A DNA stretch of 64,000 bases from Acidimicrobiales bacterium (GTDB lineage: Bacteria > Actinomycetota > Acidimicrobiia > Acidimicrobiales > Acidimicrobilacustridaceae), in contig JALOLR010000007.1 of NCBI GenBank assembly GCA_025455885.1, positions 62,001 through 126,000 on the forward strand, given 5' to 3'. Position 1 is the stretch's first letter. Each line of letters opens with the position of its first letter. Below, piece after piece: positions 1 through 64,000 of the stretch. The translations under genes were made by a program, and so were the position numbers. A model generated the notes under the pieces. It worked only from the letters and a program-made list of their open reading frames with translations, was not told the origin of the DNA and ran no database searches.

Positions 1-97
1 CGTGCCGGACGTGCCGGAGACGGAGCCCACCCCGGAGACCACCGCCGCGGCCCCGGCCGCGCAGGCTGCGACCGCCAGCCCCCGCTTCACGGGCTGA
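1..97 (+). CDS. 3' end of an unidentified gene
   Basis: Only the last 31 codons are inside the window, read in the frame starting at base 2 and ending at TGA 95-97. The visible tail is rich in Pro, Glu, Thr and Ala and ends in ...SPRFTG, so it is probably a disordered C-terminus. No domain can be recognised and no function is assigned. It converges on tRNA-Ser, with a strong hairpin between them. Confidence 0.5.
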   Translation, partial: VPDVPETEPTPETTAAAPAAQAATASPRFTG

Positions 98-135
98 TCG
101 CGCGCCGGCGGGCTCGACCCGCCCCGAAGGATCCT

Positions 136-173
136 CGACGCAGCGCCCCGGCAACCCACGGGGCGCTGCGTCG
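136..173. terminator. Perfect 15-bp hairpin between convergent genes
   Basis: Bases 136-150 (CGACGCAGCGCCCCG) are exactly complementary to 159-173, with an 8-base loop. The hairpin lies between the partial upstream gene and the 3' end of tRNA-Ser on the other strand. There is no U-run, which is common for actinobacterial terminators. Its place between convergent units suggests a bidirectional terminator; that role is inferred. Confidence 0.6.
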
Positions 174-248
174 CGGTGGCGGCTCCGCAGGCGCAGCACG
201 GCCACGCACCGGCCCGTCGGCCGCGCCGGACGTCGCACGGCCGTTCGG

Positions 249-333
249 CGGAGGGAGGGGGATTCGAACCCCCGGAGGGTCGCCCCTCAACGGTTTTCAA
301 GACCGTCGCAATCGTCCGCTCTGCCATCCCTCC
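249..333 (-). tRNA. tRNA-Ser (anticodon TGA)
   Basis: Read on the minus strand, the acceptor strand GGAGGGA (333-327) pairs with 250-256, and the discriminator base at 249 is G, as usual for serine tRNAs. The anticodon loop reads CTTGAAA, giving anticodon TGA (UCN codons). There is a long variable arm, as expected of class II tRNAs, and a canonical T-arm with GGTTCGAATCC. The CCA end is not encoded. Confidence 0.95.
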
Positions 334-432
334 GGGCGGGACCCTACCGGCCCGACTCGGAGCGCTTCCCCATCCGCCCGTCGGGCCGGGTGGTGACGAG
401 GCGGCCGCGAGCCGCGCACCGAGCGGTGAGCG

Positions 433-1401
433 TCAGTTCCCGATGGCGGCGCGCAGCTCGTCGATCCAGGCGCCGGCGCGCTCGGCGGCCAGCGCCACCT
501 CCTCGCGCACGGCGGGACCGTGGTCGCCGGCGGCGGGGTAGGACCCGAGGAACTTCACATCGGCCTGCTTGGTCTTCAACGACCGCAGCGCGTCGGCCAC
601 CACGTCGTCACGGAGGTGCCCCTCGAGGTCGATCAGGAAGCAGTAGTCGCCGAGCCCCCGGCGGGTGGGGCGCGACTCGAGCTTCGTGAGGTTGATGCCC
701 CGGGCCGCGAACTCCTGGAGGATCGACAACAGGCTCCCAGGGGCGTCGGCGCGCTGGAACACCACGATCGACGTCTTGTCGTGGCCGGTGGGGGCGGGGA
801 TGCCTCCCCGTGCCACGAGCACGAACCGGGTGGCGTTGTCGTCGTGGTCCTCGATGGCGTGGGCCAGCACCTCCAGGCCGTAGACCTCCGCGGCGCGACC
901 CGGGGCGATGGCGGCCCCGTGGCGGTCGCCGTGCTCGGCGAGCAGGCGGGCGGCGTCGGCGGTGGAGTTCGAAGCCTCGGCCTCGGCCTTCGGCAGCTCC
1001 CGCCCGAGGAACTTGCGGCTCTGGGCCAACGCGTGGGGGTACGACCACACCCGCTCCACGTCGTCCACGGTGACGCCGGGCAGCGCCATGAGGTCGAGGT
1101 GCACCGGCATCACCACCTCGCGCTGGATCAACAGCTCTGCATCGAAGGCGAGCGTGTCCTGGGTGACGTTGACGCTGCCCTCGATGGCGTTCTCGATGGC
1201 CACGAACCCGAGATCCACCTCGCCGGCCTCGACGGCGTTGAGCACCGCCGAGAACGTGGGCATGGCGACGAGGTGGGCCGAGGCCAGGTCGGGCTGGGTG
1301 TGCAGCGCCTGTTCGGAGAAGGTCCCCACGGGCCCGAGGTAGGCGATGGTGCGCGCCGCCCACTCGGGGCTCGACGAGAGCGGTGCGGCGGTGGGTGTCA
1401 C
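433..1401 (-). CDS. pheA: Prephenate dehydratase
   Basis: Converts prephenate to phenylpyruvate, the committed step of phenylalanine synthesis. The protein (322 aa with this start) opens its catalytic domain with IAYLGPVGTFSEQAL, continues with the substrate-binding region including ENAIEGSV, and ends with an ACT domain (DAPGSLLSIL, GINLTKLESRPTR) that in this family binds phenylalanine for feedback inhibition. There is no fused chorismate mutase. Two starts are possible: ATG at 1422, whose codon overlaps the divergent larB ATG, or GTG at 1401. GTG is preferred because TATCCT lies 8 bases upstream on the minus strand, matching the leaderless pattern seen elsewhere here. Function is well supported; the start is less certain. 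Confidence 0.9.
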   Translation of the reverse strand: MTPTAAPLSSSPEWAARTIAYLGPVGTFSEQALHTQPDLASAHLVAMPTFSAVLNAVEAGEVDLGFVAIENAIEGSVNVTQDTLAFDAELLIQREVVMPVHLDLMALPGVTVDDVERVWSYPHALAQSRKFLGRELPKAEAEASNSTADAARLLAEHGDRHGAAIAPGRAAEVYGLEVLAHAIEDHDDNATRFVLVARGGIPAPTGHDKTSIVVFQRADAPGSLLSILQEFAARGINLTKLESRPTRRGLGDYCFLIDLEGHLRDDVVADALRSLKTKQADVKFLGSYPAAGDHGPAVREEVALAAERAGAWIDELRAAIGN

Positions 1402-1409
1402 GATCGGGG

Positions 1410-1415
1410 AGGATA
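1410..1415 (-). promoter_or_regulatory. Putative -10 box of pheA
   Basis: On the minus strand TATCCT is followed by 8 bases and then GTG 1401, so transcription would begin at or next to the start codon. The same DNA read on the plus strand is part of the GGGGAGG ribosome-binding site of larB (1406-1412). Confidence 0.45.
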
Positions 1416-1420
1416 ACGAC

Positions 1421-2248
1421 ATGGACGAAGCAGCCCTGCGAGGTTTGGTGGACGACATCCGATCGGGCGCGACGAGCCCTGACGAGGCGGTGACGCAGCT
1501 GCGGCGGCTCCCCTTCGTCGACCTGGGCTTCGCCCGCATCGACCACCACCGCCAGCTCCGCCAGGGGATGGCCGAGACCGTCTACGCCCCCGGCAAGAGC
1601 CCCGACCAGTGCGCCGCCATCGTGGCCGAGCTCCTCACCCAGCCCGGATCGGCCCCGGTGCTGCTGTCACGCGCCGACGCGGCCCAGCGTGACGCCGCTA
1701 CCTCGGCCAACCCCGGCGGCCGCGCCGTCCACGCCGGCGGCGGTGACCCGGACGGGCGGTCGCTGGCCACCGTCGTCTGGCGCCCGGCATCCGTCCGGCC
1801 CGAGCGGGTGGCGGTCGTCTCGGCCGGAACCGCCGACCTCCCGGTGGCCGACGAGGCCGCCGTCACGCTGTCCGCCCACGGCCTCGAACCGCTGCGCATC
1901 ACCGACATCGGGGTCGCCGGGCTGCACCGGGTCCTCGACGCCGTCGACGAGCTCGTCGCCTGCGACGCCCTCGTCGTGGTGGCCGGGATGGAGGGGGCGC
2001 TGGCCAGCGTGGTGGCGGGGCTCACCCCGGCGCCGGTGGTGGCGGTGCCCACCAGCGTCGGCTACGGCGCGGGCCTCGACGGGGTCACCGCCCTGCTCGG
2101 CATGTTGGCCTCGTGCGCCTCGGGGCTCACCGTGGTGGGCATCGACAACGGCTTCGGGGCGGCGTGCGCGGTGCTCCGCGCCCTCGACGGGACCCGTCGC
2201 GGCACGGGTGCCCTGGTCGACGACGGGCCGGCCGGGGACGCCCGGTGA
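1421..2248 (+). CDS. larB: LarB, pyridinium-3,5-biscarboxylate mononucleotide synthase
   Basis: First enzyme of nickel-pincer nucleotide (NPN) cofactor synthesis: it carboxylates and hydrolyses nicotinate adenine dinucleotide. The 275-aa protein has the typical N-terminal helix region (LRRLPFVDLGFARIDHHRQLRQG) and a C-terminal PurE/AIR-carboxylase-like domain with VVSAGTADLPVADEAA and a glycine-rich segment near VPTSVGYGAG. Start ATG 1421 has a good ribosome-binding site (GGGGAGG, 8-base spacer) and fits the family's N-terminus. The stop overlaps the larC start by 4 bases, so the two are translationally coupled. LarE and the client enzyme LarA are not in this window. Confidence 0.93.
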   Translation: MDEAALRGLVDDIRSGATSPDEAVTQLRRLPFVDLGFARIDHHRQLRQGMAETVYAPGKSPDQCAAIVAELLTQPGSAPVLLSRADAAQRDAATSANPGGRAVHAGGGDPDGRSLATVVWRPASVRPERVAVVSAGTADLPVADEAAVTLSAHGLEPLRITDIGVAGLHRVLDAVDELVACDALVVVAGMEGALASVVAGLTPAPVVAVPTSVGYGAGLDGVTALLGMLASCASGLTVVGIDNGFGAACAVLRALDGTRRGTGALVDDGPAGDAR

Positions 2249-3513
2249 GCACGCCCCACGATCACGGTCACGACCACGACCACGGGCACGCCCACGACGA
2301 CGCCCCGGTGGCCTGGGACGGGGTCACCGTCCCGGCGGCGGAGGGACCCGACGTCACCGTCGCCTGGTTCCACTGCTTCTCGGGCATCGCCGGCGACATG
2401 GCCCTCGGTGCCCTGCTCGACGCCGGGGCCGACCTCGACGAGGTGCGGGCGCTGCTGCATCGCCTGCCCGTCGGAGGGTGGGAGCTCGAGGCCGAGACGG
2501 TCACCCGGTCGGGCATCGGCGCCACCAAGGTGCACGTGCACACCGAACCCGAACCGCCCCATCGCGCCGCCGCCGAGGTCGCCGCCGTCGTGGCCTCCGC
2601 CGGCCTCCCCGACCGGGTGGCCCGCCGGGCGCTGGCCACCTTCCGCGCCCTCGCCGTCGCCGAGGGCCACCTGCACCGCCGGTCACCGGCGACGGTCCAC
2701 TTCCACGAGGTCGGCGCCCTCGACGCCGTCGTCGACGTGGTCGGCACGTGCGCCGCCCTCGAGGTGCTCGGCGTCGACGAGGTGGTGTCGAGCCCGGTGG
2801 CCGACGGCCTCGGCACCGTGCGCGCCGCCCACGGCGAGCTGCCTGTGCCCGTCCCGGCCGTCGTCCGGCTCCTGGCGGGCGCCCCCACCTACGGTCTGCC
2901 GATCGCCCGTGAGCTCACCACCCCCACCGGTGCCGCGCTGCTCGCCGCCAACGTCGTGGGATGGGGGCCGATGCCGGCCATGACGATCACCGCCAGCGGG
3001 TTCGGCGCCGGTGCGGCCGACCTCGGCGACCGTCCCAACCTCACCCAGGTGGTGGTCGGGACCACCACCCGCACCGGCGGCGGCGTCGACGGTCAGCCCG
3101 TGGTGCTGCTCGAGACCAACGTCGACGACGTCACCGGCGAGACCCTGGCCCACACAGTGACCGCCCTCCTCGACGCCGGTGCCCACGACGCCTGGCTCAC
3201 GCCGATCGTGATGAAGAAGGGCCGCCCCGCTCACACCGTGCACGCCCTCGCCGATCCCGCCCGGGTGGAGGCGGTGCGCGCCGTGATGGTCGCCGAGACG
3301 GGCACCTTCGGCGTCCGTGGGGTCACCATGCAGCGCTGGCCTCAGAGCCGGTCGGTCGTGACCGTCGACGTCGACGGTCACGACGTGCGGCTCAAGGCCT
3401 CCGGGTCACGGGTCAAGGCCGAGTACGACGACGCCGCCGCGGCCGCGAAGGCGCTCGGCCTCCCGCTGCGCGAGGTCGTCCGCCGTGCCGAGGGCGACCG
3501 TCGGGAGGCGTGA
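2245..3513 (+). CDS. larC: LarC, nickel insertion enzyme for the nickel-pincer cofactor
   Basis: CTP-dependent cyclometallase that inserts nickel into the pincer cofactor precursor. Start GTG 2245 lies in a GTGA overlap with the larB stop, giving 422 aa. A histidine/aspartate-rich segment near the N-terminus (HDHGHDHDHGHAH) probably binds or stores nickel. The body follows the family: FHCFSGIAGDMALGALLDAG, FHEVGALDAVVDVVG, LLETNVDDVTGE and a KKGRP motif. LarC is made as two pieces by frameshifting in Lactobacillus plantarum; here it is one continuous frame. It converges on the P450 with only 3 bases between stop codons. Confidence 0.93.
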   Translation: MSTPHDHGHDHDHGHAHDDAPVAWDGVTVPAAEGPDVTVAWFHCFSGIAGDMALGALLDAGADLDEVRALLHRLPVGGWELEAETVTRSGIGATKVHVHTEPEPPHRAAAEVAAVVASAGLPDRVARRALATFRALAVAEGHLHRRSPATVHFHEVGALDAVVDVVGTCAALEVLGVDEVVSSPVADGLGTVRAAHGELPVPVPAVVRLLAGAPTYGLPIARELTTPTGAALLAANVVGWGPMPAMTITASGFGAGAADLGDRPNLTQVVVGTTTRTGGGVDGQPVVLLETNVDDVTGETLAHTVTALLDAGAHDAWLTPIVMKKGRPAHTVHALADPARVEAVRAVMVAETGTFGVRGVTMQRWPQSRSVVTVDVDGHDVRLKASGSRVKAEYDDAAAAAKALGLPLREVVRRAEGDRREA

Positions 3514-3516
3514 TCG

Positions 3517-4737
3517 TCAGTCGGTGTGCAGGATCAGCGGGGCCGAGACGGTGCCGGCGATGATGTTCGACACCGACCGGACGACGGGCCCGGCGAGCTC
3601 GAGACGGGTGACGCCCTTGTCGAGCAGGGCGTCGAGCACGGCCGCCACCTCCAGGCGGGCCAACGCCGCGCCGAGGCAGAAGTGGGCACCGAACCCGAAG
3701 GCCACGTGGTGGTTGGGCGACCGGCCCACGTCGAACGTCGAGGCCGTCGGTCCGAACTCCTCCTCGTCGAGGTTGGCCGACGAGTAGACCATCACGATCG
3801 GGTCGCCGGCGACGACGGTCTGGCCGCCGAGCTCGACGTCGCGGGTGGCGGTGCGCATGAAGTAGATGACCGCCGTCGTCCAGCGCAGGATCTCCTCGAC
3901 CGCGCTCGGCACCAGCGAGCGGTCGGCCACGAGCCTCGCCCACTGGTCGGGGTTCTGGGCCAGCGCCACCAGGCCACCGGAGATGGTGTTGCGGGTCGTC
4001 TCGTTGCCGGCCACCAGCAGCTGGTTGAGGAACATCGTCATCTCGTCGTCGGTCAGCCGGTCGCCGTCCACCTCGAGGCCCACCAGCTGGGAGATGACGT
4101 CGTCCTTGGGGCTCGTGCGGGCCTCGCCGACGAGCCGCAACAGCTCGGCCATCATCTCCGCGTTGAGCGCGGCCCGGCGCTCGGCGTCGGCGTAGATCTC
4201 CGTGCCGGGGATCGAGGCCTCCGACCACGCCCACACGTCGTCCCACCGCTCCTCGGGCAGCCCGAGGAGCTGGGCGATGACCTGGACGGGCAACGGAACG
4301 GCCAGGGGCGCCACGACGTCGACGGGTTCGTCGAGGGGGAGCGCGTCGACCAGGACCCGGGCGGCGTCGCGCACCGAGGCGTCGAGCGTCTTGACGACCC
4401 GGCGGCCGAAGGCCGGCTGCACGAGGGACCGGTACCGGGTGTGGTCCGGTGGGTCGGTGTGCATCATGGTGGGCGGCGAGGCGTACTCGGCACCGATCTC
4501 GAAGGTGATGATCCCCTTGCCCGAGCAGTAGGTGGCCGGGTCGGTCGAGACGGCCATCACCTCGGCGTGGTGCGGCGCCACCCAGAAGCCCTGGGTGGCG
4601 TTCCAGAGCAGCCGGCCCCTGGCCCGGAGGTCGGCGTAGAAGGCCGGGGCGTCCTCGATCGAGAACTCGACCCCCATGAACTGGTCGGTGAGCGGCTCGT
4701 GGGTGCGGGCGGCTCGAGCGGCGTCGACGTCGGTCAT
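3517..4737 (-). CDS. Cytochrome P450
   Basis: Soluble bacterial P450 monooxygenase of 406 aa, the usual length. Visible landmarks are the I-helix oxygen-activation motif AGNETTRN, the EEILR form of the K-helix ExxR, and the heme-binding loop FGFGAHFCLG with the axial Cys near residue 354. The substrate is unknown; homology alone only suggests a steroid-, fatty acid- or terpenoid-type substrate. It needs ferredoxin and a reductase, neither encoded nearby. Start ATG 4737 has an AGGGGG ribosome-binding site. It lies 41 bases downstream of a membrane desaturase on the same strand, so both are probably expressed together and may act on the same lipid. Confidence 0.92.
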   Translation of the reverse strand: MTDVDAARAARTHEPLTDQFMGVEFSIEDAPAFYADLRARGRLLWNATQGFWVAPHHAEVMAVSTDPATYCSGKGIITFEIGAEYASPPTMMHTDPPDHTRYRSLVQPAFGRRVVKTLDASVRDAARVLVDALPLDEPVDVVAPLAVPLPVQVIAQLLGLPEERWDDVWAWSEASIPGTEIYADAERRAALNAEMMAELLRLVGEARTSPKDDVISQLVGLEVDGDRLTDDEMTMFLNQLLVAGNETTRNTISGGLVALAQNPDQWARLVADRSLVPSAVEEILRWTTAVIYFMRTATRDVELGGQTVVAGDPIVMVYSSANLDEEEFGPTASTFDVGRSPNHHVAFGFGAHFCLGAALARLEVAAVLDALLDKGVTRLELAGPVVRSVSNIIAGTVSAPLILHTD

Positions 4738-4778
4738 GGGTGGTCCCCCTGGAGAGAGCGGCGGGCGCGGGCGCGGCG

Positions 4779-5735
4779 TCAGCCCGAGGATGCAGTCTTC
4801 CAGAGATCCCGGTAGTTGCGGAAGGTCGCTTCCGGTGTCACCCACCCCGAGGCGACCAGCTCGTCGTGCAGCGCCGGCAGGTGCTGGAAGGGCACGCCCA
4901 TGTCGGCGTGGTGGGCCAGGTGCCAGCCCGTGTTGAACGGCACGATCCAGAACCTCGCCGCCGGGTGCTGGTCGACGACGTGGGTGGTGCGGCGGCGGTC
5001 GGAGGAGTGCTCCATGCCCCCGTGCTCGGCGACGGCCCGGAGCCGGTTGAGCACCCGCCACACCGTCATCCACGGTGCCAGCCACATGACCGGCCACAGC
5101 CACCAGCGACCCGACGCTACGCCGAGGGCCACCGCCAGCACCGCCTGGGTGCCGAGGATGCGCAGCGCGAACGGCCGACCGAGCGGGGAGGTGACGGCGC
5201 GCAACAACCCCTTCAGGTTCTTCCACCCCGACGAGCCGAGGGCGTCACGCCGCAGCTTGCGATGCCACGAGGCCTTCGTGATCGGATAGCCGAGGTACAG
5301 GTTCAGGTCGGGCTCGTTCGGCCCGAGCTCGTCCTTGTGGTGGGCGAAGTGACTGCGCCGGTAGATGTCGAACGGCACGAACGCCGGGTAGGCCAGCAGC
5401 CACCGGCCCACGGCGTCGTTCCAGCGCTTGCGCGCGAAGAGCAGGCGGTGGGCGGCCTCGTGGGCGAGGATCGAGAAGAGAGCGAAGGCCCGGCCCATGA
5501 GCACGAAGGTGGCCGCCCACACCGCCAGCGCCACCACGAGCGGCACGCGGACGGTGACCCAGCAGGCCAGGGCCAGCAGTCCCGCCGACTGCACCCACAC
5601 CGAGGCCACGTTGGCCACGTTGCGCAGGGTCGGGATCCGCCGCAGCTCGGCGCGCAGCTCCGGGACGGGCATCCCGGTGGCGGTCAGGCGTTCGGTGGGA
5701 AGCACGTCGGGCAGCGCCGACGGGGGCGGCACCAT
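4779..5735 (-). CDS. Membrane fatty acid desaturase/hydroxylase-like protein
   Basis: Di-iron integral membrane enzyme of the fatty acid desaturase superfamily. The 318-aa protein carries three histidine boxes: HEAAH (92-96), HFAHH (129-133) and HLAHH (272-276), plus further histidines around 238-243 (EHGGMEH). Hydrophobic segments lie near residues 45-90 and 195-230. ATG 5735 is preferred over an upstream in-frame GTG at 5894, because the extra 53 residues are low-complexity and would run across the palindrome at 5804-5855. It is the first gene of a probable two-gene operon with the P450. Regiochemistry and substrate cannot be read from the sequence. Confidence 0.85.
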   Translation of the reverse strand: MVPPPSALPDVLPTERLTATGMPVPELRAELRRIPTLRNVANVASVWVQSAGLLALACWVTVRVPLVVALAVWAATFVLMGRAFALFSILAHEAAHRLLFARKRWNDAVGRWLLAYPAFVPFDIYRRSHFAHHKDELGPNEPDLNLYLGYPITKASWHRKLRRDALGSSGWKNLKGLLRAVTSPLGRPFALRILGTQAVLAVALGVASGRWWLWPVMWLAPWMTVWRVLNRLRAVAEHGGMEHSSDRRRTTHVVDQHPAARFWIVPFNTGWHLAHHADMGVPFQHLPALHDELVASGWVTPEATFRNYRDLWKTASSG

Positions 5736-5803
5736 CGTCCCGGCCGCCCGTCTCCCAGTAGCCGCCCGTCGCCCCGCGGCGGCCCGTGCCTCCGCTCCCC
5801 GCT

Positions 5804-5855
5804 CGAACTGGTGCGTCGTGGGATCGCTCTGGCGAGCGGGGGACGCACCAGTTCG
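5804..5855. repeat. 52-nt palindromic element, copy A
   Basis: Arms 5804-5817 (CGAACTGGTGCGTC) and 5842-5855 are perfect inverted copies around a 24-base spacer. The reverse complement matches the element at 42826-42877 over its whole length: same arm length, same spacer length, and a nested TCGC-nnnn-GCGA hairpin in the spacer. It sits in the divergent region between the desaturase operon and the MBL operon. Confidence 0.8.
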
Positions 5856-5917
5856 GAGGGGGGGACGGTTCGGGTCGTGCGCGCTGACACCCACGTCACC
5901 AGTGTGCCAACGGCGGG

Positions 5918-5923
5918 CAGAAT
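5918..5923 (+). promoter_or_regulatory. Putative -10 box of the MBL operon
   Basis: CAGAAT ends 6 bases before ATG 5930. The spacing matches the leaderless promoters seen at other genes here, although the first base is C instead of T. No Shine-Dalgarno sequence precedes the ATG. Confidence 0.35.
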
Positions 5924-5929
5924 GGGCGA

Positions 5930-6661
5930 ATGTCCGACTCCGCCGTCCCGAGCCGCCTCTACTTCCGCCAGCTCCTCGCCGGCCGCGACATCGCCCGCAC
6001 CGACCCGGTGGCCCGCCAGATGGTCAACTTCGTCTACCTCCTGGGTGACCGCGAGACCGGTGAGGCCGTGGCCATCGACCCGGCCTACGACATCGCCGGG
6101 ATCCTCGACGTGCTCGCCGCCGACGGCATGCGCCTCACCGGCGCGCTCGCCACCCACCACCACCAGGACCACGTGGGCGGCGACATGATGGGCTACCCGA
6201 TCGAGGGGCTCCGCGAGCTCATGGCCGCCCATCCGGTGCCCGTCCACGTGCAGGCCGACGAGGCTCCCCACGTGCAGAAGGTGACCGGCCTCGAGGCCAC
6301 CGACCTCGTCAGCCACGCCAGCGGCGACGTCGTCCGCGTCGGCGACATCCCCATCGAGCTGATCCACACCCCCGGGCACACCCCCGGCAGCCAGTGCTTC
6401 TTCGTCGACGGGCGCCTCGTCTCGGGCGACACCCTGTTCCTCGACGGGTGCGGGCGCACCGACCTGCCCGGCGGTGACCCGCTGGCCCTCTACGAGAGCC
6501 TCACCCAGAAGCTGGCCAAGGTGCCCGACGACGCCGTGCTGTTCCCCGGCCACCAGTACTCGGCCGACCCCTCGGCCTCGATGGGCGACACCCGGCGCAC
6601 GAACTTCGTGTTCCGGCCCCGCAACGCCCAGCAGTGGCTGGCCATGTTCGGCGCCGGCTGA
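5930..6661 (+). CDS. MBL-fold metallohydrolase, glyoxalase II-like
   Basis: Zinc- or iron-dependent hydrolase of the metallo-beta-lactamase superfamily, 243 aa. The HxHxDH signature lies at residues 76-81 (HHHQDH), followed by the HTPGHTPGS and SGDTLF motifs and the late FPGHQY histidine, an arrangement shared by glyoxalase II and persulfide dioxygenase relatives. A thioester or persulfide substrate is possible but not proven. The next gene, another MBL-fold enzyme, starts 4 bases after the stop, so the two form an operon. Confidence 0.85.
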   Translation: MSDSAVPSRLYFRQLLAGRDIARTDPVARQMVNFVYLLGDRETGEAVAIDPAYDIAGILDVLAADGMRLTGALATHHHQDHVGGDMMGYPIEGLRELMAAHPVPVHVQADEAPHVQKVTGLEATDLVSHASGDVVRVGDIPIELIHTPGHTPGSQCFFVDGRLVSGDTLFLDGCGRTDLPGGDPLALYESLTQKLAKVPDDAVLFPGHQYSADPSASMGDTRRTNFVFRPRNAQQWLAMFGAG

Positions 6662-6665
6662 GCCC

Positions 6666-7988
6666 GTGGCCGACCTGCTGGATCTCTCGGCGCGCTTCGT
6701 CGATGCAGCCGCCGGTGACGACCCGACCGCCGAGCTCGGCCCCCCCAACCGCATCACCCTCGAGCTCTCCGAGGTGGCCGACGGCATCGCCGTCGTCGAG
6801 TCCTTCTCCCACGTCGTGGCCTTCGCCACCGACGACGGGCTGGTGCTCTTCGACGCCTCGCTCGACTCGCTCGCCCCGCACGTCCTGCGGGCGCTGCGCG
6901 CATGGGACGACGCCCCGGTGCACACCCTCGTGTACACCCACGGCCACGTCGACCACGTGGGCGGCGCCCCGGCGATCCTGGCCGAGGCCGCCGCACGGGG
7001 CCGGCCCCGGCCGGCCGTCGTCGCCCACGAGGCGGTGCCGGAGCGCTTCGCCCGCTACGGGCTCACCGACGGCTACAACGGCGCCGTCAACGCCCGCCAG
7101 TTCGGGACGGGCAACGCGTTCACGTGGTCGAACCCGGATGGCACACCGGCGTTCTTCGCCGACTTCGTCGGCCCGACCGTCACCTACCGCGACGAGGCGA
7201 CCCTCGACGTGGGGGGCACCGTGTTCGAGCTGCACCACGGCAAGGGCGAGACCGACGACCACACCTGGACGTGGGTCCCCGCACGGCGGGCGGTGAGCGT
7301 CGGGGATCTGTTGATCTGGGTGTTCCCGAACGCCGGCAACCCCCAGAAGGTGCAACGCCACCCGCGGGAGTGGGCCGAGGCCCTCCGGCGCATCGCGGCG
7401 TTGCGCCCCGAGCTGCTGTTGCCCGCCCACGGGCTCCCCATCGCCGGCGCCGAGCGCATCGCGAGGGTGCTCGACGAGACGGCCACCGTGCTCGAGAGCC
7501 TCGTCGCCCAGACCCTCGAGCTCATGAACGCCGGGGCGACCCTCGACACCATCGTGCACGCCGTGCGGGCGCCGGCCGAGCTGCTCGAACGGCCCTACCT
7601 CCGGCCCGTGTACGACGAGCCCGAGTTCGTGGTCCGCAACATCTGGCGCCTCTACGGCGGCTGGTACGACGGCAACCCCGCCCGCCTGAAACCCGCCCCC
7701 GACGCGGCGGTCGCCGCCGAGGTGGCGGCACTGGCCGGGGGTGTCGCGGTCCTGGCCGACCGGGCCCGGGCACTGGCCGACGACGCCACGGCCGCGGCCG
7801 ACCCCGACGGCTTCCGCCTCGCCTGCCAGCTCGCCGAGTGGGCCGTCCAGGCTGACCCCCACGACCCGGCGGCGGCCGCCGCGGCCGCCGAGGTGTACCG
7901 GGCGCGACGGCACCTCGAGACGTCGCTCATGGCCAAGGGCATCTACGGCGCCGCCGCGGCCCGGTTCGACGCCGACGACGGACGCTGA
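6666..7988 (+). CDS. Alkyl sulfatase-like MBL hydrolase
   Basis: Metallo-beta-lactamase-fold enzyme of the alkyl sulfatase (SdsA1/BDS1) family, which hydrolyses sulfate esters of alkyl alcohols. Residues 92-97 are HGHVDH; later come the HGKGETDDHTW segment, a LLPAHG metal motif and the alkyl-sulfatase dimerisation domain (RPVYDEPEFVVRNIWRLYGGWYDGNP). At 440 aa it lacks the C-terminal SCP2-like domain of full-length SdsA1 and shows no signal peptide, so it is probably cytoplasmic. GTG 6666 follows the previous stop by 4 bases and begins just before the conserved region. The natural substrate is unknown. Confidence 0.83.
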   Translation: MADLLDLSARFVDAAAGDDPTAELGPPNRITLELSEVADGIAVVESFSHVVAFATDDGLVLFDASLDSLAPHVLRALRAWDDAPVHTLVYTHGHVDHVGGAPAILAEAAARGRPRPAVVAHEAVPERFARYGLTDGYNGAVNARQFGTGNAFTWSNPDGTPAFFADFVGPTVTYRDEATLDVGGTVFELHHGKGETDDHTWTWVPARRAVSVGDLLIWVFPNAGNPQKVQRHPREWAEALRRIAALRPELLLPAHGLPIAGAERIARVLDETATVLESLVAQTLELMNAGATLDTIVHAVRAPAELLERPYLRPVYDEPEFVVRNIWRLYGGWYDGNPARLKPAPDAAVAAEVAALAGGVAVLADRARALADDATAAADPDGFRLACQLAEWAVQADPHDPAAAAAAAEVYRARRHLETSLMAKGIYGAAAARFDADDGR

Positions 7989-8082
7989 TCTCCGCTCCCG
8001 GTCCCGTCGCCACGCTCGACCATCGGGCAGACTGACCGCTCGACATCGCCGACGGGCCGTCGGCGTGACCAGCAGGGGGACC

Positions 8083-9345
8083 ATGAACGCCCAGATCAAC
8101 ACCGTCGTCGAGCGCCGCCGCGCCCTGGGCGCCCGCCGCCGGCGCACGGCCGCCCTCGTCGCCGCCGTCGTCGGGCTCGCCCTCGTAGCGGGGGCGTGCA
8201 GCGACTCCTCTGATTCGTCCTCCCCGGCGACCACCGCGCCGCCCGCACCGGTGGACTTCAGCCAGCGGGGCCCCTACCCCGTCGGCCGCACCATCCTGGC
8301 CCTCCCCGACCGACAGGTCTACGTCTTCTACCCGGCCGATCCGGCTGCCGTCGCCGACGCCGCCCCGATCGACGGGTACAGCTCGATCATCGGGTTCCCG
8401 GAGTCCGTGCGGGCGGTGATCCCGCCCGAGATCGTCCAGGACATTCCCCTCGACTCCTACGATCAGCCGGCGCCCTCACCGGAGGGGCCGTTCCCGACCA
8501 TCATCTACTCCCACGGTGCGGGCGACTACGCCGCCTTCGCCTCCCAGCACTTCGAACACATGGCGTCGTGGGGCTTCGTCACCGCTTCCCCAGAGCACAT
8601 CGAGCGCGACCTCGCCGCCTCCACCCTCGGCCAGACCCGACAGGGTGACGACGTCGCCGTGCTGCGCGCCACCCTGGCGCTGCTCGGCGAGCAGAACACC
8701 TCCGGTCCGCTGGCCGGGGCCATGAACCTCGACCAGCTTGCCGCCGAAGGACTCAGCGCCGGCGGCAGCGCCGTGCTGCGGTTCGCCCAGGACCCGGAGG
8801 TGAAGACGGTCATCGGTCGCGCCCCGGGCTACGGGGTCAGCATCGACGTGCCCGAGGCGATCCGCAGTGACGCCGAGGCCCGCCGGGCGTTCGTCGACCA
8901 GGCCATCGACGCCGCGTACGCCGCCACGCCGCCCCCCGACAAGCCGTCGATGATCATCGCCGGCGAGGTCGACGAGACCATCCCCCTCGCCAACATCGAA
9001 CGGACCTTCGCCTGGCTCGCGCCCCCCAAGCGCTTCGCCGTCATCGCCGGCGGAGGGCACAACGCCTTCACCGACCTGTGCGCCCCGATCCGTGCCGGGG
9101 GTGGCCTCATGCAGTTCTCCGGCCGGATCCCTGCGCCGGATGCGCTCCTGGCGCGCGGCGAGGACGGCTGCACCGAGGCCAACATCGACCCGCAGGTCGC
9201 CTACGACCTCATCGACCAGCTCACCGTCGCGCAGCTCCGCAACGTGTTCGGCATCGACGCTCCCCAGGCCGCGGCGTCGCTCGAACGGGCCTACCTCGAC
9301 GAGCTCTTCCCGGGAGCTCTCTCGGCCTACGAGTACGTGCCCTGA
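8083..9345 (+). CDS. Lipoprotein alpha/beta hydrolase (PAF-acetylhydrolase-like)
   Basis: A 420-aa exported esterase-like protein. The N-terminus has an arginine-rich n-region, a hydrophobic stretch and a lipobox (VAGAC, Cys39) followed by a Ser/Asp/Thr/Pro linker, so it should be anchored to the outer face of the membrane. The body is an alpha/beta hydrolase: IIYSHGAGDY, nucleophile elbow GLSAGG, and a late GGGHNAF histidine. This resembles dienelactone/platelet-activating-factor acetylhydrolase relatives. Start ATG 8083 has an AGGGGG ribosome-binding site. It lies 94 bases after the alkyl-sulfatase-like gene. Its end overlaps the end of the convergent amidase gene by 19 bases. Confidence 0.8.
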   Translation: MNAQINTVVERRRALGARRRRTAALVAAVVGLALVAGACSDSSDSSSPATTAPPAPVDFSQRGPYPVGRTILALPDRQVYVFYPADPAAVADAAPIDGYSSIIGFPESVRAVIPPEIVQDIPLDSYDQPAPSPEGPFPTIIYSHGAGDYAAFASQHFEHMASWGFVTASPEHIERDLAASTLGQTRQGDDVAVLRATLALLGEQNTSGPLAGAMNLDQLAAEGLSAGGSAVLRFAQDPEVKTVIGRAPGYGVSIDVPEAIRSDAEARRAFVDQAIDAAYAATPPPDKPSMIIAGEVDETIPLANIERTFAWLAPPKRFAVIAGGGHNAFTDLCAPIRAGGGLMQFSGRIPAPDALLARGEDGCTEANIDPQVAYDLIDQLTVAQLRNVFGIDAPQAAASLERAYLDELFPGALSAYEYVP

Positions 9346-10175
9346 CCCGACGCCGGGGGCCGGTAGGCCCCGGGTCGGCGGTTGGCGAGGCTGGGGAGGC
9401 GCTCCCTGATCCGGGTCTGCGCGTCGAGGTCGACGTCGGCCACGACGACGGCGTCGCCCTCGGCGCCGGCCTCGGCCAGGATCGTGCCCCACGCATCCAC
9501 CACCATCGAGTGCCCGTGGCGGACGATCCCGTCAGGGCTGGTGCCCCACTGGTCGGCGGCCACGACGGCCACCTGGTTCTCGACGGCCCGGGTGCGCACC
9601 AGCAGTTCCCAGTGGGCGCGACCGGTGGCCGCGGTGAACGCCGACGGCACGGCGATGATCGACGCGCCGAGCAGGGCCTCGGCGAGGAAGAGCTCGGGGA
9701 AGCGCAGGTCGTAGCAGGTGGTCAGCCCGAGCACCGGGGCGGTGGGCGCGGTGTCCACGGCACAGGTCACCGGTCCGGGACCGGGGCTGAACGTCTCGGA
9801 CTCCCGGGTCGCCGCTCCCTCCACCCCGACGTCGAACAGGTGCACCTTCCGATAGCAGGCGACCAGACGGCCGTCGGGTGAGATCAGCGGTGACGTGTTG
9901 TAGAGGCGCCCGTCGGGGTCCCGCTCGACGAAGCTCCCGGCGACCAGCCAGCACCGCTCGGCGCGCGCCCGGTGCGCGGCCCATCCGACGGTCGGCCCGT
10001 CGAGCGGCTCGGCGGCGGCCACCATGGCCTCCCGGCGGCCCAGCGCGGCGAAGAGCTCGGGCAGCACCACCAGGTCCGCGCCGTCGGCGGCGGCCCGGTA
10101 CACCAAGGCGTCAGCGGCCTCGCGCGCCGCGTCCGGGTCGGGTCGGCACTGCATCTGCACTGCGGCGACGCGCAC
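9327..10175 (-). CDS. Carbon-nitrogen hydrolase (Nit-type amidase)
   Basis: Nitrilase-superfamily amidase of 282 aa with the catalytic triad Glu40 (LPELF), Lys110 (YRKVHLFD) and Cys154 (TTCYDLRFPE). The closest recognisable group is the Nit1/Nit2 type, which includes deaminated-glutathione amidase and omega-amidase; the CYDLRFPEL block is typical. Metabolite repair is therefore plausible but inferred. GTG 10175 is chosen because TACCGT lies 7 bases upstream, the leaderless arrangement, and it opens directly on the conserved VRVAAVQMQC strand. Confidence 0.87.
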   Translation of the reverse strand: MRVAAVQMQCRPDPDAAREAADALVYRAAADGADLVVLPELFAALGRREAMVAAAEPLDGPTVGWAAHRARAERCWLVAGSFVERDPDGRLYNTSPLISPDGRLVACYRKVHLFDVGVEGAATRESETFSPGPGPVTCAVDTAPTAPVLGLTTCYDLRFPELFLAEALLGASIIAVPSAFTAATGRAHWELLVRTRAVENQVAVVAADQWGTSPDGIVRHGHSMVVDAWGTILAEAGAEGDAVVVADVDLDAQTRIRERLPSLANRRPGAYRPPASGQGTYS

Positions 10176-10182
10176 GAAACCG

Positions 10183-10188
10183 ACGGTA
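10183..10188 (-). promoter_or_regulatory. Putative -10 box of the Nit-type amidase gene
   Basis: Minus-strand TACCGT is followed by 7 bases and then GTG 10175. No Shine-Dalgarno sequence lies in between, which favours a leaderless transcript. Confidence 0.45.
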
Positions 10189-10293
10189 ACCGTCGCCGGG
10201 CTCCGCCCCACGGCAGCTCCCAGGTTTCCGCGCCCGCAGGGCCGTCCCGGCCGCCGAGTCCGCACGCGACGTCACCCCCACCGGAGATGTCGG

Positions 10294-10830
10294 TCAGGGA
10301 CGGGCCCGCCAGTCGTGACGTCCCTGGCGCACCGCCGTGGCCGAGACGCCGTGGTGGGCCGGGTCGGTGTCGAGCACCACCACCTCCACCATCTCCACCA
10401 GCTTGGCCCGCGGGTCCGGGAGCGGCCACGGGGGGCGGGGGGCCACGGCCACGACGGGGAGTCGGGCGAGCGCCTCGTCCCGAGCCTGCACCGACGTGTA
10501 CCAGGCGGGATCGAGGAGCTGGTGCCACTTGTCGGCCCCGACCACGACCACGTCGTAGCCCGCGGCGACGTCGACCAGCAGGCGGGCCGGGGTCGACCGC
10601 AGCCCGAGCCACGGTCGCCGGTCCGCCAACCGGGCGAGCTCGGCGATGCGGTCGTCCACCGCGGTCAGCGTCGCGGCGTCCTTGCCGAGGGCGTCGACCG
10701 AGATGCTCAGGTCCACGCGCACCAGGCCGCACTGGCGCAGCGCGGTCTCGGCCACGTGGAGGTGGGCCACCGTGACCGGGTCGAACGAGCCCGGGTACAC
10801 CCCGACCCGATCGGGCCCCTCGCGGTCCAC
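10294..10830 (-). CDS. NadD-like nicotinate-nucleotide adenylyltransferase
   Basis: Nucleotidyltransferase of 178 aa with the N-terminal fold GVYPGSFDPVTVAHLHVAE, in which the usual HxGH second histidine sits in TVAH, and the late S/T-x-T-x-[IV]R motif as VSATAVRQGR. This architecture is that of NadD/CoaD-type transferases; NadD-like activity (NaMN to NaAD) is the best guess, but another NadD may exist elsewhere. The start is GTG 10830: TACCAT lies 6 bases upstream on the minus strand, and no in-frame ATG is available nearby. No operon partner is evident. Confidence 0.7.
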   Translation of the reverse strand: MDREGPDRVGVYPGSFDPVTVAHLHVAETALRQCGLVRVDLSISVDALGKDAATLTAVDDRIAELARLADRRPWLGLRSTPARLLVDVAAGYDVVVVGADKWHQLLDPAWYTSVQARDEALARLPVVAVAPRPPWPLPDPRAKLVEMVEVVVLDTDPAHHGVSATAVRQGRHDWRARP

Positions 10831-10836
10831 CCGATG

Positions 10837-10842
10837 ATGGTA
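10837..10842 (-). promoter_or_regulatory. Putative -10 box of the NadD-like gene
   Basis: TACCAT on the minus strand, 6 bases before GTG 10830, suggests a leaderless mRNA. Confidence 0.45.
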
Positions 10843-10915
10843 CCGACGCCACCCGCCGCCCTCGGGCGCACACCGCCGCCGGGCCCGCGAGACTGCGACG
10901 GCGAGGGGAGGGGTC

Positions 10916-11698
10916 ATGGACGACGACCAGCAGAGGGACCACGACGGGCACGCGACCGTGCGCACCGAGGTGCACGACCGGGTGCTGGTCGTGCACCTCG
11001 ACCGGGAGCACAAGCGCAACGCCGTCGATCCCGAGATGACGGCGGGCATCGACGCCGCCCTCAACCGGCTCGAGGACGACCCCGAGCTCTGGGCGGGCGT
11101 GATCACCGGCACCGCAACCGTCTTCTCGGCCGGCACCGACCTGCGGGCCGGGATGTCGGCCAGTGAGCGGGGCGGGCAGTACGGGGTCATCCGCCGCAGG
11201 CGCACCACGCCGCTCCTCGCCGCCGTCGAAGGGCCCGCCCTCGGCGGGGGGATGGAGATCGTCCTCGCCTGCGACCTCGTCGTCGCCTCCACCACCGCCC
11301 GCTTCGGCCTCCCCGAGGTGCAGCGCAGCCTCGTCCCGGTCTGCGCCGGGGTGTTCCGGTCGGTGCGCACCCTCCCCCTCAACGTCGCCCGGGAGATCCT
11401 CCTGACCGGCGACCCGATCGACGCCGAGCGCGCCGAGCGCCTCGGCTTCGTGGCCCGGGTCACCGCGCCCGGCCGGGCCTGCGCCGAGGCCGTCGCCCTG
11501 GCCGAGCGGATCTGTCGCAACGGGCCGGTGGCGATCCGCGAGACGATGCGCATCCTCGACGGCCTCCACGAGGGACCCGACGAGGTGGGCTGGGCGCTCA
11601 CCGAGCGCGCCGAGGCCGTCATCCGTGCCTCGGACGACACCGTCGAGGGCGTCACGGCGTTCTTCGAGCGCCGCGAGCCGCGGTGGAGCGGTCGCTGA
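10916..11698 (+). CDS. Crotonase / enoyl-CoA hydratase family protein
   Basis: Acyl-CoA hydratase or isomerase of 260 aa. The oxyanion-hole segments are SAGTDL (71-76) and EGPALGGG (104-111). Glutamates at the two usual catalytic positions are present (Glu113 in GGGMEIVLACD, Glu133 in LPEVQRSLVP), so hydratase activity is plausible. The C-terminal helical region is normal. Start ATG 10916 follows a purine-rich ribosome-binding site (GAGGGGAGGGG). The acyl-CoA dehydrogenase 72 bases downstream on the same strand suggests a shared beta-oxidation role. Confidence 0.88.
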   Translation: MDDDQQRDHDGHATVRTEVHDRVLVVHLDREHKRNAVDPEMTAGIDAALNRLEDDPELWAGVITGTATVFSAGTDLRAGMSASERGGQYGVIRRRRTTPLLAAVEGPALGGGMEIVLACDLVVASTTARFGLPEVQRSLVPVCAGVFRSVRTLPLNVAREILLTGDPIDAERAERLGFVARVTAPGRACAEAVALAERICRNGPVAIRETMRILDGLHEGPDEVGWALTERAEAVIRASDDTVEGVTAFFERREPRWSGR

Positions 11699-11770
11699 CC
11701 GAGCGCGCGTTTGGGCCGCCTCGGGCCGTCGCGGCATGATGTCGGCACCAGGCCAGCAGGGGGAGCGACC

Positions 11771-12988
11771 GTGAACTTCGACGAGACACCGGAGGAAGCC
11801 GCCTTCCGCGAGGAGTGCCGGTCGTTCCTGTCCAGCCACGCCGAGCCGAAGGCCCCGGGTGCCATCCGGGTGGTCATGAGCACGATGGCCGAGGACGAGG
11901 AGGCCCACGTCAAGGCCTGCCGGGAGTGGCAGCGCACCAAGGCCGAGGCCGGGTGGGCCGGTCTCACCTGGCCCGTCGAGTTCGGCGGGCGGGGGCTCAC
12001 CGGACTGCTCCAGGGGATCTTCCTCGAGGAGGAGGCCCGCTACGACGTGCCCACCGGCATGTTCGCCCAGGCCACCGGCATGGTCGGCCCGACGATCATC
12101 GTGCACGGCACCGAGCAGCAGAAGCAGGAGTTCCTCTCCCCGATCCTCCACGGCGAGCAGGTCTGGTGCCAGCTCTTCAGCGAGCCCAACGCCGGTTCCG
12201 ACCTCGCGTCGCTCGCCTGTCGGGCGGTACGCGACGGCGACGAGTTCGTCGTCAACGGACAGAAGGTCTGGACCTCGTCGGCCCATGTCGCCGATTGGGG
12301 CATGCTGCTCGTGCGCACCGACCTCGACGTCCCCAAGCACAAGGGCATCAGCTACCTGTTGCTCGACATGCGCACCCCCGGCATCGAGGTCCGTCCGCTG
12401 CGCCAGGCCACCGGTGCCGCAGAGTTCAACGAGGTCTTCCTCACCGACGTCCGCGTCCCGGTGGCCAACCTCCTCGGACCGGAGAACGCCGGCTGGGGCG
12501 TGGCGATGACCACCCTCACCAGCGAGCGCGCCGACATCGGGTCGGGCCACGCCAACGGCTTCGACAGCGTCCTCGGCCTCGCCCGGCGCTTCGGCGTGAC
12601 CGACGACCCCACCTTCCGCCAGCGTCTCGCCCAGCTCTACACGAGCTTCGAGATCGGCCGGTACATGGGCTACCGGGTGCGCACCGCGGCCAGCAAGGGC
12701 ATCGCCCCGGGCCCCGAGGTGTCGGTCATGAAGATCGCCGTGTCCGAGCGGCTCGCCTTCCAGGGTGACCTCGTGGAGGCCATCCAGGGTCCGACCGGGA
12801 TGCTGTGGGGCGAGGACGCCCCCGACGACGGCTACTGGCAGTCGATGACCTTCATGGGCCAGTGGATGGCCCGCATCGGCGGCGGCACGGAGGACGTGCA
12901 GCGCAACATCGTCGGCGAGCGGGTCCTCGGGCTGCCGCGCGAGCCGGGCAACGACCGCACCACCGCCTTCCGCGACCTGCCGCACTGA
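11771..12988 (+). CDS. Acyl-CoA dehydrogenase
   Basis: FAD-dependent acyl-CoA dehydrogenase of 405 aa (FadE type), catalysing alpha,beta-dehydrogenation of an acyl-CoA. The N-terminal helical domain is followed by the FAD/substrate loop CQLFSEPNAGSDLA and NGQKVWTSSAHVADW, and the C-terminal signature GGGTEDVQRNIVGERVLGLP. GTG 11771 is used because it follows AGGGGGAG with a proper spacer; the longer in-frame extension to 11711 has no ribosome-binding site. Chain-length or steroid specificity cannot be judged. Electrons would pass to ETF, which is encoded elsewhere. Confidence 0.92.
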   Translation: MNFDETPEEAAFREECRSFLSSHAEPKAPGAIRVVMSTMAEDEEAHVKACREWQRTKAEAGWAGLTWPVEFGGRGLTGLLQGIFLEEEARYDVPTGMFAQATGMVGPTIIVHGTEQQKQEFLSPILHGEQVWCQLFSEPNAGSDLASLACRAVRDGDEFVVNGQKVWTSSAHVADWGMLLVRTDLDVPKHKGISYLLLDMRTPGIEVRPLRQATGAAEFNEVFLTDVRVPVANLLGPENAGWGVAMTTLTSERADIGSGHANGFDSVLGLARRFGVTDDPTFRQRLAQLYTSFEIGRYMGYRVRTAASKGIAPGPEVSVMKIAVSERLAFQGDLVEAIQGPTGMLWGEDAPDDGYWQSMTFMGQWMARIGGGTEDVQRNIVGERVLGLPREPGNDRTTAFRDLPH

Positions 12989-13051
12989 CCATCGTTCGCC
13001 GGGGGCCGGGCGACATCGGTCTCCTCCGGTGGCGGGGGGCTCGTCGCCCCG

Positions 13052-13057
13052 TACCCT
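13052..13057 (+). promoter_or_regulatory. Putative -10 box of the 122-aa protein gene
   Basis: TACCCT ends 7 bases before ATG 13065 and no Shine-Dalgarno sequence intervenes. This matches the leaderless pattern found repeatedly in the window. Confidence 0.45.
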
Positions 13058-13064
13058 CGGTCCC

Positions 13065-13433
13065 ATGGGAGTCTCCGTCGTCGTCCACGAGGACGAGGTG
13101 GTCGTCGAGTTCGGTGGACTCGACCGGATCCTCGCCCTCAAGGGCCGCCTGGTGCTGCCGATCGCCGACATCACCGACGCACGCGTGGCGCGCCAGGCCG
13201 ACCTCCGGGCGGACCTCGGTTGGCGGATCGGCGGCGGGTACCTGCCGGGGGCCTTCGCCACCGGGCACTTCGGCACGAGGGGTCGACCCGGATCCCGACA
13301 GCTGTGGGACTGCTATCGCGACGACGACGTGCTCGTGGTCGAGACCCGACTCGAGAGCCCGTGGCGGGTCGTGCTCCAGCACCCCGACCGCGACCGGCTG
13401 GCCTGGTTGATCGCCGAGCGCATCGAGCGCTGA
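13065..13433 (+). CDS. Conserved hypothetical protein, beta-rich
   Basis: A 122-aa soluble protein with no assigned function. It alternates short hydrophobic strands (VSVVVHEDEVVVEFGG, GRLVLPIADITDARV, DVLVVETRL, PWRVVLQHPD) and ends in a helix (RLAWLIAERIER). This pattern resembles small PH-like actinobacterial proteins, but that is only an impression. There are no transmembrane segments or metal motifs. ATG 13065 is supported by the adjacent -10-like TACCCT. It stands alone between the acyl-CoA dehydrogenase and the CHAD operon. Confidence 0.75.
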   Translation: MGVSVVVHEDEVVVEFGGLDRILALKGRLVLPIADITDARVARQADLRADLGWRIGGGYLPGAFATGHFGTRGRPGSRQLWDCYRDDDVLVVETRLESPWRVVLQHPDRDRLAWLIAERIER

Positions 13434-13493
13434 GTCCCGGCGCACCGCGCCCCGGTAGTGTCGGCGGTTCCGTGACGGCGAAAGGGTCGTTGG

Positions 13494-15059
13494 TTGAGCG
13501 AGCTGCAGCGCTTCGTGGTCGTCGCCGACGGTGATCCCGAGATCCTGCTCTCCGCCGTCGCCGAGCGGGCCGGACTCGTGGAGGTCGCCCAGCAGGCGGC
13601 GCGCCGCACCTTCCTCGACACCGCCGACGGCCGCCTCCGGGGCGCCGGGACCGTCCTGGAGGTGCGTACCCCCGTCGCCGGGCGGCGCCAGCCCGAACTG
13701 ATCTGGACGTCGATCGAGACCGGCCAGACCCTGGCGGCCGTCGACGCCCCCGTCGAGGTCGGGAGCCCGTGCTTCGCGGGCGACCTCCCCGGCGCGCCGG
13801 GCACGGAACGGCTGGCCGAGCTCATCGAGATGCGAGCCCTGCTCGCGCAGGCCGAGGTGATGAGCCGGCTCCTCACGTTCGCACTGCACGACGACGAGGG
13901 GAAGACCACCGTCCGCGTCGTGCTCGACAACAGCACGCTGCTCGGGTCCGCCACGCTGCCGACGATCGTGGAGCTCGTCCCCGTCCGGGGCTACGACCGC
14001 GATGCCGCTCGGCTCGGCGAGCTGCTGGCCGCCCAGGTGACGCTCGAGCCCGTCGCCGCGCCGCTCGTCGACCTCGCCCGCGCCGCCCTCGGCGCGCCGC
14101 CCTACCTCAGCTCCAAGCTCCGCCTCGCCCTCGACCCCGCCATCGACGCCGAGACGGCCTGGAGGACCGTCCTCACGACCCTTGCCGCAACGATGGCCGC
14201 CAACCTCGACGGCACCCTCGCCGACACCGACAGCGAGTTCCTCCACGACTTCCGGGTGGCGGTGCGCCGCACCCGGTCGGTTCTCCAGGAGGGCGCCCGG
14301 GTCCTGCCCCCCGACGACCGGGCGCACTGGCGCGCCCGGTTCAAGTGGTTGGGCGACATCACCACCCCCACCCGCGACGCCGACGTGCACCTCCTCGACC
14401 TCCCGGAGCTCATGGCCGGCCTCCCGCCCGGACGGGTGGCCGACCTCGGACCACTGCGCGACCTCATGGTCGACGAGCAACGTCGGGCCCACGCCGAGCT
14501 GGCCGCCCACCTCGGGTCCGACCGCTACCACGACCTGGTCGAGGCGTGGGACCGCTTCCTCGCCGACCCGTGGACCGGCGCCGGCGCCGACGCCGCCCGC
14601 CCCGCCCCCGCCGTCGTCGCCGGACGGTTGGCCACGGCCTGGAAGCGGGTGGTGCGTGACGGCCGGCGCATCGACGACGACGTCGCCGCCGAGGCCCTCC
14701 ACGACCTGCGCAAGGACGCCAAGCGCCTGCGCTACCTGCTCGAGGCGTTCGGCTCCCTCCTCGACCCGGCCGGCGTGGCGGTGGCGGTGAAGGCGCTCAA
14801 GGGCCTGCAGGACTGCCTCGGCGAGTTCCAGGACACCGAGGTCCAGGCCGTCGCCCTGGCCGGCTTCGGCGACCGACTCCTCGCCCGCGGCGACGTCCCG
14901 GCGGCCACGCTGCTCGCCATGGGGGCCGTCGTCGAGCACCTCGACGACCGGGGCCGGGCGGCGCGGGCCTCGTTCGCCGAACGCTTCGCGGCGTTCGACC
15001 ATCCCGACATCCGGCGGGTCTTCCGCCGCCTCATCGACGTCCCGGAGGACAACGGGTGA
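13494..15059 (+). CDS. CHAD-domain protein with degenerate CYTH-like N-terminus
   Basis: A 521-aa protein. Residues about 1-185 look like a CYTH/triphosphate-tunnel domain, but the diagnostic ExExK motif is missing, so catalysis there is doubtful. Residues about 200-515 form a CHAD domain: two helical repeats, each beginning with a basic signature, HDFRVAVRRTRS (251-262) and LHDLRKDAKRLRYLL (near 405). CHAD domains bind polyphosphate and locate to polyphosphate granules in studied bacteria. Start TTG 13494 is preceded by GAAAGGG at a 7-base spacing; no ATG or GTG is near. The stop overlaps the start of a ParA-type ATPase by 4 bases. Confidence 0.85.
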   Translation: MSELQRFVVVADGDPEILLSAVAERAGLVEVAQQAARRTFLDTADGRLRGAGTVLEVRTPVAGRRQPELIWTSIETGQTLAAVDAPVEVGSPCFAGDLPGAPGTERLAELIEMRALLAQAEVMSRLLTFALHDDEGKTTVRVVLDNSTLLGSATLPTIVELVPVRGYDRDAARLGELLAAQVTLEPVAAPLVDLARAALGAPPYLSSKLRLALDPAIDAETAWRTVLTTLAATMAANLDGTLADTDSEFLHDFRVAVRRTRSVLQEGARVLPPDDRAHWRARFKWLGDITTPTRDADVHLLDLPELMAGLPPGRVADLGPLRDLMVDEQRRAHAELAAHLGSDRYHDLVEAWDRFLADPWTGAGADAARPAPAVVAGRLATAWKRVVRDGRRIDDDVAAEALHDLRKDAKRLRYLLEAFGSLLDPAGVAVAVKALKGLQDCLGEFQDTEVQAVALAGFGDRLLARGDVPAATLLAMGAVVEHLDDRGRAARASFAERFAAFDHPDIRRVFRRLIDVPEDNG

Positions 15060-15802
15060 AGACCCTCGCGACCTACAACATCAAGGGCGGTGTCGGGAAG
15101 ACCGCCGCAGCGGTCAACCTCGCCCACCGGGCCTCGCTCGAGGGCCACCGGGTGCTCGTGTGGGACCTCGACCCGCAGGGCGCGGCCACCTTCTACTTCC
15201 GCGTCAAGCCCAAGGTGAAGGGAGGTGGCGAGGCGCTCGTGCAGGGCCGGCGGGAGCTCGATCGGGCCATCAAGGGGACCGACTACGACAACCTCGACCT
15301 CGTCCCCGCCGACTTCTCCTACCGCAACCTCGACCTGATGCTCGACGACGCCAAGAAGCCGTTGGGGCGGTTGGGCAAGCTGCTGGCCCCGCTGAAGGCC
15401 GACTACGACATCGTGATCCTCGATTGCCCACCGAGCATCTCGCTGGCCTCCGAGGCGGTCTTCCGCGCGTCCAACGCCCTCGTCGTCCCGATGATCCCCA
15501 CCACGCTGTCGGCGAGGACCTTCGACCAGCTCGAGGCCTTCGTCGCCGACCACCCGGAGGTCGTGAAGAAGCTCCAGGTGCTGGGGTTCTTCTCGATGGT
15601 CGACGCCCGCAAGAAGCTGCACCGCGAGCTGCTCGAGGAGCTGAGGACCCAACGCCCCGACCTCCTCGAGACCCGCATCCCCTCGGCCACCGACGTCGAG
15701 CGGATGGGGGTGCACCGGGCGCCCGTCGCGACGTTCGCCCCCCACAGCCGGGCCGCCAAGGCCTACGCCACGCTGTGGGCCGAGATCACCGCCCGCCTCT
15801 GA
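15056..15802 (+). CDS. ParA/MinD-type ATPase
   Basis: Deviant Walker P-loop ATPase of 248 aa: Walker A KGGVGKT (10-16) with its signature lysine, the DLDPQGAATF A' motif and DIVILDCPPS Walker B. Such ATPases position plasmids, chromosomes, chemoreceptors and granules on the nucleoid or membrane. It is not next to a parB gene and is not near a recognisable origin, so it is probably not the chromosomal ParA. Instead it is translationally coupled (GTGA overlap) to the CHAD protein, which suggests that it positions polyphosphate bodies; this is inference. gluQ follows after 3 bases. Confidence 0.85.
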   Translation: MKTLATYNIKGGVGKTAAAVNLAHRASLEGHRVLVWDLDPQGAATFYFRVKPKVKGGGEALVQGRRELDRAIKGTDYDNLDLVPADFSYRNLDLMLDDAKKPLGRLGKLLAPLKADYDIVILDCPPSISLASEAVFRASNALVVPMIPTTLSARTFDQLEAFVADHPEVVKKLQVLGFFSMVDARKKLHRELLEELRTQRPDLLETRIPSATDVERMGVHRAPVATFAPHSRAAKAYATLWAEITARL

Positions 15803-15805
15803 GCC

Positions 15806-16798
15806 GTGCCGGACGGTCGCTTCGCGCCGAGCCCCACCGGGCCGCTGCACCTCGGCAACCTGCGCACCGCACTGCTGGCGTGGCTCTTCGCGCGTCACGA
15901 CGCCGCCCGGTTCCTGGTGAGGATCGAGGACCTCGACGAGGTCGGCGCCCGGCCCGAGCACGAGCGATCGGCGCTCGCCGACCTCGCGGTACTCGGCCTC
16001 GACCACGACGGACCGGTGGTGCGCCAGTCGGCGTTCCGCGACCGCCACGAACAGGTCGTGGAACGACTCGTCGCGCAGGAGCTGACCTATCCCTGCTACT
16101 GCACCCGGCGCGAGGTCCGCGCCGAGATCGAGGCGGCCTCCTCGGCACCCCAGGGTCCACTTCTGGAGGTCGCCTATCCGGGCACGTGCGCCGGCCTCGA
16201 CGCCCACGGCCGGGCGGCGCGTGAGGCCGAGGGGCGGCGGGCGGCCCTGCGGGTGCGGGCCGACGCCGCGGAGATCTCGTTCCGGGACCGTCTCGCCGGA
16301 CCGTGCCGCGGCATCGTCGACGACTTCGTCGTCCGTCGCGCCGACGGCACCCCGGCGTACAACCTGGCGGTGGTGGTGGACGACCACGACCAGGGGATCG
16401 GGGAGGTGGTCCGGGGCGACGACCTCCTCGGCACCACCCCGCGGCAGATCCTCCTCGCCCGCTGGCTGGGGTGGGACAGTCCCGCCTATGCCCACGTGCC
16501 GCTCGTGACCGGACCCGACGGCGAACGCCTCGCCAAGCGGCACGGCTCGGTCACCCTCGCCGACCAGGCCGTGCTCGGGCGCGGGCCGGCGGTGGTGCTC
16601 TCGTGGCTGGCGGCGTCGTTGGGTCTCGCCGAGGCGGGTGAGCCCGTCACCCCTGCGGTGGTCCTCGAGCGCTTCGACCCCGATCGCCTCCCCCGCGACC
16701 CGTGGTCCCTCCCTCCCGGGATCGTCGCCGGGACGCCCCGGGCGCCTGGACCCTCCGTGACTCCCGGGGCGTCCGGCGCCGGCTCGGAGCAGTGGTGA
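15806..16798 (+). CDS. gluQ: Glutamyl-Q tRNA(Asp) synthetase
   Basis: Paralogue of glutamyl-tRNA synthetase that lacks the anticodon-binding domain and attaches glutamate to queuosine at position 34 of tRNA-Asp. The 330-aa length fits. Visible features are FAPSPTGPLHLGN (HIGH-like HLGN, 15-18), a zinc site of type CxC...C (PCYCTRRE, YPGTC) and the KMSKS counterpart LAKRHGS. GTG 15806 lies 3 bases after the parA stop. Unusually, the last 40 or so residues are a proline/glycine-rich tail. The gene implies that the organism makes or salvages queuosine. Confidence 0.9.
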   Translation: MPDGRFAPSPTGPLHLGNLRTALLAWLFARHDAARFLVRIEDLDEVGARPEHERSALADLAVLGLDHDGPVVRQSAFRDRHEQVVERLVAQELTYPCYCTRREVRAEIEAASSAPQGPLLEVAYPGTCAGLDAHGRAAREAEGRRAALRVRADAAEISFRDRLAGPCRGIVDDFVVRRADGTPAYNLAVVVDDHDQGIGEVVRGDDLLGTTPRQILLARWLGWDSPAYAHVPLVTGPDGERLAKRHGSVTLADQAVLGRGPAVVLSWLAASLGLAEAGEPVTPAVVLERFDPDRLPRDPWSLPPGIVAGTPRAPGPSVTPGASGAGSEQW

Positions 16799-17088
16799 GC
16801 ATCCTCATCGACCCTCCGCTGTGGACCTGGCGCGGTCGGCGCTGGGCCCACATGGTCAGCGACGTCAGCCACGACGAGCTGCACCGCTTCGCGCAGCGCC
16901 TCGGCCTCCCGGTGCGGGCCTTCCACGGCGACCACTACGACGTCCCCGAGGAGTTGCGCGCCGACGCGCTCGCCCTCGGGGCGGAGGCGGTCGACGGTCG
17001 CGAACTGGTTCGCCGCCTCAGGGCTGCGGGGTTGCGTCGGGCCCGGGTCGGCCCGCACGAGCCGATCCCCGACGACGGCGCCGATTGA
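16795..17088 (+). CDS. DUF4031 family protein
   Basis: Small protein of 97 aa, recognised by its typical opening SILIDPPLWTWRGRRWAHMVSD and the RAFHGDHYDVPEE and RELVRRLRAAGLR blocks of DUF4031. Function is unknown. The conserved His/Asp pattern (HDELHRF, GDHYDVP) suggests a catalytic or metal-binding role, but this is not established. GTG 16795 overlaps the gluQ stop by 4 bases, making it the last gene of the CHAD-ParA-gluQ operon. A hairpin follows directly. Confidence 0.8.
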   Translation: MSILIDPPLWTWRGRRWAHMVSDVSHDELHRFAQRLGLPVRAFHGDHYDVPEELRADALALGAEAVDGRELVRRLRAAGLRRARVGPHEPIPDDGAD

Positions 17089-17090
17089 CG

Positions 17091-17113
17091 GTCGTCGCCG
17101 GCCGGTCGACGAC
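17091..17113. terminator. Bidirectional hairpin between convergent genes
   Basis: GTCGTCG (17091-17097) pairs perfectly with CGACGAC (17107-17113) around a 9-base loop. The hairpin fills exactly the gap between the stop codons of the DUF4031 gene and the convergent DUF6457 gene. Confidence 0.5.
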
Positions 17114-17335
17114 TCAGCCCGGGGGGTCGGCGGCCAGCGCCCGGGCGGCGGCCAGGGCGTCGGCCGGGGCCGTGCCCGTCACCCCCGCGAGGTGGCAGGC
17201 CAGAGGAGCGGCGAGGCGCTCCGAGGCGTGCGCGGCCACGCTGGCCAACTCGAGAAGGGTCTCGATGGTGTCGTCATCGGGGGCCGGGACGCCGAGGCGC
17301 TCCGCGAAGGCCGTGATCCACTCCGTGCCGGTCAT
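17114..17335 (-). CDS. DUF6457-like small protein
   Basis: A 73-aa helical protein resembling the DUF6457 family (WITAFAERLGVPAPDDDTIETLLELASVAAH and SERLAAPLACHLAG are the recognisable parts). Family members often occur fused or next to MobA-like nucleotidyltransferases, but no such gene is nearby here. Function is unknown. Start ATG 17335 has TACGCT 6 bases upstream on the minus strand, so the message is probably leaderless. It diverges from arfB with overlapping -10 boxes. Confidence 0.7.
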   Translation of the reverse strand: MTGTEWITAFAERLGVPAPDDDTIETLLELASVAAHASERLAAPLACHLAGVTGTAPADALAAARALAADPPG

Positions 17336-17341
17336 CGGCCG

Positions 17342-17351
17342 AGCGTAGGCT
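17342..17351. promoter_or_regulatory. Overlapping divergent -10 boxes (DUF6457 / arfB)
   Basis: The 10-base segment AGCGTAGGCT holds TACGCT on the minus strand (17347-17342), 6 bases before ATG 17335, and TAGGCT on the plus strand (17346-17351), 6 bases before GTG 17358. The two hexamers share the central TA, so a single near-palindrome may fire in both directions. Confidence 0.5.
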
Positions 17352-17357
17352 CGACCC

Positions 17358-17777
17358 GTGGCGACCGATGACGACCTCGTCGTGTCGGCGGCGCTGCGGA
17401 TCCCGGCCCGAGAGCTCGAGTGGCGCTTCGGCCCGAGCGGCGGACCGGGCGGCCAGCACGCCAACCGGGCCCACACGAGGGCCGAGGTGCGCTTCGACGT
17501 GACCACCTCGCCGTCGTTGCGACCCACCGACCGTCGACGGCTGCTCGACCGCCTCGGTCCCGTCGTCACGGCCGCGGCCGACGACGAGCGATCACAGCTC
17601 CGCAACCGCCGACTCGCCGCCGAACGACTTCGGCGGACGCTGGCCGGTGCGCTGCGCACCACGCCGCCCCGGCGGGCCACCACCCCACGACGGGGTGCGG
17701 TCGAGGCCCGACTCGACGCCAAGCGCCGTCAGGCCGCCCGCAAGCGCGACCGCCGCCCCGTCCGCGGCGACGACTGA
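17358..17777 (+). CDS. arfB: Alternative ribosome-rescue factor ArfB-like peptidyl-tRNA hydrolase
   Basis: A 139-aa release-factor-like protein with the catalytic GGQ at residues 31-33 in the context GPSGGPGGQHANRAHT. It lacks the codon-recognition domain of RF1/RF2 and ends in a long basic tail (KRRQAARKRDRRP), which in ArfB/YaeJ threads into the empty mRNA channel of stalled ribosomes. Rescue of non-stop ribosomes is the expected role. GTG 17358 follows a -10-like TAGGCT by 6 bases, suggesting a leaderless transcript. Confidence 0.88.
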   Translation: MATDDDLVVSAALRIPARELEWRFGPSGGPGGQHANRAHTRAEVRFDVTTSPSLRPTDRRRLLDRLGPVVTAAADDERSQLRNRRLAAERLRRTLAGALRTTPPRRATTPRRGAVEARLDAKRRQAARKRDRRPVRGDD

Positions 17778-17780
17778 CGG

Positions 17781-17828
17781 CGACCGCCCCCGCCCCGCCC
17801 ACCGCGACCGCCCCCGCCCCGCCCACCG
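17781..17828. repeat. Two perfect 24-bp tandem copies
   Basis: Bases 17781-17804 and 17805-17828 are identical 24-mers starting CGACCGCCCCCGCC, immediately after the arfB stop. They contain no obvious gene or hairpin and are probably slippage in a C-rich tract. Confidence 0.7.
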
Positions 17829-17839
17829 CGGCCGCTCGC

Positions 17840-17845
17840 TAGCGT
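17840..17845 (+). promoter_or_regulatory. Putative -10 box of the LLM oxidoreductase gene
   Basis: TAGCGT, the commonest -10-like hexamer in this window, lies 51 bases before GTG 17897. That would give an ordinary leader containing the AGGAG ribosome-binding site. Confidence 0.35.
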
Positions 17846-17896
17846 CACGACCGGCGCGGCCGTCCGGCCCGCCGCCGCGAACCTCCAGGAGCCCTC

Positions 17897-18781
17897 GTGC
17901 GTCTCGGCATCTTCATCCAACCCGCCACCGTCGACGAGGTCGTCGCCCAGGTCCGGTCATCCGCCGACGCCGGCTTCACCTCGGTGGTCATGCCCCAGAT
18001 CTTCGGGATCGACACGATCACCGCCCTGACCGTGGCCGCCCACGAGGTCCCCGGCATCGAGCTCGGTACCGGTGTCGTGCCCACCTACCCCCGCCACCCG
18101 ATGATGCTGGCCGCCCAGGCGCTCACCCTCCAGCAGGTCTCGGACGGCCGCTTCACCCTCGGCATCGGCCTGTCCCACCAGCTCGTCATCGAGGGCATGC
18201 TGGGCATCCCCTGGGAGAAGCCGGTGCGCCACCTCCGCGAGTACCTGTCGATCCTCCTGCCGCTCCTCCGTGGTGAGGCGGCGTCGTTCGAGGGCGAGAC
18301 CCTCACCGCCAAGCTGGCCCTCGACATCCCCGACGCCGAGCCCGTCCCGGTGCTCGTCGCCGCCCTCGGCACGCAGATGCTCAACGTCACCGGCCGGATG
18401 GCCGACGGGACCGCCACCTGGATGACGGGACCCGCCACCATCGCCGAGCACACCGCCCCCACCATCCGCGCCGCCGCCGCCGAGGCCGGTCGACCCGAGC
18501 CCAGGATCGTGTGCGCACTGCCCGTGTGCGTCACCGACGACGAGGGTGCGGCTCGCAGCCAGGCCGCCGAGCAGTTCCAGATGTACGGGTTCCTGCCCTC
18601 CTACCGGGCGATGCTCGACCGCGAGGGTGCCGACGGCCCGGCCGACGTCGCCATCGTGGGCTCGGCCGCCGAGGTCCGCGCCGGCATCGAACGGATCATG
18701 GAGGCCGGGGCCACGGAGTTCGTGGCCGTCACCTTCGCCGAGCGCGCCGCCACCCTGGAGACCCTCGCCGAGCTGCTGTGA
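17897..18781 (+). CDS. LLM-class F420-dependent oxidoreductase
   Basis: Luciferase-like monooxygenase-fold TIM barrel of 294 aa. Recognisable parts are the opening RLGIFIQPA, the LGTGVVPTYPRHP strand, LTLQQVSDGRFTLGIGLSH and the late GSAAEVRAGIERIMEAGATEF helix-strand. This branch uses coenzyme F420 in actinobacteria, acting as dehydrogenase or reductase, so F420 as cofactor is inferred. The substrate is unknown. GTG 17897 follows AGGAG with a 7-base spacer. A tandem repeat with hairpins follows its stop. Confidence 0.87.
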   Translation: MRLGIFIQPATVDEVVAQVRSSADAGFTSVVMPQIFGIDTITALTVAAHEVPGIELGTGVVPTYPRHPMMLAAQALTLQQVSDGRFTLGIGLSHQLVIEGMLGIPWEKPVRHLREYLSILLPLLRGEAASFEGETLTAKLALDIPDAEPVPVLVAALGTQMLNVTGRMADGTATWMTGPATIAEHTAPTIRAAAAEAGRPEPRIVCALPVCVTDDEGAARSQAAEQFQMYGFLPSYRAMLDREGADGPADVAIVGSAAEVRAGIERIMEAGATEFVAVTFAERAATLETLAELL

Positions 18782-18785
18782 TGAT

Positions 18786-18948
18786 GGCGGCGCGGAGCGC
18801 CGCGGTGCGACGCCGGTCGCTGGCGCTTTCCCGGCGTCGCCTGGGTTCGTCCGTGGTGGGGTCTGGCGCTGATCCGGGCGGCGCGGAGCGCCGCGGTGCG
18901 ACGCCGGTCGCTGGCGCTTTCCCGGTGTCGCCCGGGTTCGTCCGTGGT
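18786..18948. repeat. Tandem 72-bp repeat (91-bp period) with internal hairpins
   Basis: Unit 1 (18786-18857) and unit 2 (18877-18948) differ at two bases and are separated by 19 bases. Each unit begins with GCGGCGC-GGA-GCGCCGC, a 7-bp hairpin, and then has a 10-bp inverted repeat: GCGACGCCGG with CCGGCGTCGC in unit 1, one arm changed to CCGGTGTCGC in unit 2, which still pairs through G-U. The repeat fills the gap between the convergent LLM and sulfatase genes and may also act as a terminator. Confidence 0.8.
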
Positions 18949-18959
18949 CAGCGCCTCGC

Positions 18960-20495
18960 TCAGACGGGGGACTCGACGCGGAGGTGCTGGTCGGAGTCCA
19001 CCAGGTGGTCGGCGAGGTCGGCCAGCAGGTCCGATCGCAGTGCGGCGAGGGCGGGGTCGTCCCACCGGTTGACCTGCTGGAGCGGATCGTGCACGAGGTC
19101 GAACAGCTCGCCCTCCGTGCCGTCGTGCACCGTGCCGGGCCGGTAGGCGGTGCACACCCACCCGTCGCGGGTGATCGTGCGCAGGTGCACCTCGGTGCCG
19201 TCGGGCTGGCGGCTGTCCCACTCGGTCAGCACCCGCTCGAAGCCTCTTCGTGCGGCGTCGGCGTCATCGACCGGGAGCGGACGCCCGTCCATCCACACGG
19301 GCACCTCGACGCCGGCGATGGCACAGAACGTGGGTGCCAGGTCGACGAGACCCACCGGGGCCGTCACCCGGGCCGGCGCGGGCCCGGCGCTCGGTGCGGG
19401 GCGCCACACCAGCGGCAGGCGCATCAGCGAGTCGACGTGGTACGGCCCCTTGAACAACAGCCCGAAGTCCCCCTGGAACTCCCCGTGATCGGTGGTGAAC
19501 ACCACGTCGAGGTCGTCGCCCCAGCCCCGTTCGGTGATCCGGCCCATCACCCGGCCGAGAGCCTCGTCGATGAGCTCGTTCTCCACGTGGGTCAACGCGT
19601 TCACCTCACGGACCTGATCGGCGGTGAGCGTGGCCGGCACCCAACGCGCCGGCGCCTCGTAGTTGCTCACCAGCTCGCCGTCGTACCAGAGGCGCCACTG
19701 CCGTCCGCGGTCGTCGAGGATCGCCTCCCGGGCGACCGCGTCGGCCACGTACCCGGCGGGGAGGTCGAGGTCACGCCAGTCGACGCGGGACCGCTCGGAG
19801 GCCGGCGGGTCCCACGGGTGGTGGGGGTCCGGGAAGCTCATCCAGCAGAACCAGTCGGCGTCGTCGTCGAGGGAGTCGAGCCAGGCGATCGTGCGGTCGG
19901 CCACCCAGTCGGTGTGATACCACCCCCGTTCGATCGGGTTGAGCTTCACCTGGGGGGCGCCGGTGTCGCCACCCGGATCACCGCTCACCTCGAGGTCCCG
20001 GTCCAGCACCTGGAAGAAGCCGCCGAGCGCCTCGGGGTGCTCGGCGCGCATCGAGGCGGCGTAGTGGTTGAAGCCCACCGCGCCGTGGGTGGCCAGCTCC
20101 ATGTGGTCGAACCCCCGGTTCGGGCCGGTGCTGGCCTCGGCGGCGAGGCGGTTCTCGGCGAAGCGGAGGAACGGGTCGAGCATCGGTTCGAAGTGGCTCT
20201 TGCCGATGAGCGCGGTGCGGTACCCCGCCGCCGACAGCACCCCGGCCACGTCGGGGGCGTCGGCCGGGAGGGGCACCCCGTTCATCCACACCCCGTGGTG
20301 CCCGACGTGCTGGCCCGTCACGATCGTCGCTCGCGACGGCATGCAGACCACGTTCGACGGGCTGGCCCGGTCGTAGGCGATGCCCTCGGCGGCCAGGGCG
20401 TCGACCACCGGGGTGCGCGCCACCGCCCCGCCGTTGGCCCCGATGGCGTCGTAGCGCATCTGGTCGGTGGTCACGAGGAGGATCTTGCGGCCCAT
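18960..20495 (-). CDS. Sulfatase (formylglycine-dependent)
   Basis: Arylsulfatase-superfamily hydrolase of 511 aa. Cys51 lies in the C-x-P-x-R motif (CMPSR), the site that a formylglycine-generating enzyme converts to the catalytic aldehyde. Metal ligands include Asp11/Gln12 (TTDQM) and the late FTTDHGE. No signal peptide is seen, so the enzyme looks cytoplasmic, which is unusual for scavenging sulfatases. The substrate (sulfate ester, or phosphonate in some relatives) is unknown. Its ATG overlaps the stop of the SRPBCC gene by one base (TGATG), so the two are coupled. Confidence 0.88.
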   Translation of the reverse strand: MGRKILLVTTDQMRYDAIGANGGAVARTPVVDALAAEGIAYDRASPSNVVCMPSRATIVTGQHVGHHGVWMNGVPLPADAPDVAGVLSAAGYRTALIGKSHFEPMLDPFLRFAENRLAAEASTGPNRGFDHMELATHGAVGFNHYAASMRAEHPEALGGFFQVLDRDLEVSGDPGGDTGAPQVKLNPIERGWYHTDWVADRTIAWLDSLDDDADWFCWMSFPDPHHPWDPPASERSRVDWRDLDLPAGYVADAVAREAILDDRGRQWRLWYDGELVSNYEAPARWVPATLTADQVREVNALTHVENELIDEALGRVMGRITERGWGDDLDVVFTTDHGEFQGDFGLLFKGPYHVDSLMRLPLVWRPAPSAGPAPARVTAPVGLVDLAPTFCAIAGVEVPVWMDGRPLPVDDADAARRGFERVLTEWDSRQPDGTEVHLRTITRDGWVCTAYRPGTVHDGTEGELFDLVHDPLQQVNRWDDPALAALRSDLLADLADHLVDSDQHLRVESPV

Positions 20496-20929
20496 CAGGG
20501 TCCTTCCTGCGTCGGGGCGGCACCCACCGGCGCGTCGTCGTTGATTCGTTCGGCGACCCGCCGGAGCTCCTCGAGGGCCGCCGCGGTGGCGCCGTCGATC
20601 ACGAAGCCCAGCGGATCGGGGGCGATCTCGGTCGAGTAGACGACGAGGCAGCCACCCGGGTCGTCGAGCACGTCCACCGTCCCGAGGTGGTGCTCGATCG
20701 GGAGGGGCCCCACGATCCGGTACTGGAACCGCCGCAGACGTCGGTCGACGTTGACGACCTCCTCCACCAGGGGCAGACCGGAGCGTAGACGGATCGTGCG
20801 GACGGACCCCTCGACGGTCACCTCGTCCATCCCGGGGAACCACTCGACGACGCGGGCCGGGTCGGACACGAGCGCCCACGCGACGGCGGGATCGCACGCC
20901 ATGCGCACCTGGCTCCGGAACGACGCCAT
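20495..20929 (-). CDS. SRPBCC (START-like) family protein
   Basis: A 144-aa helix-grip protein with the usual outline: N-terminal strand (FRSQVRMACDPAVAWALVSDPARVVEWFPGMD), central strands (TIRLRSGLPLVEEVV) and a long C-terminal helix (GATAAALEELRRVAERIN). Such proteins bind a hydrophobic ligand; the ligand is unknown. Start ATG 20929 has a strong GGGAGGGG ribosome-binding site. It is the first gene of a two-gene operon with the sulfatase, so it may bind or present the same molecule. Confidence 0.8.
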   Translation of the reverse strand: MASFRSQVRMACDPAVAWALVSDPARVVEWFPGMDEVTVEGSVRTIRLRSGLPLVEEVVNVDRRLRRFQYRIVGPLPIEHHLGTVDVLDDPGGCLVVYSTEIAPDPLGFVIDGATAAALEELRRVAERINDDAPVGAAPTQEGP

Positions 20930-21230
20930 GGTTGGTCCCCTCCCGTCGGCGCGGCGGCCGAGGCTACCCGCCGGGACCGCGGCGGCCGCCCCCGGCGCGA
21001 CGGGGCGGAAATGCCGACGCCCCCGGCCGGGGGAGGCGGGGGGCGTCGTCGGATCGAGCGATCGGGGGGAGATCTTCTCGACCAATGTGGCTGCTCGGGA
21101 GGGGGGATCCCGGTGCCAACGACCTGAAGGGTACGGGCACCCGACCCCCGTGGCGAGGCGATATCGACGGTCAGTCGTCACACGCCCCGACGTCGCCCGG
21201 CAGGGTCGGTTCGGCCTCCACCTCCGGGGG
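20930..21230. other. Intergenic region without a gene
   Basis: About 300 bases between the SRPBCC start and the alanine dehydrogenase stop, both on the minus strand. It should hold the promoter of the SRPBCC-sulfatase operon and the terminator of ald (hairpin at 21016-21047). No coding frame with a plausible start or ribosome-binding site and no RNA gene was recognised. Confidence 0.5.
21016..21047 (-). terminator. Hairpin downstream of ald
   Basis: GACGCCCCC (21016-21024) pairs with GGGGGCGTC (21039-21047). It lies 184 bases past the ald stop and upstream of the next operon on that strand. It is G/C only with no T-tract, so termination is inferred. Confidence 0.4.
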
Positions 21231-22367
21231 CTACCCCCGGTCGAGGACCGCGTGCACGTCCTCGACCGGCCGACCCAGGGCCCGGCCCACCGCGGGGTTG
21301 ACCACGGTGCCACCGGCCACGTTCACGCCGGCGGCGAGCCCCGCGTCCTCCCGCACGGCGGCGGCCGGACCCAGCCGCGCCAGCGCCACGAGGTACGGCA
21401 GGGTGGCGTTGGTGAGGGCGCGAGTAGAGGTGTGGGGCACGGCCCCCGGCATGTTGCCGACGGCGTAGTGGAGCACGCCGTGGTCCTCGAAGACCGGATC
21501 GGCGTGCGTGGTCTCCCGCGAGGTCTCGACGCAGCCGCCTTGGTCGATGGCGATGTCGATGATGACGCTCCCGGCCTTCATGCCGGCGACCATCTCCTCG
21601 GTCACCAGCGTGGGCGCCCTCCCGCCGGGGACGAGCACGGCGCCGATGACGAGGTCCGCCTCGGCGACGATCCGCTCCACCACCCCCCGGTTGGAGGTGA
21701 GGGTGGTGATTCGACCCATCTGGATGTGGTCGGCCTGGCGGAGCCGGTCGATGTCCCGGTCGAGCAACTGGACCTCGGCCTGGAGGCCGGCGGCCATCCA
21801 CGCCGCGTTCCAGCCCACGGTGCCGGCCCCGAGCACCGCGACCTGCGCGGGGCGCACGCCGGGCACACCGCCGAGCAGCACGCCCCGACCGCCGTTGTGG
21901 CGTTCCAACAGGTGGGCGCCGACCTGGATGCTCATCCGCCCGGCGACCTCGCTCATCGGTGCGAGCAAGGGCAGGGCCCCGTGACGGTCGGTCACGGTCT
22001 CGTAGCCGACCGCGGTCACGCCGCCGGCCACCAGGGCGTCGGCGACGGCCGGGTAGGCGGCGAGGTGCAGATAGGTGAACAGCACCAGCCCGGGCCGGAA
22101 GTGGCGGAACTCGGCGGCCAAGGGCTCCTTCACCTTGCACACCAGCTCCGCCCGGGACCACAGCTCGTCGGGATCGTCGATCACCGTGGCTCCCGCTCGC
22201 CGGTAGTGATCGTCGGGGATGGACGAATCCACCCCGGCGCCGGCCTCGACGAGCACCTCCACCCCGTGCTGGGAGAGCTCCCGGACGCCGTCGGGGGTGA
22301 GCGCGACGCGGTGCTCCTCGGCCTTGCGTTCGCGGGGTACGCCGACGACGAGGGGCAGGGAGGTCAT
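21231..22367 (-). CDS. ald: Alanine dehydrogenase
   Basis: NAD-dependent L-alanine dehydrogenase of 378 aa, interconverting alanine and pyruvate plus ammonia. The N-terminal substrate domain has the usual VGVPRERKAEEHRVALTPDGV and CKVKEPLAAEF blocks; the NAD-binding domain carries VLGAGTVGWNAA; then come IDIAIDQGGCVETS and the GNMPGAVPHTSTRALTNATLPY signature. All are canonical. The gene lies 72 bases downstream of a small winged-helix protein on the same strand, which may control it. Alanine dehydrogenase is often induced by alanine or oxygen limitation in actinobacteria; nothing in the sequence shows that here. Confidence 0.96.
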   Translation of the reverse strand: MTSLPLVVGVPRERKAEEHRVALTPDGVRELSQHGVEVLVEAGAGVDSSIPDDHYRRAGATVIDDPDELWSRAELVCKVKEPLAAEFRHFRPGLVLFTYLHLAAYPAVADALVAGGVTAVGYETVTDRHGALPLLAPMSEVAGRMSIQVGAHLLERHNGGRGVLLGGVPGVRPAQVAVLGAGTVGWNAAWMAAGLQAEVQLLDRDIDRLRQADHIQMGRITTLTSNRGVVERIVAEADLVIGAVLVPGGRAPTLVTEEMVAGMKAGSVIIDIAIDQGGCVETSRETTHADPVFEDHGVLHYAVGNMPGAVPHTSTRALTNATLPYLVALARLGPAAAVREDAGLAAGVNVAGGTVVNPAVGRALGRPVEDVHAVLDRG

Positions 22368-22439
22368 GGTCCGATGGTCGCCTGTCCCGTCGCGCGGCGC
22401 CAGCGCGTCGTCGTCACGACGGGACCGAGCTCCCAGGGC

Positions 22440-22748
22440 TCAGCCCGAGGCGTCGTCGGCCCGCAGCCCGATGAGCTCGATGAGCGAGCCCACCTGGTGG
22501 TCCCGCTCGATCGGATGGCGGAACGGCAGGTCCGCGTGGACCTCGTAGTGGTTGCGGCGGCCCACGCGGGTGCGCACGAGATACCCCCCGTCCACCAGAT
22601 CTGCCACGATCGACTGCGTCGAGCGCTCGGTGATCCCCACCCGCTCGGCGATGTCACGCAACCGGGACTCCGGGTCCTGGGCGATACAGATCAGGACGTG
22701 GGCATGGTTGGTGAGGAAGGTCCAGGAGGACGCAGCGGAGTCGCTCAC
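22440..22748 (-). CDS. Winged-helix (MarR/ArsR-like) transcriptional regulator
   Basis: A 102-aa single-domain DNA-binding protein. The helix-turn-helix is visible at about residues 29-52 (ESRLRDIAERVGITERSTQSIVADL), followed by a wing (GYLVRTRVGRRNHYEV). It has no separate effector domain. GTG 22748 follows GAGGGGG at a suitable distance. It lies directly upstream of ald and diverges from purK, so regulation of ald is a reasonable but unproven guess. Confidence 0.75.
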   Translation of the reverse strand: MSDSAASSWTFLTNHAHVLICIAQDPESRLRDIAERVGITERSTQSIVADLVDGGYLVRTRVGRRNHYEVHADLPFRHPIERDHQVGSLIELIGLRADDASG

Positions 22749-22832
22749 GAGACGCCCCCTCGGGAAGGGCCGACGCCGGTTGCGTCGGGAACGGACGGGA
22801 ACACGCCGGGAGCGTACAAGGGCGCGCGTCCC

Positions 22833-23954
22833 GTGGTGGTGCTCATCGGCGCCGGTCAGCTCGCCCGGATGACCGCCGCGCCCGCTGCTGCGCTCGACGT
22901 CGAACTGCGCGTCCTCGCCGCCTCATCGCAGGACTGTGCGGCGCGTGCGGTCCCCGGCGCCCTCGTCGGCGACTGGAACGACGACGCCGTGGTGGCCGCC
23001 ATCGCCGCCGACGCCGACGTGATCACCTTCGACCACGAGCTCGTCGATGCCCGCATCGTCGCCCGCTGGGAGGCCGCGGGCCATGTCGTGCGGCCCGGGT
23101 CCGCGACGCTCGCCATCGCCGCCGACAAAGCCGCCCAACGCCAGGCCATGGAGGCCGCTGGCGTCCCGGTGCCCCTCTACGGTCTGGCCACCACCGTGGC
23201 CGAGGTCGAGGAGCACGGCACCCGCTTCGGGTGGCCCCTCGTCGTGAAGGCCGCACGGGGCGGCTACGACGGCCGTGGGGTCTGGTGGCTCGAGCGCCCC
23301 GACGAGGCCGGCCCGGTCCTGGCCGGCCTCCCCGACGGCGTGCCGCTCGTCGTGGAGCCCGTGCTCGCCCTCGACGCCGAGCTGGCCGTGCAGGTCGCCC
23401 GCGCCGCCGACGGTCGCACCGTGGTCTCGCCGACGGTGCGCACCCACCAGGTGGACGGGATCTGCCACGAGGTGGTCGTCCCCTCGGGGGTCGCCCCCGA
23501 GCTCGACGAGGAGGCTCGTCGCCTCGCGCGGCGCGTGGCCGAGGCGGTCGACGCGGTCGGCATGCTGGCCGTCGAGTTCTTCGTCGTGGGCGATCGACTG
23601 CTCGTCAACGAGCTCGCCCCGCGCGCCCACAACTCGGGTCACTACGGCATCGAGGCGTGCACCACCTCCCAGTTCGAGAACCACCTCCGGGCGATCCTCG
23701 ACCTCCCCCTCGGAGATCCCGGCCTCCGGGTCCCGGCCGCGGCGATGGTGAACGTCCTCGGGGGTCCCGAGGCGCCCGATCCCGCTGCGGCGCTGCGGGC
23801 CGCCCTCACGAGCCCCGGGGCGAAGGTCCACCTCTACGGCAAGGAGCACCGTCCCGGACGCAAGCTGGGTCACGTCACCGTGTGCGCCGCTGATCCCGAG
23901 TCCGCCGTGACGGCGGCGCGGGCGGCGGCCCGGTCGCTCGTCACCGATCGTTGA
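22833..23954 (+). CDS. purK: N5-carboxyaminoimidazole ribonucleotide synthase
   Basis: ATP-grasp enzyme of purine synthesis that carboxylates AIR to N5-CAIR. The 373-aa protein begins VVVLIGAGQLARM, with the PurK-specific early nucleotide fold, and shows TFDHELVD, VVKAARGGYDGRGVWW in the ATP-grasp region, and the diagnostic NELAPRAHNSGHYGIEACTTSQFENHLRA. The first of three consecutive GTG codons (22833) is used; the long upstream frame is not coding. PurE, the next enzyme in the pathway, follows 64 bases later. Confidence 0.94.
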   Translation: MVVLIGAGQLARMTAAPAAALDVELRVLAASSQDCAARAVPGALVGDWNDDAVVAAIAADADVITFDHELVDARIVARWEAAGHVVRPGSATLAIAADKAAQRQAMEAAGVPVPLYGLATTVAEVEEHGTRFGWPLVVKAARGGYDGRGVWWLERPDEAGPVLAGLPDGVPLVVEPVLALDAELAVQVARAADGRTVVSPTVRTHQVDGICHEVVVPSGVAPELDEEARRLARRVAEAVDAVGMLAVEFFVVGDRLLVNELAPRAHNSGHYGIEACTTSQFENHLRAILDLPLGDPGLRVPAAAMVNVLGGPEAPDPAAALRAALTSPGAKVHLYGKEHRPGRKLGHVTVCAADPESAVTAARAAARSLVTDR

Positions 23955-24018
23955 GCCGGTCCGTGCCAGGCTGGTCGTCCGGGCAACGGGCCGACGGTGA
24001 GACGAGGAGCGCGGGTCG

Positions 24019-24531
24019 ATGAGCGTCGCGGTGGTGATGGGGAGCGACTCCGACCTGGCCGTGATGGAGGGGGCCGTGGAGGTGCTCGAGCGCTTCGGCA
24101 TCGAGCACCGGGTGCAGGTCGTCTCCGCCCACCGTGACAGTCGGGGCATGCTCGACTTCGCGGCCGGGGCGGCCGCCGCCGGCATCGAGGTCGTGATCGC
24201 CGGCGCGGGCGGCGCCGCCCACCTGCCCGGCATGATCGCCTCGGCCACCACGCTGCCGGTCATCGGCGTCCCGGTGTCGCTGAAGAACCTCGACGGGCTC
24301 GACTCGCTGCTGTCCATCGTCCAGATGCCCAAGGGCGTGCCGGTCGCCACGATGGCCGTCGACGGGGCCGCCAACGCGGGGCTGCTCGCCGTGCGCATCC
24401 TCGCCGTCGGCCGGCCCGAACTGCGGGCGGCGTTGGACGCGCAGCTCGAGGAGCTCCGCGCCGAGGTGGCGGCTCGCGACGCCCGGGCCCAACAGCGCCT
24501 CGCCGAGCGACGCTCGTCGCCGCCTGCCTGA
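24019..24531 (+). CDS. purE: N5-CAIR mutase
   Basis: Class I PurE, which moves the carboxylate of N5-CAIR to give CAIR. The 170-aa protein has GSDSD at residues 8-12, the catalytic histidine in SAHR (His38), [15 protein letters not shown] and the [20 protein letters not shown] block. One oddity: the usual SAHRTPD motif reads SAHRDSRG, changing two residues right after the catalytic His-Arg. A ribosome-binding site (GAGGAG) precedes ATG 24019. It forms an operon with purK and converges on the HNH lipoprotein gene with 5 bases between stops. Confidence 0.94.
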
Positions 24532-24536
24532 CCGTC

Positions 24537-25529
24537 CTATTCGCAGGCGACGCCGTCGCCGTCCCCGTCGAGGCGCTCGCGGTACCCGGGTTCGCCGCGC
24601 AGGATGGGCGCCGCGCCGACGGCTCGAGCGGCGGCGCAGTTGGCGAAGTACACCTCGGATCCGCCGCCGTCGCCCGGTGGCGGTGCGGGCGGAGGGGCCG
24701 GCACGACGACCGACGGCGCCCCGCCCGGGCCGCCCGGGATGGCGTCGGCAGGCGTGGCGGGGGGACAGGTGTCGAGCATCTGGCCGAGCGCATCGCGCTC
24801 CCGGGTGGTGGCGGTCAGGTCGTAGGTGACCTTCACCCGCACCCAGGCGACCGCGTAGGCGCACCAGACCCCCCGGTCGGGTGGTCGCCACGCGTCGGGG
24901 GTGTCGGCCCCCTTCGCCTGGTTCGACGCCGCCGACGCCGGGACGAGACCCTGTTGGTCGTTGGCGAAGAGCCGCCGCCGGGCGGTCTCCCAGCGCCAGC
25001 CGCCGGACTCGAAGGCGTTGGCCAACGGGACCAGGTGGTCGATCTGGATCGCGCCCGGGTCCGTCGTCGCCACCCCGTCGTACGGCGAGACCCAGGAGCC
25101 CGACAGGACCTGGCAGCCCGGCCCGGTGGCGGCGGGCTGGAGGGAGGTGCGCAGCAGGGCGTCGTCGCGTTCGTCGCAGCCGTTGCCGTCGATGTCGTCC
25201 CAGTGGGGCCACTCGTCGCGCCGATAGGGTCGGTCGGGTCGCGGGCGGTCGTCGATCACCAGTGGCTCGAGTACGGCGCGCGGGTCGAACGGGGCCGGAG
25301 CGGCCACCGGCGGTGGGACCGGGGTGGTCGGTGGCGCGGTGGTCGGAGGCGTCGAGGTGGTCGGTGCCGCCGTCGTGGCCGGCACCCCGGTCGACGCCAC
25401 GACGACGGCCCGGCCGTCGTCGGGCGCACCGCAGCCGGTGACCAGGACGAGGGCGCCCCCGACGACCACGACCACGGCCCGCGGGAGCGGGGCCCGTTTC
25501 GTCGCTCGGTTCCACCGCGGTCGTCCCAC
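24537..25529 (-). CDS. Secreted lipoprotein nuclease with HNH (DUF1524-like) and excalibur domains
   Basis: A 330-aa exported protein. A basic N-terminus and hydrophobic stretch lead to a lipobox (LVTGC), then a long Thr/Pro linker. The central domain has the secreted HNH-nuclease pattern: QIDHLVPLANAFESGGW, then SNQAKGADTPDAW. The C-terminus is an excalibur calcium-binding domain (YFANCAAARAVG...DGDGDGVACE); a second Asp-rich stretch (DIDGNGCDERDD) precedes the nuclease core. It probably degrades extracellular DNA at the cell surface with Ca2+ or Mg2+. GTG 25529 has a GGAGGAG ribosome-binding site. Confidence 0.83.
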   Translation of the reverse strand: MGRPRWNRATKRAPLPRAVVVVVGGALVLVTGCGAPDDGRAVVVASTGVPATTAAPTTSTPPTTAPPTTPVPPPVAAPAPFDPRAVLEPLVIDDRPRPDRPYRRDEWPHWDDIDGNGCDERDDALLRTSLQPAATGPGCQVLSGSWVSPYDGVATTDPGAIQIDHLVPLANAFESGGWRWETARRRLFANDQQGLVPASAASNQAKGADTPDAWRPPDRGVWCAYAVAWVRVKVTYDLTATTRERDALGQMLDTCPPATPADAIPGGPGGAPSVVVPAPPPAPPPGDGGGSEVYFANCAAARAVGAAPILRGEPGYRERLDGDGDGVACE

Positions 25530-25584
25530 CGGCTCCTCCGCACCCAGCGTGGCACGGTGGTGGGCGCGGCCCGGGTCGCGTGCG

Positions 25585-25884
25585 TCAGGTGCCCGGTGGC
25601 GCGGCGGGCGGTTCGTCGTCGTCGTGGCTGTCGAGCTCGGCGGCGGTGACCAGCGTGGCGGCCAGGGCGACGGCCTTGTCGTAGACGAGGCGGAACGTGT
25701 ACTCCGCCGGTACCTCGTGGCCCTTCAGCGGGGGAGGCCCCAGCGAGCGCACCATGGCCGACGGGTCCTCGGACACCCGGATCGGGTGCGGCTCGGCGTC
25801 CGGGCCGTTCCCCCAGAACCGGACGCTCAGCTCGGTGCGGTCGGCCGGCCGGCGGCCCCGCGCCCCTCGACGGGATCGGCTCAT
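25585..25884 (-). CDS. Hypothetical protein coupled to the SNF2 helicase
   Basis: A 99-aa protein of unknown function. It has a basic N-terminus (MSRSRRGARGRRPADR), a beta-rich core (TELSVRFWGNG, EYTFRLVYDKAVALAATLV) and an acidic/proline tail. There are no transmembrane segments and no recognisable motif. Its ATG overlaps the helicase stop in an ATGA, so it is translated with the helicase and probably works with it; no function is claimed. Confidence 0.7.
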   Translation of the reverse strand: MSRSRRGARGRRPADRTELSVRFWGNGPDAEPHPIRVSEDPSAMVRSLGPPPLKGHEVPAEYTFRLVYDKAVALAATLVTAAELDSHDDDEPPAAPPGT

Positions 25885-28800
25885 GCGGCGTCGTCCTCCT
25901 CGGTGGCGACGGCGGGGATCGGCTCGGGGACCTCGGTGAGCACCTCGTCGGGGCGCAGACCCAGGGCCACCTTCACCTGCTCGGCGTCGAGGTCGCCGAG
26001 CGAGCTCGACTTCGGCAGCACGAGGTCGGCGATGTGGCGCTTGCCGGCCACGACCTCCTCGACGCGTTCGTCCACCGTGCCCGGGCACACGAGGCGGTGG
26101 GCGATGACGGTTTTGGTCTGGCCGATCCGCCAGGCCCGGTCGCGGGCCTGGTCCTCGACGGCGGGGTTCCACCACCGGTCGTAGAGCACCACGTGGTTGG
26201 CGTTGGTGAGGTTGAGGCCCGTGCCGCCCGCCTTGAGCGACAGGACGAGCGCACCGGGCCCCTCGAGGGCCTGGAAGTCGGCCACCAGCGTGTCACGAGC
26301 CCCACGTGACAGGCCGCCGTGGTAGCAGCCGACCGGGATCCCGAAGCGGCGGGTGAGGTGCTCGGCGAGCTTCACGCCCCATTCGGCGAAGTGGGTGAAC
26401 ACCAGCACCCGCTCCTCGGCGGCGTACACCACCTCGACGATCTCCTCGAGGCGGGCCAGCTTGCCCGAGCGCCCCTCGAGGGGACCGTCGTCGGCCCGGT
26501 AGGCCACGGGGTGGTTGCAGATCTGCTTCAGCGCGGTGATGGCCGCGAGGACCTGGCCCTTGCGTTGGTCGGCTCCCGATTCGGTGGCCGCGCCGGTGAC
26601 CAGGGCGTCGAGCACCGCCTGGTAGAGCCCGATCTGCTCGGGGGTCATCGAGCAGTGGTCGAGCTCGTCGATGCGGTCCGGGAGCTCAGCGGCGATGGCC
26701 GGCTCGGACTTGGTCCGGCGGAACACCAGGATCCCGTTCAGGGCCCGCAGCGCCTTCTCGGCGGCGTCGCGCCGGCCGTCGCCGTTGACCGACAGGGCGG
26801 CCACGAAGGCGGGGCGGGGGCCGACGAGCCCCGGGTTGGTGAAGTCCAGGATGGCCCACAGGTCGCCGAGGCCGTTCTCGATCGGTGTGCCGGTGAGGGC
26901 CAGCCGGGTGCGGGCGTCGAGGCGGCGCAGTTGCTGAGAGGTCTCGTTGGCCGGGTTCTTGATCGCCTGGGCCTCGTCGAGCACGACCGTGGAGAAGTGC
27001 ACCTTCTCCAGGGCCTCGATGTCACGGACCGCGGTGGAGTAGGTGGTGATGACGACGTCGGCGCCGTCGACCTCGGCGGCGAGGCTCTCCGCCGACGCCC
27101 GGGAGGCGCCGTGGTGGACCACGACCTTCATCCCGGGCGTGAACTTTCGGGCCTCCGAGGCCCAGTTGCCCACCACGGCGGGCGGGGCGATCACCAGGGC
27201 GGGATCGTCGTCGGACAGGCCGACCAGGTGGGCCAGGAGGGTGGGGGTCTTGCCGAGGCCCATGTCGAGAGCCAGACACCCGCCGAGGCCCGTCGACTCG
27301 AGGAATCCCAGCCAGGCGAGCGCCTCGCCCTGGTAGCTGCGCAGGGCACCGGTGAACCCCTCGGGGTCGGGCGCCGGTTCGAGTGTGGCGGTGGAGGCCT
27401 TCTCCAAGAGGTCGGCGGCCCAGCCCGATCCCGAGATCGAGATGCCCCCGGCGAGCGGTGAGCCGTCGAGCCCGAGGGCCTGGCGGAGCATCTCCGCGCC
27501 CGACATGCGGGTCCGGTCGGCGCGCTCGGCCAGCGCGTCGGCGGCCGCCGCCAGGTCGGCGTGGTCGAGCGCCACCCACCGGCCGCCCACCCGTACCAGC
27601 GGGCGGGCCTCGGCGGCGAGGCGCCGGATGTCGGCGGCGCTCAGCTCGACGTCGTCGAACACCGCGGTCCAGCGCACGTCGGCGAGCTGGTTGGCGCCGA
27701 CGGCGGTCGACCCCCCCTCGGCCCAGAGGCGCAGCGACGGGGTGGGCGTGCGCCGCGACAGCGCCGGCACCCGGACGTCGAAGCCGGCGTCGCGCAGGAC
27801 GGGGCCGACCTCGGTCATCAGCTCCCAGGCCTCGGCCTGGCTGAGCACCACCTCGCCCCGGCGCAGGCTGCCGGGTCGCTTGAGCGGCTCGAAGAGCCGT
27901 TCGAGGCGCACCAGGTTGGCCTCCATCTCGCGGCGTTGGTTGCCGGCGTTGACGAGGGCCACCTCGACGGGCGTGAGGCGCTGGTTGCCGCTCTGGGCGA
28001 ACACCGCCAGGTGCCACGCGTCGCCCGAGTCGGGCGGATCCAGCTGGACGACCAGCGGGCTGTAGGACTTGCCGGTGACGGGCGCCGACCAGCGGTCGAG
28101 GGCGCTGGTCAGGTCACCGACCATGCCGGCCGGGGCTTCGAACGCGGAGCCGTCGAGGTGGGCCAGCAACGTCTCGGCCAGCTCGTGGGGCGTGCGGGTC
28201 TCCGGGGGCGCGGCGGGCACCTCGACGCGCTTGGCGGCGTCGCGGCAGATGACGTCGACCACCTCGGCGAGCACCGAGCGGGTGAGGGTGGGGGCGTCGA
28301 CGTTCGTCCCGAGGACCCCGACCGCGCCCGGCATGGACTCGGCGGTACGGCGGAGCCGCTCGACGTCGACGAGCGCCGGCGTCCAGGTGACCACGTACGA
28401 GGGCTTCTGGCGGCTCTTGCGATGGATCCGCCGGACGTGGGGCACCATCGCGCCCTTCGCCACGAGCTCCACGGCCCACGCCGCCACGTGCCCGAGCCAG
28501 CGGGCGCTGGCGCCGAGACCGTCGACGTCGCGGTCGGTGCAGTCGGCCAGCAGCCATCCGAGTACGGCCCCGACGTGGGTCTCGGCGGCGGCGGCACGGC
28601 CGCTGCCGTCCGGCAGCTGCACCGGGGCTCGGTTCTCCCAGATCGAGGGGGAGGCGGTGGCGGCGAGGGCGGCCTCCAGGCCGGCCCGGTCGACGGCGGG
28701 CTGACCCGGACCGCCGGCCCAGGCGACCAGCTTCCGGTCGGCCCAGCTCAGCTGCAGGGCGACGGGTCCCACGGCGGGCTCGGCGGGGGCGGGCGGCTCG

Positions 28801-29177
28801 GGCTCGGCGATGCCGAGGAGCCGGTCGAGGACCCGTTCGAGGCGGGCCTGTTCGCCCTCGAGGTCGGCGACGGCCTGGGCGGCATCGGCCGAACGGGCCC
28901 GCCGCACGGCGGTGAGGGCCTCGTCGGTCTCGTGCAACAGCTCGAGCAGGGCCCGTTGCCACGCACCCGGCTCGGCTTCGAGGCGGGCGGTGGCCTCGTC
29001 GTCGGCCTCGTCCCAGGCGTGGGCCTCGACCAGGGCCAGGAAGCCGGGATCGCGGGCGACGGCGGCCTCGGCCCTGACGTCGGACGCCGGACGCGGTCCC
29101 GCCGACGGGGCCGCATCGGTGCCGGCCTCCTCGGTGGCGGCTCCGTCCATCATCGCCGTGTTGCCCGCTTCGTCCAC
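25881..29177 (-). CDS. SNF2/Rad54-family helicase (HepA-like)
   Basis: Large Swi2/Snf2 ATPase of 1098 aa. The N-terminal 550 residues are the bacterial SNF2-associated region. The motor follows: motif I DMGLGKT (near 637), DEAQAIKN (near 736), TGTPIENGLGDLW, and the second RecA lobe with VFTHFAEWG, SLKAGGTGLNLTNANHVVLYDRWWNP and the QARDRAWRIGQ arginine-finger motif. Such proteins remodel or translocate along DNA-protein complexes. No nuclease or methylase lies nearby, so this does not look like a DISARM-type defence locus. GTG 29177 is preferred because GAGAGG sits 9 bases upstream; ATG 29153 and 29228 are alternatives. Confidence 0.9.
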   Translation of the reverse strand: MDEAGNTAMMDGAATEEAGTDAAPSAGPRPASDVRAEAAVARDPGFLALVEAHAWDEADDEATARLEAEPGAWQRALLELLHETDEALTAVRRARSADAAQAVADLEGEQARLERVLDRLLGIAEPEPPAPAEPAVGPVALQLSWADRKLVAWAGGPGQPAVDRAGLEAALAATASPSIWENRAPVQLPDGSGRAAAAETHVGAVLGWLLADCTDRDVDGLGASARWLGHVAAWAVELVAKGAMVPHVRRIHRKSRQKPSYVVTWTPALVDVERLRRTAESMPGAVGVLGTNVDAPTLTRSVLAEVVDVICRDAAKRVEVPAAPPETRTPHELAETLLAHLDGSAFEAPAGMVGDLTSALDRWSAPVTGKSYSPLVVQLDPPDSGDAWHLAVFAQSGNQRLTPVEVALVNAGNQRREMEANLVRLERLFEPLKRPGSLRRGEVVLSQAEAWELMTEVGPVLRDAGFDVRVPALSRRTPTPSLRLWAEGGSTAVGANQLADVRWTAVFDDVELSAADIRRLAAEARPLVRVGGRWVALDHADLAAAADALAERADRTRMSGAEMLRQALGLDGSPLAGGISISGSGWAADLLEKASTATLEPAPDPEGFTGALRSYQGEALAWLGFLESTGLGGCLALDMGLGKTPTLLAHLVGLSDDDPALVIAPPAVVGNWASEARKFTPGMKVVVHHGASRASAESLAAEVDGADVVITTYSTAVRDIEALEKVHFSTVVLDEAQAIKNPANETSQQLRRLDARTRLALTGTPIENGLGDLWAILDFTNPGLVGPRPAFVAALSVNGDGRRDAAEKALRALNGILVFRRTKSEPAIAAELPDRIDELDHCSMTPEQIGLYQAVLDALVTGAATESGADQRKGQVLAAITALKQICNHPVAYRADDGPLEGRSGKLARLEEIVEVVYAAEERVLVFTHFAEWGVKLAEHLTRRFGIPVGCYHGGLSRGARDTLVADFQALEGPGALVLSLKAGGTGLNLTNANHVVLYDRWWNPAVEDQARDRAWRIGQTKTVIAHRLVCPGTVDERVEEVVAGKRHIADLVLPKSSSLGDLDAEQVKVALGLRPDEVLTEVPEPIPAVATEEDDAA

Positions 29178-29551
29178 TCGGTCTGTCCTCTCGTGGGCAT
29201 CCTTGCGCCGCGGCCGGTGCGACCGCACCGTGACCGTCCCGACCCTCGGGTGTCCCCCGCGTCCGGATGCCGTCCGGTCGTCCTCGCCCGGTCTCCCGGC
29301 GCACCCGGTGGCGGGCGGGGAGTCGGCGCACCGGGGGGTGGCCGAGTCGGCGTCACTGCGTCACACGCGCTGACCGACACACGAGCGCCCCCCGGAGAGC
29401 CGGCGGGCGCGAACGACGGTGCGAGTGTACCGGCTCGACGCCGGCTGGGGAACCATCGCCACCGCGGTGGTCGATCCGGCCCCGCTCGTGAGGTGCGCCG
29501 GAAGCGCCAGGGTTCGTCGTACCCGGGCCCGGATCCCGCCCGGTCGTCGGG
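29178..29551. other. Intergenic region without a gene
   Basis: About 375 bases between the helicase start and the ABC permease stop, both on the minus strand. It should contain the helicase promoter; TACACT on the minus strand at 29429-29424 is a weak -10 candidate without a clear -35. I saw no ribosome-binding-site-supported frame, hairpin or RNA gene. Confidence 0.4.
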
Positions 29552-30400
29552 TCAGGCGGCGGTGGAGCGGTTGAACTTGCGCGACGCCAGCCCGGCGAAC
29601 ACCACGGTGATCCCGACCGCCCAGGCCACCGAGATCCACAGGGCCGACCCGGGGTCGTTGCCGTTGTAGAGGGCCCGGGAGGCGTTGACCAGCTGGGTGA
29701 ACGGGTTGGCGTCGGCGATCGGCTGCAGCCACGAGGGCATCGTCTCGGTGCTCACGAACGCCGAGGAGATGAACGTGAGCGGGAACATCCAGATGAACCC
29801 GGCGGAGTTGGCGGCCTCGACGGACTTCACCGAGAGGCCGATGTAGGCCTGGATCCACGAGAAGGCGTAGCTGAATCCGAGCAGAAGGAGGGTCGCGCCG
29901 ATCGCCGCACCGATGGTCCCGCCGAAGCGGAAGCCGATCAGGAAGCCGACCACCAGCATCACGACGAACGTGAGGACGTTGCGGAGGAGATCGGAGATGG
30001 TGCGGCCGATGAGCACGGCCGGGTGGAACATCGGCAGCGAGCGGAGGCGGTCGATGATGCCTCGCTGCAGGTCCTCGGCCACGCCGACCCCGGTGAAGGC
30101 CGACCCGAACAGCACGGTCTGGGCGAAGACGCCGGGGAGCAGGTACTGGGTGTAGTCGTCGTAGCCGGGGATGGCGCCGATGGCGCCGCCGAAGACGTAG
30201 TTGAACAACAGCACGAACATCACCGGCTGGATGGTGGCGAAGATCAACAGCTCGGGGTTGCGGGGCACGACCTTGAGATGGCGGACGGCCTCCGTCCAGC
30301 TGTCGCGCCACATCCAGATCGGCCCGTGGGGCGTCTCCCGGGTGAGCGTGGCGCCGGCGGGGGCCGCGACCGTGGCGTCGAGGGTGGCGTCGGTGGTCAT
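29552..30400 (-). CDS. ABC-2 type transporter permease (DrrB-like)
   Basis: Integral membrane permease of 282 aa with about six hydrophobic segments, starting near [22 protein letters not shown] and ending near [21 protein letters not shown]. The central ABC-2 signature ([16 protein letters not shown]) is typical of DrrB-type exporters. It partners the ATPase encoded just upstream, with an ATGA overlap. Such exporters extrude drugs or lipids; the substrate is unknown, and no biosynthetic cluster lies alongside to suggest self-resistance. Confidence 0.88.
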
Positions 30401-31380
30401 GAGGGCTCTCCGTCGGTCTCGTCGCCGGCCTCGGCCGTGTGGCCGGTCAGTTGCAGGAACACGTCGTCGAGCGTGGGTCGACGGATGACGACGTCGAGGA
30501 CCTCGATGCCGTCGTCGTCGAGCTGGCGCACGATCTGGGGGACCAGCTTGTGGGTGTCGGTGACGGCGATGCACACCGTTCGGGCGACCCGGTCGACCGC
30601 CTCGGTGCCCATCGACCGGGGTCGCAGCAGCTCGGCGGTGCGGGCGAGGTCGTCACCGTCGGCCACGGTGACCTCGAGTCGGTCGCCACCGAACTCGCCC
30701 TTGAGCTCGCTGGCGGTTCCCTTGGCGATCACCAGACCGTGGTCGATGACGACGATGTCGCGGGCGAGCCGCTCGGCCTCGTCGAGGTACTGGGTGGTGA
30801 GCAGCAGCGTGGTGCCGTCGGCCACCAGCTCCTCGATGAGCTCCCACATCCCGATCCGGCTGCGCGGATCGAGCCCGGTGGTCGGTTCGTCGAGGAACAG
30901 CACCGCCGGCCGGGAGATCAGGCTCATGGCGATGTCGAGGCGGCGCCGCATGCCGCCCGAGTAGCCCTTGACGACGCGGTCGGCGGCGCCGGTCAGGTCG
31001 AAGCGCTCGAGGAGCTCGCGCCCCCGGGCCCGGGCCTCGGCGATCGGCAGGTGGTACAGGCGGCCGACGTGCTCGAGGTTCTCGGCGCCGGTGAGGCGGT
31101 CGTCGACGGCGGCGTACTGCCCGGTGAGCCCGATGCGGCTGCGGGCCGAGCGGGGGTCGGCGACCACGTCGACGCCGTCGATGACGGCGCGACCGGAGTC
31201 GGGCTTCAACAGGGTGGCCAGGATGCGCACCGTGGTGGTCTTGCCGGCGCCGTTGGGACCGAGCAGGCCGAGCACGGTGCCGGGCTCGACGGCGAGGTCG
31301 ACGCCCCGGAGCGCCTCGGTGTCGCCGAAGCGCTTCGTCAGGCCGTGGGCCTCGACCGCGTAGGTGGTCGTGATGGTCAT
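30397..31380 (-). CDS. ABC transporter ATPase (DrrA-like)
   Basis: ATP-binding subunit of 327 aa. Walker A is [10 protein letters not shown] (41-50), the signature [12 protein letters not shown], and Walker [17 protein letters not shown], followed by the switch region TTQYLDEAE. The C-terminal extension (residues about 240-315, ending in [13 protein letters not shown]) is the DrrA-type domain that couples to the permease. The gene is first in the exporter operon. A perfect 8-bp inverted repeat (31397-31420) lies just upstream of its ribosome-binding region. Confidence 0.92.
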
Positions 31381-31396
31381 GGTGGGGAGGACTCCT

Positions 31397-31420
31397 TCGC
31401 CGATCGGAACTCATCGGCGA
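31397..31420. promoter_or_regulatory. Inverted repeat upstream of the ABC exporter operon
   Basis: TCGCCGAT (31397-31404) and ATCGGCGA (31413-31420) are perfect inverted copies around 8 bases, 17 bases before the ATPase start. It could be a repressor operator or a leader hairpin covering the AAGGAG ribosome-binding site. No regulator gene is adjacent. Confidence 0.4.
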
Positions 31421-31521
31421 TCATCGGGCGTCGGCCGGCGCGCCCGGCCAAGCTACCGGCGCCCTGTGACCTTTCCCGTGGCGATTTCGACCTGTTGGGC
31501 GGAGGTTCGCCCGCCGTCCAC

Positions 31522-32544
31522 CTACCGAGCGCGCAGGAAGCGCCGGATCGACGCGGCCGACCAGTTGTCGTGGTCCTCGCCGTGGGCGGTGAGGCCGTCG
31601 AAGCTCCACTCGGTGAGGCAGTTCACCGTGACCAGGTTCGGGTTGAGGGCCACCATCAGCCGGTTGCGGCAGCGTCCCTCGGCGTGGAGCCTGCGGCCCA
31701 GCTCGTCGTCGATGTCGAGCACGACGCGTACGGGAGCCCCGGTGTCGGGGTCCCGTTCGACGACCTCCCGGCGGGCGGAGGTGAGCTTGGCCCACCGGCC
31801 GTCGCGGATCACGTAGCCGTGGATCCCGATGCAGCCGTCGGCCGACGCCGGGTCGCCGCCGTAGTTCATGGTGATGGCGTGGAAGCCCTCGGCCGGCGAG
31901 GCGGTGGCATAGCTGTACCCGCCGTTGGTGGCCCCGTGGAGGCTGTCGCCGAACTGCGAGCGCGGACCCCACGAGCGGTCCCGGAAGCCGTAGCTGTCGA
32001 CGGCGATCTCCTCGCCGTCGAGCACGATCGTGCCGGTGTAGCGGCCGGGCTGGTCGAGGTGCGACGTGCCCAGGAGGTTGGGCCGGGCCACTGCGTCGAA
32101 GGTGAGGTCGAGGTGCAGGTCGTCGGCGTCGGGGTCGTCGAAGCGCAGCTCGTAGCGCTGCAGCGGCTCGACGGTCCGGTAGCGGATGCCGTTCGGCAGA
32201 TGGATGTCCGTCAGCGGCTGTGCGGGGATGGGAAGGTGCCAGAAGTTCTTGGCGTAGCGGCAGTTCCAGATCTGGTCGCCGGACTCGTCCCAGACGTAGA
32301 CCGCGGCGGCCATGACCCCCTGGTTCGGGCGGAAGAACGGGTAGAGCTGGCCCGACAGCCCGTGGTCGGGGGCGGTGAAGGTGAACCAGCACGTCTCGGT
32401 CCAGAACGGGTCGTCGTCGGTCGGCGGGTGGAAGTCGTCGTCGGCGGCGGTCGGCTCGGCCCCCGCCGTCGGGATGTGGTCGGGGATGGCGGGTCCGGCG
32501 CCCACCTCGTCGGTCGCGTCGTCGGTCGCGGCGTCGTCGGTCAT
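31522..32544 (-). CDS. DUF7064/7065-like (lipocalin-fold) protein
   Basis: A 340-aa soluble protein recognised by DPFWTETCWFTFTAPDHGLSGQLYPFFRPNQGV near the N-terminus and the mid-protein FRDRSWGPR segment, patterns I associate with the DUF7064/DUF7065 group, distant relatives of AttH/CrtC-type lipocalin-like proteins. No catalytic residues can be assigned. The first 35 residues are acidic and low complexity. ATG 32544 lies in a 4-base overlap with the stop of the phosphotransferase gene, a pairing that suggests a shared lipid or terpenoid substrate, but this is speculative. Confidence 0.7.
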   Translation of the reverse strand: MTDDAATDDATDEVGAGPAIPDHIPTAGAEPTAADDDFHPPTDDDPFWTETCWFTFTAPDHGLSGQLYPFFRPNQGVMAAAVYVWDESGDQIWNCRYAKNFWHLPIPAQPLTDIHLPNGIRYRTVEPLQRYELRFDDPDADDLHLDLTFDAVARPNLLGTSHLDQPGRYTGTIVLDGEEIAVDSYGFRDRSWGPRSQFGDSLHGATNGGYSYATASPAEGFHAITMNYGGDPASADGCIGIHGYVIRDGRWAKLTSARREVVERDPDTGAPVRVVLDIDDELGRRLHAEGRCRNRLMVALNPNLVTVNCLTEWSFDGLTAHGEDHDNWSAASIRRFLRAR

Positions 32545-33626
32545 CGGTCGTGCTCCTCGAGGAGGTGGGCGAGGCAGGCCGAGGCCGGGTTCTCCAGCCA
32601 GATCGTGTTGTCGGCGGGGAGGTGGCCCCGGGCCACCATCCGGTTCATCACCCGCACCACGATGGCGGTGTAGCGGAAGGCGGCGAAGATCTCCCACCAC
32701 GCCGTGTCGCCGACGATCCGACCGGACACGGCCTCGTAGTGCTCGACCTGCTCGGCCCGGGTGGCCTCGCCGGGGAGGCGCTCCGCGTCGGAGATCTCGT
32801 GGGCCCAGCGGTCGGCCATGAGCCACCAGCCGAGGTCGACCTCGGGCGGGGCGATGCAGGCCGCCTCGAAGTCGGTCAGGCAGGCCGGCCGGTCGTCGTG
32901 CCAGATGATGTTGCCGAGCCGTGGGTCGCCCCAGCACAGGGTGGCCGGGGAGCCGTCCGGGACGTCGCCGCGCAGCCACGTCCGCGCCGTCGACCACAGC
33001 GGGTGCTCGCGCCCGGCGAGCTCGAGGTCGCCGTAGGCCTCCCACAGGTCGAGCTGGTGACCGGCGCTCGGTTCGGTGCCCGGGGCCAGCAGCCAGGCGA
33101 ACCCGTCGGCGCGCCAGTCGACGGCGTGGACCGCGGCCAGCGCCTCCACGCCGGTGCGCGTCATGGTGCGCCGCCGGGCGGGGTCGAGGGCGGTGAAGAA
33201 GCCCTCCAGGGTGTACATCGGCGACTCGATGGGCACCATCCCCTCGACGAAGCCCATCACGAAGAACGGCGCTCCGAGCACCTCGGCGGACGCCTCGTAG
33301 CCGAGGAGCGGGGCCAGGGGCACCCGGCCGGTGGCGGCCAGCGCCTCCATCACCCGGTGCTGGATCTCCACCTCGACGGTGAGGCCCGGCACCTGGGTCG
33401 GGTACACGGGCGGGTCGGGGGTCTCCCTGCGCAGCACCAGTCGTGAAGCTCGATCACCGTCCACCGACCTCCACGTCGCGTCGAGGACGACGGTCTCGGC
33501 CGAGAAGCCGCTGCTCGGCGCCCCGGCCGGTGTGAGGCGCACCTCCCCCACGGCCCCGAGCCGCGGCGCCAGCCACCGGCCGAGCGCCTCCGTCGTCGCG
33601 TCGTCGGTGTCGTCCCCCTCGTGCAC
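32541..33626 (-). CDS. Aminoglycoside phosphotransferase-like kinase (ACAD10/11-type)
   Basis: Kinase-fold protein of 361 aa in the APH/choline-kinase superfamily. The catalytic loop appears as LCWGDPRLGNIIW (the Asp in the Brenner-type motif) and the metal-binding DFE as LTDFEAACIAPPEVDLGWW. The PTQVPGLTVEVEIQHRVMEAL and PFFVMGFVEGMVP segments are typical of the branch related to ACAD10/11, which phosphorylates hydroxyacyl or similar small substrates rather than antibiotics. GTG 33626 has TAGACC 6 bases upstream. It heads a two-gene operon with the DUF7064-like gene. Confidence 0.8.
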   Translation of the reverse strand: MHEGDDTDDATTEALGRWLAPRLGAVGEVRLTPAGAPSSGFSAETVVLDATWRSVDGDRASRLVLRRETPDPPVYPTQVPGLTVEVEIQHRVMEALAATGRVPLAPLLGYEASAEVLGAPFFVMGFVEGMVPIESPMYTLEGFFTALDPARRRTMTRTGVEALAAVHAVDWRADGFAWLLAPGTEPSAGHQLDLWEAYGDLELAGREHPLWSTARTWLRGDVPDGSPATLCWGDPRLGNIIWHDDRPACLTDFEAACIAPPEVDLGWWLMADRWAHEISDAERLPGEATRAEQVEHYEAVSGRIVGDTAWWEIFAAFRYTAIVVRVMNRMVARGHLPADNTIWLENPASACLAHLLEEHDR

Positions 33627-33632
33627 GGGTCC

Positions 33633-33638
33633 GGTCTA
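33633..33638 (-). promoter_or_regulatory. Possible -10 box of the phosphotransferase operon
   Basis: TAGACC on the minus strand lies 6 bases before GTG 33626. It has the leaderless spacing seen elsewhere but lacks the final T, so support is weak. Confidence 0.3.
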
Positions 33639-33667
33639 GTGCACCCGGGCCCGGCCCCGCCGGTCGC

Positions 33668-35551
33668 TCAGCGGGGCCAGAGCCGGTCGCGGAGGCCGCT
33701 GGCCCGCACCACCCGGCGACCGACGGCCGCTCGCAGCGACGCCTCGTCGCCGACGACGGTCACCGTCCTGCGGGCCCGGGTGACGGCGGTGTAGAGCAGC
33801 TCGCGGGTGGCGAGGCGCGAGTCGGCGGGTGGCAGCACGACCACCACCTCGTCGAACTCCGAGCCCTGGCTCTTGTGGATCGTCAGCGCGTGGGCGGTCT
33901 CGACGGCGTCGAGGCGGGAGGGCGCGATCCGTCGGGCGCCGTCCTCGCCCGGGAAGGCCACCCACCGGGCGCCGTCCCCGGCCACGACGACGCCGAGGTC
34001 GCCGTTGAACAGCCGCTGCGCCGGGTCGTTGGTGGTGACGAGCACCGGGCGCCCCGGGTAGGAGCCCTGCGGGACCGGCCCGTCGTCGGCCAGCCAACGC
34101 TCGACCCGGTGGTTCCACCACGCCACGCCGAACGGCCCCGTCCGATGGGCGCACAGCAACCGCACGACCCCCAACGAGGAGAGGGCCGCGTCGGCGTCGC
34201 CTTGTTCGGCGAGCTCCCGGGTGGTCCGTGCCGCCCCGAGGACGCAGCCTCGGACCGCTTCGGACCCGGCTTCGGTGTCGGCGGGATGGGGCGCCCACCT
34301 CAGGGCGATCCCTGGGGCCGACGGCCCCGCCGCGAGGACGGCGACGGCCGCGTCGGCGTCGCCTCTGCGCACCGCGTCGGCGAACCGACCCGTGGGCGAC
34401 GCCGCCGGGAACCGGTGGCTCCCCCGCAGCACGTGGACGATGTCGGCGAGGGGCCCGGCGGTCCGGCCGTGGTCGACCACCGGGCCGGCGATGTCGCCCA
34501 GGACCGAACCCGCCTCCACGCTGGCCAGCTGCCCGGGGTCGCCGAGCAGCACCACCGAGGCCTGCGGCGGGACGGCGTCGAACAGGGCGACCATGAGGGG
34601 CAGCGACATCATCGACGTCTCGTCGACGATGACCGTGTCGACGGGGAGCGGGCGGGCGGCGTCGTGGCGGAACCTCCCACCGGGGCGGGCGCCGAGGAGG
34701 CGGTGGACGGTGGACGCCGGCGTGGCGGCGAGCCGATCGGAGAGGCCGCCCTCGTCGAGATCGAGCTCGCGGAGCTCGGACGCCACCCGCTGGATGCTCT
34801 CGCCCATCCGGGCGGCGGCCTTGCCGGTGGGCGCCGCCATCGCCACCCGGTGATCGGGTCGCTCGTCGAGCAGGACGGCGAGGAGCGCCCCGACGGTGCG
34901 GGTCTTCCCCGTGCCGGGGCCCCCGACGACGACCGAGAGGGGAGTGCGGAGCCCGTGCAGGGCGGCGTCGCGCTGGTCGCCCGACGACTCCCCGGGCAGT
35001 AGGGCGTCGAGCACCTGCGCTCGGCGATCCGGGTCGGTGGGGGTCGAGGGTGTGGGCTCCGGGGCGGTGGCCCGTCGGAGGACCTCGTCGGCGAGGCGGG
35101 CCTCGAGCACCCAGTAGCGCTCGAGGTAGAGACGGTCGCCGTCGAGGACGAGCGGCGCGCCCTCCGCGGGGGCGGTGAGCGGCGACGCCTCCAGGGCGTC
35201 ACGCCAGCGGTCCGTGTCGGACGGCCAGGGCAAACCCTCGATGGCGTCGAGGTGGCGTTCGTCCCGGGTCCCCTCGACCTCGGCGGGAGCCGACTCGCGC
35301 ACCGTGGCGAGGTCGAGGCACACGTGGCCGTGACGGGGCGCCCGGGCGGCGAGGGCCGTCGCCACCACCGCGTCGAGGTCGGCGGCCCTGAGCCCGCACA
35401 GCCGGGCGAGCGCGGCGGCGATCTGCACGTCGACGGGGTGGAGCACCCCGGCTCGGCGCCAGGGGCCGAGAGCCTCCTTCCAGTCGACCGGCGTCGCAGG
35501 CGACTGTGCAGGCGCCGCGGGATCCTGCGACACGCGGGCGGCGGGGGTCAT
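33668..35551 (-). CDS. recD: RecBCD subunit RecD (5'-3' helicase)
   Basis: Alpha subunit of exonuclease V, a 5'-3' SF1B helicase that works with RecB on double-strand breaks. The 627-aa protein (E. coli 608) has Walker A GGPGTGKT (210-217), APTGKAAARM, VDETSMMSLPL, LLGDPGQLASVEAG, and the C-terminal AHALTIHKSQGSEFDEV and LLYTAVTRAR motifs. The N-terminal domain that contacts RecB/RecC is present. ATG 35551 overlaps the recB stop in an ATGA, making it the last gene of recC-recB-recD. Confidence 0.95.
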   Translation of the reverse strand: MTPAARVSQDPAAPAQSPATPVDWKEALGPWRRAGVLHPVDVQIAAALARLCGLRAADLDAVVATALAARAPRHGHVCLDLATVRESAPAEVEGTRDERHLDAIEGLPWPSDTDRWRDALEASPLTAPAEGAPLVLDGDRLYLERYWVLEARLADEVLRRATAPEPTPSTPTDPDRRAQVLDALLPGESSGDQRDAALHGLRTPLSVVVGGPGTGKTRTVGALLAVLLDERPDHRVAMAAPTGKAAARMGESIQRVASELRELDLDEGGLSDRLAATPASTVHRLLGARPGGRFRHDAARPLPVDTVIVDETSMMSLPLMVALFDAVPPQASVVLLGDPGQLASVEAGSVLGDIAGPVVDHGRTAGPLADIVHVLRGSHRFPAASPTGRFADAVRRGDADAAVAVLAAGPSAPGIALRWAPHPADTEAGSEAVRGCVLGAARTTRELAEQGDADAALSSLGVVRLLCAHRTGPFGVAWWNHRVERWLADDGPVPQGSYPGRPVLVTTNDPAQRLFNGDLGVVVAGDGARWVAFPGEDGARRIAPSRLDAVETAHALTIHKSQGSEFDEVVVVLPPADSRLATRELLYTAVTRARRTVTVVGDEASLRAAVGRRVVRASGLRDRLWPR

Positions 35552-38500
35552 CGCGGGCTCCCGGTGGCGATCAGGTGGTCGAGCTCGAGGAGGGCCGCCG
35601 TCGGGGGTCGCCACCACACCACCCCGCGCGCGTCGCTCGCCGCTCGGGCCGGGTCCATCGCCCGCAGGAAGAGGTAGGCCGCCCCGAGGAGGTGATGATC
35701 GGGGTCGTAGCCCGCCAGCCTCCACCGCAGGTACCGATGGAGGGCCACCAGGTACAGGGTGGCCTGCAGGGGGTAGTCGTGGTCGGCCATCACCCGGTGC
35801 AGGGCCGGCCCTTCAGCCGGGTGGGGGAGTCGGTTGGTCTTGTAGTCGGCTAACCAGTATGCGTCGCCGGTACGCGCCACGAGGTCGATCGAACCGGTGA
35901 GCATCCCGCTGACGTCGACCGCGGGGGCACCGGCCAGCGCCTCGGCCCAGGGCCGCAGGGGATCGGTGGCGTCGAGATGGCGGACGAGGACCTCGGCGAT
36001 GGCCGACGAACCGGTGTCGGCGAGGGCGAGGTCGAAGCGGAGCTCGTCGAGGCGGTCGGCCCTGGCGAGGTCGCACAGGCGCTGTCCACCGAGCGCCCCG
36101 CCGAGCGGGGCCCGCAGCGCCGGCACCAGGCCGTCGACGAGGGCCTCGGGTTCGAGGAGGGGCCGGAAGCGCAGCGCCTCGGCGGCGTGTCCGTGCACCT
36201 CGGCGGCCAGGTCGGTGCTGGCGAAGTCGGTCCGCTCGAGCACGCCGTGCACGAGCGTGCCGAAGGTGGCCCCGGCGGGAGCCCCGTCGAGCGGCAGCCG
36301 ATCGTCAGGCGCCGTCGGGGCGGTCTCGTCGCCGGGCTCGGGTCCGCGTTCGTCGGTGCCGCCGTCGGGCGGACCGGTGACGCCACCGGTGTCGGCGTCA
36401 CCGGGGGCAGGTCCAGGGTCGGCGGCCCGGTGGGCGCCGGCCATGGCGGTGAAGGACCACACCCGCCACCGTCGGTCGGCGAGGTGCCCGCAGTCGGCGT
36501 GCGCCACGACGAGCGGGGTGGACGCCGGGGCGGGCGGGTGGTGGGCCACGGGGGGAGCGGACCCGACGGCGACCACGGCGATGGACCCGTCGGTCGACGC
36601 CGCCCACGCCCGTAGGGCGGGGACGGTGAGCTCGTCGCCGGCGGCGCCGGCCAGGAGCCGGCCCAACGGCCACCGTTCGGTGGTGCACGCCCCCGGCGGG
36701 CACCACCAGACCACCAGCCGGTGGCGGGCGCGGGTGAGGGCGACGTACAGGAGGCGCTTCGCCTCACCCTCCCGCTCGACCCGGTCGGCGTCCTTCACGG
36801 TGGCGAACGGCTTGGCCTTCGACTTCGACTTCGCGGTCGCCGTCGGAGCATGCAGGGTGAGGCTGTCGGCGTCGATCAGGCGCTCACCGCCGACGGAGGC
36901 GTGGGGGAGGCCGTGGACGCCGCCCGCTTGCGTCCAGAGCGTGGGGCACAGCACGACCCCGAACTCGAGGCCCTTCGCCTTGTGGACGGTGAGCACCTTC
37001 ACCGTCTCGTCGTCGCTGTCGATCCGTCGGGCGAGGACCTCGGGGGCGAGGGCCTCGGTGTCGCCGGCGGACTCGGGGTCGCGGAGAGCCTCGAGCGCGG
37101 CCAACAACGTCGCCGGCGTCGGGGCACGCCGCCCGAGCACGCTCTGGAGGAGCTCGGCCAGGTGTTCGAGGTCGGTGAGGTCGCGCGTGCCGTTGGGCCG
37201 CGAGAGGACCCGCCGGCGCAGCCCGTCGTGGCGCAGCGACGCGACGAGCCTCGGCAGGCCCCCGGCGGCCAGGTCGCCCGACCAGCCCCGGAGCTTCTCG
37301 TGCACCGCGGTGATCGACGGTTCGTCGAGGGCGGCGACGGTGCCGGGGTCGCCGTCGAGGAACCACCCGAGCAGCGCGGCACGAGCGGGTGCCGCCGCGC
37401 CCGGTCGGTCGAGAGCCGACAGGAGCGTGCGCCACTGATCGGCGGCCTCGCTGTCGGCCACGCTGTCGTTCGAGCTGCTGGCGGCGGGGACGCCGGCCTC
37501 GGCCAGCGCCCGCGCGTAGCGGGCGGCGTCGGCGTTGGACCGCACCAGCACGCCGATGTCAGACGGTCGCAACGCCCGTCCGTCGGCGAGGGTTCGGGAG
37601 CCGTCGAGCAGTCGGACGACCTCGCCCACGACGTCGCGGAGGACCTCGGCCCGGGCCGCCGGGACGTTCTCGGGTTCGGTGTCGAGGCACCGGAGCTGCA
37701 GTGGGGCCTCCCCGTCGCCGAGGCCGGCCGGGGTGCGTGCGCCGTCGCCCCCGGCCGTCACCGAGTGGAACGCCACCCGGTCGTCGCCGAACGTGGCCCC
37801 GCGGAGCAGGTGGTCGAGCCCCTCGAGGAGGCCGGCGTCGGAGCGCCAGTTCACGGCCAGCGACAGGAGCGGGCCGCCGGCGGTCGTCACCAGGTCGCGG
37901 GCGCTGAGGTAGGCGGAGAGCTCGGCGGACCGGAACCGGTAGATGGACTGCTTGGGGTCGCCGACGAGCACCACGGTGGCCGGTCGGTCACCGTCGACGA
38001 ACGCGGTCCGGAAGATGTCCCACTGGACCTGGTCGGTGTCCTGGAACTCGTCGACGAGGACCACCCGGAACCGGGCCCGCAGCGCCGCGACCGTGGCCGG
38101 TCCGTCGGCGCCGGTGAGCAACGTCCGGGTGTCGGTGAGGAGGCTGTCGAAGGTGCGCCGTCGGGCGCGGCGCCGTCGTTCGTGGACCATCTCCACCACC
38201 TCGTCGACCAGTGCGGCGGCGTGCTCGGCGCGGCGGCGCTGCTCGAGCTGGTCGGAGGTGGGGTCCCTGGGGAGCAGCGACAGGTCGGGCAGGGCGAACC
38301 GGGCGCCGGGGAGGGTGAGGCGCAGCTCGACGGCGCGGGCCAGCTTGTCCGGGGTCATCGGGGCCGGGGTGCCGTCGCCGAAGCGGGCCAGGACGACGTC
38401 GTCGACCAGCTCGGCGATCGTGGTGCGGTCGTCGGTCACGGTGGTGGCGGCCTCGGCGCCCGGACCGGCCCCGAGGAGGCGGGCGCAGAACCCGTGGATG

Positions 38501-38859
38501 GTGGCGATGGTGGCCGTGTCGAACTCGCCGACCGCCTGGTCGAGGTTGCGGTGCAGCCCCTCGCGGTCCTCGAGGGTGCCGAGGTGGGTGGCCACGTCGT
38601 CGTCGACCGACGGTGCCCCGGCGGCGAGGTGCTCGGCGGCCCCGGCCAGCCGCTCGCGGACCCGGCCCCGGAGCTCGGCGGTGGCGGCCTCGGTGAAGCT
38701 CACGATGCACAGCTCCGACGGGCGGACCCCCTGCTCGGCGACGAACCGGGTGGCCAGCGCCGCCAGGGCGTAGGTCTTGCCCGTCCCCGCGCTGGCCTCG
38801 ATGACCGTGGGGCCGGACGGGAGCGCTCCGTCGGCTCGGAACTCGACGGACCGGCTCAC
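35548..38859 (-). CDS. recB: RecBCD subunit RecB (3'-5' helicase/nuclease)
   Basis: Beta subunit of exonuclease V, 1103 aa. UvrD-like helicase motifs are complete: EASAGTGKT (21-29), VDEFQDTDQVQWDIF, VGDPKQSIYRFRSAE, LTVHKAKGLEFGVVLCP and YVALTRARHRL. The C-terminal RecB nuclease domain is also intact, with GSIDLVAR and ADYKTN followed by YPLQATLY, the metal-binding residues of this nuclease family. GTG 38859 lies in a GTGA overlap with the recC stop. Many actinobacteria rely on AdnAB instead, so a full RecBCD set is worth noting. Confidence 0.95.
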   Translation of the reverse strand: MSRSVEFRADGALPSGPTVIEASAGTGKTYALAALATRFVAEQGVRPSELCIVSFTEAATAELRGRVRERLAGAAEHLAAGAPSVDDDVATHLGTLEDREGLHRNLDQAVGEFDTATIATIHGFCARLLGAGPGAEAATTVTDDRTTIAELVDDVVLARFGDGTPAPMTPDKLARAVELRLTLPGARFALPDLSLLPRDPTSDQLEQRRRAEHAAALVDEVVEMVHERRRRARRRTFDSLLTDTRTLLTGADGPATVAALRARFRVVLVDEFQDTDQVQWDIFRTAFVDGDRPATVVLVGDPKQSIYRFRSAELSAYLSARDLVTTAGGPLLSLAVNWRSDAGLLEGLDHLLRGATFGDDRVAFHSVTAGGDGARTPAGLGDGEAPLQLRCLDTEPENVPAARAEVLRDVVGEVVRLLDGSRTLADGRALRPSDIGVLVRSNADAARYARALAEAGVPAASSSNDSVADSEAADQWRTLLSALDRPGAAAPARAALLGWFLDGDPGTVAALDEPSITAVHEKLRGWSGDLAAGGLPRLVASLRHDGLRRRVLSRPNGTRDLTDLEHLAELLQSVLGRRAPTPATLLAALEALRDPESAGDTEALAPEVLARRIDSDDETVKVLTVHKAKGLEFGVVLCPTLWTQAGGVHGLPHASVGGERLIDADSLTLHAPTATAKSKSKAKPFATVKDADRVEREGEAKRLLYVALTRARHRLVVWWCPPGACTTERWPLGRLLAGAAGDELTVPALRAWAASTDGSIAVVAVGSAPPVAHHPPAPASTPLVVAHADCGHLADRRWRVWSFTAMAGAHRAADPGPAPGDADTGGVTGPPDGGTDERGPEPGDETAPTAPDDRLPLDGAPAGATFGTLVHGVLERTDFASTDLAAEVHGHAAEALRFRPLLEPEALVDGLVPALRAPLGGALGGQRLCDLARADRLDELRFDLALADTGSSAIAEVLVRHLDATDPLRPWAEALAGAPAVDVSGMLTGSIDLVARTGDAYWLADYKTNRLPHPAEGPALHRVMADHDYPLQATLYLVALHRYLRWRLAGYDPDHHLLGAAYLFLRAMDPARAASDARGVVWWRPPTAALLELDHLIATGSPR

Positions 38860-41800
38860 GATCCGGTCCCCTCGTCGACCAGCGACGTGGTGCGCTCGAA
38901 CGTGCCCCAGACGCGTCCCGCCCACGCCGCCAGGCGCGAGGCCGATCCGTCGGCCCAGCCGGAGCCCCGCTCGTCGTCGCGGGGTGGCTCGGCGGCGAGG
39001 ACGTCGAAGTCGATCGGGTGGGCCAGCGCGGTCGCCCGGCCCCCGGCGTCGCCGAACAGGTGCTCCCACGCGACACGGGCCCTGTGCGGTCCCTCGAGGT
39101 GCAGGACACGGCTCGTGTTCGGGAAGAACGGGATGGCGTCGCACCGCGCCCGACGACGCAGGTCGCGGACGACCTCGAGGACCTCGGTCGCCGCGTCGGG
39201 CGTGCGGAGCCGGAGCCGTCGGGCGGCGCTGCCGTCGCCCGACTCGGCTCGGCCCACGTCGAGGGCCTCCCAGTCCTGTCCGGGATCGTCGGCGGCGAGG
39301 GCGGCGAGGCGCACCCACGCCCGCAGCAGCGACCCCGGGCTCAGGCGCGAGGCGCTGACGTTCACCAGCGTCGAGCCGCAGACCCCCTCGACGCTGCCTC
39401 CCAGGAACCACGGAGGGCCGTCGGGGGGGACGATCTCCACGGCGATCGTCCTCGACGTCGGGTCGTGGGGACCGGCCAGGCACGCCCCGAGCCGGGCCTC
39501 GACCTCGACGGCGAGGGCTGCGGCGTCGGCGAGGGCGGTCGCGCCGAAGGCGAGTGGCGGGACCGATCCCCGGCGCCGCTCGTACTGCTCCCACCGGCGG
39601 TCGGCGTCGGCGTCCCACGGGGTGACGGGGTCGAGGTGGCCGCGCAGGACGGTCTCGGCCAGCTGCCACCGCAGGAGGGGAGCCATGGTCAGCGGGATGC
39701 GGTCGTCGCGGGGCTCGGGCCGGGCCGCCACGAACACGCCGAGGCGGTCGAGGAGGAGGTCGGTCGGCGACGTCACGGCTCGCACGAGGTCGTCGACGGT
39801 GATCGGCCCGTCGTCGTCGGTGGGCTCGGGCAGCGGCACCGCGCAGAACCGCGCCTCGCGCCGACCGTCGGGGCCGGTCGCTCCCGCGCCCGAACCGGCG
39901 GCCTCGAGGGCGTCGGCGTCGAAGCTCCAGGGCCCGTCACCGTCGAGGGCGCCGGGGGTGAAGGCCACGGGGGCCCACGCCTGGCGGGGATGGTGGACGG
40001 TGACCAGCGTCGACGGTCGCGACCCGTCCGCGGTGCGGACGGTCGAATCGATCGCGTCGGCCAACTCGGCCAGCGCCACGGCCGGCGGCACGGGGGCGTT
40101 GGTGCGCAGGTCGTGTCCGGTGGAGAAGATCAAGAGCCGCTCCCCGGCGGCCAGCACGCCGTCGAGCAGTTGCGCACGATGTTCGCCACGGGGGTCGCGG
40201 TCGCCGACGCAGGGGGGGTCGGCGGTGAGGTCCTCGGCGGCGGTGAGGGCGCCGGCGGCGACGTCGTCGTCGAGTCCGAGCAGGCAGACCACGCGGTGCG
40301 GAACGCCGCGTTGCGCGGTGAGCGACGAGACCGTCACCGCCCCGCTGCCGAACCGCGGTCGCCCGGCGTCGCCGGACAGCCGGGCCCGGAACAGCGTGGC
40401 GACGTCGGCCGGGTCGACGGTGTCGCCGCCGGCCACCGGGTCGGCGACGGCCTCGTCGCGGAACGCGGTCACGGTGTCCTGGAGGACCCGCCACTGCCAG
40501 GACTCGTCGTCACCGACGGCACACAGCTCGACGAGGGCGCGGGACAGGGCGTCGCACCACGTCGCCACGTCCGTCGCCCCCCGCAGGTCGACGTCGGCGC
40601 GGTCGAGGGCGTCGACCAGGTCGGCGAAGCCCCCGAGGAGGTCGAGGTCGTCGGGGTCGACGGCGGGGAACGGAGTCACGTCGCCGGGACCGAGCCTCGG
40701 CCCCTCCGGGGCCATGGCCGCGCCGAGGAGGAGCTGGTCGAGGCCGGCCCGCCACGTGTGCACGCCGAGGCCGGGGGGGAGCCCGAACGCCTCCTGGTCG
40801 TCGCCGTCGAGACCCCAGCGCACGTTGGTGGCCTCGGCCCACTCGGCGAGGCGACCGAGGCCGGCCGGCCCGATGCCGAACCGCGTGCGCACCGGGCCTC
40901 GGGAGGCGAAGGCGAGCACGCTGCTCGACCGGAACCGGCCCTCGAGGAGGTCGAGCAGCGCCGCCGCCGTGTCGAGCAACGGGTTGTCGCGGCGCAGGGA
41001 ACGATCGGCGACCCGTACCGGGACGGCGGGGATGCCGTGCACCGGATCTCCGGCGAACGCGGCCTCGACGAGGGGCGCGACCGCCTCGACGTCGGCGCAG
41101 AGCACGGCGACGTCGCGTGCCACCAGGCGCGGCCGGTCGCCGGCGACCGGCTCGCTGAAGAGGTGCAGGAGTGCGTCGCGCAGGACCTCGACCTGCCGGG
41201 CGGTGCCGTAGCACTGGTGCCAGCGCACGCTGCGGTCGGTCGGATCGAGCACGGGGAGCGGGTCGTCGTCGCCGGCGCCCCCACCAGGCCCGAGGTCGGC
41301 GAGGATGCGGTGGCGGAGGTGGTCGAGCAACGGCGCCGACGCGGTGGGGGCTTCGGGGAGGTCCGGTGCATCGACGACCGCACCGCGCGAGGAGTGGGCC
41401 GCGTCGAGCAACAGGATGTGGGCTTCGCGGGCCGTGCGGCCCCAGCCCGTCACGAGCCGGTGGCCCTCGCCGACGGGGACGGTCGGGTCGGTCCGCGGGA
41501 CCGGGAGCGCCAACGGGGAGCGCAGCCCGTCGCGCACGGCGCGCCAGCGCACCGGTGACGGGGTGGGGGCCAGCACGTGGACGTCGACGTGGGAGGCGAT
41601 GGCGGCGAGCAGGTCGAGGTGGGGGGCGGGGAGCGTGGCCAGGCCGAACACGAACACCCGGGGCGGCAGGACGTCGGCGAGCTCGGCCTCGGGTGTCGCG
41701 GCGCGGAGCCGGGCGGTGAGCTCGGCCGTGCGCTGCGCGTCGGTGGGGCCGCCGAGGTGGGCTTGCGCCGCCCGCCAGAGACGGGGCTGCCAGAGGTGGT

Positions 41801-42281
41801 GCTCGTCGAGGGGCGCCCCGGTCCCGTCCACGTCGTTCCCCGCGCTCCACTGCAGGACCATGGCGGGCCGGCGCATGGCGTAGCGATCGAAGAGGTCGGC
41901 GACGGCGCGTGCCCGAACGGGGTCGCTCGGCCCGGGGACGGCTCCGGGGTCTCGGGCCATGAGGTGGTGCAGCGTCCACCCGAGGGCGCCCACGCTCCAA
42001 CGTCCGAGGGGTGGGTCGGCGTCGTCGAGGGCGCCCAGGACCCGTGCGACGAGCCGGGCGGGGAAGACCACGTCGAGGTTGGCGACGATGCCGTCACCAC
42101 CCTGGGGCCCGGCCCCGAGCCGTCGTGCGAGGCGCTGCGTCAGCCAGGTGCGGACGCCGTCGCCGGGGAGGACCACGAGCTCGGGCGCGAACGGATCCGG
42201 GCTCGCAGGGCGGCCGAGCTCGTCGGCCAACACCTCGGCCAGCGGGCCGAGCGACGCCGCCACCGTGAGTCGGAAGGTCAC
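38856..42281 (-). CDS. recC: RecBCD subunit RecC (Chi-recognition scaffold)
   Basis: Gamma subunit of exonuclease V, 1141 aa (E. coli 1122). It resembles an inactivated SF1 helicase: the protein aligns with RecC at ELVVLPGDGVRTWLTQRLARRLGA, the VFPARLVARVLG segment, GAVTVSSLTAQRGVPHRVVCLLGLDDD and the C-terminal region. In E. coli this subunit reads Chi; the Chi sequence of this organism is unknown. GTG 42281 is preceded by TAGCGT at 6 bases, so the operon message is probably leaderless. It heads recC-recB-recD, all joined by 4-base overlaps. Confidence 0.93.
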   Translation of the reverse strand: MTFRLTVAASLGPLAEVLADELGRPASPDPFAPELVVLPGDGVRTWLTQRLARRLGAGPQGGDGIVANLDVVFPARLVARVLGALDDADPPLGRWSVGALGWTLHHLMARDPGAVPGPSDPVRARAVADLFDRYAMRRPAMVLQWSAGNDVDGTGAPLDEHHLWQPRLWRAAQAHLGGPTDAQRTAELTARLRAATPEAELADVLPPRVFVFGLATLPAPHLDLLAAIASHVDVHVLAPTPSPVRWRAVRDGLRSPLALPVPRTDPTVPVGEGHRLVTGWGRTAREAHILLLDAAHSSRGAVVDAPDLPEAPTASAPLLDHLRHRILADLGPGGGAGDDDPLPVLDPTDRSVRWHQCYGTARQVEVLRDALLHLFSEPVAGDRPRLVARDVAVLCADVEAVAPLVEAAFAGDPVHGIPAVPVRVADRSLRRDNPLLDTAAALLDLLEGRFRSSSVLAFASRGPVRTRFGIGPAGLGRLAEWAEATNVRWGLDGDDQEAFGLPPGLGVHTWRAGLDQLLLGAAMAPEGPRLGPGDVTPFPAVDPDDLDLLGGFADLVDALDRADVDLRGATDVATWCDALSRALVELCAVGDDESWQWRVLQDTVTAFRDEAVADPVAGGDTVDPADVATLFRARLSGDAGRPRFGSGAVTVSSLTAQRGVPHRVVCLLGLDDDVAAGALTAAEDLTADPPCVGDRDPRGEHRAQLLDGVLAAGERLLIFSTGHDLRTNAPVPPAVALAELADAIDSTVRTADGSRPSTLVTVHHPRQAWAPVAFTPGALDGDGPWSFDADALEAAGSGAGATGPDGRREARFCAVPLPEPTDDDGPITVDDLVRAVTSPTDLLLDRLGVFVAARPEPRDDRIPLTMAPLLRWQLAETVLRGHLDPVTPWDADADRRWEQYERRRGSVPPLAFGATALADAAALAVEVEARLGACLAGPHDPTSRTIAVEIVPPDGPPWFLGGSVEGVCGSTLVNVSASRLSPGSLLRAWVRLAALAADDPGQDWEALDVGRAESGDGSAARRLRLRTPDAATEVLEVVRDLRRRARCDAIPFFPNTSRVLHLEGPHRARVAWEHLFGDAGGRATALAHPIDFDVLAAEPPRDDERGSGWADGSASRLAAWAGRVWGTFERTTSLVDEGTGS

Positions 42282-42287
42282 GCCGAG

Positions 42288-42293
42288 ACGCTA
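42288..42293 (-). promoter_or_regulatory. Putative -10 box of the recCBD operon
   Basis: TAGCGT on the minus strand, then 6 bases, then GTG 42281. There is no room for a Shine-Dalgarno leader, so a leaderless transcript is likely. Confidence 0.5.
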
Positions 42294-42327
42294 GCCACGG
42301 CCTGTGACACCGCTGCCGGGGCTCGGA

Positions 42328-42762
42328 TCAGTCGGCCACGGCCCGCTTCGCCACGATGTGGGTCGGGCTGACCCGCACCACCATCTCGGGGGGCACGGCG
42401 TTGCGTCGGCCGTAGGCCTCGGCCCGGTCCTCGCCCATGTAGCGGGCGGCGATGCGGGTCCCCCATGCCAACAGCTCACCGGGGTCCGTCGAGGTGGTCG
42501 TGGTGCCGGTGACGGTGACGAAGTCGAACGGGGGCCGCTCGTCGTCCCAGCACAGCGCCACCTTGCCGACCCGCAGGATCGACCGGCCCTTGATCGTCTC
42601 GGCCGACGTCATGAAGACGACCTCGTCGCCGTCGAGGTCGACCCAGACGGGGGCCACGTGGGGGCTGCCGTCGGCCCGGGTGACGGCCAGCTTGGCGGTG
42701 CGGGCCGGTGACGCGGTGACGAACTCGCGCCACCAGCCCTCCGGTGCGTCGGTGTAGCCCAT
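42328..42762 (-). CDS. PPOX-class (split beta-barrel) probable F420-dependent oxidoreductase
   Basis: A 144-aa flavin/F420-binding split-barrel protein. Recognisable parts are TAKLAVTRADGSPHVAPVWVDLDGDEVVFMTSAETIKGRSILRVGKVALCWDD, typical of the PPOX/FDOR-B group that in actinobacteria mostly binds F420. The substrate is unknown. ATG 42762 follows a G-rich stretch. The gene ends 46 bases from recC and starts 63 bases from the palindromic element copy B. Confidence 0.8.
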   Translation of the reverse strand: MGYTDAPEGWWREFVTASPARTAKLAVTRADGSPHVAPVWVDLDGDEVVFMTSAETIKGRSILRVGKVALCWDDERPPFDFVTVTGTTTTSTDPGELLAWGTRIAARYMGEDRAEAYGRRNAVPPEMVVRVSPTHIVAKRAVAD

Positions 42763-42825
42763 GTCGTCCCCAACCCCACCCCACCCCCGGATCCTTCCCC
42801 TCCACCTTCCTCGAACCGCCATCCT

Positions 42826-42877
42826 CGAACTGTTGAGTCCCCAGCTCGCCCAGGCGATCCGGGGACTCAACAGTTCG
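42826..42877. repeat. 52-nt palindromic element, copy B
   Basis: CGAACTGTTGAGTC (42826-42839) is the exact inverted copy of 42864-42877 around 24 bases; with the neighbouring CCC/GGG the stem reaches 17 bp. Compared with the reverse complement of copy A (5804-5855), two arm positions differ and both are compensated on the other arm, and the spacer matches at 17 of 24 positions. It lies in the divergent region between the PPOX and aldehyde dehydrogenase genes. Confidence 0.8.
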
Positions 42878-42973
42878 GGCAGTGGGGACGTGCGAGGGGA
42901 GAGAGGGCGGGCCGGGTGCGCCCGTCGGGTGGGACGGGGTAGACACGGGTCGAGCCCCACCGAGGAGGTCGTG

Positions 42974-44641
42974 ATGGCCGACATCGCCCAGGCACGAGTG
43001 ACCACGGGCCCCACGCGGGCCGACACGCCCCCTGACGTCGCGGGCCCGCCCCCCGACGCCGTGCCGGCCGGGGTCGGCGCGGCCCCGGTGGCGGCCCAGG
43101 TCCTCGACGCCGTCCGTGTGGCGCACCTGGCGTCGCTCGTCACCACGGTCGCCGATCGGCCTCGCCAGGCGTCGCACGCCCCCTTCGACGGCTCGCTCGT
43201 CGGCGAGGTGCCCACCTGCACGGCGGAGGACGTCGTGGCGGCGGTCGCCCGAGCCCGGGCGGCGCAACGGGACTGGGCCGCCCGACCCCTCGCCGAACGG
43301 GCCGACGCCGTCCTGCGCTTCCACGACCTCGTGCTCGACCGCCAGGCGGAGCTGCTCGACGTCACCCAGGTGGAGACCGGGAAGTCGCGCCTGAGCGCGC
43401 TCGAGGAGTGCCTCGACGTGGCCATGACCGCCCGCTACTACGCCCGGACCGCCCGCCGCCACCTGCGGCCCTCCCGCCGCCAGGGCGCCGTCCCCGGGCT
43501 CACCCGGACCGTCGTGCACCACCACCCGAAGGGCGTGGTGGGCGTCATCAGCCCATGGAACTACCCGCTCACCCTCGCGGTCAGCGACGCCGTCCCGGCC
43601 CTGCTCGCCGGCAACGGGATCGTCCTCAAGCCCGACGCCCAGACCCCGTTCACCGCCCTCGCCGTCATCGAGTTGCTGTACGAGGCAGGTGTCCCCCGCG
43701 ACCTCTTCCAGGTGGTCACCGGCTCGGGGTCGACGCTCGGCACGCCGATGATCGACCACGTCGACCACCTCATGTTCACCGGCTCCACGGCCACCGGGCG
43801 CATCGTCGCCGAGCAGTGCGGGCGGCGGCTGATCGACGTGTCCGCCGAGCTCGGCGGGAAGAACCCGATGATCGTGCTGGCCGACGCCGACGTCGACGCC
43901 ACCGTCGAGGCCGCCGTGCGGGCGTGCTTCTCCAACTCGGGTCAGCTGTGCATCAGCATCGAACGGCTCTACGTGGAGGACCCGGCGTACGACCGGTTCG
44001 TCCCTGCGTTCGCCGACCGGGTGGCGTCCATGGTGATCGGGCCCGGCTTCGGGTGGGAGGTCGAGATCGGCTGCCTCGCCAGCCGCGACCAGCTCGAGGC
44101 GGTGTCGCGCCACGTCGACGACGCGGTGGCCAAGGGCGCTCGCGTGCTCGCCGGCGGACGGGCCCGTCCGGACCTGGGCCCCCTCTTCTACGAGCCGACC
44201 CTGCTGGAGGGCGTCACCGCCGAGATGGAGCTCCACCGCACCGAGACGTTCGGCCCGGTCGTCGCCGTCGAGCGGGTCCGGGACGCCGACGACGCCGTCG
44301 AGCGGGCCAACGACACCTGCTACGGGCTGAACGCCAGCATCTGGACAGTGCCGCGCCGTGGGGAGGCGCTGGCGCGCCGCATCAGGGCCGGCACGGTGAA
44401 CGTCAACGAGGGGTACGCCGCCGCCTGGGCGTCGCACGACGCGCCGATGGGCGGCATGGGCGACTCGGGCCTCGGTCGCCGCCACGGGCGCGAGGGGATC
44501 CTCAAGTACACCGAGGCGCAGACGGTCGCCGTGCAGCGCCTGCTCCCCATCGGCCCCGTCCCCGGCATGGCGCCTGAGACCTACGCTCGGGTCATGACGA
44601 CCGCGGCGAGGGTCATGCGCCGGCTTCCCTTCCTGAAGTGA
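42974..44641 (+). CDS. Succinate-semialdehyde dehydrogenase-type aldehyde dehydrogenase
   Basis: NAD(P)-dependent aldehyde dehydrogenase of 555 aa, closest in pattern to the actinobacterial GabD2 group of succinic semialdehyde dehydrogenases. Cofactor and catalytic features are SPWNYPLTLAVSDAVPALLAGN, FTGSTATGR, Glu292 in AELGGKNP and Cys326 in NSGQLC. An N-terminal extension of about 60 residues is proline/alanine-rich. ATG 42974 is chosen with GAGGAGG ahead of it; the adjacent in-frame GTG 42971 is an alternative. A short-chain dehydrogenase gene overlaps its stop by 4 bases. Exact substrate is uncertain. Confidence 0.85.
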   Translation: MADIAQARVTTGPTRADTPPDVAGPPPDAVPAGVGAAPVAAQVLDAVRVAHLASLVTTVADRPRQASHAPFDGSLVGEVPTCTAEDVVAAVARARAAQRDWAARPLAERADAVLRFHDLVLDRQAELLDVTQVETGKSRLSALEECLDVAMTARYYARTARRHLRPSRRQGAVPGLTRTVVHHHPKGVVGVISPWNYPLTLAVSDAVPALLAGNGIVLKPDAQTPFTALAVIELLYEAGVPRDLFQVVTGSGSTLGTPMIDHVDHLMFTGSTATGRIVAEQCGRRLIDVSAELGGKNPMIVLADADVDATVEAAVRACFSNSGQLCISIERLYVEDPAYDRFVPAFADRVASMVIGPGFGWEVEIGCLASRDQLEAVSRHVDDAVAKGARVLAGGRARPDLGPLFYEPTLLEGVTAEMELHRTETFGPVVAVERVRDADDAVERANDTCYGLNASIWTVPRRGEALARRIRAGTVNVNEGYAAAWASHDAPMGGMGDSGLGRRHGREGILKYTEAQTVAVQRLLPIGPVPGMAPETYARVMTTAARVMRRLPFLK

Positions 44642-45642
44642 CCGCGGTGGCCGACCGGGCGCGCGATCCCGACGCCCTGCGCGGACAGGTGGCGGTCGTC
44701 GCGGGAGCCACCCGGGGCGCCGGTCGGGGCATCGCCGTCGGCCTCGGGGAGTGCGGGGCGACGGTGATCTGCACCGGCCGCACCACCCGGGCCGAGGGCT
44801 CGGCCCGGTCCGACTACGACCGCCCCGAGACCATCGAGGAGACCGCCGAGCTGGTCGACGCCGCCGGGGGTGAGGGGGTGGCCGTCGCCGTCGATCACCT
44901 CGTGGCCGACGAGGTGGCGGCGCTCGCCGACCGGGTGCGGGCCGACCACGGGCGACTCGACGTGCTCGTCAACGACATCTGGGGCGGTGAGGTGCTGGCC
45001 GGCAGCCCCGCCGACTGGGACCGCCCGCTCTGGGCGATGGACCTCGACGAGGGCCTGCGGATGCTGCGCCTCGCCGTCGACACCCACCTGATCACGTCCC
45101 ACCACCTCCTCCCGCTGCTGGTCGAGCGACCCGGCGGCCTGGTCGTCGAGGTCACCGACGGCACCGCCGCCTACAACGCCACGCACTACCGGATCTCCGT
45201 CTTCTACGACCTGGCCAAGGTGTCGGTGCAGCGCCTCGCCTTCTCCCAGGGCCACGAGCTGGCCGCGGTGGGCGGAACGGCGGTCGCCCTCACCCCCGGG
45301 TTCCTCCGATCGGAGATGATGCTCGAGGCGTTCGGGGTCACCGAGGCGAACTGGCGCGACGCGCTGGTGGCCGCGCCCGGCGCGGAGGCACCGCTGGCGC
45401 CGCCCGACTTCGCCCTGTCGGAGACGCCCCGGTTCGTCGGACGGGCGGTCGCCGCGCTGGCCGCCGACCCGGACCGCGCCCGCTGGAACCAGGCGTCGGT
45501 CAGCTCCGGTCAGCTGGCCGGCGTGTACGGGTTCACCGACGTCGACGGCTCTCGCCCCGACATCTGGCCGGTCATCGAGGCGGCCACCGAACCCGGGTCG
45601 GCCGACGCTTCCGGCGGAGAGTCCGCTTCCCCGGCCGGTTGA
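44638..45642 (+). CDS. Short-chain dehydrogenase/reductase (DHRS1-like)
   Basis: SDR of 334 aa. The Rossmann motif is GATRGAGRGIA, the NAD(P) contact region VICTGRTTR, the central strand motif VLVNDIWGG (in place of NNAG), and the catalytic Tyr-x3-Lys is YDLAK. The unusual NDIWGG motif and long insertion (RTTRAEGSARSDYDRPETIEETAELV) are typical of the DHRS1-like branch. The C-terminal 20 residues are low complexity. GTG 44638 overlaps the aldehyde dehydrogenase stop (GTGA), so the two probably act in one pathway. Confidence 0.85.
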   Translation: MTAVADRARDPDALRGQVAVVAGATRGAGRGIAVGLGECGATVICTGRTTRAEGSARSDYDRPETIEETAELVDAAGGEGVAVAVDHLVADEVAALADRVRADHGRLDVLVNDIWGGEVLAGSPADWDRPLWAMDLDEGLRMLRLAVDTHLITSHHLLPLLVERPGGLVVEVTDGTAAYNATHYRISVFYDLAKVSVQRLAFSQGHELAAVGGTAVALTPGFLRSEMMLEAFGVTEANWRDALVAAPGAEAPLAPPDFALSETPRFVGRAVAALAADPDRARWNQASVSSGQLAGVYGFTDVDGSRPDIWPVIEAATEPGSADASGGESASPAG

Positions 45643-45700
45643 GCAGGGCCGGCCGAGCACGTCGTGACCCCCGGCCCGGACGCGGCCGTCGAGCGGTGAG

Positions 45701-45784
<84 letters not shown>

Positions 45785-45882
45785 GAGTGAGCCCCGACAC
45801 GCTATCGCCTGCCCCCAGGCCCCACGAATCGGTGCGACGACGGGGTCCGAGGGCCTGGCGTGGGCGCCGACAGCCCGCTGGG

Positions 45883-45888
45883 TAACGT
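45883..45888 (+). promoter_or_regulatory. Putative -10 box of the fhaA-pbpA operon
   Basis: TAACGT ends 6 bases before GTG 45895, without a Shine-Dalgarno sequence: a leaderless arrangement at the head of the cell-envelope signalling operon. Confidence 0.5.
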
Positions 45889-45894
45889 GTCGCC

Positions 45895-46554
45895 GTGGGT
45901 CTCAAGGCGTTCGAACGTCGGTTGGAGCACGCCGTCGAGGGCATGTTCTCCCGGGTCTTCAAGAGCGGGGTCCGGCCCATCGAGATCGGCCGGCGCCTCA
46001 CCAGGGAGATGGACGACCACCGCACCCTCGACGTCCGGGGGCGGGTGGTGGCCCCCAACTCCTTCACGGTGCGCATCTCCACCGACGACCACGACAGCTT
46101 CGTCGACATCGCCGACAGCCTCTGCCGCGAGCTCTGCGACGCGGCGCGTGAGCACGCCCGCGACGAGTCCTACGGCTTCCTCGGCCCCGTCGAGGTCGAG
46201 CTCGTCGTCGATCCCGACCAGCGCACCGGCACGTTCGCGGTCGACGCCCGCCTCCGGGAGGGGCCGGGTGGCACCGGTGCCGGCTCCCTCATGCTGCCCA
46301 CCGGGGAGCGCTACGTGCTGCGCGAGGGCACCGTGACCGTCGGGCGCCTCCCCGAGTGCGACATCACCGTCGTCGACCCCAACGTCAGTCGCCAGCACGC
46401 CCAGATCCGGTCGCGGGGCGACGGCTTCGTGGTGGTCGACCTGGGGTCCACGAACGGCACGCGGGTGAACGGCGTGCGAGTGAGCGAGCGCGAGCTCCAC
46501 GACGGCGACGAGCTCGGGTTCGGCAACGTGCGGCTCACGTTCCAGGCCTCCTAG
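45895..46554 (+). CDS. fhaA: FhaA-like protein (DUF3662 plus FHA domain)
   Basis: A 219-aa signalling adaptor. The N-terminal DUF3662 domain begins MGLKAFERRLEHAVEGMFSRVFKSGVRPIEIGRRL; the C-terminal FHA domain shows GRLPECDI, VSRQHAQI and LGSTNGTRVNG, the residues that bind phosphothreonine. In Mycobacterium FhaA binds phosphorylated MviN/MurJ and PBPs to control peptidoglycan synthesis. It is shorter than the mycobacterial protein because the long central linker is missing. GTG 45895 has TAACGT at a leaderless distance. First gene of the cluster. Confidence 0.92.
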   Translation: MGLKAFERRLEHAVEGMFSRVFKSGVRPIEIGRRLTREMDDHRTLDVRGRVVAPNSFTVRISTDDHDSFVDIADSLCRELCDAAREHARDESYGFLGPVEVELVVDPDQRTGTFAVDARLREGPGGTGAGSLMLPTGERYVLREGTVTVGRLPECDITVVDPNVSRQHAQIRSRGDGFVVVDLGSTNGTRVNGVRVSERELHDGDELGFGNVRLTFQAS

Positions 46555-46639
46555 TGCCGGGACCGCCGACCTCTGTGCCCACCGTCCGCCCGACCCCGGC
46601 CCGAGCCCGTCGCCCCCGGGCCGGCGAGGGGGCCTAGCC

Positions 46640-47149
46640 GTGTCCGACCAGCTCCTCTTCCTGTTGAAGCTGTGCCTCCTCGCGCTGCTCTACCTCTTCT
46701 TCTTCCGGGTGGTGCGCGCCGTGTGGGCCGAGCTGCGGACGCCCGAGCCCGCCTCGGCGCCGGTGCCCGCCGCCGGCGTCGCCGCGGCACCGGCCGCAGC
46801 CGACCCTGCGGCGAACGCGTCGTCGCGTCGGGAACGCAAGGCGGCGGCACGGGCCGCGAAGGCCGCACCCCGGCTCGTCGTGGTCGAACCCGCCGACCAG
46901 CGGGGCCGCGCCTACCCCCTCGGCAACGAGGCCTCGATCGGCCGCGCCGCCGGGTGCCAGATCACCGTCGACGACACCTTCGTCTCGCAGATCCACGCCC
47001 GGGTGTTCGCCCGCGACGGCCAGTGGATGGTCGAGGACCTCGGGTCGACCAACGGGACGTGGATGAACCGCCAGAAGGTGGCCGGCCCCGTGGCGGTCAA
47101 CCGGGGTGATCGCGTACAGGTGGGCAACACGGTCCTGGAGCTGCGGTGA
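46640..47149 (+). CDS. fhaB: FhaB/FipA-like FHA-domain protein
   Basis: A 169-aa membrane-anchored FHA protein. An N-terminal hydrophobic helix (LLFLLKLCLLALLYLFFFRVV) is followed by an Ala/Pro and basic linker and an FHA domain with IGRAAGCQI, VSQIHARV and LGSTNGTWMN. In mycobacteria FhaB (FipA) links PknA signalling to FtsZ and FtsQ. GTG 46640 sits behind a G-rich ribosome-binding site. Its stop overlaps pstP by 4 bases. Confidence 0.9.
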   Translation: MSDQLLFLLKLCLLALLYLFFFRVVRAVWAELRTPEPASAPVPAAGVAAAPAAADPAANASSRRERKAAARAAKAAPRLVVVEPADQRGRAYPLGNEASIGRAAGCQITVDDTFVSQIHARVFARDGQWMVEDLGSTNGTWMNRQKVAGPVAVNRGDRVQVGNTVLELR

Positions 47150-48486
47150 CCCGGTTCGTGTGGGGCGACGCCAGCGACATCGGTCGCGTGCGGTCGGCGA
47201 ACGAGGACGCCGCGCTCGCCGTCGACGGACTGTTCGCGGTGGCCGACGGGATGGGCGGGCACCGTGGGGGCGACGTCGCCAGCCACCTCGCCCTCGAGGT
47301 CCTCCAGGAGCGGTTCGTCTCGGCCGGCACGGACGTGCTCGTCGACGCCGTGCAGGAGGCCAACCACGCCGTCGTGTCCCAGGCGGTGGCCGACGAGGGA
47401 CTGAAGGGCATGGGCACCACGTTGTGCGCCATGGCCCTCGTCGACGCCGGCGGTGAGGACGCCATCGCCGTCGTCAACGTCGGCGACTCGCGCCTCTACC
47501 TGCTCTCCGACGGTGCGCTCACCCAGATCACCGAGGACCACAGCCTCGTCGCCACGATGGAGCGCCAGGGCCGCCTCACGCGAGCCGAGGCCGCGGTGCA
47601 CCCCCAGCGCAACATCCTGACCCGCGCCCTCGGGATCGACAGCGCCGTGCTCGTCGACTCCTGGGAGATCGTGCCCGTCGTCGGCGACCGGTACCTGATC
47701 TGCAGCGACGGGCTGTTCAACGAGGTGGACGACAACCGCCTCGCCGCCACACTCCGCCGCCTGGCCGACCCGACCGAGGCGGCGCGTGAGCTCGTCCGTC
47801 TGGCCAACGAGTCCGGGGGGCGCGACAACATCACCTGCGTGGTGGTCGACGTCGTCGACGCCACGGCCGTCGACGCGTCGACGCCGCCGAGCATCACGAG
47901 GGTCTCGCCGGTCCCCGCGCTCACCGCGGGCGCGGCGGCCCGGCCCGTCGAGGTGGCCGCCGACCCTCCCGACGAACCGCGTCGTCGCCGCCGCAGGGAC
48001 CCCGACCGCCCCCGCAGCCGCTTCACCTGGCGGGTGGCGCTCTTCCTCGTCGCGCTCGTCGCCGTCGTCGCCGCGGCGGTGGGGGCCGTGTACTGGACCG
48101 GCACCAGCACCTACTACGTCGCCGTCGAGGGCGACCAGGTCGCCATCTTCCGGGGGAAGCCCGGCGGCGTGCTGTGGATCTCGCCGGAGCTCGTCGAGGT
48201 CACCGCGCTGTCGATCGACCAGGTGCCCCCCGCCTCTCGCCTCGACGTCGAGGCCGGTCGCGAGCAGGCCACCCTCGACGACGCCCGGCGCTACGTGGCG
48301 AACCTCTTCGACCAGATCTCGATGTCGACGACGACCACGACGTCGACGACCACGACGGTGCCGACCACCGCCGTGCCCTTCGTGGGCCTCGATCCCGGGG
48401 CCCCCGATCCCGCGGCGCCCGATCCCGCGGCGCCCGATCCCGCAGCGCCCGATCCCGCAGCGGTCGCGCCCCAACCCGTCCCGTGA
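47146..48486 (+). CDS. pstP: PP2C-type Ser/Thr protein phosphatase
   Basis: Membrane phosphatase of 446 aa that reverses PknB-type phosphorylation. The cytoplasmic PP2C domain (about 1-240) has the metal-binding motifs VRSANEDAA, GLFAVADGMGGH, VGDSRLYLL, CSDGLFNEV and RDNITCVVV. A linker with many arginines precedes one transmembrane helix (FTWRVALFLVALVAVVAAAV) and an extracytoplasmic domain ending in a Thr-rich stretch and a DPAAP repeat. The layout equals mycobacterial PstP. It is coupled by 4-base overlaps to fhaB and rodA. Confidence 0.94.
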   Translation: MTRFVWGDASDIGRVRSANEDAALAVDGLFAVADGMGGHRGGDVASHLALEVLQERFVSAGTDVLVDAVQEANHAVVSQAVADEGLKGMGTTLCAMALVDAGGEDAIAVVNVGDSRLYLLSDGALTQITEDHSLVATMERQGRLTRAEAAVHPQRNILTRALGIDSAVLVDSWEIVPVVGDRYLICSDGLFNEVDDNRLAATLRRLADPTEAARELVRLANESGGRDNITCVVVDVVDATAVDASTPPSITRVSPVPALTAGAAARPVEVAADPPDEPRRRRRRDPDRPRSRFTWRVALFLVALVAVVAAAVGAVYWTGTSTYYVAVEGDQVAIFRGKPGGVLWISPELVEVTALSIDQVPPASRLDVEAGREQATLDDARRYVANLFDQISMSTTTTTSTTTTVPTTAVPFVGLDPGAPDPAAPDPAAPDPAAPDPAAVAPQPVP

Positions 48487-49802
48487 CCCACCGCCGGAAC
48501 ACCGAGCTGGGGCTGATGCTCCTGGTCGTCGTCATCACCGCCGGGGCCTACGTCCTGGCCAGCCTCGGCGCCGATGCGCAGATCCCGGCGAACATCGTCC
48601 CGTTCCTCGTCGGGGTCCTCGGTCTGCTCCTGCTCGGCCACCTGGCGCTGCGGCGACTGGCCCCCGACGCCAACCCGATCCTGCTCCCCGTCGCCGCGCT
48701 CCTGAACGGCCTCGGCTACGTCGTCATCGCCGGCCTCGACGAGCAGCTCGCCCGCCAGCAGGCCGTGTGGACCGCCGTCGGGATCGGCGCCTTCGTCGGC
48801 ACGTTGGTCGTCGTGAAGCGGCCCCGCGACCTCGAGCGCTACCGCTACACGTTCGCCGTCGTCGGCCTGGGGCTCCTGTTGCTGCCGCTGCTCCCGGTGA
48901 TCGGCCGGACGATCAACGGCAGCCGGATCTGGGTGGCCATCGGCCCCGTCAACTTCCAGCCCGGCGAGGTGGCCAAGGTCGTCCTCGCCCTCTTCTTCGC
49001 CGCGTACCTGGCCGACCAGCGCGAGCTCATCGCCACGAGCACCTGGAAGGTGGGACCGCTCCGTCTCCCCGACCCGAAGTACCTCGGTCCGATCGTCATC
49101 GCCTGGCTCGTCTCGCTCGTCGTGATGGTGTACCAGCGCGACCTCGGGTCGTCGCTGCTCTTCTTCGCGCTGTTCGTCGTGATGCTCTGGGTGGCCACCG
49201 AGCGACCGTCCTTCCTCGTGCTCGGCGCCGGCCTGTTCGGCGTGGGCGCCTACATCGCCTGGCGGCTCTTCGGCCACGTGCAGGAGCGCGTCGAGATCTG
49301 GTTCGACCCGTGGCAGGACCCCAGCGGATCGGGCTACCAGATCATCCAGGGACTGTTCGCGATGGCCTTCGGCGGCGTGGCCGGCACGGGGCTGGGCCTC
49401 GGTGGCCAGGTCCGCATCCCGGCCAGCGAGAACGACTTCATCTTCGCCGTCATCGCCGAGCAGCTCGGGTTGCTCGGCGGCACCCTCGTCATCGTCGCGT
49501 TCCTGTTGATGGTCGGGGCCGGGCTGCGCATCGCGCTGCTCGCCGACCACGCCTTCGACAAGCTCCTCGCCACCGGGCTCACCCTGTTGCTCGGGGTGCA
49601 GGCGTTCATCATCATCGGGGGCGTCACCCGGCTCCTGCCGCTCACCGGCGTCACGCTCCCGTTCGTCTCCTACGGCGGTTCGTCCCTGGTCGTGAACTAC
49701 GTCCTGTTGGCCCTGCTGCTCCGGTTGAGCGACCGGCGCAGCACGCGGCCGGCGGCGGTCGAGGCGACCGAGGCACCCGTCGCCGGCCGCGTCGGGCCGT
49801 GA
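48483..49802 (+). CDS. rodA: RodA/FtsW-type peptidoglycan glycosyltransferase
   Basis: SEDS-family polymerase of 439 aa with about ten or more transmembrane segments; it polymerises lipid II in partnership with a class B PBP. Family signatures visible are INGSRIWVAIGPVNFQPGEVAK, YQRDLGSSLLFF, ASENDFIFAVIAEQLG and TGVTLPFVSYGGSSLVVNY. Its place between pstP and pbpA matches rodA of mycobacteria rather than ftsW of the division cluster. GTG 48483 overlaps the pstP stop by 4 bases and its own stop overlaps pbpA. Confidence 0.93.
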   Translation: MTHRRNTELGLMLLVVVITAGAYVLASLGADAQIPANIVPFLVGVLGLLLLGHLALRRLAPDANPILLPVAALLNGLGYVVIAGLDEQLARQQAVWTAVGIGAFVGTLVVVKRPRDLERYRYTFAVVGLGLLLLPLLPVIGRTINGSRIWVAIGPVNFQPGEVAKVVLALFFAAYLADQRELIATSTWKVGPLRLPDPKYLGPIVIAWLVSLVVMVYQRDLGSSLLFFALFVVMLWVATERPSFLVLGAGLFGVGAYIAWRLFGHVQERVEIWFDPWQDPSGSGYQIIQGLFAMAFGGVAGTGLGLGGQVRIPASENDFIFAVIAEQLGLLGGTLVIVAFLLMVGAGLRIALLADHAFDKLLATGLTLLLGVQAFIIIGGVTRLLPLTGVTLPFVSYGGSSLVVNYVLLALLLRLSDRRSTRPAAVEATEAPVAGRVGP

Positions 49803-51271
49803 ACCGCAGCATCCGCCGCCTCGGCATCGGCCTGGTCGTCTGCTACCTGGCGCTGTTCGTCAAGCTCAACTGGATCCAGGTCGTCGACGCCCCGGACCTC
49901 CAGGCCAACCCCCTCAACACCGCCGAGATCCGCCAGGACTTCAACCGGCCCCGTGGCGCCATCACCTCGGCCGACGGCGCGCTGTTGGCCCAGAGCATCC
50001 CGAACCCCGACCCCGAGTCGGAGTTCGAGCGGCTGCGCGTCTACCCGGAGGGCGACCTCTTCGGTCACGTCACCGGCTACTTCTCGTTCCAGTACGGGGC
50101 GACCGGCATCGAGCGCCAGTACACCGACGAGCTCACCGGGCAGACCTTCACCCAGCAGGTCCGAGGCCTGGGCGACCTGCTCGTCCAGGAGGAGAACGTC
50201 GGCAACGTCACCGTCTCGGTGCGCCGGGACCTCCAGCAGGTGGCCCGCGACGAGCTCGGCGAGCGCGAGGGATCGGTGGTGGCGCTCGATCCGCGCACCG
50301 GGGAGATGCTGGCCTTCTGGAGCTACCCGAGCTTCGACCCGAACCTGTTGAGCGGGACCGACATCGCCGCCACCCAGGACGCGTGGGGCCTGCTCAACCT
50401 CGCGCCCGGCGCACCCCTGCAGGCCCACCAGTACCAGGAGCGGTACTTCCCCGGCTCCACGTTCAAGATCGTCACGGGCTCGAACGGGCTGCAGAGCGGT
50501 CGGGTCACCAACGAAGAGCCGGTGTACCCACGGGTCTCGAGCTACACCCCGCCGCAGACCAACCTGCCCATCTCGAACTTCGGCGGCCAGGTCTGCGGGG
50601 GCGCGCTCCCCGAGATCCTGCGCGTGTCGTGCAACTCCTCGTTCGCCCAGATGGGCCAGGAGACCATCGGGGCGGCGGACATGATCCGGGGCTCGGAGGC
50701 GTTCGGCTTCAACCAGAGCGTCCCCATCGACATGCCGGCACCGGCCCGGTCGAACTTCCCGACCGACGTGGTGACCAACCCGCCGAAGCTGGCCCAGGCG
50801 TCGATCGGGCAGAGCGACGTCGCCGCCACCCCCATGCAGATGGCGATGGTCACCGGCGCCGTCACCAACGGCGGCACGATCATGACGCCGCACCTGATGA
50901 CCTCGATCCGCGACAGCGAGGGGGCCGTCGTGCGCGAGGCGGAGGTGCGCCCGTGGCTGTCGGCGGTGTCGCCCGAGCACGCCGAGACCATGCGCGTCGA
51001 CCTCCTCGGGGTCGTGGAGCGGGGCACCGCCACCGGTCTGCAGATCCCCGGCTTCGAGGTCGGCGGCAAGACCGGCACCGCCCAGCTCGGCACCGACCCG
51101 CCGCGCAGCCACACGTGGATCGTCGGCTTCGCCGGGCCGCCGGGACAGCCCGCCACCGTGGCGGTCGCGGTCGTGGTGCTGAACCAGAGCGGCGGCAGCG
51201 AGGCCACCGGCGGCCGGGTCGCGGCCCCCATCGCCCGCGCCGTGCTCGAGGCGTCGCTCGGGGTCCGATGA
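49799..51271 (+). CDS. pbpA: Class B penicillin-binding protein PbpA
   Basis: Peptidoglycan transpeptidase of 490 aa, partner of RodA. One N-terminal transmembrane helix (LGIGLVVCYLALFVKLNW) is followed by the PBP dimer-type region (FNRPRGAITSADG, ATGIERQYTDELTG) and the transpeptidase domain: nucleophile motif STFK (220-223), SCN (277-279) and KTG (424-426). GTG 49799 overlaps the rodA stop. In Mycobacterium this enzyme is phosphorylated by PknB, whose gene here follows 63 bases later with its own promoter. Confidence 0.94.
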   Translation: MNRSIRRLGIGLVVCYLALFVKLNWIQVVDAPDLQANPLNTAEIRQDFNRPRGAITSADGALLAQSIPNPDPESEFERLRVYPEGDLFGHVTGYFSFQYGATGIERQYTDELTGQTFTQQVRGLGDLLVQEENVGNVTVSVRRDLQQVARDELGEREGSVVALDPRTGEMLAFWSYPSFDPNLLSGTDIAATQDAWGLLNLAPGAPLQAHQYQERYFPGSTFKIVTGSNGLQSGRVTNEEPVYPRVSSYTPPQTNLPISNFGGQVCGGALPEILRVSCNSSFAQMGQETIGAADMIRGSEAFGFNQSVPIDMPAPARSNFPTDVVTNPPKLAQASIGQSDVAATPMQMAMVTGAVTNGGTIMTPHLMTSIRDSEGAVVREAEVRPWLSAVSPEHAETMRVDLLGVVERGTATGLQIPGFEVGGKTGTAQLGTDPPRSHTWIVGFAGPPGQPATVAVAVVVLNQSGGSEATGGRVAAPIARAVLEASLGVR

Positions 51272-51319
51272 GCGGCGCCCCGGCCCGTCGGGTGCCCCGG
51301 TCGCCCGCGGGCGCGTCGG

Positions 51320-51325
51320 TAGTGT
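51320..51325 (+). promoter_or_regulatory. Putative -10 box of pknB
   Basis: TAGTGT ends 9 bases before ATG 51335, with no Shine-Dalgarno sequence, suggesting that pknB has its own near-leaderless promoter separate from the upstream operon. Confidence 0.4.
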
Positions 51326-51334
51326 GGCGCCGGT

Positions 51335-53131
51335 ATGGCTGACACCCCGACCGGGCCCACGGTCTTCAACGACCGCTACGAGCTGCATCGCAAGCTGGCC
51401 CGCGGCGGGATGGCCGACGTCTACCTCGCCAAGGACCTCCTGCTCGACCGCCCGGTGGCCGTCAAGGTCCTGTTCCCGGAGTACGCCCGCGACGACACGT
51501 TCGTCCAGCGGTTCCGCCGCGAGGCGCAGGCCGCCGCCAACCTGAACCATCCGAACATCGTCGCGGTGTACGACTGGGGCTCGCAGTACGAGACGTACTT
51601 CATCGTCATGGAGTACGTCGAGAGCCGGCCGCTGTCCGACATCATCCGCACCGAGGGCCCATTGCCCGCCGACCGCGCCGCGATGATCGCCGCCGACGTG
51701 GCGGCCGCCCTCGCCTTCGCCCATCGCAACGGCGTCGTGCACCGCGACGTGAAGCCGGGGAACATCCTCATCACGTCGTCGGGTGAGGTGAAGGTGGCCG
51801 ACTTCGGCATCGCGCAGGCGGTCACCACCGGCGAGGACACGGTGAACCTCACCCAGGCCGGCTCGGTCATGGGCACGGCCACCTACTTCTCACCCGAGCA
51901 GGCCCAGGGTCGGGCCGTCGACCCGCGCAGCGACGTCTACAGCCTCGGTTGTGTCCTCTACGAGTCGGTCACCTCCCGTCCGCCGTTCAGCGGCGACACC
52001 CCGGTGGCCATCGCCTACAAGCACGTGCAGGAGGCCGCGGTCCCGCCGCGCCGCGTCAACCCCGAGGTGCCGGTCCCGCTCGAGGCGATCGTCATGCGCT
52101 GCCTGGCCAAGCAGCCCCCCGACCGGTACGCGAGCGCCGAGGACCTCCGCACCGACCTCCGGGCGTTCCTCGACGGGGCGCCGGTGCGGGCCATGGGGGC
52201 TGTCGCAGCGGCGGCGGCCGCCGCCGGGGCCGTCGTGGGCGCAGGGGTGGGCGACGCCACGATGGCGGTGCCGGCGGCCGCGGGCGGACCGGGCACCCCG
52301 CCGGGCGGCACGCCGCCCTACGTGCCCCCGGACGAACCCCGCAAGCGCACCGGCCTCTACGTGGCGCTGCTGCTCGGTGGCCTCGCGCTCGTGGCCCTGA
52401 TCCTCTTCTTCGTCGGCACCCGCCTCAACCAGCCCACCCGGCAGGTGGCCGTCCCCGACGTGATCGGGATCCAGGTCACCGACGCCGTGAACCGGGTGCA
52501 GGCCGCCGGCTTCAAGGTCGAGACCAAGAACGAGACGAGCGACCGACCGGCGGGGACCGTGTTCGCCCAGACGCCGGCGGGCAACACCAACGCCGACGAG
52601 GGTTCCACGGTGCTGTTGCGGGTGAGCGGCGGGCTCGGCGAGGCGCCGGTGCCGGGGGTGGTGGGCCGCACCCGGGCGGCGGCCGAGTCGTTGCTCACCA
52701 ACGCCGGCTTCGTCCCCAACGTCACCGAACGGCCCGACGCGTCGGTCCCCGCCGGCCAGGTCATCAGCCAGAGCCCGGTGGCCGACCAGCTCGCCGAGCG
52801 GGGCTCGGTGGTCGAGCTCGTGGTGTCGTCGGGTCCGGCGCAGGTGACCATCCCCGACGTCGTCGGCCAGAACGCCTCCGCGGCGTCGAACACGCTCGGC
52901 CAGCTCCGCCTCCAGGTGAGCACCCAGCAGCAGTCCTCGGCGTCGGTCCCGGCCGGCGACGTGATCTCCACCTCCCCGCCGGCCGGGACCTCGGTGCCCG
53001 AGGGCGCCACCGTGACGCTCGTGGTCTCGACGGGCCCGCCGCCCACGACGACCACGGCGCCGCCTCCCTCCACCACCACCACCCGCCCGCCGAGCACCAC
53101 GACGTCGTCGACCTCCACCACCGCTCCCTGA
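51335..53131 (+). CDS. pknB: Ser/Thr protein kinase with PASTA domains
   Basis: Transmembrane Hanks-type kinase of 598 aa that senses muropeptides or lipid II. The kinase domain has the P-loop ARGGMADVY, Lys44 (VAVKVL), HRDVKPGN with catalytic Asp138, DFG at 156-158 and the activation segment TQAGSVMGTATYFSPEQ. An alanine-rich juxtamembrane stretch leads to one transmembrane helix (near 340-365) and three PASTA repeats (VPDVIG, VPGVVG, IPDVVG), ending in a Thr/Ser/Pro tail. Mycobacteria have pknA beside pknB; here only one kinase is present. Confidence 0.95.
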   Translation: MADTPTGPTVFNDRYELHRKLARGGMADVYLAKDLLLDRPVAVKVLFPEYARDDTFVQRFRREAQAAANLNHPNIVAVYDWGSQYETYFIVMEYVESRPLSDIIRTEGPLPADRAAMIAADVAAALAFAHRNGVVHRDVKPGNILITSSGEVKVADFGIAQAVTTGEDTVNLTQAGSVMGTATYFSPEQAQGRAVDPRSDVYSLGCVLYESVTSRPPFSGDTPVAIAYKHVQEAAVPPRRVNPEVPVPLEAIVMRCLAKQPPDRYASAEDLRTDLRAFLDGAPVRAMGAVAAAAAAAGAVVGAGVGDATMAVPAAAGGPGTPPGGTPPYVPPDEPRKRTGLYVALLLGGLALVALILFFVGTRLNQPTRQVAVPDVIGIQVTDAVNRVQAAGFKVETKNETSDRPAGTVFAQTPAGNTNADEGSTVLLRVSGGLGEAPVPGVVGRTRAAAESLLTNAGFVPNVTERPDASVPAGQVISQSPVADQLAERGSVVELVVSSGPAQVTIPDVVGQNASAASNTLGQLRLQVSTQQQSSASVPAGDVISTSPPAGTSVPEGATVTLVVSTGPPPTTTTAPPPSTTTTRPPSTTTSSTSTTAP

Positions 53132-53147
53132 GCGGCCCGGCCGCTCA
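53129..53147. terminator. Bidirectional palindrome spanning two stop codons
   Basis: The 19 bases TGAGCGGCC-C-GGCCGCTCA are a perfect palindrome around base 53138. The left end is the pknB stop TGA and the right end is the stop of convergent trpG. In practice a 7-bp stem with a 5-base loop could form on either transcript. Confidence 0.5.
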
Positions 53148-53726
53148 GGCCCGGCAGCGCTCCAGGAAGTTGGCCACGAGCCGGTGGCCGCCCGCGGTGA
53201 GGATCGACTCCGGGTGGAACTGCACGCCTTCCACGTCGGCGTCACGGTGGCGCAGGCCCATGACCAGCCCGTCGTCGGTCTCGGCGGTGACCGTGAGGAC
53301 GGCGGGCACGCTGTCCCTCGCCACGACGAGGGAGTGGTACCGGGTGGCCTCGAAGGGCTGCGGGAGCCCGGTGAAGACGCCGGTCCCGTCGTGGCGGATG
53401 AGCGACGTCTTGCCGTGCATGACGTCGGGGGCGCGCACCACCTCGCCGCCGAAGACCTGGCCGATGCACTGGTGGCCGAGGCAGACACCGAAGACCGGCC
53501 GTCGGCCGGTGAAGTGCCGGATCACCTCGTTCGAGAGCCCGGCGTCCTCGGGGCGTCCGGGGCCCGGGGAGATGAGGACGCCGTCGGGGTCGAGGGCGAC
53601 GATCTGGTCGAGGGTGAGCTCGTCGCTGCGGTGGACGAGGGGCTCGGCCCCGAGCTCGCCGAGGTACTGCACGAGGTTGAAGACGAACGAGTCGTAGTTG
53701 TCGAGCACGACGATCCGGGGGGCCAT
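53145..53726 (-). CDS. trpG: Anthranilate/aminodeoxychorismate synthase component II
   Basis: Class I glutamine amidotransferase of 193 aa that supplies ammonia to anthranilate synthase (TrpE) or to PabB. The triad is visible: Cys82 in GVCLGHQ, His171 and Glu173 in FHPES. The start IVVLDNYDSFVFNLVQYLGE and SPGPGRPEDAG are typical. The synthase partner is not adjacent, so it may serve both pathways, as the single trpG/pabA does in many bacteria. The same gene lies between pknB and crgA in mycobacteria, so synteny is preserved. ATG 53726 has TAGCGT 8 bases upstream. Confidence 0.92.
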   Translation of the reverse strand: MAPRIVVLDNYDSFVFNLVQYLGELGAEPLVHRSDELTLDQIVALDPDGVLISPGPGRPEDAGLSNEVIRHFTGRRPVFGVCLGHQCIGQVFGGEVVRAPDVMHGKTSLIRHDGTGVFTGLPQPFEATRYHSLVVARDSVPAVLTVTAETDDGLVMGLRHRDADVEGVQFHPESILTAGGHRLVANFLERCRA

Positions 53727-53734
53727 CGGTGCCG

Positions 53735-53740
53735 ACGCTA
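53735..53740 (-). promoter_or_regulatory. Putative -10 box of trpG
   Basis: TAGCGT on the minus strand, 8 bases before ATG 53726; leaderless geometry. Confidence 0.45.
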
Positions 53741-53846
53741 CCGCCCCCCGGGCGCTCGTCTCCCCGGGGTTCCCCACCTCGCACCGGGGTCGGCATCCGG
53801 CCCGGAGGGGGCCGGGGGCGTGCTCGCCCCGACCGGGGACGGCCGC

Positions 53847-53852
53847 TAGCCT
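53847..53852 (+). promoter_or_regulatory. Putative -10 box of crgA
   Basis: TAGCCT ends 8 bases before ATG 53861 with no Shine-Dalgarno sequence between. Confidence 0.45.
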
Positions 53853-53860
53853 CCGGTGCG

Positions 53861-54178
53861 ATGGCCACCGACAAGCGCCCGCCCCCGTCCCGTCGCACCG
53901 GAGGTCGGGTCACCCCCAAGGGAGGGCCGTCGCCGAAGAAGGGGGGCCCGACCGGCCCCGACGCCTCGACCCGCTACACCCCGCCGGCGCCGAAGGCGTC
54001 GACGATCAGCCCTCCGTGGGTGCCGTGGCTGATGGCCGTGCTGTTCGTGCTGGGCGTGGCGGTCATCTTCCTGCACTACACCGAGGTCCTCCTCCCGGGC
54101 GCGGCGAGCGCCTGGTGGATCTTCGTCGGGCTGGGGCTCATCCTCGGCGGGATCATCACCGCCACCCAGCTGCGCTGA
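53861..54178 (+). CDS. crgA: Cell division protein CrgA
   Basis: Small membrane protein of 105 aa that, in actinobacteria, interacts with FtsZ and septal PBPs and coordinates growth with division. The N-terminal 45 residues are basic and proline/glycine-rich; two transmembrane helices follow (WVPWLMAVLFVLGVAVIFLHY and WWIFVGLGLILGGIITA), the standard CrgA topology. The YTPPAPK and SPPWVP motifs support the call. Its neighbourhood (pknB, trpG) also matches. ATG 53861 is supported by TAGCCT at a leaderless distance. Confidence 0.92.
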   Translation: MATDKRPPPSRRTGGRVTPKGGPSPKKGGPTGPDASTRYTPPAPKASTISPPWVPWLMAVLFVLGVAVIFLHYTEVLLPGAASAWWIFVGLGLILGGIITATQLR

Positions 54179-54316
54179 GCCCGCCGGTGCTGTCCACAGC
54201 GGCGCTGCCGGGCCGTCAGCCAGGGTTGCGAACACGTGGCGCCCGGATGACATCCGCGTGACCTCTCACAACGCTGTCCCCAGCCTGTGGACGACGGGCG
54301 GGGCCGGGGACGGGCC

Positions 54317-54643
54317 TCAGATGTCGTCGACGGGGGCCATGAGCGTCATGTCCTCCTGGCAGTGCCGGGGGGGCTCGGGGTCGGCGTCGGGGGCCACGGT
54401 CATGCGGACCTCCGCTCCGCAGATCTCGCAGCGATAGGCGATCTTCACCTTCCGCAGCTCACCGGCCGGCGGCGGCTCGGGGATCGGGCGGGCCATCCCG
54501 CCGAGCAACAGCACCCCGAGGCGCAGGATCGCCCAACAGGCGCCGGCCGCCACCAGCACCCGGCCCAGGCCGTAGCCGGCGGCGAGGGCGGCGGCCGCGC
54601 CGAGGAGGACGATCCCCGCCACGACGGGGTGCTTGAGGCGCAC
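54317..54643 (-). CDS. Small membrane protein with a cysteine-rich (zinc-ribbon-like) C-terminus
   Basis: A 108-aa protein. Residues about 7-45 are hydrophobic and form one or two membrane helices (VVAGIVLLGAAAALAAGYGLGRVL). The C-terminal half has CEIC and a later RHCQEDM, which could bind one zinc ion. GTG 54643 is preferred; the longer frame reads into the thiolase gene. It starts 19 bases after the thiolase stop and may be co-transcribed. Function unknown. Confidence 0.72.
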   Translation of the reverse strand: MRLKHPVVAGIVLLGAAAALAAGYGLGRVLVAAGACWAILRLGVLLLGGMARPIPEPPPAGELRKVKIAYRCEICGAEVRMTVAPDADPEPPRHCQEDMTLMAPVDDI

Positions 54644-54662
54644 GGCCGGTCCCGATCCGACC

Positions 54663-55856
54663 TCAGCCGAGTCGCTCGATGACGGTGGCGTTGGCCAGCC
54701 CGCCGCCCTCGCACATCGTCTGGAGCCCGTAGCGACCCCCGGTGCGCTCGAGCTCGTTGAGGAGGGTGGCCAGCAGCTTCGTGCCCGACGCGCCCAGCGG
54801 GTGGCCGAGGGCGATGGCACCGCCGTTCACGTTCACGCGATCCATGTCGGGGTGCAGCTCCTTCTCCCAGGCCAGCACCACCGAGGCGAAGGCCTCGTTG
54901 ATCTCGATCAGGTCGATGTCGTCCAAGTTCAGCTTGGCCTTCTCGAGCACCTTGTGGGTGGCGGGGATCGGCCCGGTCAGCATGGTCACCGGGTCCACGC
55001 CGGCCAGGGCGAAGGCGTGGAAGCGGGCGCGGGGGGTGAGCCCGAGCGCGGCTGCCTTCTCCTCGCTCATGATGAGCACCGCCGAGGCGCCGTCGGTGAT
55101 CTGGCTGGAGTTGCCGGCCGTGACCTTGCCGTCGGGCTTGAAGGCCGGCTTGAGGTTGGCGAGCGTCTCGGCGGTCGTGCCGTCGCGGATCCCCTCGTCG
55201 GCGGCCAGCTCGGCGTCGGTCGGGATGAGCTCCCCGGTCTCCTTGTCGCGGGGACGGGCCGCCACGGGCAGGATCTCGGCGTCGAATCGGCCCTCGTCGC
55301 GGGCCACCGCGGCGCGCCGCTGGGAGCGGGCGCCGTAGGCGTCGAGGTCCTCGCGGGACAGATCCCAGCGATCGGCGATGATCTCCGCCGACAGGCCCTG
55401 GGGCACCAGCCCGCCGACGTCGGCGTAGCGGGCCTCCATCGACGGACCGAACGGGAAGCCCACGTTCCGCCCGACCGACGCGCCCATGGGCACGAGGCTC
55501 ATCACCTCGACGCCGGCGGCGATGACGACGTCGTGGACCCCCGCCATGACGGCCTGGGCGGCGAAGTGGGCGGCCTGCTGGGAGGACCCGCACTGCCGGT
55601 CGATGCTCGTGGCCGGCACCGACTCGGGGAACCCGGCGGCGAGCACCGCGTTGCGGCCCACGTTCAGGGCCTGGGCGCCGGCCTGCATGACGCAGCCCAT
55701 GATGACGTCCTCCACGAGCTCCGGGTCGAGGTCGTTGCGCTCCACGAGGGCCGAGAGCGTCTGGGCGGCCAGGTCGGCGGGGTGCCAACCCGACAGCGAG
55801 CCGTTGCGCTTCCCCCCGGGGGTGCGGATGGCGTCGACGATCACCGCAGTGGTCAT
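54663..55856 (-). CDS. Acetyl-CoA C-acetyltransferase (thiolase)
   Basis: Thiolase of 397 aa, acting in beta-oxidation or acetoacetyl-CoA formation. The acyl-accepting Cys89 lies in DRQCGSSQQA, His352 in NGGAIALGHPLGASG and the second catalytic Cys382 in MCEGGGLANA. The full family layout and length are present. ATG 55856 has an AAGGGA ribosome-binding site. It diverges from fadD, and both leaders carry the same GAAGGGAC and GCCATG blocks, hinting at common control of fatty-acid degradation. Confidence 0.93.
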   Translation of the reverse strand: MTTAVIVDAIRTPGGKRNGSLSGWHPADLAAQTLSALVERNDLDPELVEDVIMGCVMQAGAQALNVGRNAVLAAGFPESVPATSIDRQCGSSQQAAHFAAQAVMAGVHDVVIAAGVEVMSLVPMGASVGRNVGFPFGPSMEARYADVGGLVPQGLSAEIIADRWDLSREDLDAYGARSQRRAAVARDEGRFDAEILPVAARPRDKETGELIPTDAELAADEGIRDGTTAETLANLKPAFKPDGKVTAGNSSQITDGASAVLIMSEEKAAALGLTPRARFHAFALAGVDPVTMLTGPIPATHKVLEKAKLNLDDIDLIEINEAFASVVLAWEKELHPDMDRVNVNGGAIALGHPLGASGTKLLATLLNELERTGGRYGLQTMCEGGGLANATVIERLG

Positions 55857-56041
55857 GGCATGTCCCTTCGTTCCGGTCGGTCGTTGCGACCGTGCGTGGA
55901 GTCTGCCGCCGGGGGCGCCGCCTCCACAACCGACGGGGTTTCGGTGACACCCTCGTCAGCCCGACGGGCGCGGAGCCGGGTCCATGAGCCACACTGGTGC
56001 CCCCGTGACCGAGTTCACACCGTGAGAAGGGACGCTGTGCC

Positions 56042-57856
56042 ATGGCCGTCGCCGACGTGACCGATTCCGATCTCCACGCCCTCGCCGAGGGAAGGACCGT
56101 CGGCGGCGAGTTCGTCGCACTCAGCGCGCGGGTGCCCGACGCCGTCGCCATCCGGTGGCGCAACGACGACGAGACCTGGGACCACTGGACCTACGCCGAG
56201 TACCGCGACCGGGTGGCCCGGGTCGCGGCCGGGCTGCGCGACCTCGGGGTCGGTCCGGGCGACCGGGTGGTGCTCATGATGCGCAACATCCCCGAGTTCC
56301 ACGTCGTCGACCTGGCGGTGGCCGTCCTCGGGGCGACGCCGGTGTCGATCTACAACTCGTCGGCGCCGGACCAGATCGCCTACCTGGCCGGCCACTGCGA
56401 CGCCGTCCTCGCCGTGGTGGAGGACCAGGCCTTCCTCGACCGGTTCCTGAGCGTCGCCGACCAGCTGCCCGACCTCCGCCGTTTCGTGGTCGTGCGCCCC
56501 GGTGCCGAGCTCCCCGAGGGGGCGGTCGCCCTCGCCGACCTGCTCGCCCACGAGCCGCTCGACCTCGAGGCCGCCGTCGCCGAGGTCGACCCCGACACGC
56601 TGGCCACGATCATCTACACCTCCGGCACCACCGGCCCGCCCAAGGGCGTCATGATCAGCCACCGCAACGTCGTCTGGACCCTCGAGAGCCTCAAGCTGCT
56701 CCTGCCCTTCGAGGACTACGTCGGCAAGCGGGTCGTGTCGTACCTCCCGATGGCCCACATCGCCGAGCGCACCACGTCGCACTACGCCGGCCTGGCGCTG
56801 GGCTACGAGGTCACCACGTGCCCCGACCCGGCGCTGCTGTCGGCGTTCCTGAAGGAGGTGCGGCCCGAGTTCCTCTTCGGGGTGCCCCGCGTGTTCGAGA
56901 AGATCCATGCCGGGGTGAACGCCGCCCTCTCCCTCGATCCCGAGAAGCACCAGCAGTTCACCGAGGCCATCGCCACGGCCATCCCCATCGCCGAGGCCAT
57001 GGACTGGGGGACGGTCACCGACGAGCAGCGGGCCACCTGGGAGTTCCTCGACGAGGTGGCGTTCCGCCCGATCCGCGAGCTCGTGGGCCTCGACCAGGTC
57101 CTCGGTGCGATCAGCGGCGCGGCCCCCATCCCCGCCGAGGTGCTCAGCTGGTTCCGGGCCATCGGGGTGCCGATGTCGGAGATCTACGGCATGTCGGAGT
57201 CCTCGGGCCCGATGACGTGGACGGCCGTGCGGGTGAAGGCCGGGACCGTCGGCCCGGCCATCCCCGGCTCCACGGTGGCGCTGGCCCCCGACGGCGAGGT
57301 GATCTTCCGGGGCGGGAACGTGTTCGGGGGCTACCTGAACGCCCCCGACAAGACCGCCGAGACGATCGACGAGGACGGCTGGCTGCACTCGGGTGACATC
57401 GGCGAGATCGACGAGGACGGCTACCTGCGCATCGTCGACCGCAAGAAGGAGCTCATCATCACCGCCGGGGGCAAGAACATCAGCCCTGCCAACCTCGAGG
57501 CCGAGCTCAAGCTCGTCCCCCTGATCGGTCAGGCCTGCGCCATCGGCGACCAGCGCCCGTTCGTGTCCGCCCTGGTCACGCTCGATCCCGAGGTGGCCCC
57601 GGCGTGGGCGGCCACGCGGGGCATCGAGTTCGCCGACCTGGTCGAGCTGGCCCAGCACCCCGAGGTGCTCGCCGAGATCGAGGCGGGCGTGCGCGAAGCC
57701 ATGGCGAACTTCAACAACGCCGAGGCGGTCAAGAAGGTGCACGTCCTCGGCGAGGAGTGGCTCCCCGACTCCGAGGTGCTGACCCCGACCTCCAAGCTCA
57801 AGCGGCGTGGCATCCACGCCCGGTACGTCGCCGAGATCGAGGGCCTCTACGGCTGA
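56042..57856 (+). CDS. Long-chain fatty acid-CoA ligase (AMP-binding)
   Basis: Adenylate-forming enzyme of 604 aa that activates fatty acids to acyl-CoA. The P-loop motif YTSGTTGPPKG lies at 192-202, followed by YLPMAHIAER, the YGMSESSG nucleotide motif, GYLRIVDRKKELIITAGGKNISP and the C-terminal lysine region PTSKLKRRGI. The long insert and C-terminus place it with FadD15/long-chain ligases. AGAAGGGA lies upstream of ATG 56042, and TCAC-acc-GTGA (56015-56025) lies just before it as a possible operator. Divergent from the thiolase gene. Confidence 0.92.
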   Translation: MAVADVTDSDLHALAEGRTVGGEFVALSARVPDAVAIRWRNDDETWDHWTYAEYRDRVARVAAGLRDLGVGPGDRVVLMMRNIPEFHVVDLAVAVLGATPVSIYNSSAPDQIAYLAGHCDAVLAVVEDQAFLDRFLSVADQLPDLRRFVVVRPGAELPEGAVALADLLAHEPLDLEAAVAEVDPDTLATIIYTSGTTGPPKGVMISHRNVVWTLESLKLLLPFEDYVGKRVVSYLPMAHIAERTTSHYAGLALGYEVTTCPDPALLSAFLKEVRPEFLFGVPRVFEKIHAGVNAALSLDPEKHQQFTEAIATAIPIAEAMDWGTVTDEQRATWEFLDEVAFRPIRELVGLDQVLGAISGAAPIPAEVLSWFRAIGVPMSEIYGMSESSGPMTWTAVRVKAGTVGPAIPGSTVALAPDGEVIFRGGNVFGGYLNAPDKTAETIDEDGWLHSGDIGEIDEDGYLRIVDRKKELIITAGGKNISPANLEAELKLVPLIGQACAIGDQRPFVSALVTLDPEVAPAWAATRGIEFADLVELAQHPEVLAEIEAGVREAMANFNNAEAVKKVHVLGEEWLPDSEVLTPTSKLKRRGIHARYVAEIEGLYG

Positions 57857-57903
57857 GGCGCGTCGCCGGGCGCGAGGTCTCCCACCCCCTCCGAGGTGTG
57901 GCG

Positions 57904-58536
57904 TCAGCGCTGCGGCCGGCGAGCGGGATGGGTCCCGTCCGTGGTGGGATCCCCCGGCGCGTTCCAGAGGTGGATGCCGGGGACGGCGTGCTCCCAGCCG
58001 AGCACCGACAGCGTGGCCGTGGCCAGGGGCAGCCGGCGGCCCTCGACCGGATCGAGCTCGCACCACCGTGCGGCGAGCACCCGCAGCACGTGCCCGTGGG
58101 CGACGACGAGGGTGTCGCCGTCGACGGCCCTCGCCCGCGCGATGACCCGGTCGACGCGGGTGGCGACCTCGTCGAGCGTCTCACCGCCGGGCACCGGACC
58201 GCTGAAGACGGTCCAGCCCGGTCGCGACGTCCGGATCTCGGCCGTCGTCAGGCCCTCGAGCTCCCCGTAATCCCACTCGAGGAGGTCGTCGTCGACCAGG
58301 GCCTCGGGGTGGCCGGCCAGCTCCGCGGTCCGGCGTGCCCGTCGGAGCGGGCTGGTGAGGACGAGGGCGAAGTGACGCCGGGCGAGGAGCGAACCGACGG
58401 CGCGGGCCTTCTCCTCCCCCTCGGGCAGCAACGGGAGGTCGGTGCGGCCGGTGTGGCGCCCGGTCACGCTCCACTCGGTGGCGCCGTGGCGCACCAGGAA
58501 CAGCTCGCCCGGTGCGGCGGGCCGGCCGTCGGTCAC
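57904..58536 (-). CDS. Histidine phosphatase family protein
   Basis: Phosphoglycerate-mutase-like phosphatase of 210 aa. The catalytic RHG is in LFLVRHGATEW; the other conserved parts are TSPLRRARRTAEL, EWDYGELEGLTTAEI and the second histidine in VVAHGHVLRVLAARW. Members include acid phosphatases and alpha-ribazole phosphatases; the substrate here is unknown. GTG 58536 overlaps the zwf stop (GTGA), so it is translated with glucose-6-phosphate dehydrogenase and may act on a sugar phosphate, though that is inference. Confidence 0.85.
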   Translation of the reverse strand: MTDGRPAAPGELFLVRHGATEWSVTGRHTGRTDLPLLPEGEEKARAVGSLLARRHFALVLTSPLRRARRTAELAGHPEALVDDDLLEWDYGELEGLTTAEIRTSRPGWTVFSGPVPGGETLDEVATRVDRVIARARAVDGDTLVVAHGHVLRVLAARWCELDPVEGRRLPLATATLSVLGWEHAVPGIHLWNAPGDPTTDGTHPARRPQR

Positions 58537-59954
58537 GGCCGGGGTTGGTCGGCCGGGGGCTCGTTCGGCCAACCGCCGTGGTGGCGCACGAGGTCGGAGG
58601 CGCCCTTCGGGCCCCACGAACCCCTGCGGTACGGCTCGACAGGGCGGTGGTCGGTGAGGATGCGCTCGACGATGCGCCAGGACTCGAGCACCGAGTCGGC
58701 CCGTGCGAACAGCGTCGGATCGCCGTTCATGGCCTCCTCGATGAGCAACTCGTAGGGCTCGGGGCCGCAGTCGGCGCGGGCCTCGGGCGGCGGGGCGAGC
58801 GTGACGGCCGTGGGCATCATGTCGTCCCCGGGGGCCTTCGTCAGCCACGTGAGGGCGCTGAAGCTCTCGGGCTTCACCTCGATGCGGATGGCGCTCTTCG
58901 GGAGGTGGGAGTGCTCGGGGATCCAGAGCGGACGGGGTGGTGGCTTGAACTCGATCGTCATCTCGGTGACGGTCTCGGCCAACGCCTTGCCGGCCCGCAG
59001 GTAGAACGGCACGCCGCTCCAGCGCGGCGAGTCGAGGTCGAGGCGGAACGCGCCGTAGGTCTCGGTGTCGGAGCCGGGACGGACCCCGGGGACGTCGAGG
59101 TAGCCCTCGTGCTGGCCGCGGACGTACCGCGCGGGGTCGACGACCCGGGCGGACTCGAGGACCTTCGCCTTCTCGTCGCGCAGCGCCTTGGCGCCCTCGT
59201 TCACGGGCTGTTCCATGGCCAGCATGGCGACCATCTGCAACAGGTGGTTCTGCATGACGTCGCGCAGCGCGCCGACCGAGTCGTAGAACGCGCCCCGGTC
59301 CTCCACGCCGAAGTCCTCGGCCATCGTGATCTTCACCGCCGACACGACGTAGCGGTGCCACATGGGTTCGACGATGGCGTTCGCGAAGCGGGTGACGAGC
59401 AGGGCCCGAAGGCCCTCCTTCCCGACGAAGTGGTCGATGCGGAAGATGGCCGATTCGGGGAAGTGCTCGTGGAGCGTCTCGTTGAGCTCGACCGCCGAGT
59501 CGTGGTCGCGGCCGAAGGGCTTCTCGATGACCAACCGCGCCCCGCGGTCGAGGCCGACCCCGGCGATCCCGCCGGCCACGGTGGCGAACATCGACGGCGG
59601 GACGGCGAAGTGGAAGACCGGGTTCCGGGCACCGCCGGCGGCGGCGCGGAGCGCCTCGAACGTGGCCGGGTCGGCGTAGTCGCCCGGGATGTAGCGGAGG
59701 TTGGCGGCCAGGCGGTCGAACACCGTCTCGTCGACGCCCTCGCCGGCCTCCTCCACCGACCGCCGGGCGTGGGCCCGCAGGTCGTCGTCGTCCCATGCGT
59801 CGATCGCCACGCCGACCACCGGGACTCCGAGCAGCCCTCGGCCCTCGAGGCGGTAGAGCGCCGGGAACAGCTTCTTGCGGGCCAGGTCGCCCGAGGCTCC
59901 GAACATGACGAGGAGGTCGGAGCGTGGCCGGTCGATCGGGGGGGAGAGGGGCAT
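58533..59954 (-). CDS. zwf: Glucose-6-phosphate dehydrogenase
   Basis: First enzyme of the oxidative pentose phosphate pathway, making NADPH. The 473-aa protein has the coenzyme motif GASGDLARKKL (19-29), EKPFG (144-148) and the substrate motif RIDHFVGKE (172-180), where many enzymes have RIDHYLGKE. No opcA or pgl gene is adjacent. ATG 59954 has a GTGGAG ribosome-binding site; the in-frame GTG at 59984 lies inside the -10-like TAGCGT (59988-59983) and is unlikely to be translated. A histidine phosphatase gene is coupled downstream. Confidence 0.94.
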   Translation of the reverse strand: MPLSPPIDRPRSDLLVMFGASGDLARKKLFPALYRLEGRGLLGVPVVGVAIDAWDDDDLRAHARRSVEEAGEGVDETVFDRLAANLRYIPGDYADPATFEALRAAAGGARNPVFHFAVPPSMFATVAGGIAGVGLDRGARLVIEKPFGRDHDSAVELNETLHEHFPESAIFRIDHFVGKEGLRALLVTRFANAIVEPMWHRYVVSAVKITMAEDFGVEDRGAFYDSVGALRDVMQNHLLQMVAMLAMEQPVNEGAKALRDEKAKVLESARVVDPARYVRGQHEGYLDVPGVRPGSDTETYGAFRLDLDSPRWSGVPFYLRAGKALAETVTEMTIEFKPPPRPLWIPEHSHLPKSAIRIEVKPESFSALTWLTKAPGDDMMPTAVTLAPPPEARADCGPEPYELLIEEAMNGDPTLFARADSVLESWRIVERILTDHRPVEPYRRGSWGPKGASDLVRHHGGWPNEPPADQPRP

Positions 59955-59982
59955 CGTCGCTCCACGAGACGTCGGGCCGCTC

Positions 59983-59988
59983 ACGCTA
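59983..59988 (-). promoter_or_regulatory. Putative -10 box of zwf
   Basis: TAGCGT on the minus strand; transcription about 7 bases downstream would leave a leader of roughly 20 bases carrying the GTGGAG ribosome-binding site before ATG 59954. Confidence 0.4.
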
Positions 59989-60035
59989 TCCCCTCGCCCT
60001 GGGCGGGATCGGACCTCGCCCGCTCTCTCCGTGGA

Positions 60036-60521
60036 TCAGCCGGGCTCGGTGGGCGGGACGGACGCGGGACCTTCGCGACGGATCCGGTCGACGGCGCGGA
60101 GGGCTTCGCGCAGCTCGTCGAGCCAGGCCGCCTCGCCGGCGCCGATGCGCTTCACGCACCAGGCGAGGGCGTCGGATCGGCTGCGGGCGACCCCGCTGGC
60201 CACGAGGACGTCGAGCACCTGTCGTTCGGGCAGGCGCAGCCGGGTCATGGCGGGCACGGCGAGGTGGGTGAAGAGGTGCACGTCGTCGCCGCGGCGGACC
60301 CCCCACGACACGGTTCGGCCGAACAGCTCCTGGGCCCGGCCGGCGATCTCGATGCGGTCGGCCTTGGTCGACGACCGGAAGGCCCGCACGTCGGCGTCGT
60401 CGGCGAGCGGCACCACGACGACGATCTCGTCGGCGTCGGCGGTCACCTCCGGGGGGGCGGTGGTCCATCCGTCGGGGATCTCGCGGGTGAACCAGTCGGT
60501 GTGGGTCATCGCTACTGTCAT
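60036..60521 (-). CDS. Ribbon-helix-helix-like regulator
   Basis: A 161-aa protein of unknown function whose residues 93-126 look like a ribbon-helix-helix DNA-binding unit: a short basic strand (TRLRLPER), helix A (QVLDVLVASG) and helix B after SRSDALAWCVKRIG. The N-terminal 90 residues are a separate small domain (EIVVVVPLADDADVRAF, TVSWGVRRGDDVHLFTH). ATG 60521 is chosen because the -10-like TGTAAT ends 9 bases upstream and there is no ribosome-binding site; ATG 60509 is the alternative. A palindrome over the -10 suggests autorepression. It diverges from the TrkA genes. Confidence 0.72.
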   Translation of the reverse strand: MTVAMTHTDWFTREIPDGWTTAPPEVTADADEIVVVVPLADDADVRAFRSSTKADRIEIAGRAQELFGRTVSWGVRRGDDVHLFTHLAVPAMTRLRLPERQVLDVLVASGVARSRSDALAWCVKRIGAGEAAWLDELREALRAVDRIRREGPASVPPTEPG

Positions 60522-60528
60522 GCAACAG

Positions 60529-60542
60529 ATATTACAAGTAAT
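60529..60542 (-). promoter_or_regulatory. AT-rich -10 region with palindromic operator-like site
   Basis: Minus-strand TGTAAT (60536-60531) is a strong -10, with TTGTCG as a possible -35 about 17-19 bases upstream. The 12 bases ATTACttGTAAT (60542-60531) are a perfect 5-bp-arm palindrome covering the -10. This is the most AT-rich patch I noticed in the window. Confidence 0.55.
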
Positions 60543-60678
60543 TGAAACCCCCGACAACCCGGCGCCGACGAGCCCCGCGGCCCCATCCGGCACTTGCGCT
60601 CCCGGGTCGTGCCGGTCGTATGATCCGGCGCCGCCCCCCGGGCGGGTTCGGCCGGCTGGCGGCCGTGGAGGTGGTTGC

Positions 60679-61353
60679 GTGCACGTCGTGGTGGTCGGTT
60701 GCGGACGGGTGGGCTCGGGCCTGGCGATCAACCTCGACGACCAGGGCCACTCCGTGGCCGTCGTGGACCGTCGGTCCAACGCCTTCCGGCGGCTGCCCGC
60801 CGCCTTCGGCGGCCGGACGGTGACCGGGGTGGGGTTCGACCGGGCGTGCCTGCGCGACGCCGGGATCGAGCAGGCCTCGGCGCTGGCCGCCGTGACCAGC
60901 GGCGACAACTCGAACATCCTGATCGCCCGCACCGGCCGGGAGTACTTCGGGGTGGAGCGGGTGGTGGCGCGCATCTACGACCAGCGTCGTGCGGCCATCT
61001 ACGAGCGCCTCGGCATCTCCACGGTGGCCACGGTCGGCTGGGCCATCGACCGGGTGCTGCGTCGCATCGAGGTCGGGACGCAGGAGGTCGAGTGGATCGA
61101 CCCCAGCGCCCGCGTGTGCCTGGTCGAACGCCTCGTCCCCGACTCGTGGGCCGGCCATGCGTTCTCCGCACTCGAGAGCGACGGCGGGGTCCGGGTGGTG
61201 GCGGTCACCCGGCTGGGCGTCGCCCAGGTCGTGAGCTCGGCGCTGCTCGCGCAGGCCGGGGACGTGGTGTGGCTGGCGGTCGACGGCGACCGGCTCGAGG
61301 CGATCGACGCGCTGCTCGCCGGCGGCCCCGGCGACCGTGAGGGGGGGCACTGA
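60679..61353 (+). CDS. TrkA-family potassium uptake regulatory protein (first copy)
   Basis: Cytosolic RCK protein of 224 aa that gates a Trk/Ktr potassium channel. The N-terminal Rossmann domain shows VVVGCGRVGSGLA and the acidic end of strand 2 in VAVVDRRS, the NAD/ATP-binding pattern; the C-terminal part (RVCLVERLVPDSWAGH...GDVVWLAVDGD) is the TrkA-C domain. GTG 60679 follows GTGGAGGTGG. The second copy begins one base inside its stop (TGATG), the same paired layout as ceoB-ceoC in mycobacteria. Confidence 0.9.
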   Translation: MHVVVVGCGRVGSGLAINLDDQGHSVAVVDRRSNAFRRLPAAFGGRTVTGVGFDRACLRDAGIEQASALAAVTSGDNSNILIARTGREYFGVERVVARIYDQRRAAIYERLGISTVATVGWAIDRVLRRIEVGTQEVEWIDPSARVCLVERLVPDSWAGHAFSALESDGGVRVVAVTRLGVAQVVSSALLAQAGDVVWLAVDGDRLEAIDALLAGGPGDREGGH

Positions 61354-62021
61354 TGCGGGTCGTGATCGTCGGTGGCGGCAACGTCGGCACCTACATCGGT
61401 GGTGCGCTGCGCGACGGCGGGCACGAGGTGCTCATCGTGGAGGTCGACCCCGATCGGGTGGCCCGCGCCCAGGCCAACGGCGAGCCCCCCGGTGCGGCGT
61501 GGCTCCTCGCCGACGGGTGCGAGGTCTCCGAGCTGGCGGCCGCCGACCCGGCGCGGGCCGACGTCGTGGTCGCCGTCACGGGCGACGACGAGGACAACCT
61601 CGTCGTGTCCTTGCTGGCCAAGCAGGAGTTCGGTGTGCCCCGGGTGGTCGCCCGGGTCAACAACCCGGACAACCACTGGATGTTCAACGAGTCCTGGGGG
61701 GTCGACGTGTCCGTCTCGACCCCGCACCTGCTGACCGCGCTCGTCGAGGAGGCGGTGTCGGTCGGCACGTTCGTGCGCCTCCTGTCGTTCGACCGCGACC
61801 GGGCCCAGCTCGCCGAGGTGACGCTCGCACCGGGCTCGCCCGCCGAGGGCCGGGAGATCCAGGCGCTCGGGCTGCCCCGGGCGTCGAGCATCGTCGCTGT
61901 CCTGCGCACCGACCACCTCGTGGTGCCCCGTGGCGACACCGTGCTCGGCGCCGGCGACGAGGTGCTCGTCCTCGTCACCCGCGATTCCGAGGACGAGGTC
62001 CGTCGGATCCTCGTGGGCTGA
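61353..62021 (+). CDS. TrkA-family potassium uptake regulatory protein (second copy)
   Basis: Second RCK protein, 222 aa, probably forming a mixed ring with the first. The nucleotide-binding motif is IVGGGNVGTYIG, with EVD ending strand 2; VVARVNNPDNHWMFNESWGVDVSVSTPHLL is the typical end of the TrkA-N domain, followed by a TrkA-C domain (LVVPRGDTVLGAGDEVLVLV). ATG 61353 overlaps the previous stop by one base. The channel subunit (TrkH-like) is not in this window. A riboswitch-controlled P-type ATPase follows. Confidence 0.9.
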   Translation: MRVVIVGGGNVGTYIGGALRDGGHEVLIVEVDPDRVARAQANGEPPGAAWLLADGCEVSELAAADPARADVVVAVTGDDEDNLVVSLLAKQEFGVPRVVARVNNPDNHWMFNESWGVDVSVSTPHLLTALVEEAVSVGTFVRLLSFDRDRAQLAEVTLAPGSPAEGREIQALGLPRASSIVAVLRTDHLVVPRGDTVLGAGDEVLVLVTRDSEDEVRRILVG

Positions 62022-62115
62022 GCGCCTCCCGAGGACCGGCCGACCGGCAACCGGTCACCGCCGATCGCGGTGCATCGGTGCGAAGAGCCGCGGCTTCCGC
62101 CATACTGCTCGCAGT

Positions 62116-62265
62116 GAGGGGAGTACCCCATCACAGCGGTGTCGTCATCACGGCGGGTCGGCTTCGGCTGGACCACCCGGTGCCGCTGGCCCTTGCGGGC
62201 GGGGGAGACCTCCGGTCCTCTGGCTCCCCTCGGGGGCCTGTTGTCGTCGTCCGACCTGACCGGAG
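62116..62265 (+). promoter_or_regulatory. yybP-ykoY (Mn2+) riboswitch with translational expression platform
   Basis: The aptamer spans about 62116-62212. P1 is GAGG (62116-62119) with CCTC (62209-62212); the conserved loop GGAGTA follows at 62120-62125, facing GAGA (62205-62208). P2 is CCCC/GGGG, a GCCC-TTGC-GGGC hairpin lies at 62189-62200, and the long arm is closed by CAGCGG (62134-62139) with CCGCTG (62183-62188); it carries the conserved GTCGTCATCACGG and a UUCG-capped tip. CTCCGGTC (62210-62217), overlapping P1, is exactly complementary to GACCGGAG (62258-62265), the ribosome-binding site of the ATPase gene. Mn2+ binding would free that site, making an ON switch. Confidence 0.88.
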
Positions 62266-62271
62266 TCCGCT

Positions 62272-64000
62272 GTGGTTGCCTCATCGTCCGTCACCCCTGA
62301 GCCCTCGTCGCCCGTGGCCCCTGTGCCGTCCGCCGAGCCGTGGCACACCTATCCCGCCGCAGAGGTCGCCGAGCGACTCGGCGTCAGCGTCGATGCGGGG
62401 CTCTCCGACGCCGAGGTCGCCGCCCGCGTCGAGCGCCACGGCCTGAACCGGCTGGCCGAGCCCCCCAAGCGGCCCAAGTGGAAGCTCTTCCTCGACCAGT
62501 TCCGCAGTGGGATCGTGCTCATCTTGGTGGCGGCCGCCGTGCTGGCCGGGGCGATCGGCGACCTCAAGGACTCGATCGTCATCGCCGTGGTGCTGTTGAT
62601 CAACGCCGTCCTCGGCTACGTGCAGGAGGCGAAGGCGTCCTCGGCTCTCGAGGCGCTCAAGCAGATGCTCGTCTCGAAGGTGCGGGTCCGCCGCAACGGC
62701 GGCATCGCCGAGGTCGTCACCGACGACCTGGTCCCGGGCGACGTCGTGCTGCTCGAGGCCGGGGACCGCGTGCCCGCCGACGGGCGGGTCGTGCTGGCCG
62801 CCAACCTCCTGGTCGACGAGTCGTCGCTGACGGGCGAGTCGGTGCCGGTGGAGAAGGACAGCGAGGCCACCGAGCGCGCCGACGGGCCGCTCGGCGACCG
62901 CCACGGCGCCCTGTACATGAACACCACCGTCGCCCGCGGCCGCGCCGAGATGGTGGTCACCGAGACCGGGATGCGCACCGAGATGGGCAAGGTGGCCGAC
63001 CTGCTCGGCAACGCCGACCCGGGCCAGACCCCGCTGCAGCGCCAGCTCGACGGCCTCAGCAAGAAGCTGGCCGTCATCGCGGTGGTCGCCGTGGGGCTGG
63101 TCTTCGCGCTCCAGCTCGTCCAGGGCGAGGACCTCGCCGAGGCGGCGATCGGGGCCGTGGCCCTGGCGGTGGCGGCCATCCCCGAGGGCCTGCCGGCGGT
63201 CGTCACGGTGACGCTCGCGGTCGGCATCTCCCAGATGGCCAAGCGCAACGCCATCGTCAAGCGGCTCCACTCCGTCGAGACCCTCGGGTCCACCACGACG
63301 ATCTGTTCGGACAAGACCGGGACGCTGACGCTCAACCAGATGACGGCCCGCGAGGTCGTCCGGGGCGGGCACGTGTGGAAGGTCGGCGGCGAGGGCTACG
63401 CCATCACCGGCGAGTTCGTCGCCGAGGACGGGACCGCCACGGCCGCCGACGCCCTCGTCGACACCCTCACGCCGGCCGCGCTGTGCGCCGACGCCGTGGC
63501 CCGCACCGGCGCCGACGGCCGCCCCGACGTGGTGGGCGACCCCACCGAGGTCGCGCTCGTCGTCGTCGCCGCCAAGGCCGGCATCGACGTCGAGGGGCTA
63601 CGGACCGCCCGCCCCCGCCTCGGCGAGGTGCCGTTCGACTCCACCACCAAGTTCATGGCCACCTTCCACCGGGTCCACGACGACGGTTCCGACGACGTGG
63701 TCGTGTACGTCAAGGGTGCGCCCGACGTGCTGCTGGGCCGGTCGACGTCGTTCATCGACGGTCAGGGGCAGGTGCGTCCCCTCGACGACATGGCCCGGGC
63801 CGGACGCCAGGCCGACAACGACCGCCTGGCGTCGGAGGGGATGCGGGTGCTGGCCCTGTCCTCGCGGACGCTGCCCGCCGCGGAGGTCCTCGACGCCGAC
63901 GGTGCGGTCGTCGAGCCCGAGCGCTGGATCGACGACCTCACCCTCCACGCCCTGGTGGGCATCGTCGACCCCCCGCGGGCCGAGGCCCGCGACGCCATCG
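62272..64000 (+). CDS. P-type cation ATPase (PII, Ca2+/Mn2+-type), 3' truncated
   Basis: The first 576 codons of a type II P-type ATPase; the gene runs off the window. An N-terminal cation-ATPase domain (WHTYPAAEVAERLGVSVDAGLSDAEVAARVERHG) precedes two membrane helices, the actuator TGES (187-190), the ion-site helix PEGLP (304-308) and the phosphorylation motif DKTGT (Asp347). The nucleotide-binding domain continues to the window end. GTG 62272 has GGAG 6 bases upstream, inside the riboswitch platform. The Mn2+ riboswitch argues for manganese export, as for other P-type ATPases under this RNA, though calcium transport is also possible. Confidence 0.92.
   Translation, partial: MVASSSVTPEPSSPVAPVPSAEPWHTYPAAEVAERLGVSVDAGLSDAEVAARVERHGLNRLAEPPKRPKWKLFLDQFRSGIVLILVAAAVLAGAIGDLKDSIVIAVVLLINAVLGYVQEAKASSALEALKQMLVSKVRVRRNGGIAEVVTDDLVPGDVVLLEAGDRVPADGRVVLAANLLVDESSLTGESVPVEKDSEATERADGPLGDRHGALYMNTTVARGRAEMVVTETGMRTEMGKVADLLGNADPGQTPLQRQLDGLSKKLAVIAVVAVGLVFALQLVQGEDLAEAAIGAVALAVAAIPEGLPAVVTVTLAVGISQMAKRNAIVKRLHSVETLGSTTTICSDKTGTLTLNQMTAREVVRGGHVWKVGGEGYAITGEFVAEDGTATAADALVDTLTPAALCADAVARTGADGRPDVVGDPTEVALVVVAAKAGIDVEGLRTARPRLGEVPFDSTTKFMATFHRVHDDGSDDVVVYVKGAPDVLLGRSTSFIDGQGQVRPLDDMARAGRQADNDRLASEGMRVLALSSRTLPAAEVLDADGAVVEPERWIDDLTLHALVGIVDPPRAEARDAI

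Follow-up and report, generated by a model that had tools for sequence, protein, structure and literature searches.

The window analysed here is a stretch of 64,000 nucleotides from an Acidimicrobiales bacterium (contig JALOLR010000007.1 of assembly GCA_025455885.1), whose genome comprises 3.29 Mb in 33 contigs. Close to the end of the window, a gene of the TrkA type (61353-62021) is followed by a leader and then by a gene encoding a P-type ATPase, which begins with a GTG codon and continues past the last base of the window. The leader would be about 160 bases long, assuming a start near 62112. A sequence-only reading of this DNA had proposed that the leader is a manganese riboswitch of the yybP-ykoY family, one strand of which doubles as an anti-Shine-Dalgarno sequence. 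The blocks on which that proposal was built all lie exactly where it had placed them: GGAGTA, GTCGTCATCACGG (62141-62153), GAGACC (62205-62210), CTCCGGTC, GACCGGAG and the GTG codon at 62272, as well as the segments GAGGGGAG (62116-62123) and CTCCCCTC (62224-62231). The features of the leader are collected in Table 1. For the candidate -10 box given there, a simple promoter scan found no promoter.

Table 1. Features of the leader and of the gene that follows it (positions in the window)
Feature	Position	Strand	Basis or remark
Possible -10 promoter box CATACT, just 5' of the leader (putative)	62101-62106	+	26 of 30 aligned loci have ATACT no more than about 22 nt ahead of the element
P1.1, 5' strand GAGG	62116-62119	+	RNAalifold on A1
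Loop L1, 5' half GGAGTA	62120-62125	+	Found in 139 of 143 loci
P1.2, 5' strand CCCC	62126-62129	+	First pair in 100 A2 rows: U-A 53, C-G 18, G-C 10, unpaired 19
Four-base linker at the site of helix P2 in four-way-junction members	62130-62133	+	A1 and A2 alignments
P3, 5' strand	62134-62141	+	Two-sided changes in A1 and A2
Loop L3, 5' half TCGTCATCACG	62142-62152	+	A62147 is the presumed Mn2+-contacting adenosine, role by homology
Variable outer hairpin P3.2	62153-62176	+	A1 alignment, RNAalifold
Loop L3, 3' half CCGG	62177-62180	+	A1 and A2 alignments
P3, 3' strand	62181-62188	+	RNAalifold on A1, covariation in A2
Hairpin P4	62189-62200	+	RNAalifold on A1, covariation in A2
P1.2, 3' strand GGGG	62201-62204	+	RNAalifold on A1, covariation in A2
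Loop L1, 3' half GAGA	62205-62208	+	GAGAC in 132 of 143 loci; AAGAC in 10 of the remaining 11
P1.1, 3' strand CCTC, shared switch strand	62209-62212	+	RNAalifold, swap test, covariation
Anti-Shine-Dalgarno CTCCGGTC	62210-62217	+	Exact complement of 62258-62265; conserved
GACCGGAG with Shine-Dalgarno GGAG, 6 nt ahead of the start codon	62258-62265	+	Complement of CTCCGGTC; conserved
P-type ATPase, P2A kind, GTG start, 946 aa	62272-64000, continues past the window	+	Pfam PF00690, PF00122, PF13246 (part within the window)

Of 61 genomes, the window's own included, 33 contain a match to the 182 bases of DNA that precede the ATPase gene. Thirty oriented loci, that of the window among them, make up alignment A1, from which a covariance model, R1, was built; it contains no E. 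coli sequence. With R1 the element was detected in 51 of 298 genomes sampled from the order and in 64 of 396 from the phylum, two samples that overlap and that both include the window's own genome. A second alignment, A2, consists of 100 of 113 other loci, which lie outside the training set of R1 but were found with it.

The loci of A1 align with long invariant runs. RNAalifold, with no structure supplied, recovers P1.1, P1.2, P3, P3.2 and P4 from this alignment, and 16 of the 32 pairs show changes on both sides. Because A2 was found with R1 and its alignment was fitted to R1, which favours the R1 structure, the fair comparison is with slid and shuffled controls, in the latter of which the relatedness of the loci persists: standard pairs occupy 95.4% of 2717 cells in A2, a share that drops to 34-54% once one side is slid, and 29 of the 32 pairs have changed on both sides as against a shuffled mean of 21.3, none of 500 shuffles reaching 29. 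P1.2, P3 and P4 covary in both alignments. The outer pair of P1.1 is AU in 51 of the 100 A2 rows and GC in 43, with another standard pair in three rows and no pairing in three.

Helix P2 is missing from the element. A linker of four nucleotides (columns 19-22) stands in its place in all 30 rows of A1, three of which carry one extra base at column 24, just inside P3, and the linker is no longer than 8 nt in 97 of the 100 rows of A2. Locus L111 has a 16-base insert at this site that is able to fold as a hairpin; by eye, longer inserts are also seen in L115, L116 and L118, which are low scorers in A2, and in L157, which lies outside it. The column of A62147 is invariant in A1 and reads A in all 99 rows of A2 that have a letter there. 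It matches the invariable adenosine that, in reported crystal structures, touches Mn2+ through its N7, namely A41 within UCAAUUC in the L. lactis RNA and A48 within ACAUACU in that from X. oryzae (PMC6754395).

The element is very probably a compact yybP-ykoY riboswitch. The class put forward by the sequence-only reading is supported by three findings: a structure that covaries across the phylum, a conserved discriminator adenosine, and recognisable homology with a named member, R1 matching the leader of alx from E. coli at 33.4 bits (E 2.1e-7). Loop L1 (GGAGUA / GAGA) lies between P1.1 and P1.2, as it does in the family; L3 has the adenosine A62147, the N7 contact itself being taken from the report on the crystallised members (PMC6754395); P1, P3 and P4 meet in a junction in which P2 is variable, being seen in the crystallised members and absent here; and the element stands ahead of genes for metal export or Mn2+ homeostasis. 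The alx leader resembles that of the window in loop L1 (GGGGAGTA ... GTGAGACC), in the start of L3 (TCGTCAT.ACG) and in having only a short linker where P2 would be, with the P1 strands in register. It differs in having other outer hairpins and in the gene that follows, alx, whose product is annotated as a Mn2+ exporter and is not a P-type ATPase. As alx also has the short linker, P2 would not be required for membership of the family. The yoaB gene of L. lactis encodes a P-type ATPase. Its riboswitch has the same core and the discriminator adenosine A41 and is reported to be a Mn2+ ON switch (PMC9190785, PMC6754395); unlike the element in the window, it is described as having four helices, P1-P4, and as working through an intrinsic terminator (PMC9190785). 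A survey of 2013 describes the family as widespread over bacterial groups (PMC3766115). For the actinobacterial form, older predictions in Corynebacterium (PMC3890552) and a general mention for actinobacteria are on record. The RNA class and similar switches are already known; what is new is this member, the blind spot of Rfam described below, the phylum-wide evidence for a shared strand and a set of candidate members of a manganese regulon.

The strand that follows GAGA takes part in two pairings. CTCCGGTC complements GACCGGAG exactly over eight bases, and GGAG within the latter lies six bases ahead of the GTG codon. The sequence-only reading had put the 3' strand of P1 inside CTCCGGTC. The eight-base complement is exact and the overlap is real, but the 3' strand of P1.1 proves to be CCTC, which lies partly outside, and therefore only three bases (62210-62212) are common to it and to the anti-Shine-Dalgarno sequence. 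Of the 30 aligned loci, 29 have an exact downstream complement of at least 7 nt to this strand, L030 having one of 6. L029 carries CTCCGATCG/CGATCGGAG, a compensated change in the helix between the anti-Shine-Dalgarno and Shine-Dalgarno sequences.

Both pairings are conserved beyond these loci. The strand, the Shine-Dalgarno region and the start could be defined in 130 of 143 loci, ten having been dropped because they showed no reading frame by the criterion applied and three because of a deviant L1. In these 130 loci the helix formed with the locus's own Shine-Dalgarno region has a mean score of 18.5, compared with 14.9 when partners are swapped, the highest of 200 permutations giving 15.8. 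The corresponding values for the 91 loci left once near-identical rows had been taken out are 17.3 and 14.0, and none of 500 permutations reaches the former. The choice of start codons relied on the complement of the 16S RNA and left the riboswitch strand out of account; some of the choices (e.g. L005, L006, L026 and L029) look internal, which lowers the score of the own helix. The fourth shared base and its P1.1 partner are C-G in 73 loci, T-A in 52 and another combination in five (n=130). In a test that is independent of pairing, the form of the Shine-Dalgarno sequence tracks this base when all loci are taken (Fisher P 0.0007), but does not do so in the less redundant set (P 0.11). The P1.1 side of the shared strand therefore rests on plain covariation and its Shine-Dalgarno side mainly on the swap tests, and with both in hand the dual use of the strand, as originally suggested, is supported. 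Since two competing pairings are supported over the whole phylum, the switch is unusually well defined from sequence alone.

The reading that we favour, with a probability of about 0.87, is that of a compact, P2-less yybP-ykoY riboswitch in which Mn2+ would free the Shine-Dalgarno sequence by way of the strand shared between P1.1 and the anti-Shine-Dalgarno sequence, allowing a P2A ATPase exporter to be made. At low Mn2+, CTCCGGTC would pair with GACCGGAG, the Shine-Dalgarno sequence would be hidden and translation would be off. Mn2+, together with Mg2+, would dock loops L1 and L3. In the docked aptamer P1.1 would reclaim CCTC, three of the eight pairs of the Shine-Dalgarno helix would be lost, the ribosome binding site would open and the exporter would be produced. 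A translational ON switch of this kind is consistent with the absence of any terminator-like site and with the mechanism of the E. coli mntP leader, a reported Mn2+ translational switch in which the ribosome binding site is inaccessible without Mn2+ (PMC11647493). The mntP leader is unlike that of the window in having a longer insert at the place of P2, and it is not matched by R1.

Rho is reported to act at mntP too, terminating transcription in the riboswitch region (PMC11647493), and the element in the window might likewise act mainly on transcription, either through Rho or at a pause, with masking of the Shine-Dalgarno sequence as a secondary effect. We consider this rather unlikely, for the conserved competitor of P1.1 is the Shine-Dalgarno sequence itself. 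An intrinsic terminator as the means of control was rejected, since no terminator-like site was found in 61950-62400, a result that counts against transcriptional control while being uninformative on Rho.

Calculated folds were also considered for the translational switch. The minimum-energy fold of the leader, computed without constraints, holds the eight-pair Shine-Dalgarno helix with pair probabilities of 0.6 to 0.8, and the OFF fold is favoured by about 19 kcal/mol over the forced aptamer in a calculation that includes neither metal nor tertiary contacts. When the aptamer is forced on the window RNA, bases 62262-62265 are still paired elsewhere with probabilities of 0.97, 0.67, 0.40 and 0.85; because GGAG thus stays largely paired elsewhere, an open site does not follow from the computed energies by themselves. 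Forcing the aptamer raises the accessibility of the Shine-Dalgarno sequence in 29 of 29 loci, L030, in which no helix was called, being omitted from the 30 (mean 0.02 to 0.33; window 0.16 to 0.27), but as forcing P1.1 disturbs the Shine-Dalgarno helix by construction, this serves as a consistency check only. The whole leader is no more stable than its shuffles (z -0.57), and its thermodynamic folding, uninformative on its own, was set aside as evidence. The segment GTGAGGGGAGTACCCCATCAC (62114-62134) can fold as a hairpin of its own that encloses both 5' strands of P1. This hairpin is present in the minimum-energy fold and may, within the yybP-ykoY family, be part of the OFF state.

The full ATPase, of 946 residues, scores 734.8 bits against TIGR01522 (PMR1-type), the best NCBIfam model among those listed. 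This does not reach the cut-off of the model (798.3), and the protein is therefore called a P2A-type ATPase that is nearest to the PMR1 (SPCA) kind but not a member of it. It has the motifs PEGLP and NLIADGPPALSLG, which we take to lie in M4 and M6, respectively. Its best solved relative is chain 8iwp, 'Calcium-transporting ATPase type 2C member 1' and presumably SPCA1, at 612.7 bits; pumps of the lmo0841 type score about 563. The M6 segment reads DGPPALSLG in the ATPase versus DGPPAQSLG in chain 8iwp. The Q of this segment is needed for Mn2+ transport in yeast Pmr1, so that the L found in its place is a point against Mn2+. On the other side, the window's own genome, which is scored as 100% complete, gives no match to TerC, GDT1 or MntP in a search confined to these three exporter families. 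For this reason the ATPase is plausible as a Mn2+ exporter. The finding points to a calcium-type ATPase as a manganese exporter where TerC, GDT1 and MntP are not found, and this is directly testable. The distribution of TerC is patchy (26 of 61 genomes), and its absence was given up as a rule for element-bearing relatives, as several genomes with the element have TerC too.

The genes that lie behind the element were clustered, and the clusters were named through Pfam on representatives. Among 130 such genes, 56 belong to the TerC cluster, 50 to the P-type ATPase cluster, two to GDT1 and one to CDF; because 29 of the 50 ATPase genes belong to loci that were selected for their DNA similarity to the window's leader and 21 to loci from model searches, the ATPase share is not an unbiased estimate. 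This range of targets bears on whether the element, paired as it is with a calcium-type ATPase, could be a yybP-ykoY relative with a different divalent ion as its ligand or with a broader divalent response, for instance to Ca2+ or Mg2+. Such a reading would fit the closeness of the ATPase to Ca2+ pumps of the PMR1/SPCA kind, the L that it has in M6 at the place of the Q of chain 8iwp, and two related loci whose downstream genes share a cluster, the member tested having matched the sodium/calcium exchanger family. It is made improbable by the conservation of the discriminator adenosine, by an L3 that starts with the same TCGTCAT as that of the alx leader, and by TerC being the largest target cluster, with GDT1 and CDF among the others.

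The sequence-only reading had also offered a second switch pairing, between GAGGGGAG and CTCCCCTC. These segments are exact eight-base complements in the window, but the pairing occurs in only two of 139 loci, the window among them, as would be expected by chance; it was dismissed, and that it belongs to the switch is very hard to maintain.

The lack of a match to the Rfam family RF00080 had been named beforehand as a refutation of the element, and the search was indeed negative. The Rfam 15 model has no match at the gathering score in the window or in the window's own genome, and none in the region 61950-62350 even at E<=10. Yet the same model leaves the alx leader of E. coli K-12 unreported at E<=0.1 and gives the mntP leader 41.6 bits, under the cut-off of 45, so the negative result carries little weight. 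The RF00080 scan, which covered the window, its own genome, 61 genomes and 30 chosen loci, was accordingly dropped as a decisive test after it had failed on alx. Five of the 61 genomes (own included) match at E<=1 and none above the cut-off, and the strongest match, in L031 (29.1 bits), is not at the ATPase leader of that genome. When applied to 30 actinobacterial loci that bear the element, the model reports two at E<=0.1, neither of them above the cut-off. Its printed consensus is without the GAGACC return strand. The model is not broken outright, since it matches in five of 14 control genomes, including those of E. coli and B. subtilis.

C. glutamicum is not among the control genomes that match, though it does match TerC as a control. 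With an older Rfam model, three RF00080 leaders, among them that of cg2157 (terC), were predicted in this species with scores between 43.7 and 49.9 bits; they are actinobacterial like the window's element, a likeness drawn from their listing as Rfam predictions (PMC3890552, Table 2). They differ from it in resting on the older model, and only the terC leader is reported there as observed by RNA sequencing (PMC3890552). Since alx and the majority of the actinobacterial members examined escape the current Rfam model, manganese regulation in Actinomycetota is probably under-annotated. That the likeness is fortuitous in GC-rich DNA and no functional riboswitch exists, as the missing RF00080 match and a leader no more stable than its shuffles might suggest, is scarcely credible in view of the covariation in A2, which outdoes its slid and shuffled controls, and of the match between R1 and alx.

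A wider generalisation for the Actinomycetota can be advanced tentatively, at somewhat less than an even chance. A compact, P2-less manganese aptamer of the alx type would prevail in this phylum, acting on translation through the strand shared by P1.1 and the anti-Shine-Dalgarno sequence. Largely overlooked by current Rfam annotation, it would govern a manganese regulon that extends beyond known exporters, in which SPCA-like ATPases stand in for missing TerC and MntP and to which an AMP-binding enzyme and a zinc-ribbon protein of the TFIIB type would also belong.

Several further genes were noted at or near copies of the element. Just past the end of the window, L161:4520-4888 encodes a protein of 122 residues whose GTG start overlaps the stop codon of the ATPase gene. 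By eye, it resembles two proteins whose genes come immediately after the manganese element, one in L104 and one in L054, and which both match Pfam Zn_ribbon_TFIIB; it is a candidate partner in manganese homeostasis. L031:1507-1599, the site of the strongest RF00080 match mentioned above, is another compact manganese element; it scores 31.0 bits with RF00080 and 49.4 bits with R1 and stands ahead of a cation-efflux (CDF) family gene. In L030, L158 and L159 the genes behind the element fall into one cluster, and the member of it that was tested is an AMP-binding enzyme (PF00501), which one would not expect under the control of a manganese switch. In L101, L110, L114, L129 and L141 it precedes a five-gene cluster, the tested member of which is an M50 peptidase. 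Finally, the elements of L056, L061 and L085 lie ahead of genes for a baeRF family protein, a PGPGW membrane protein and a DksA/TraR zinc-finger protein, respectively.
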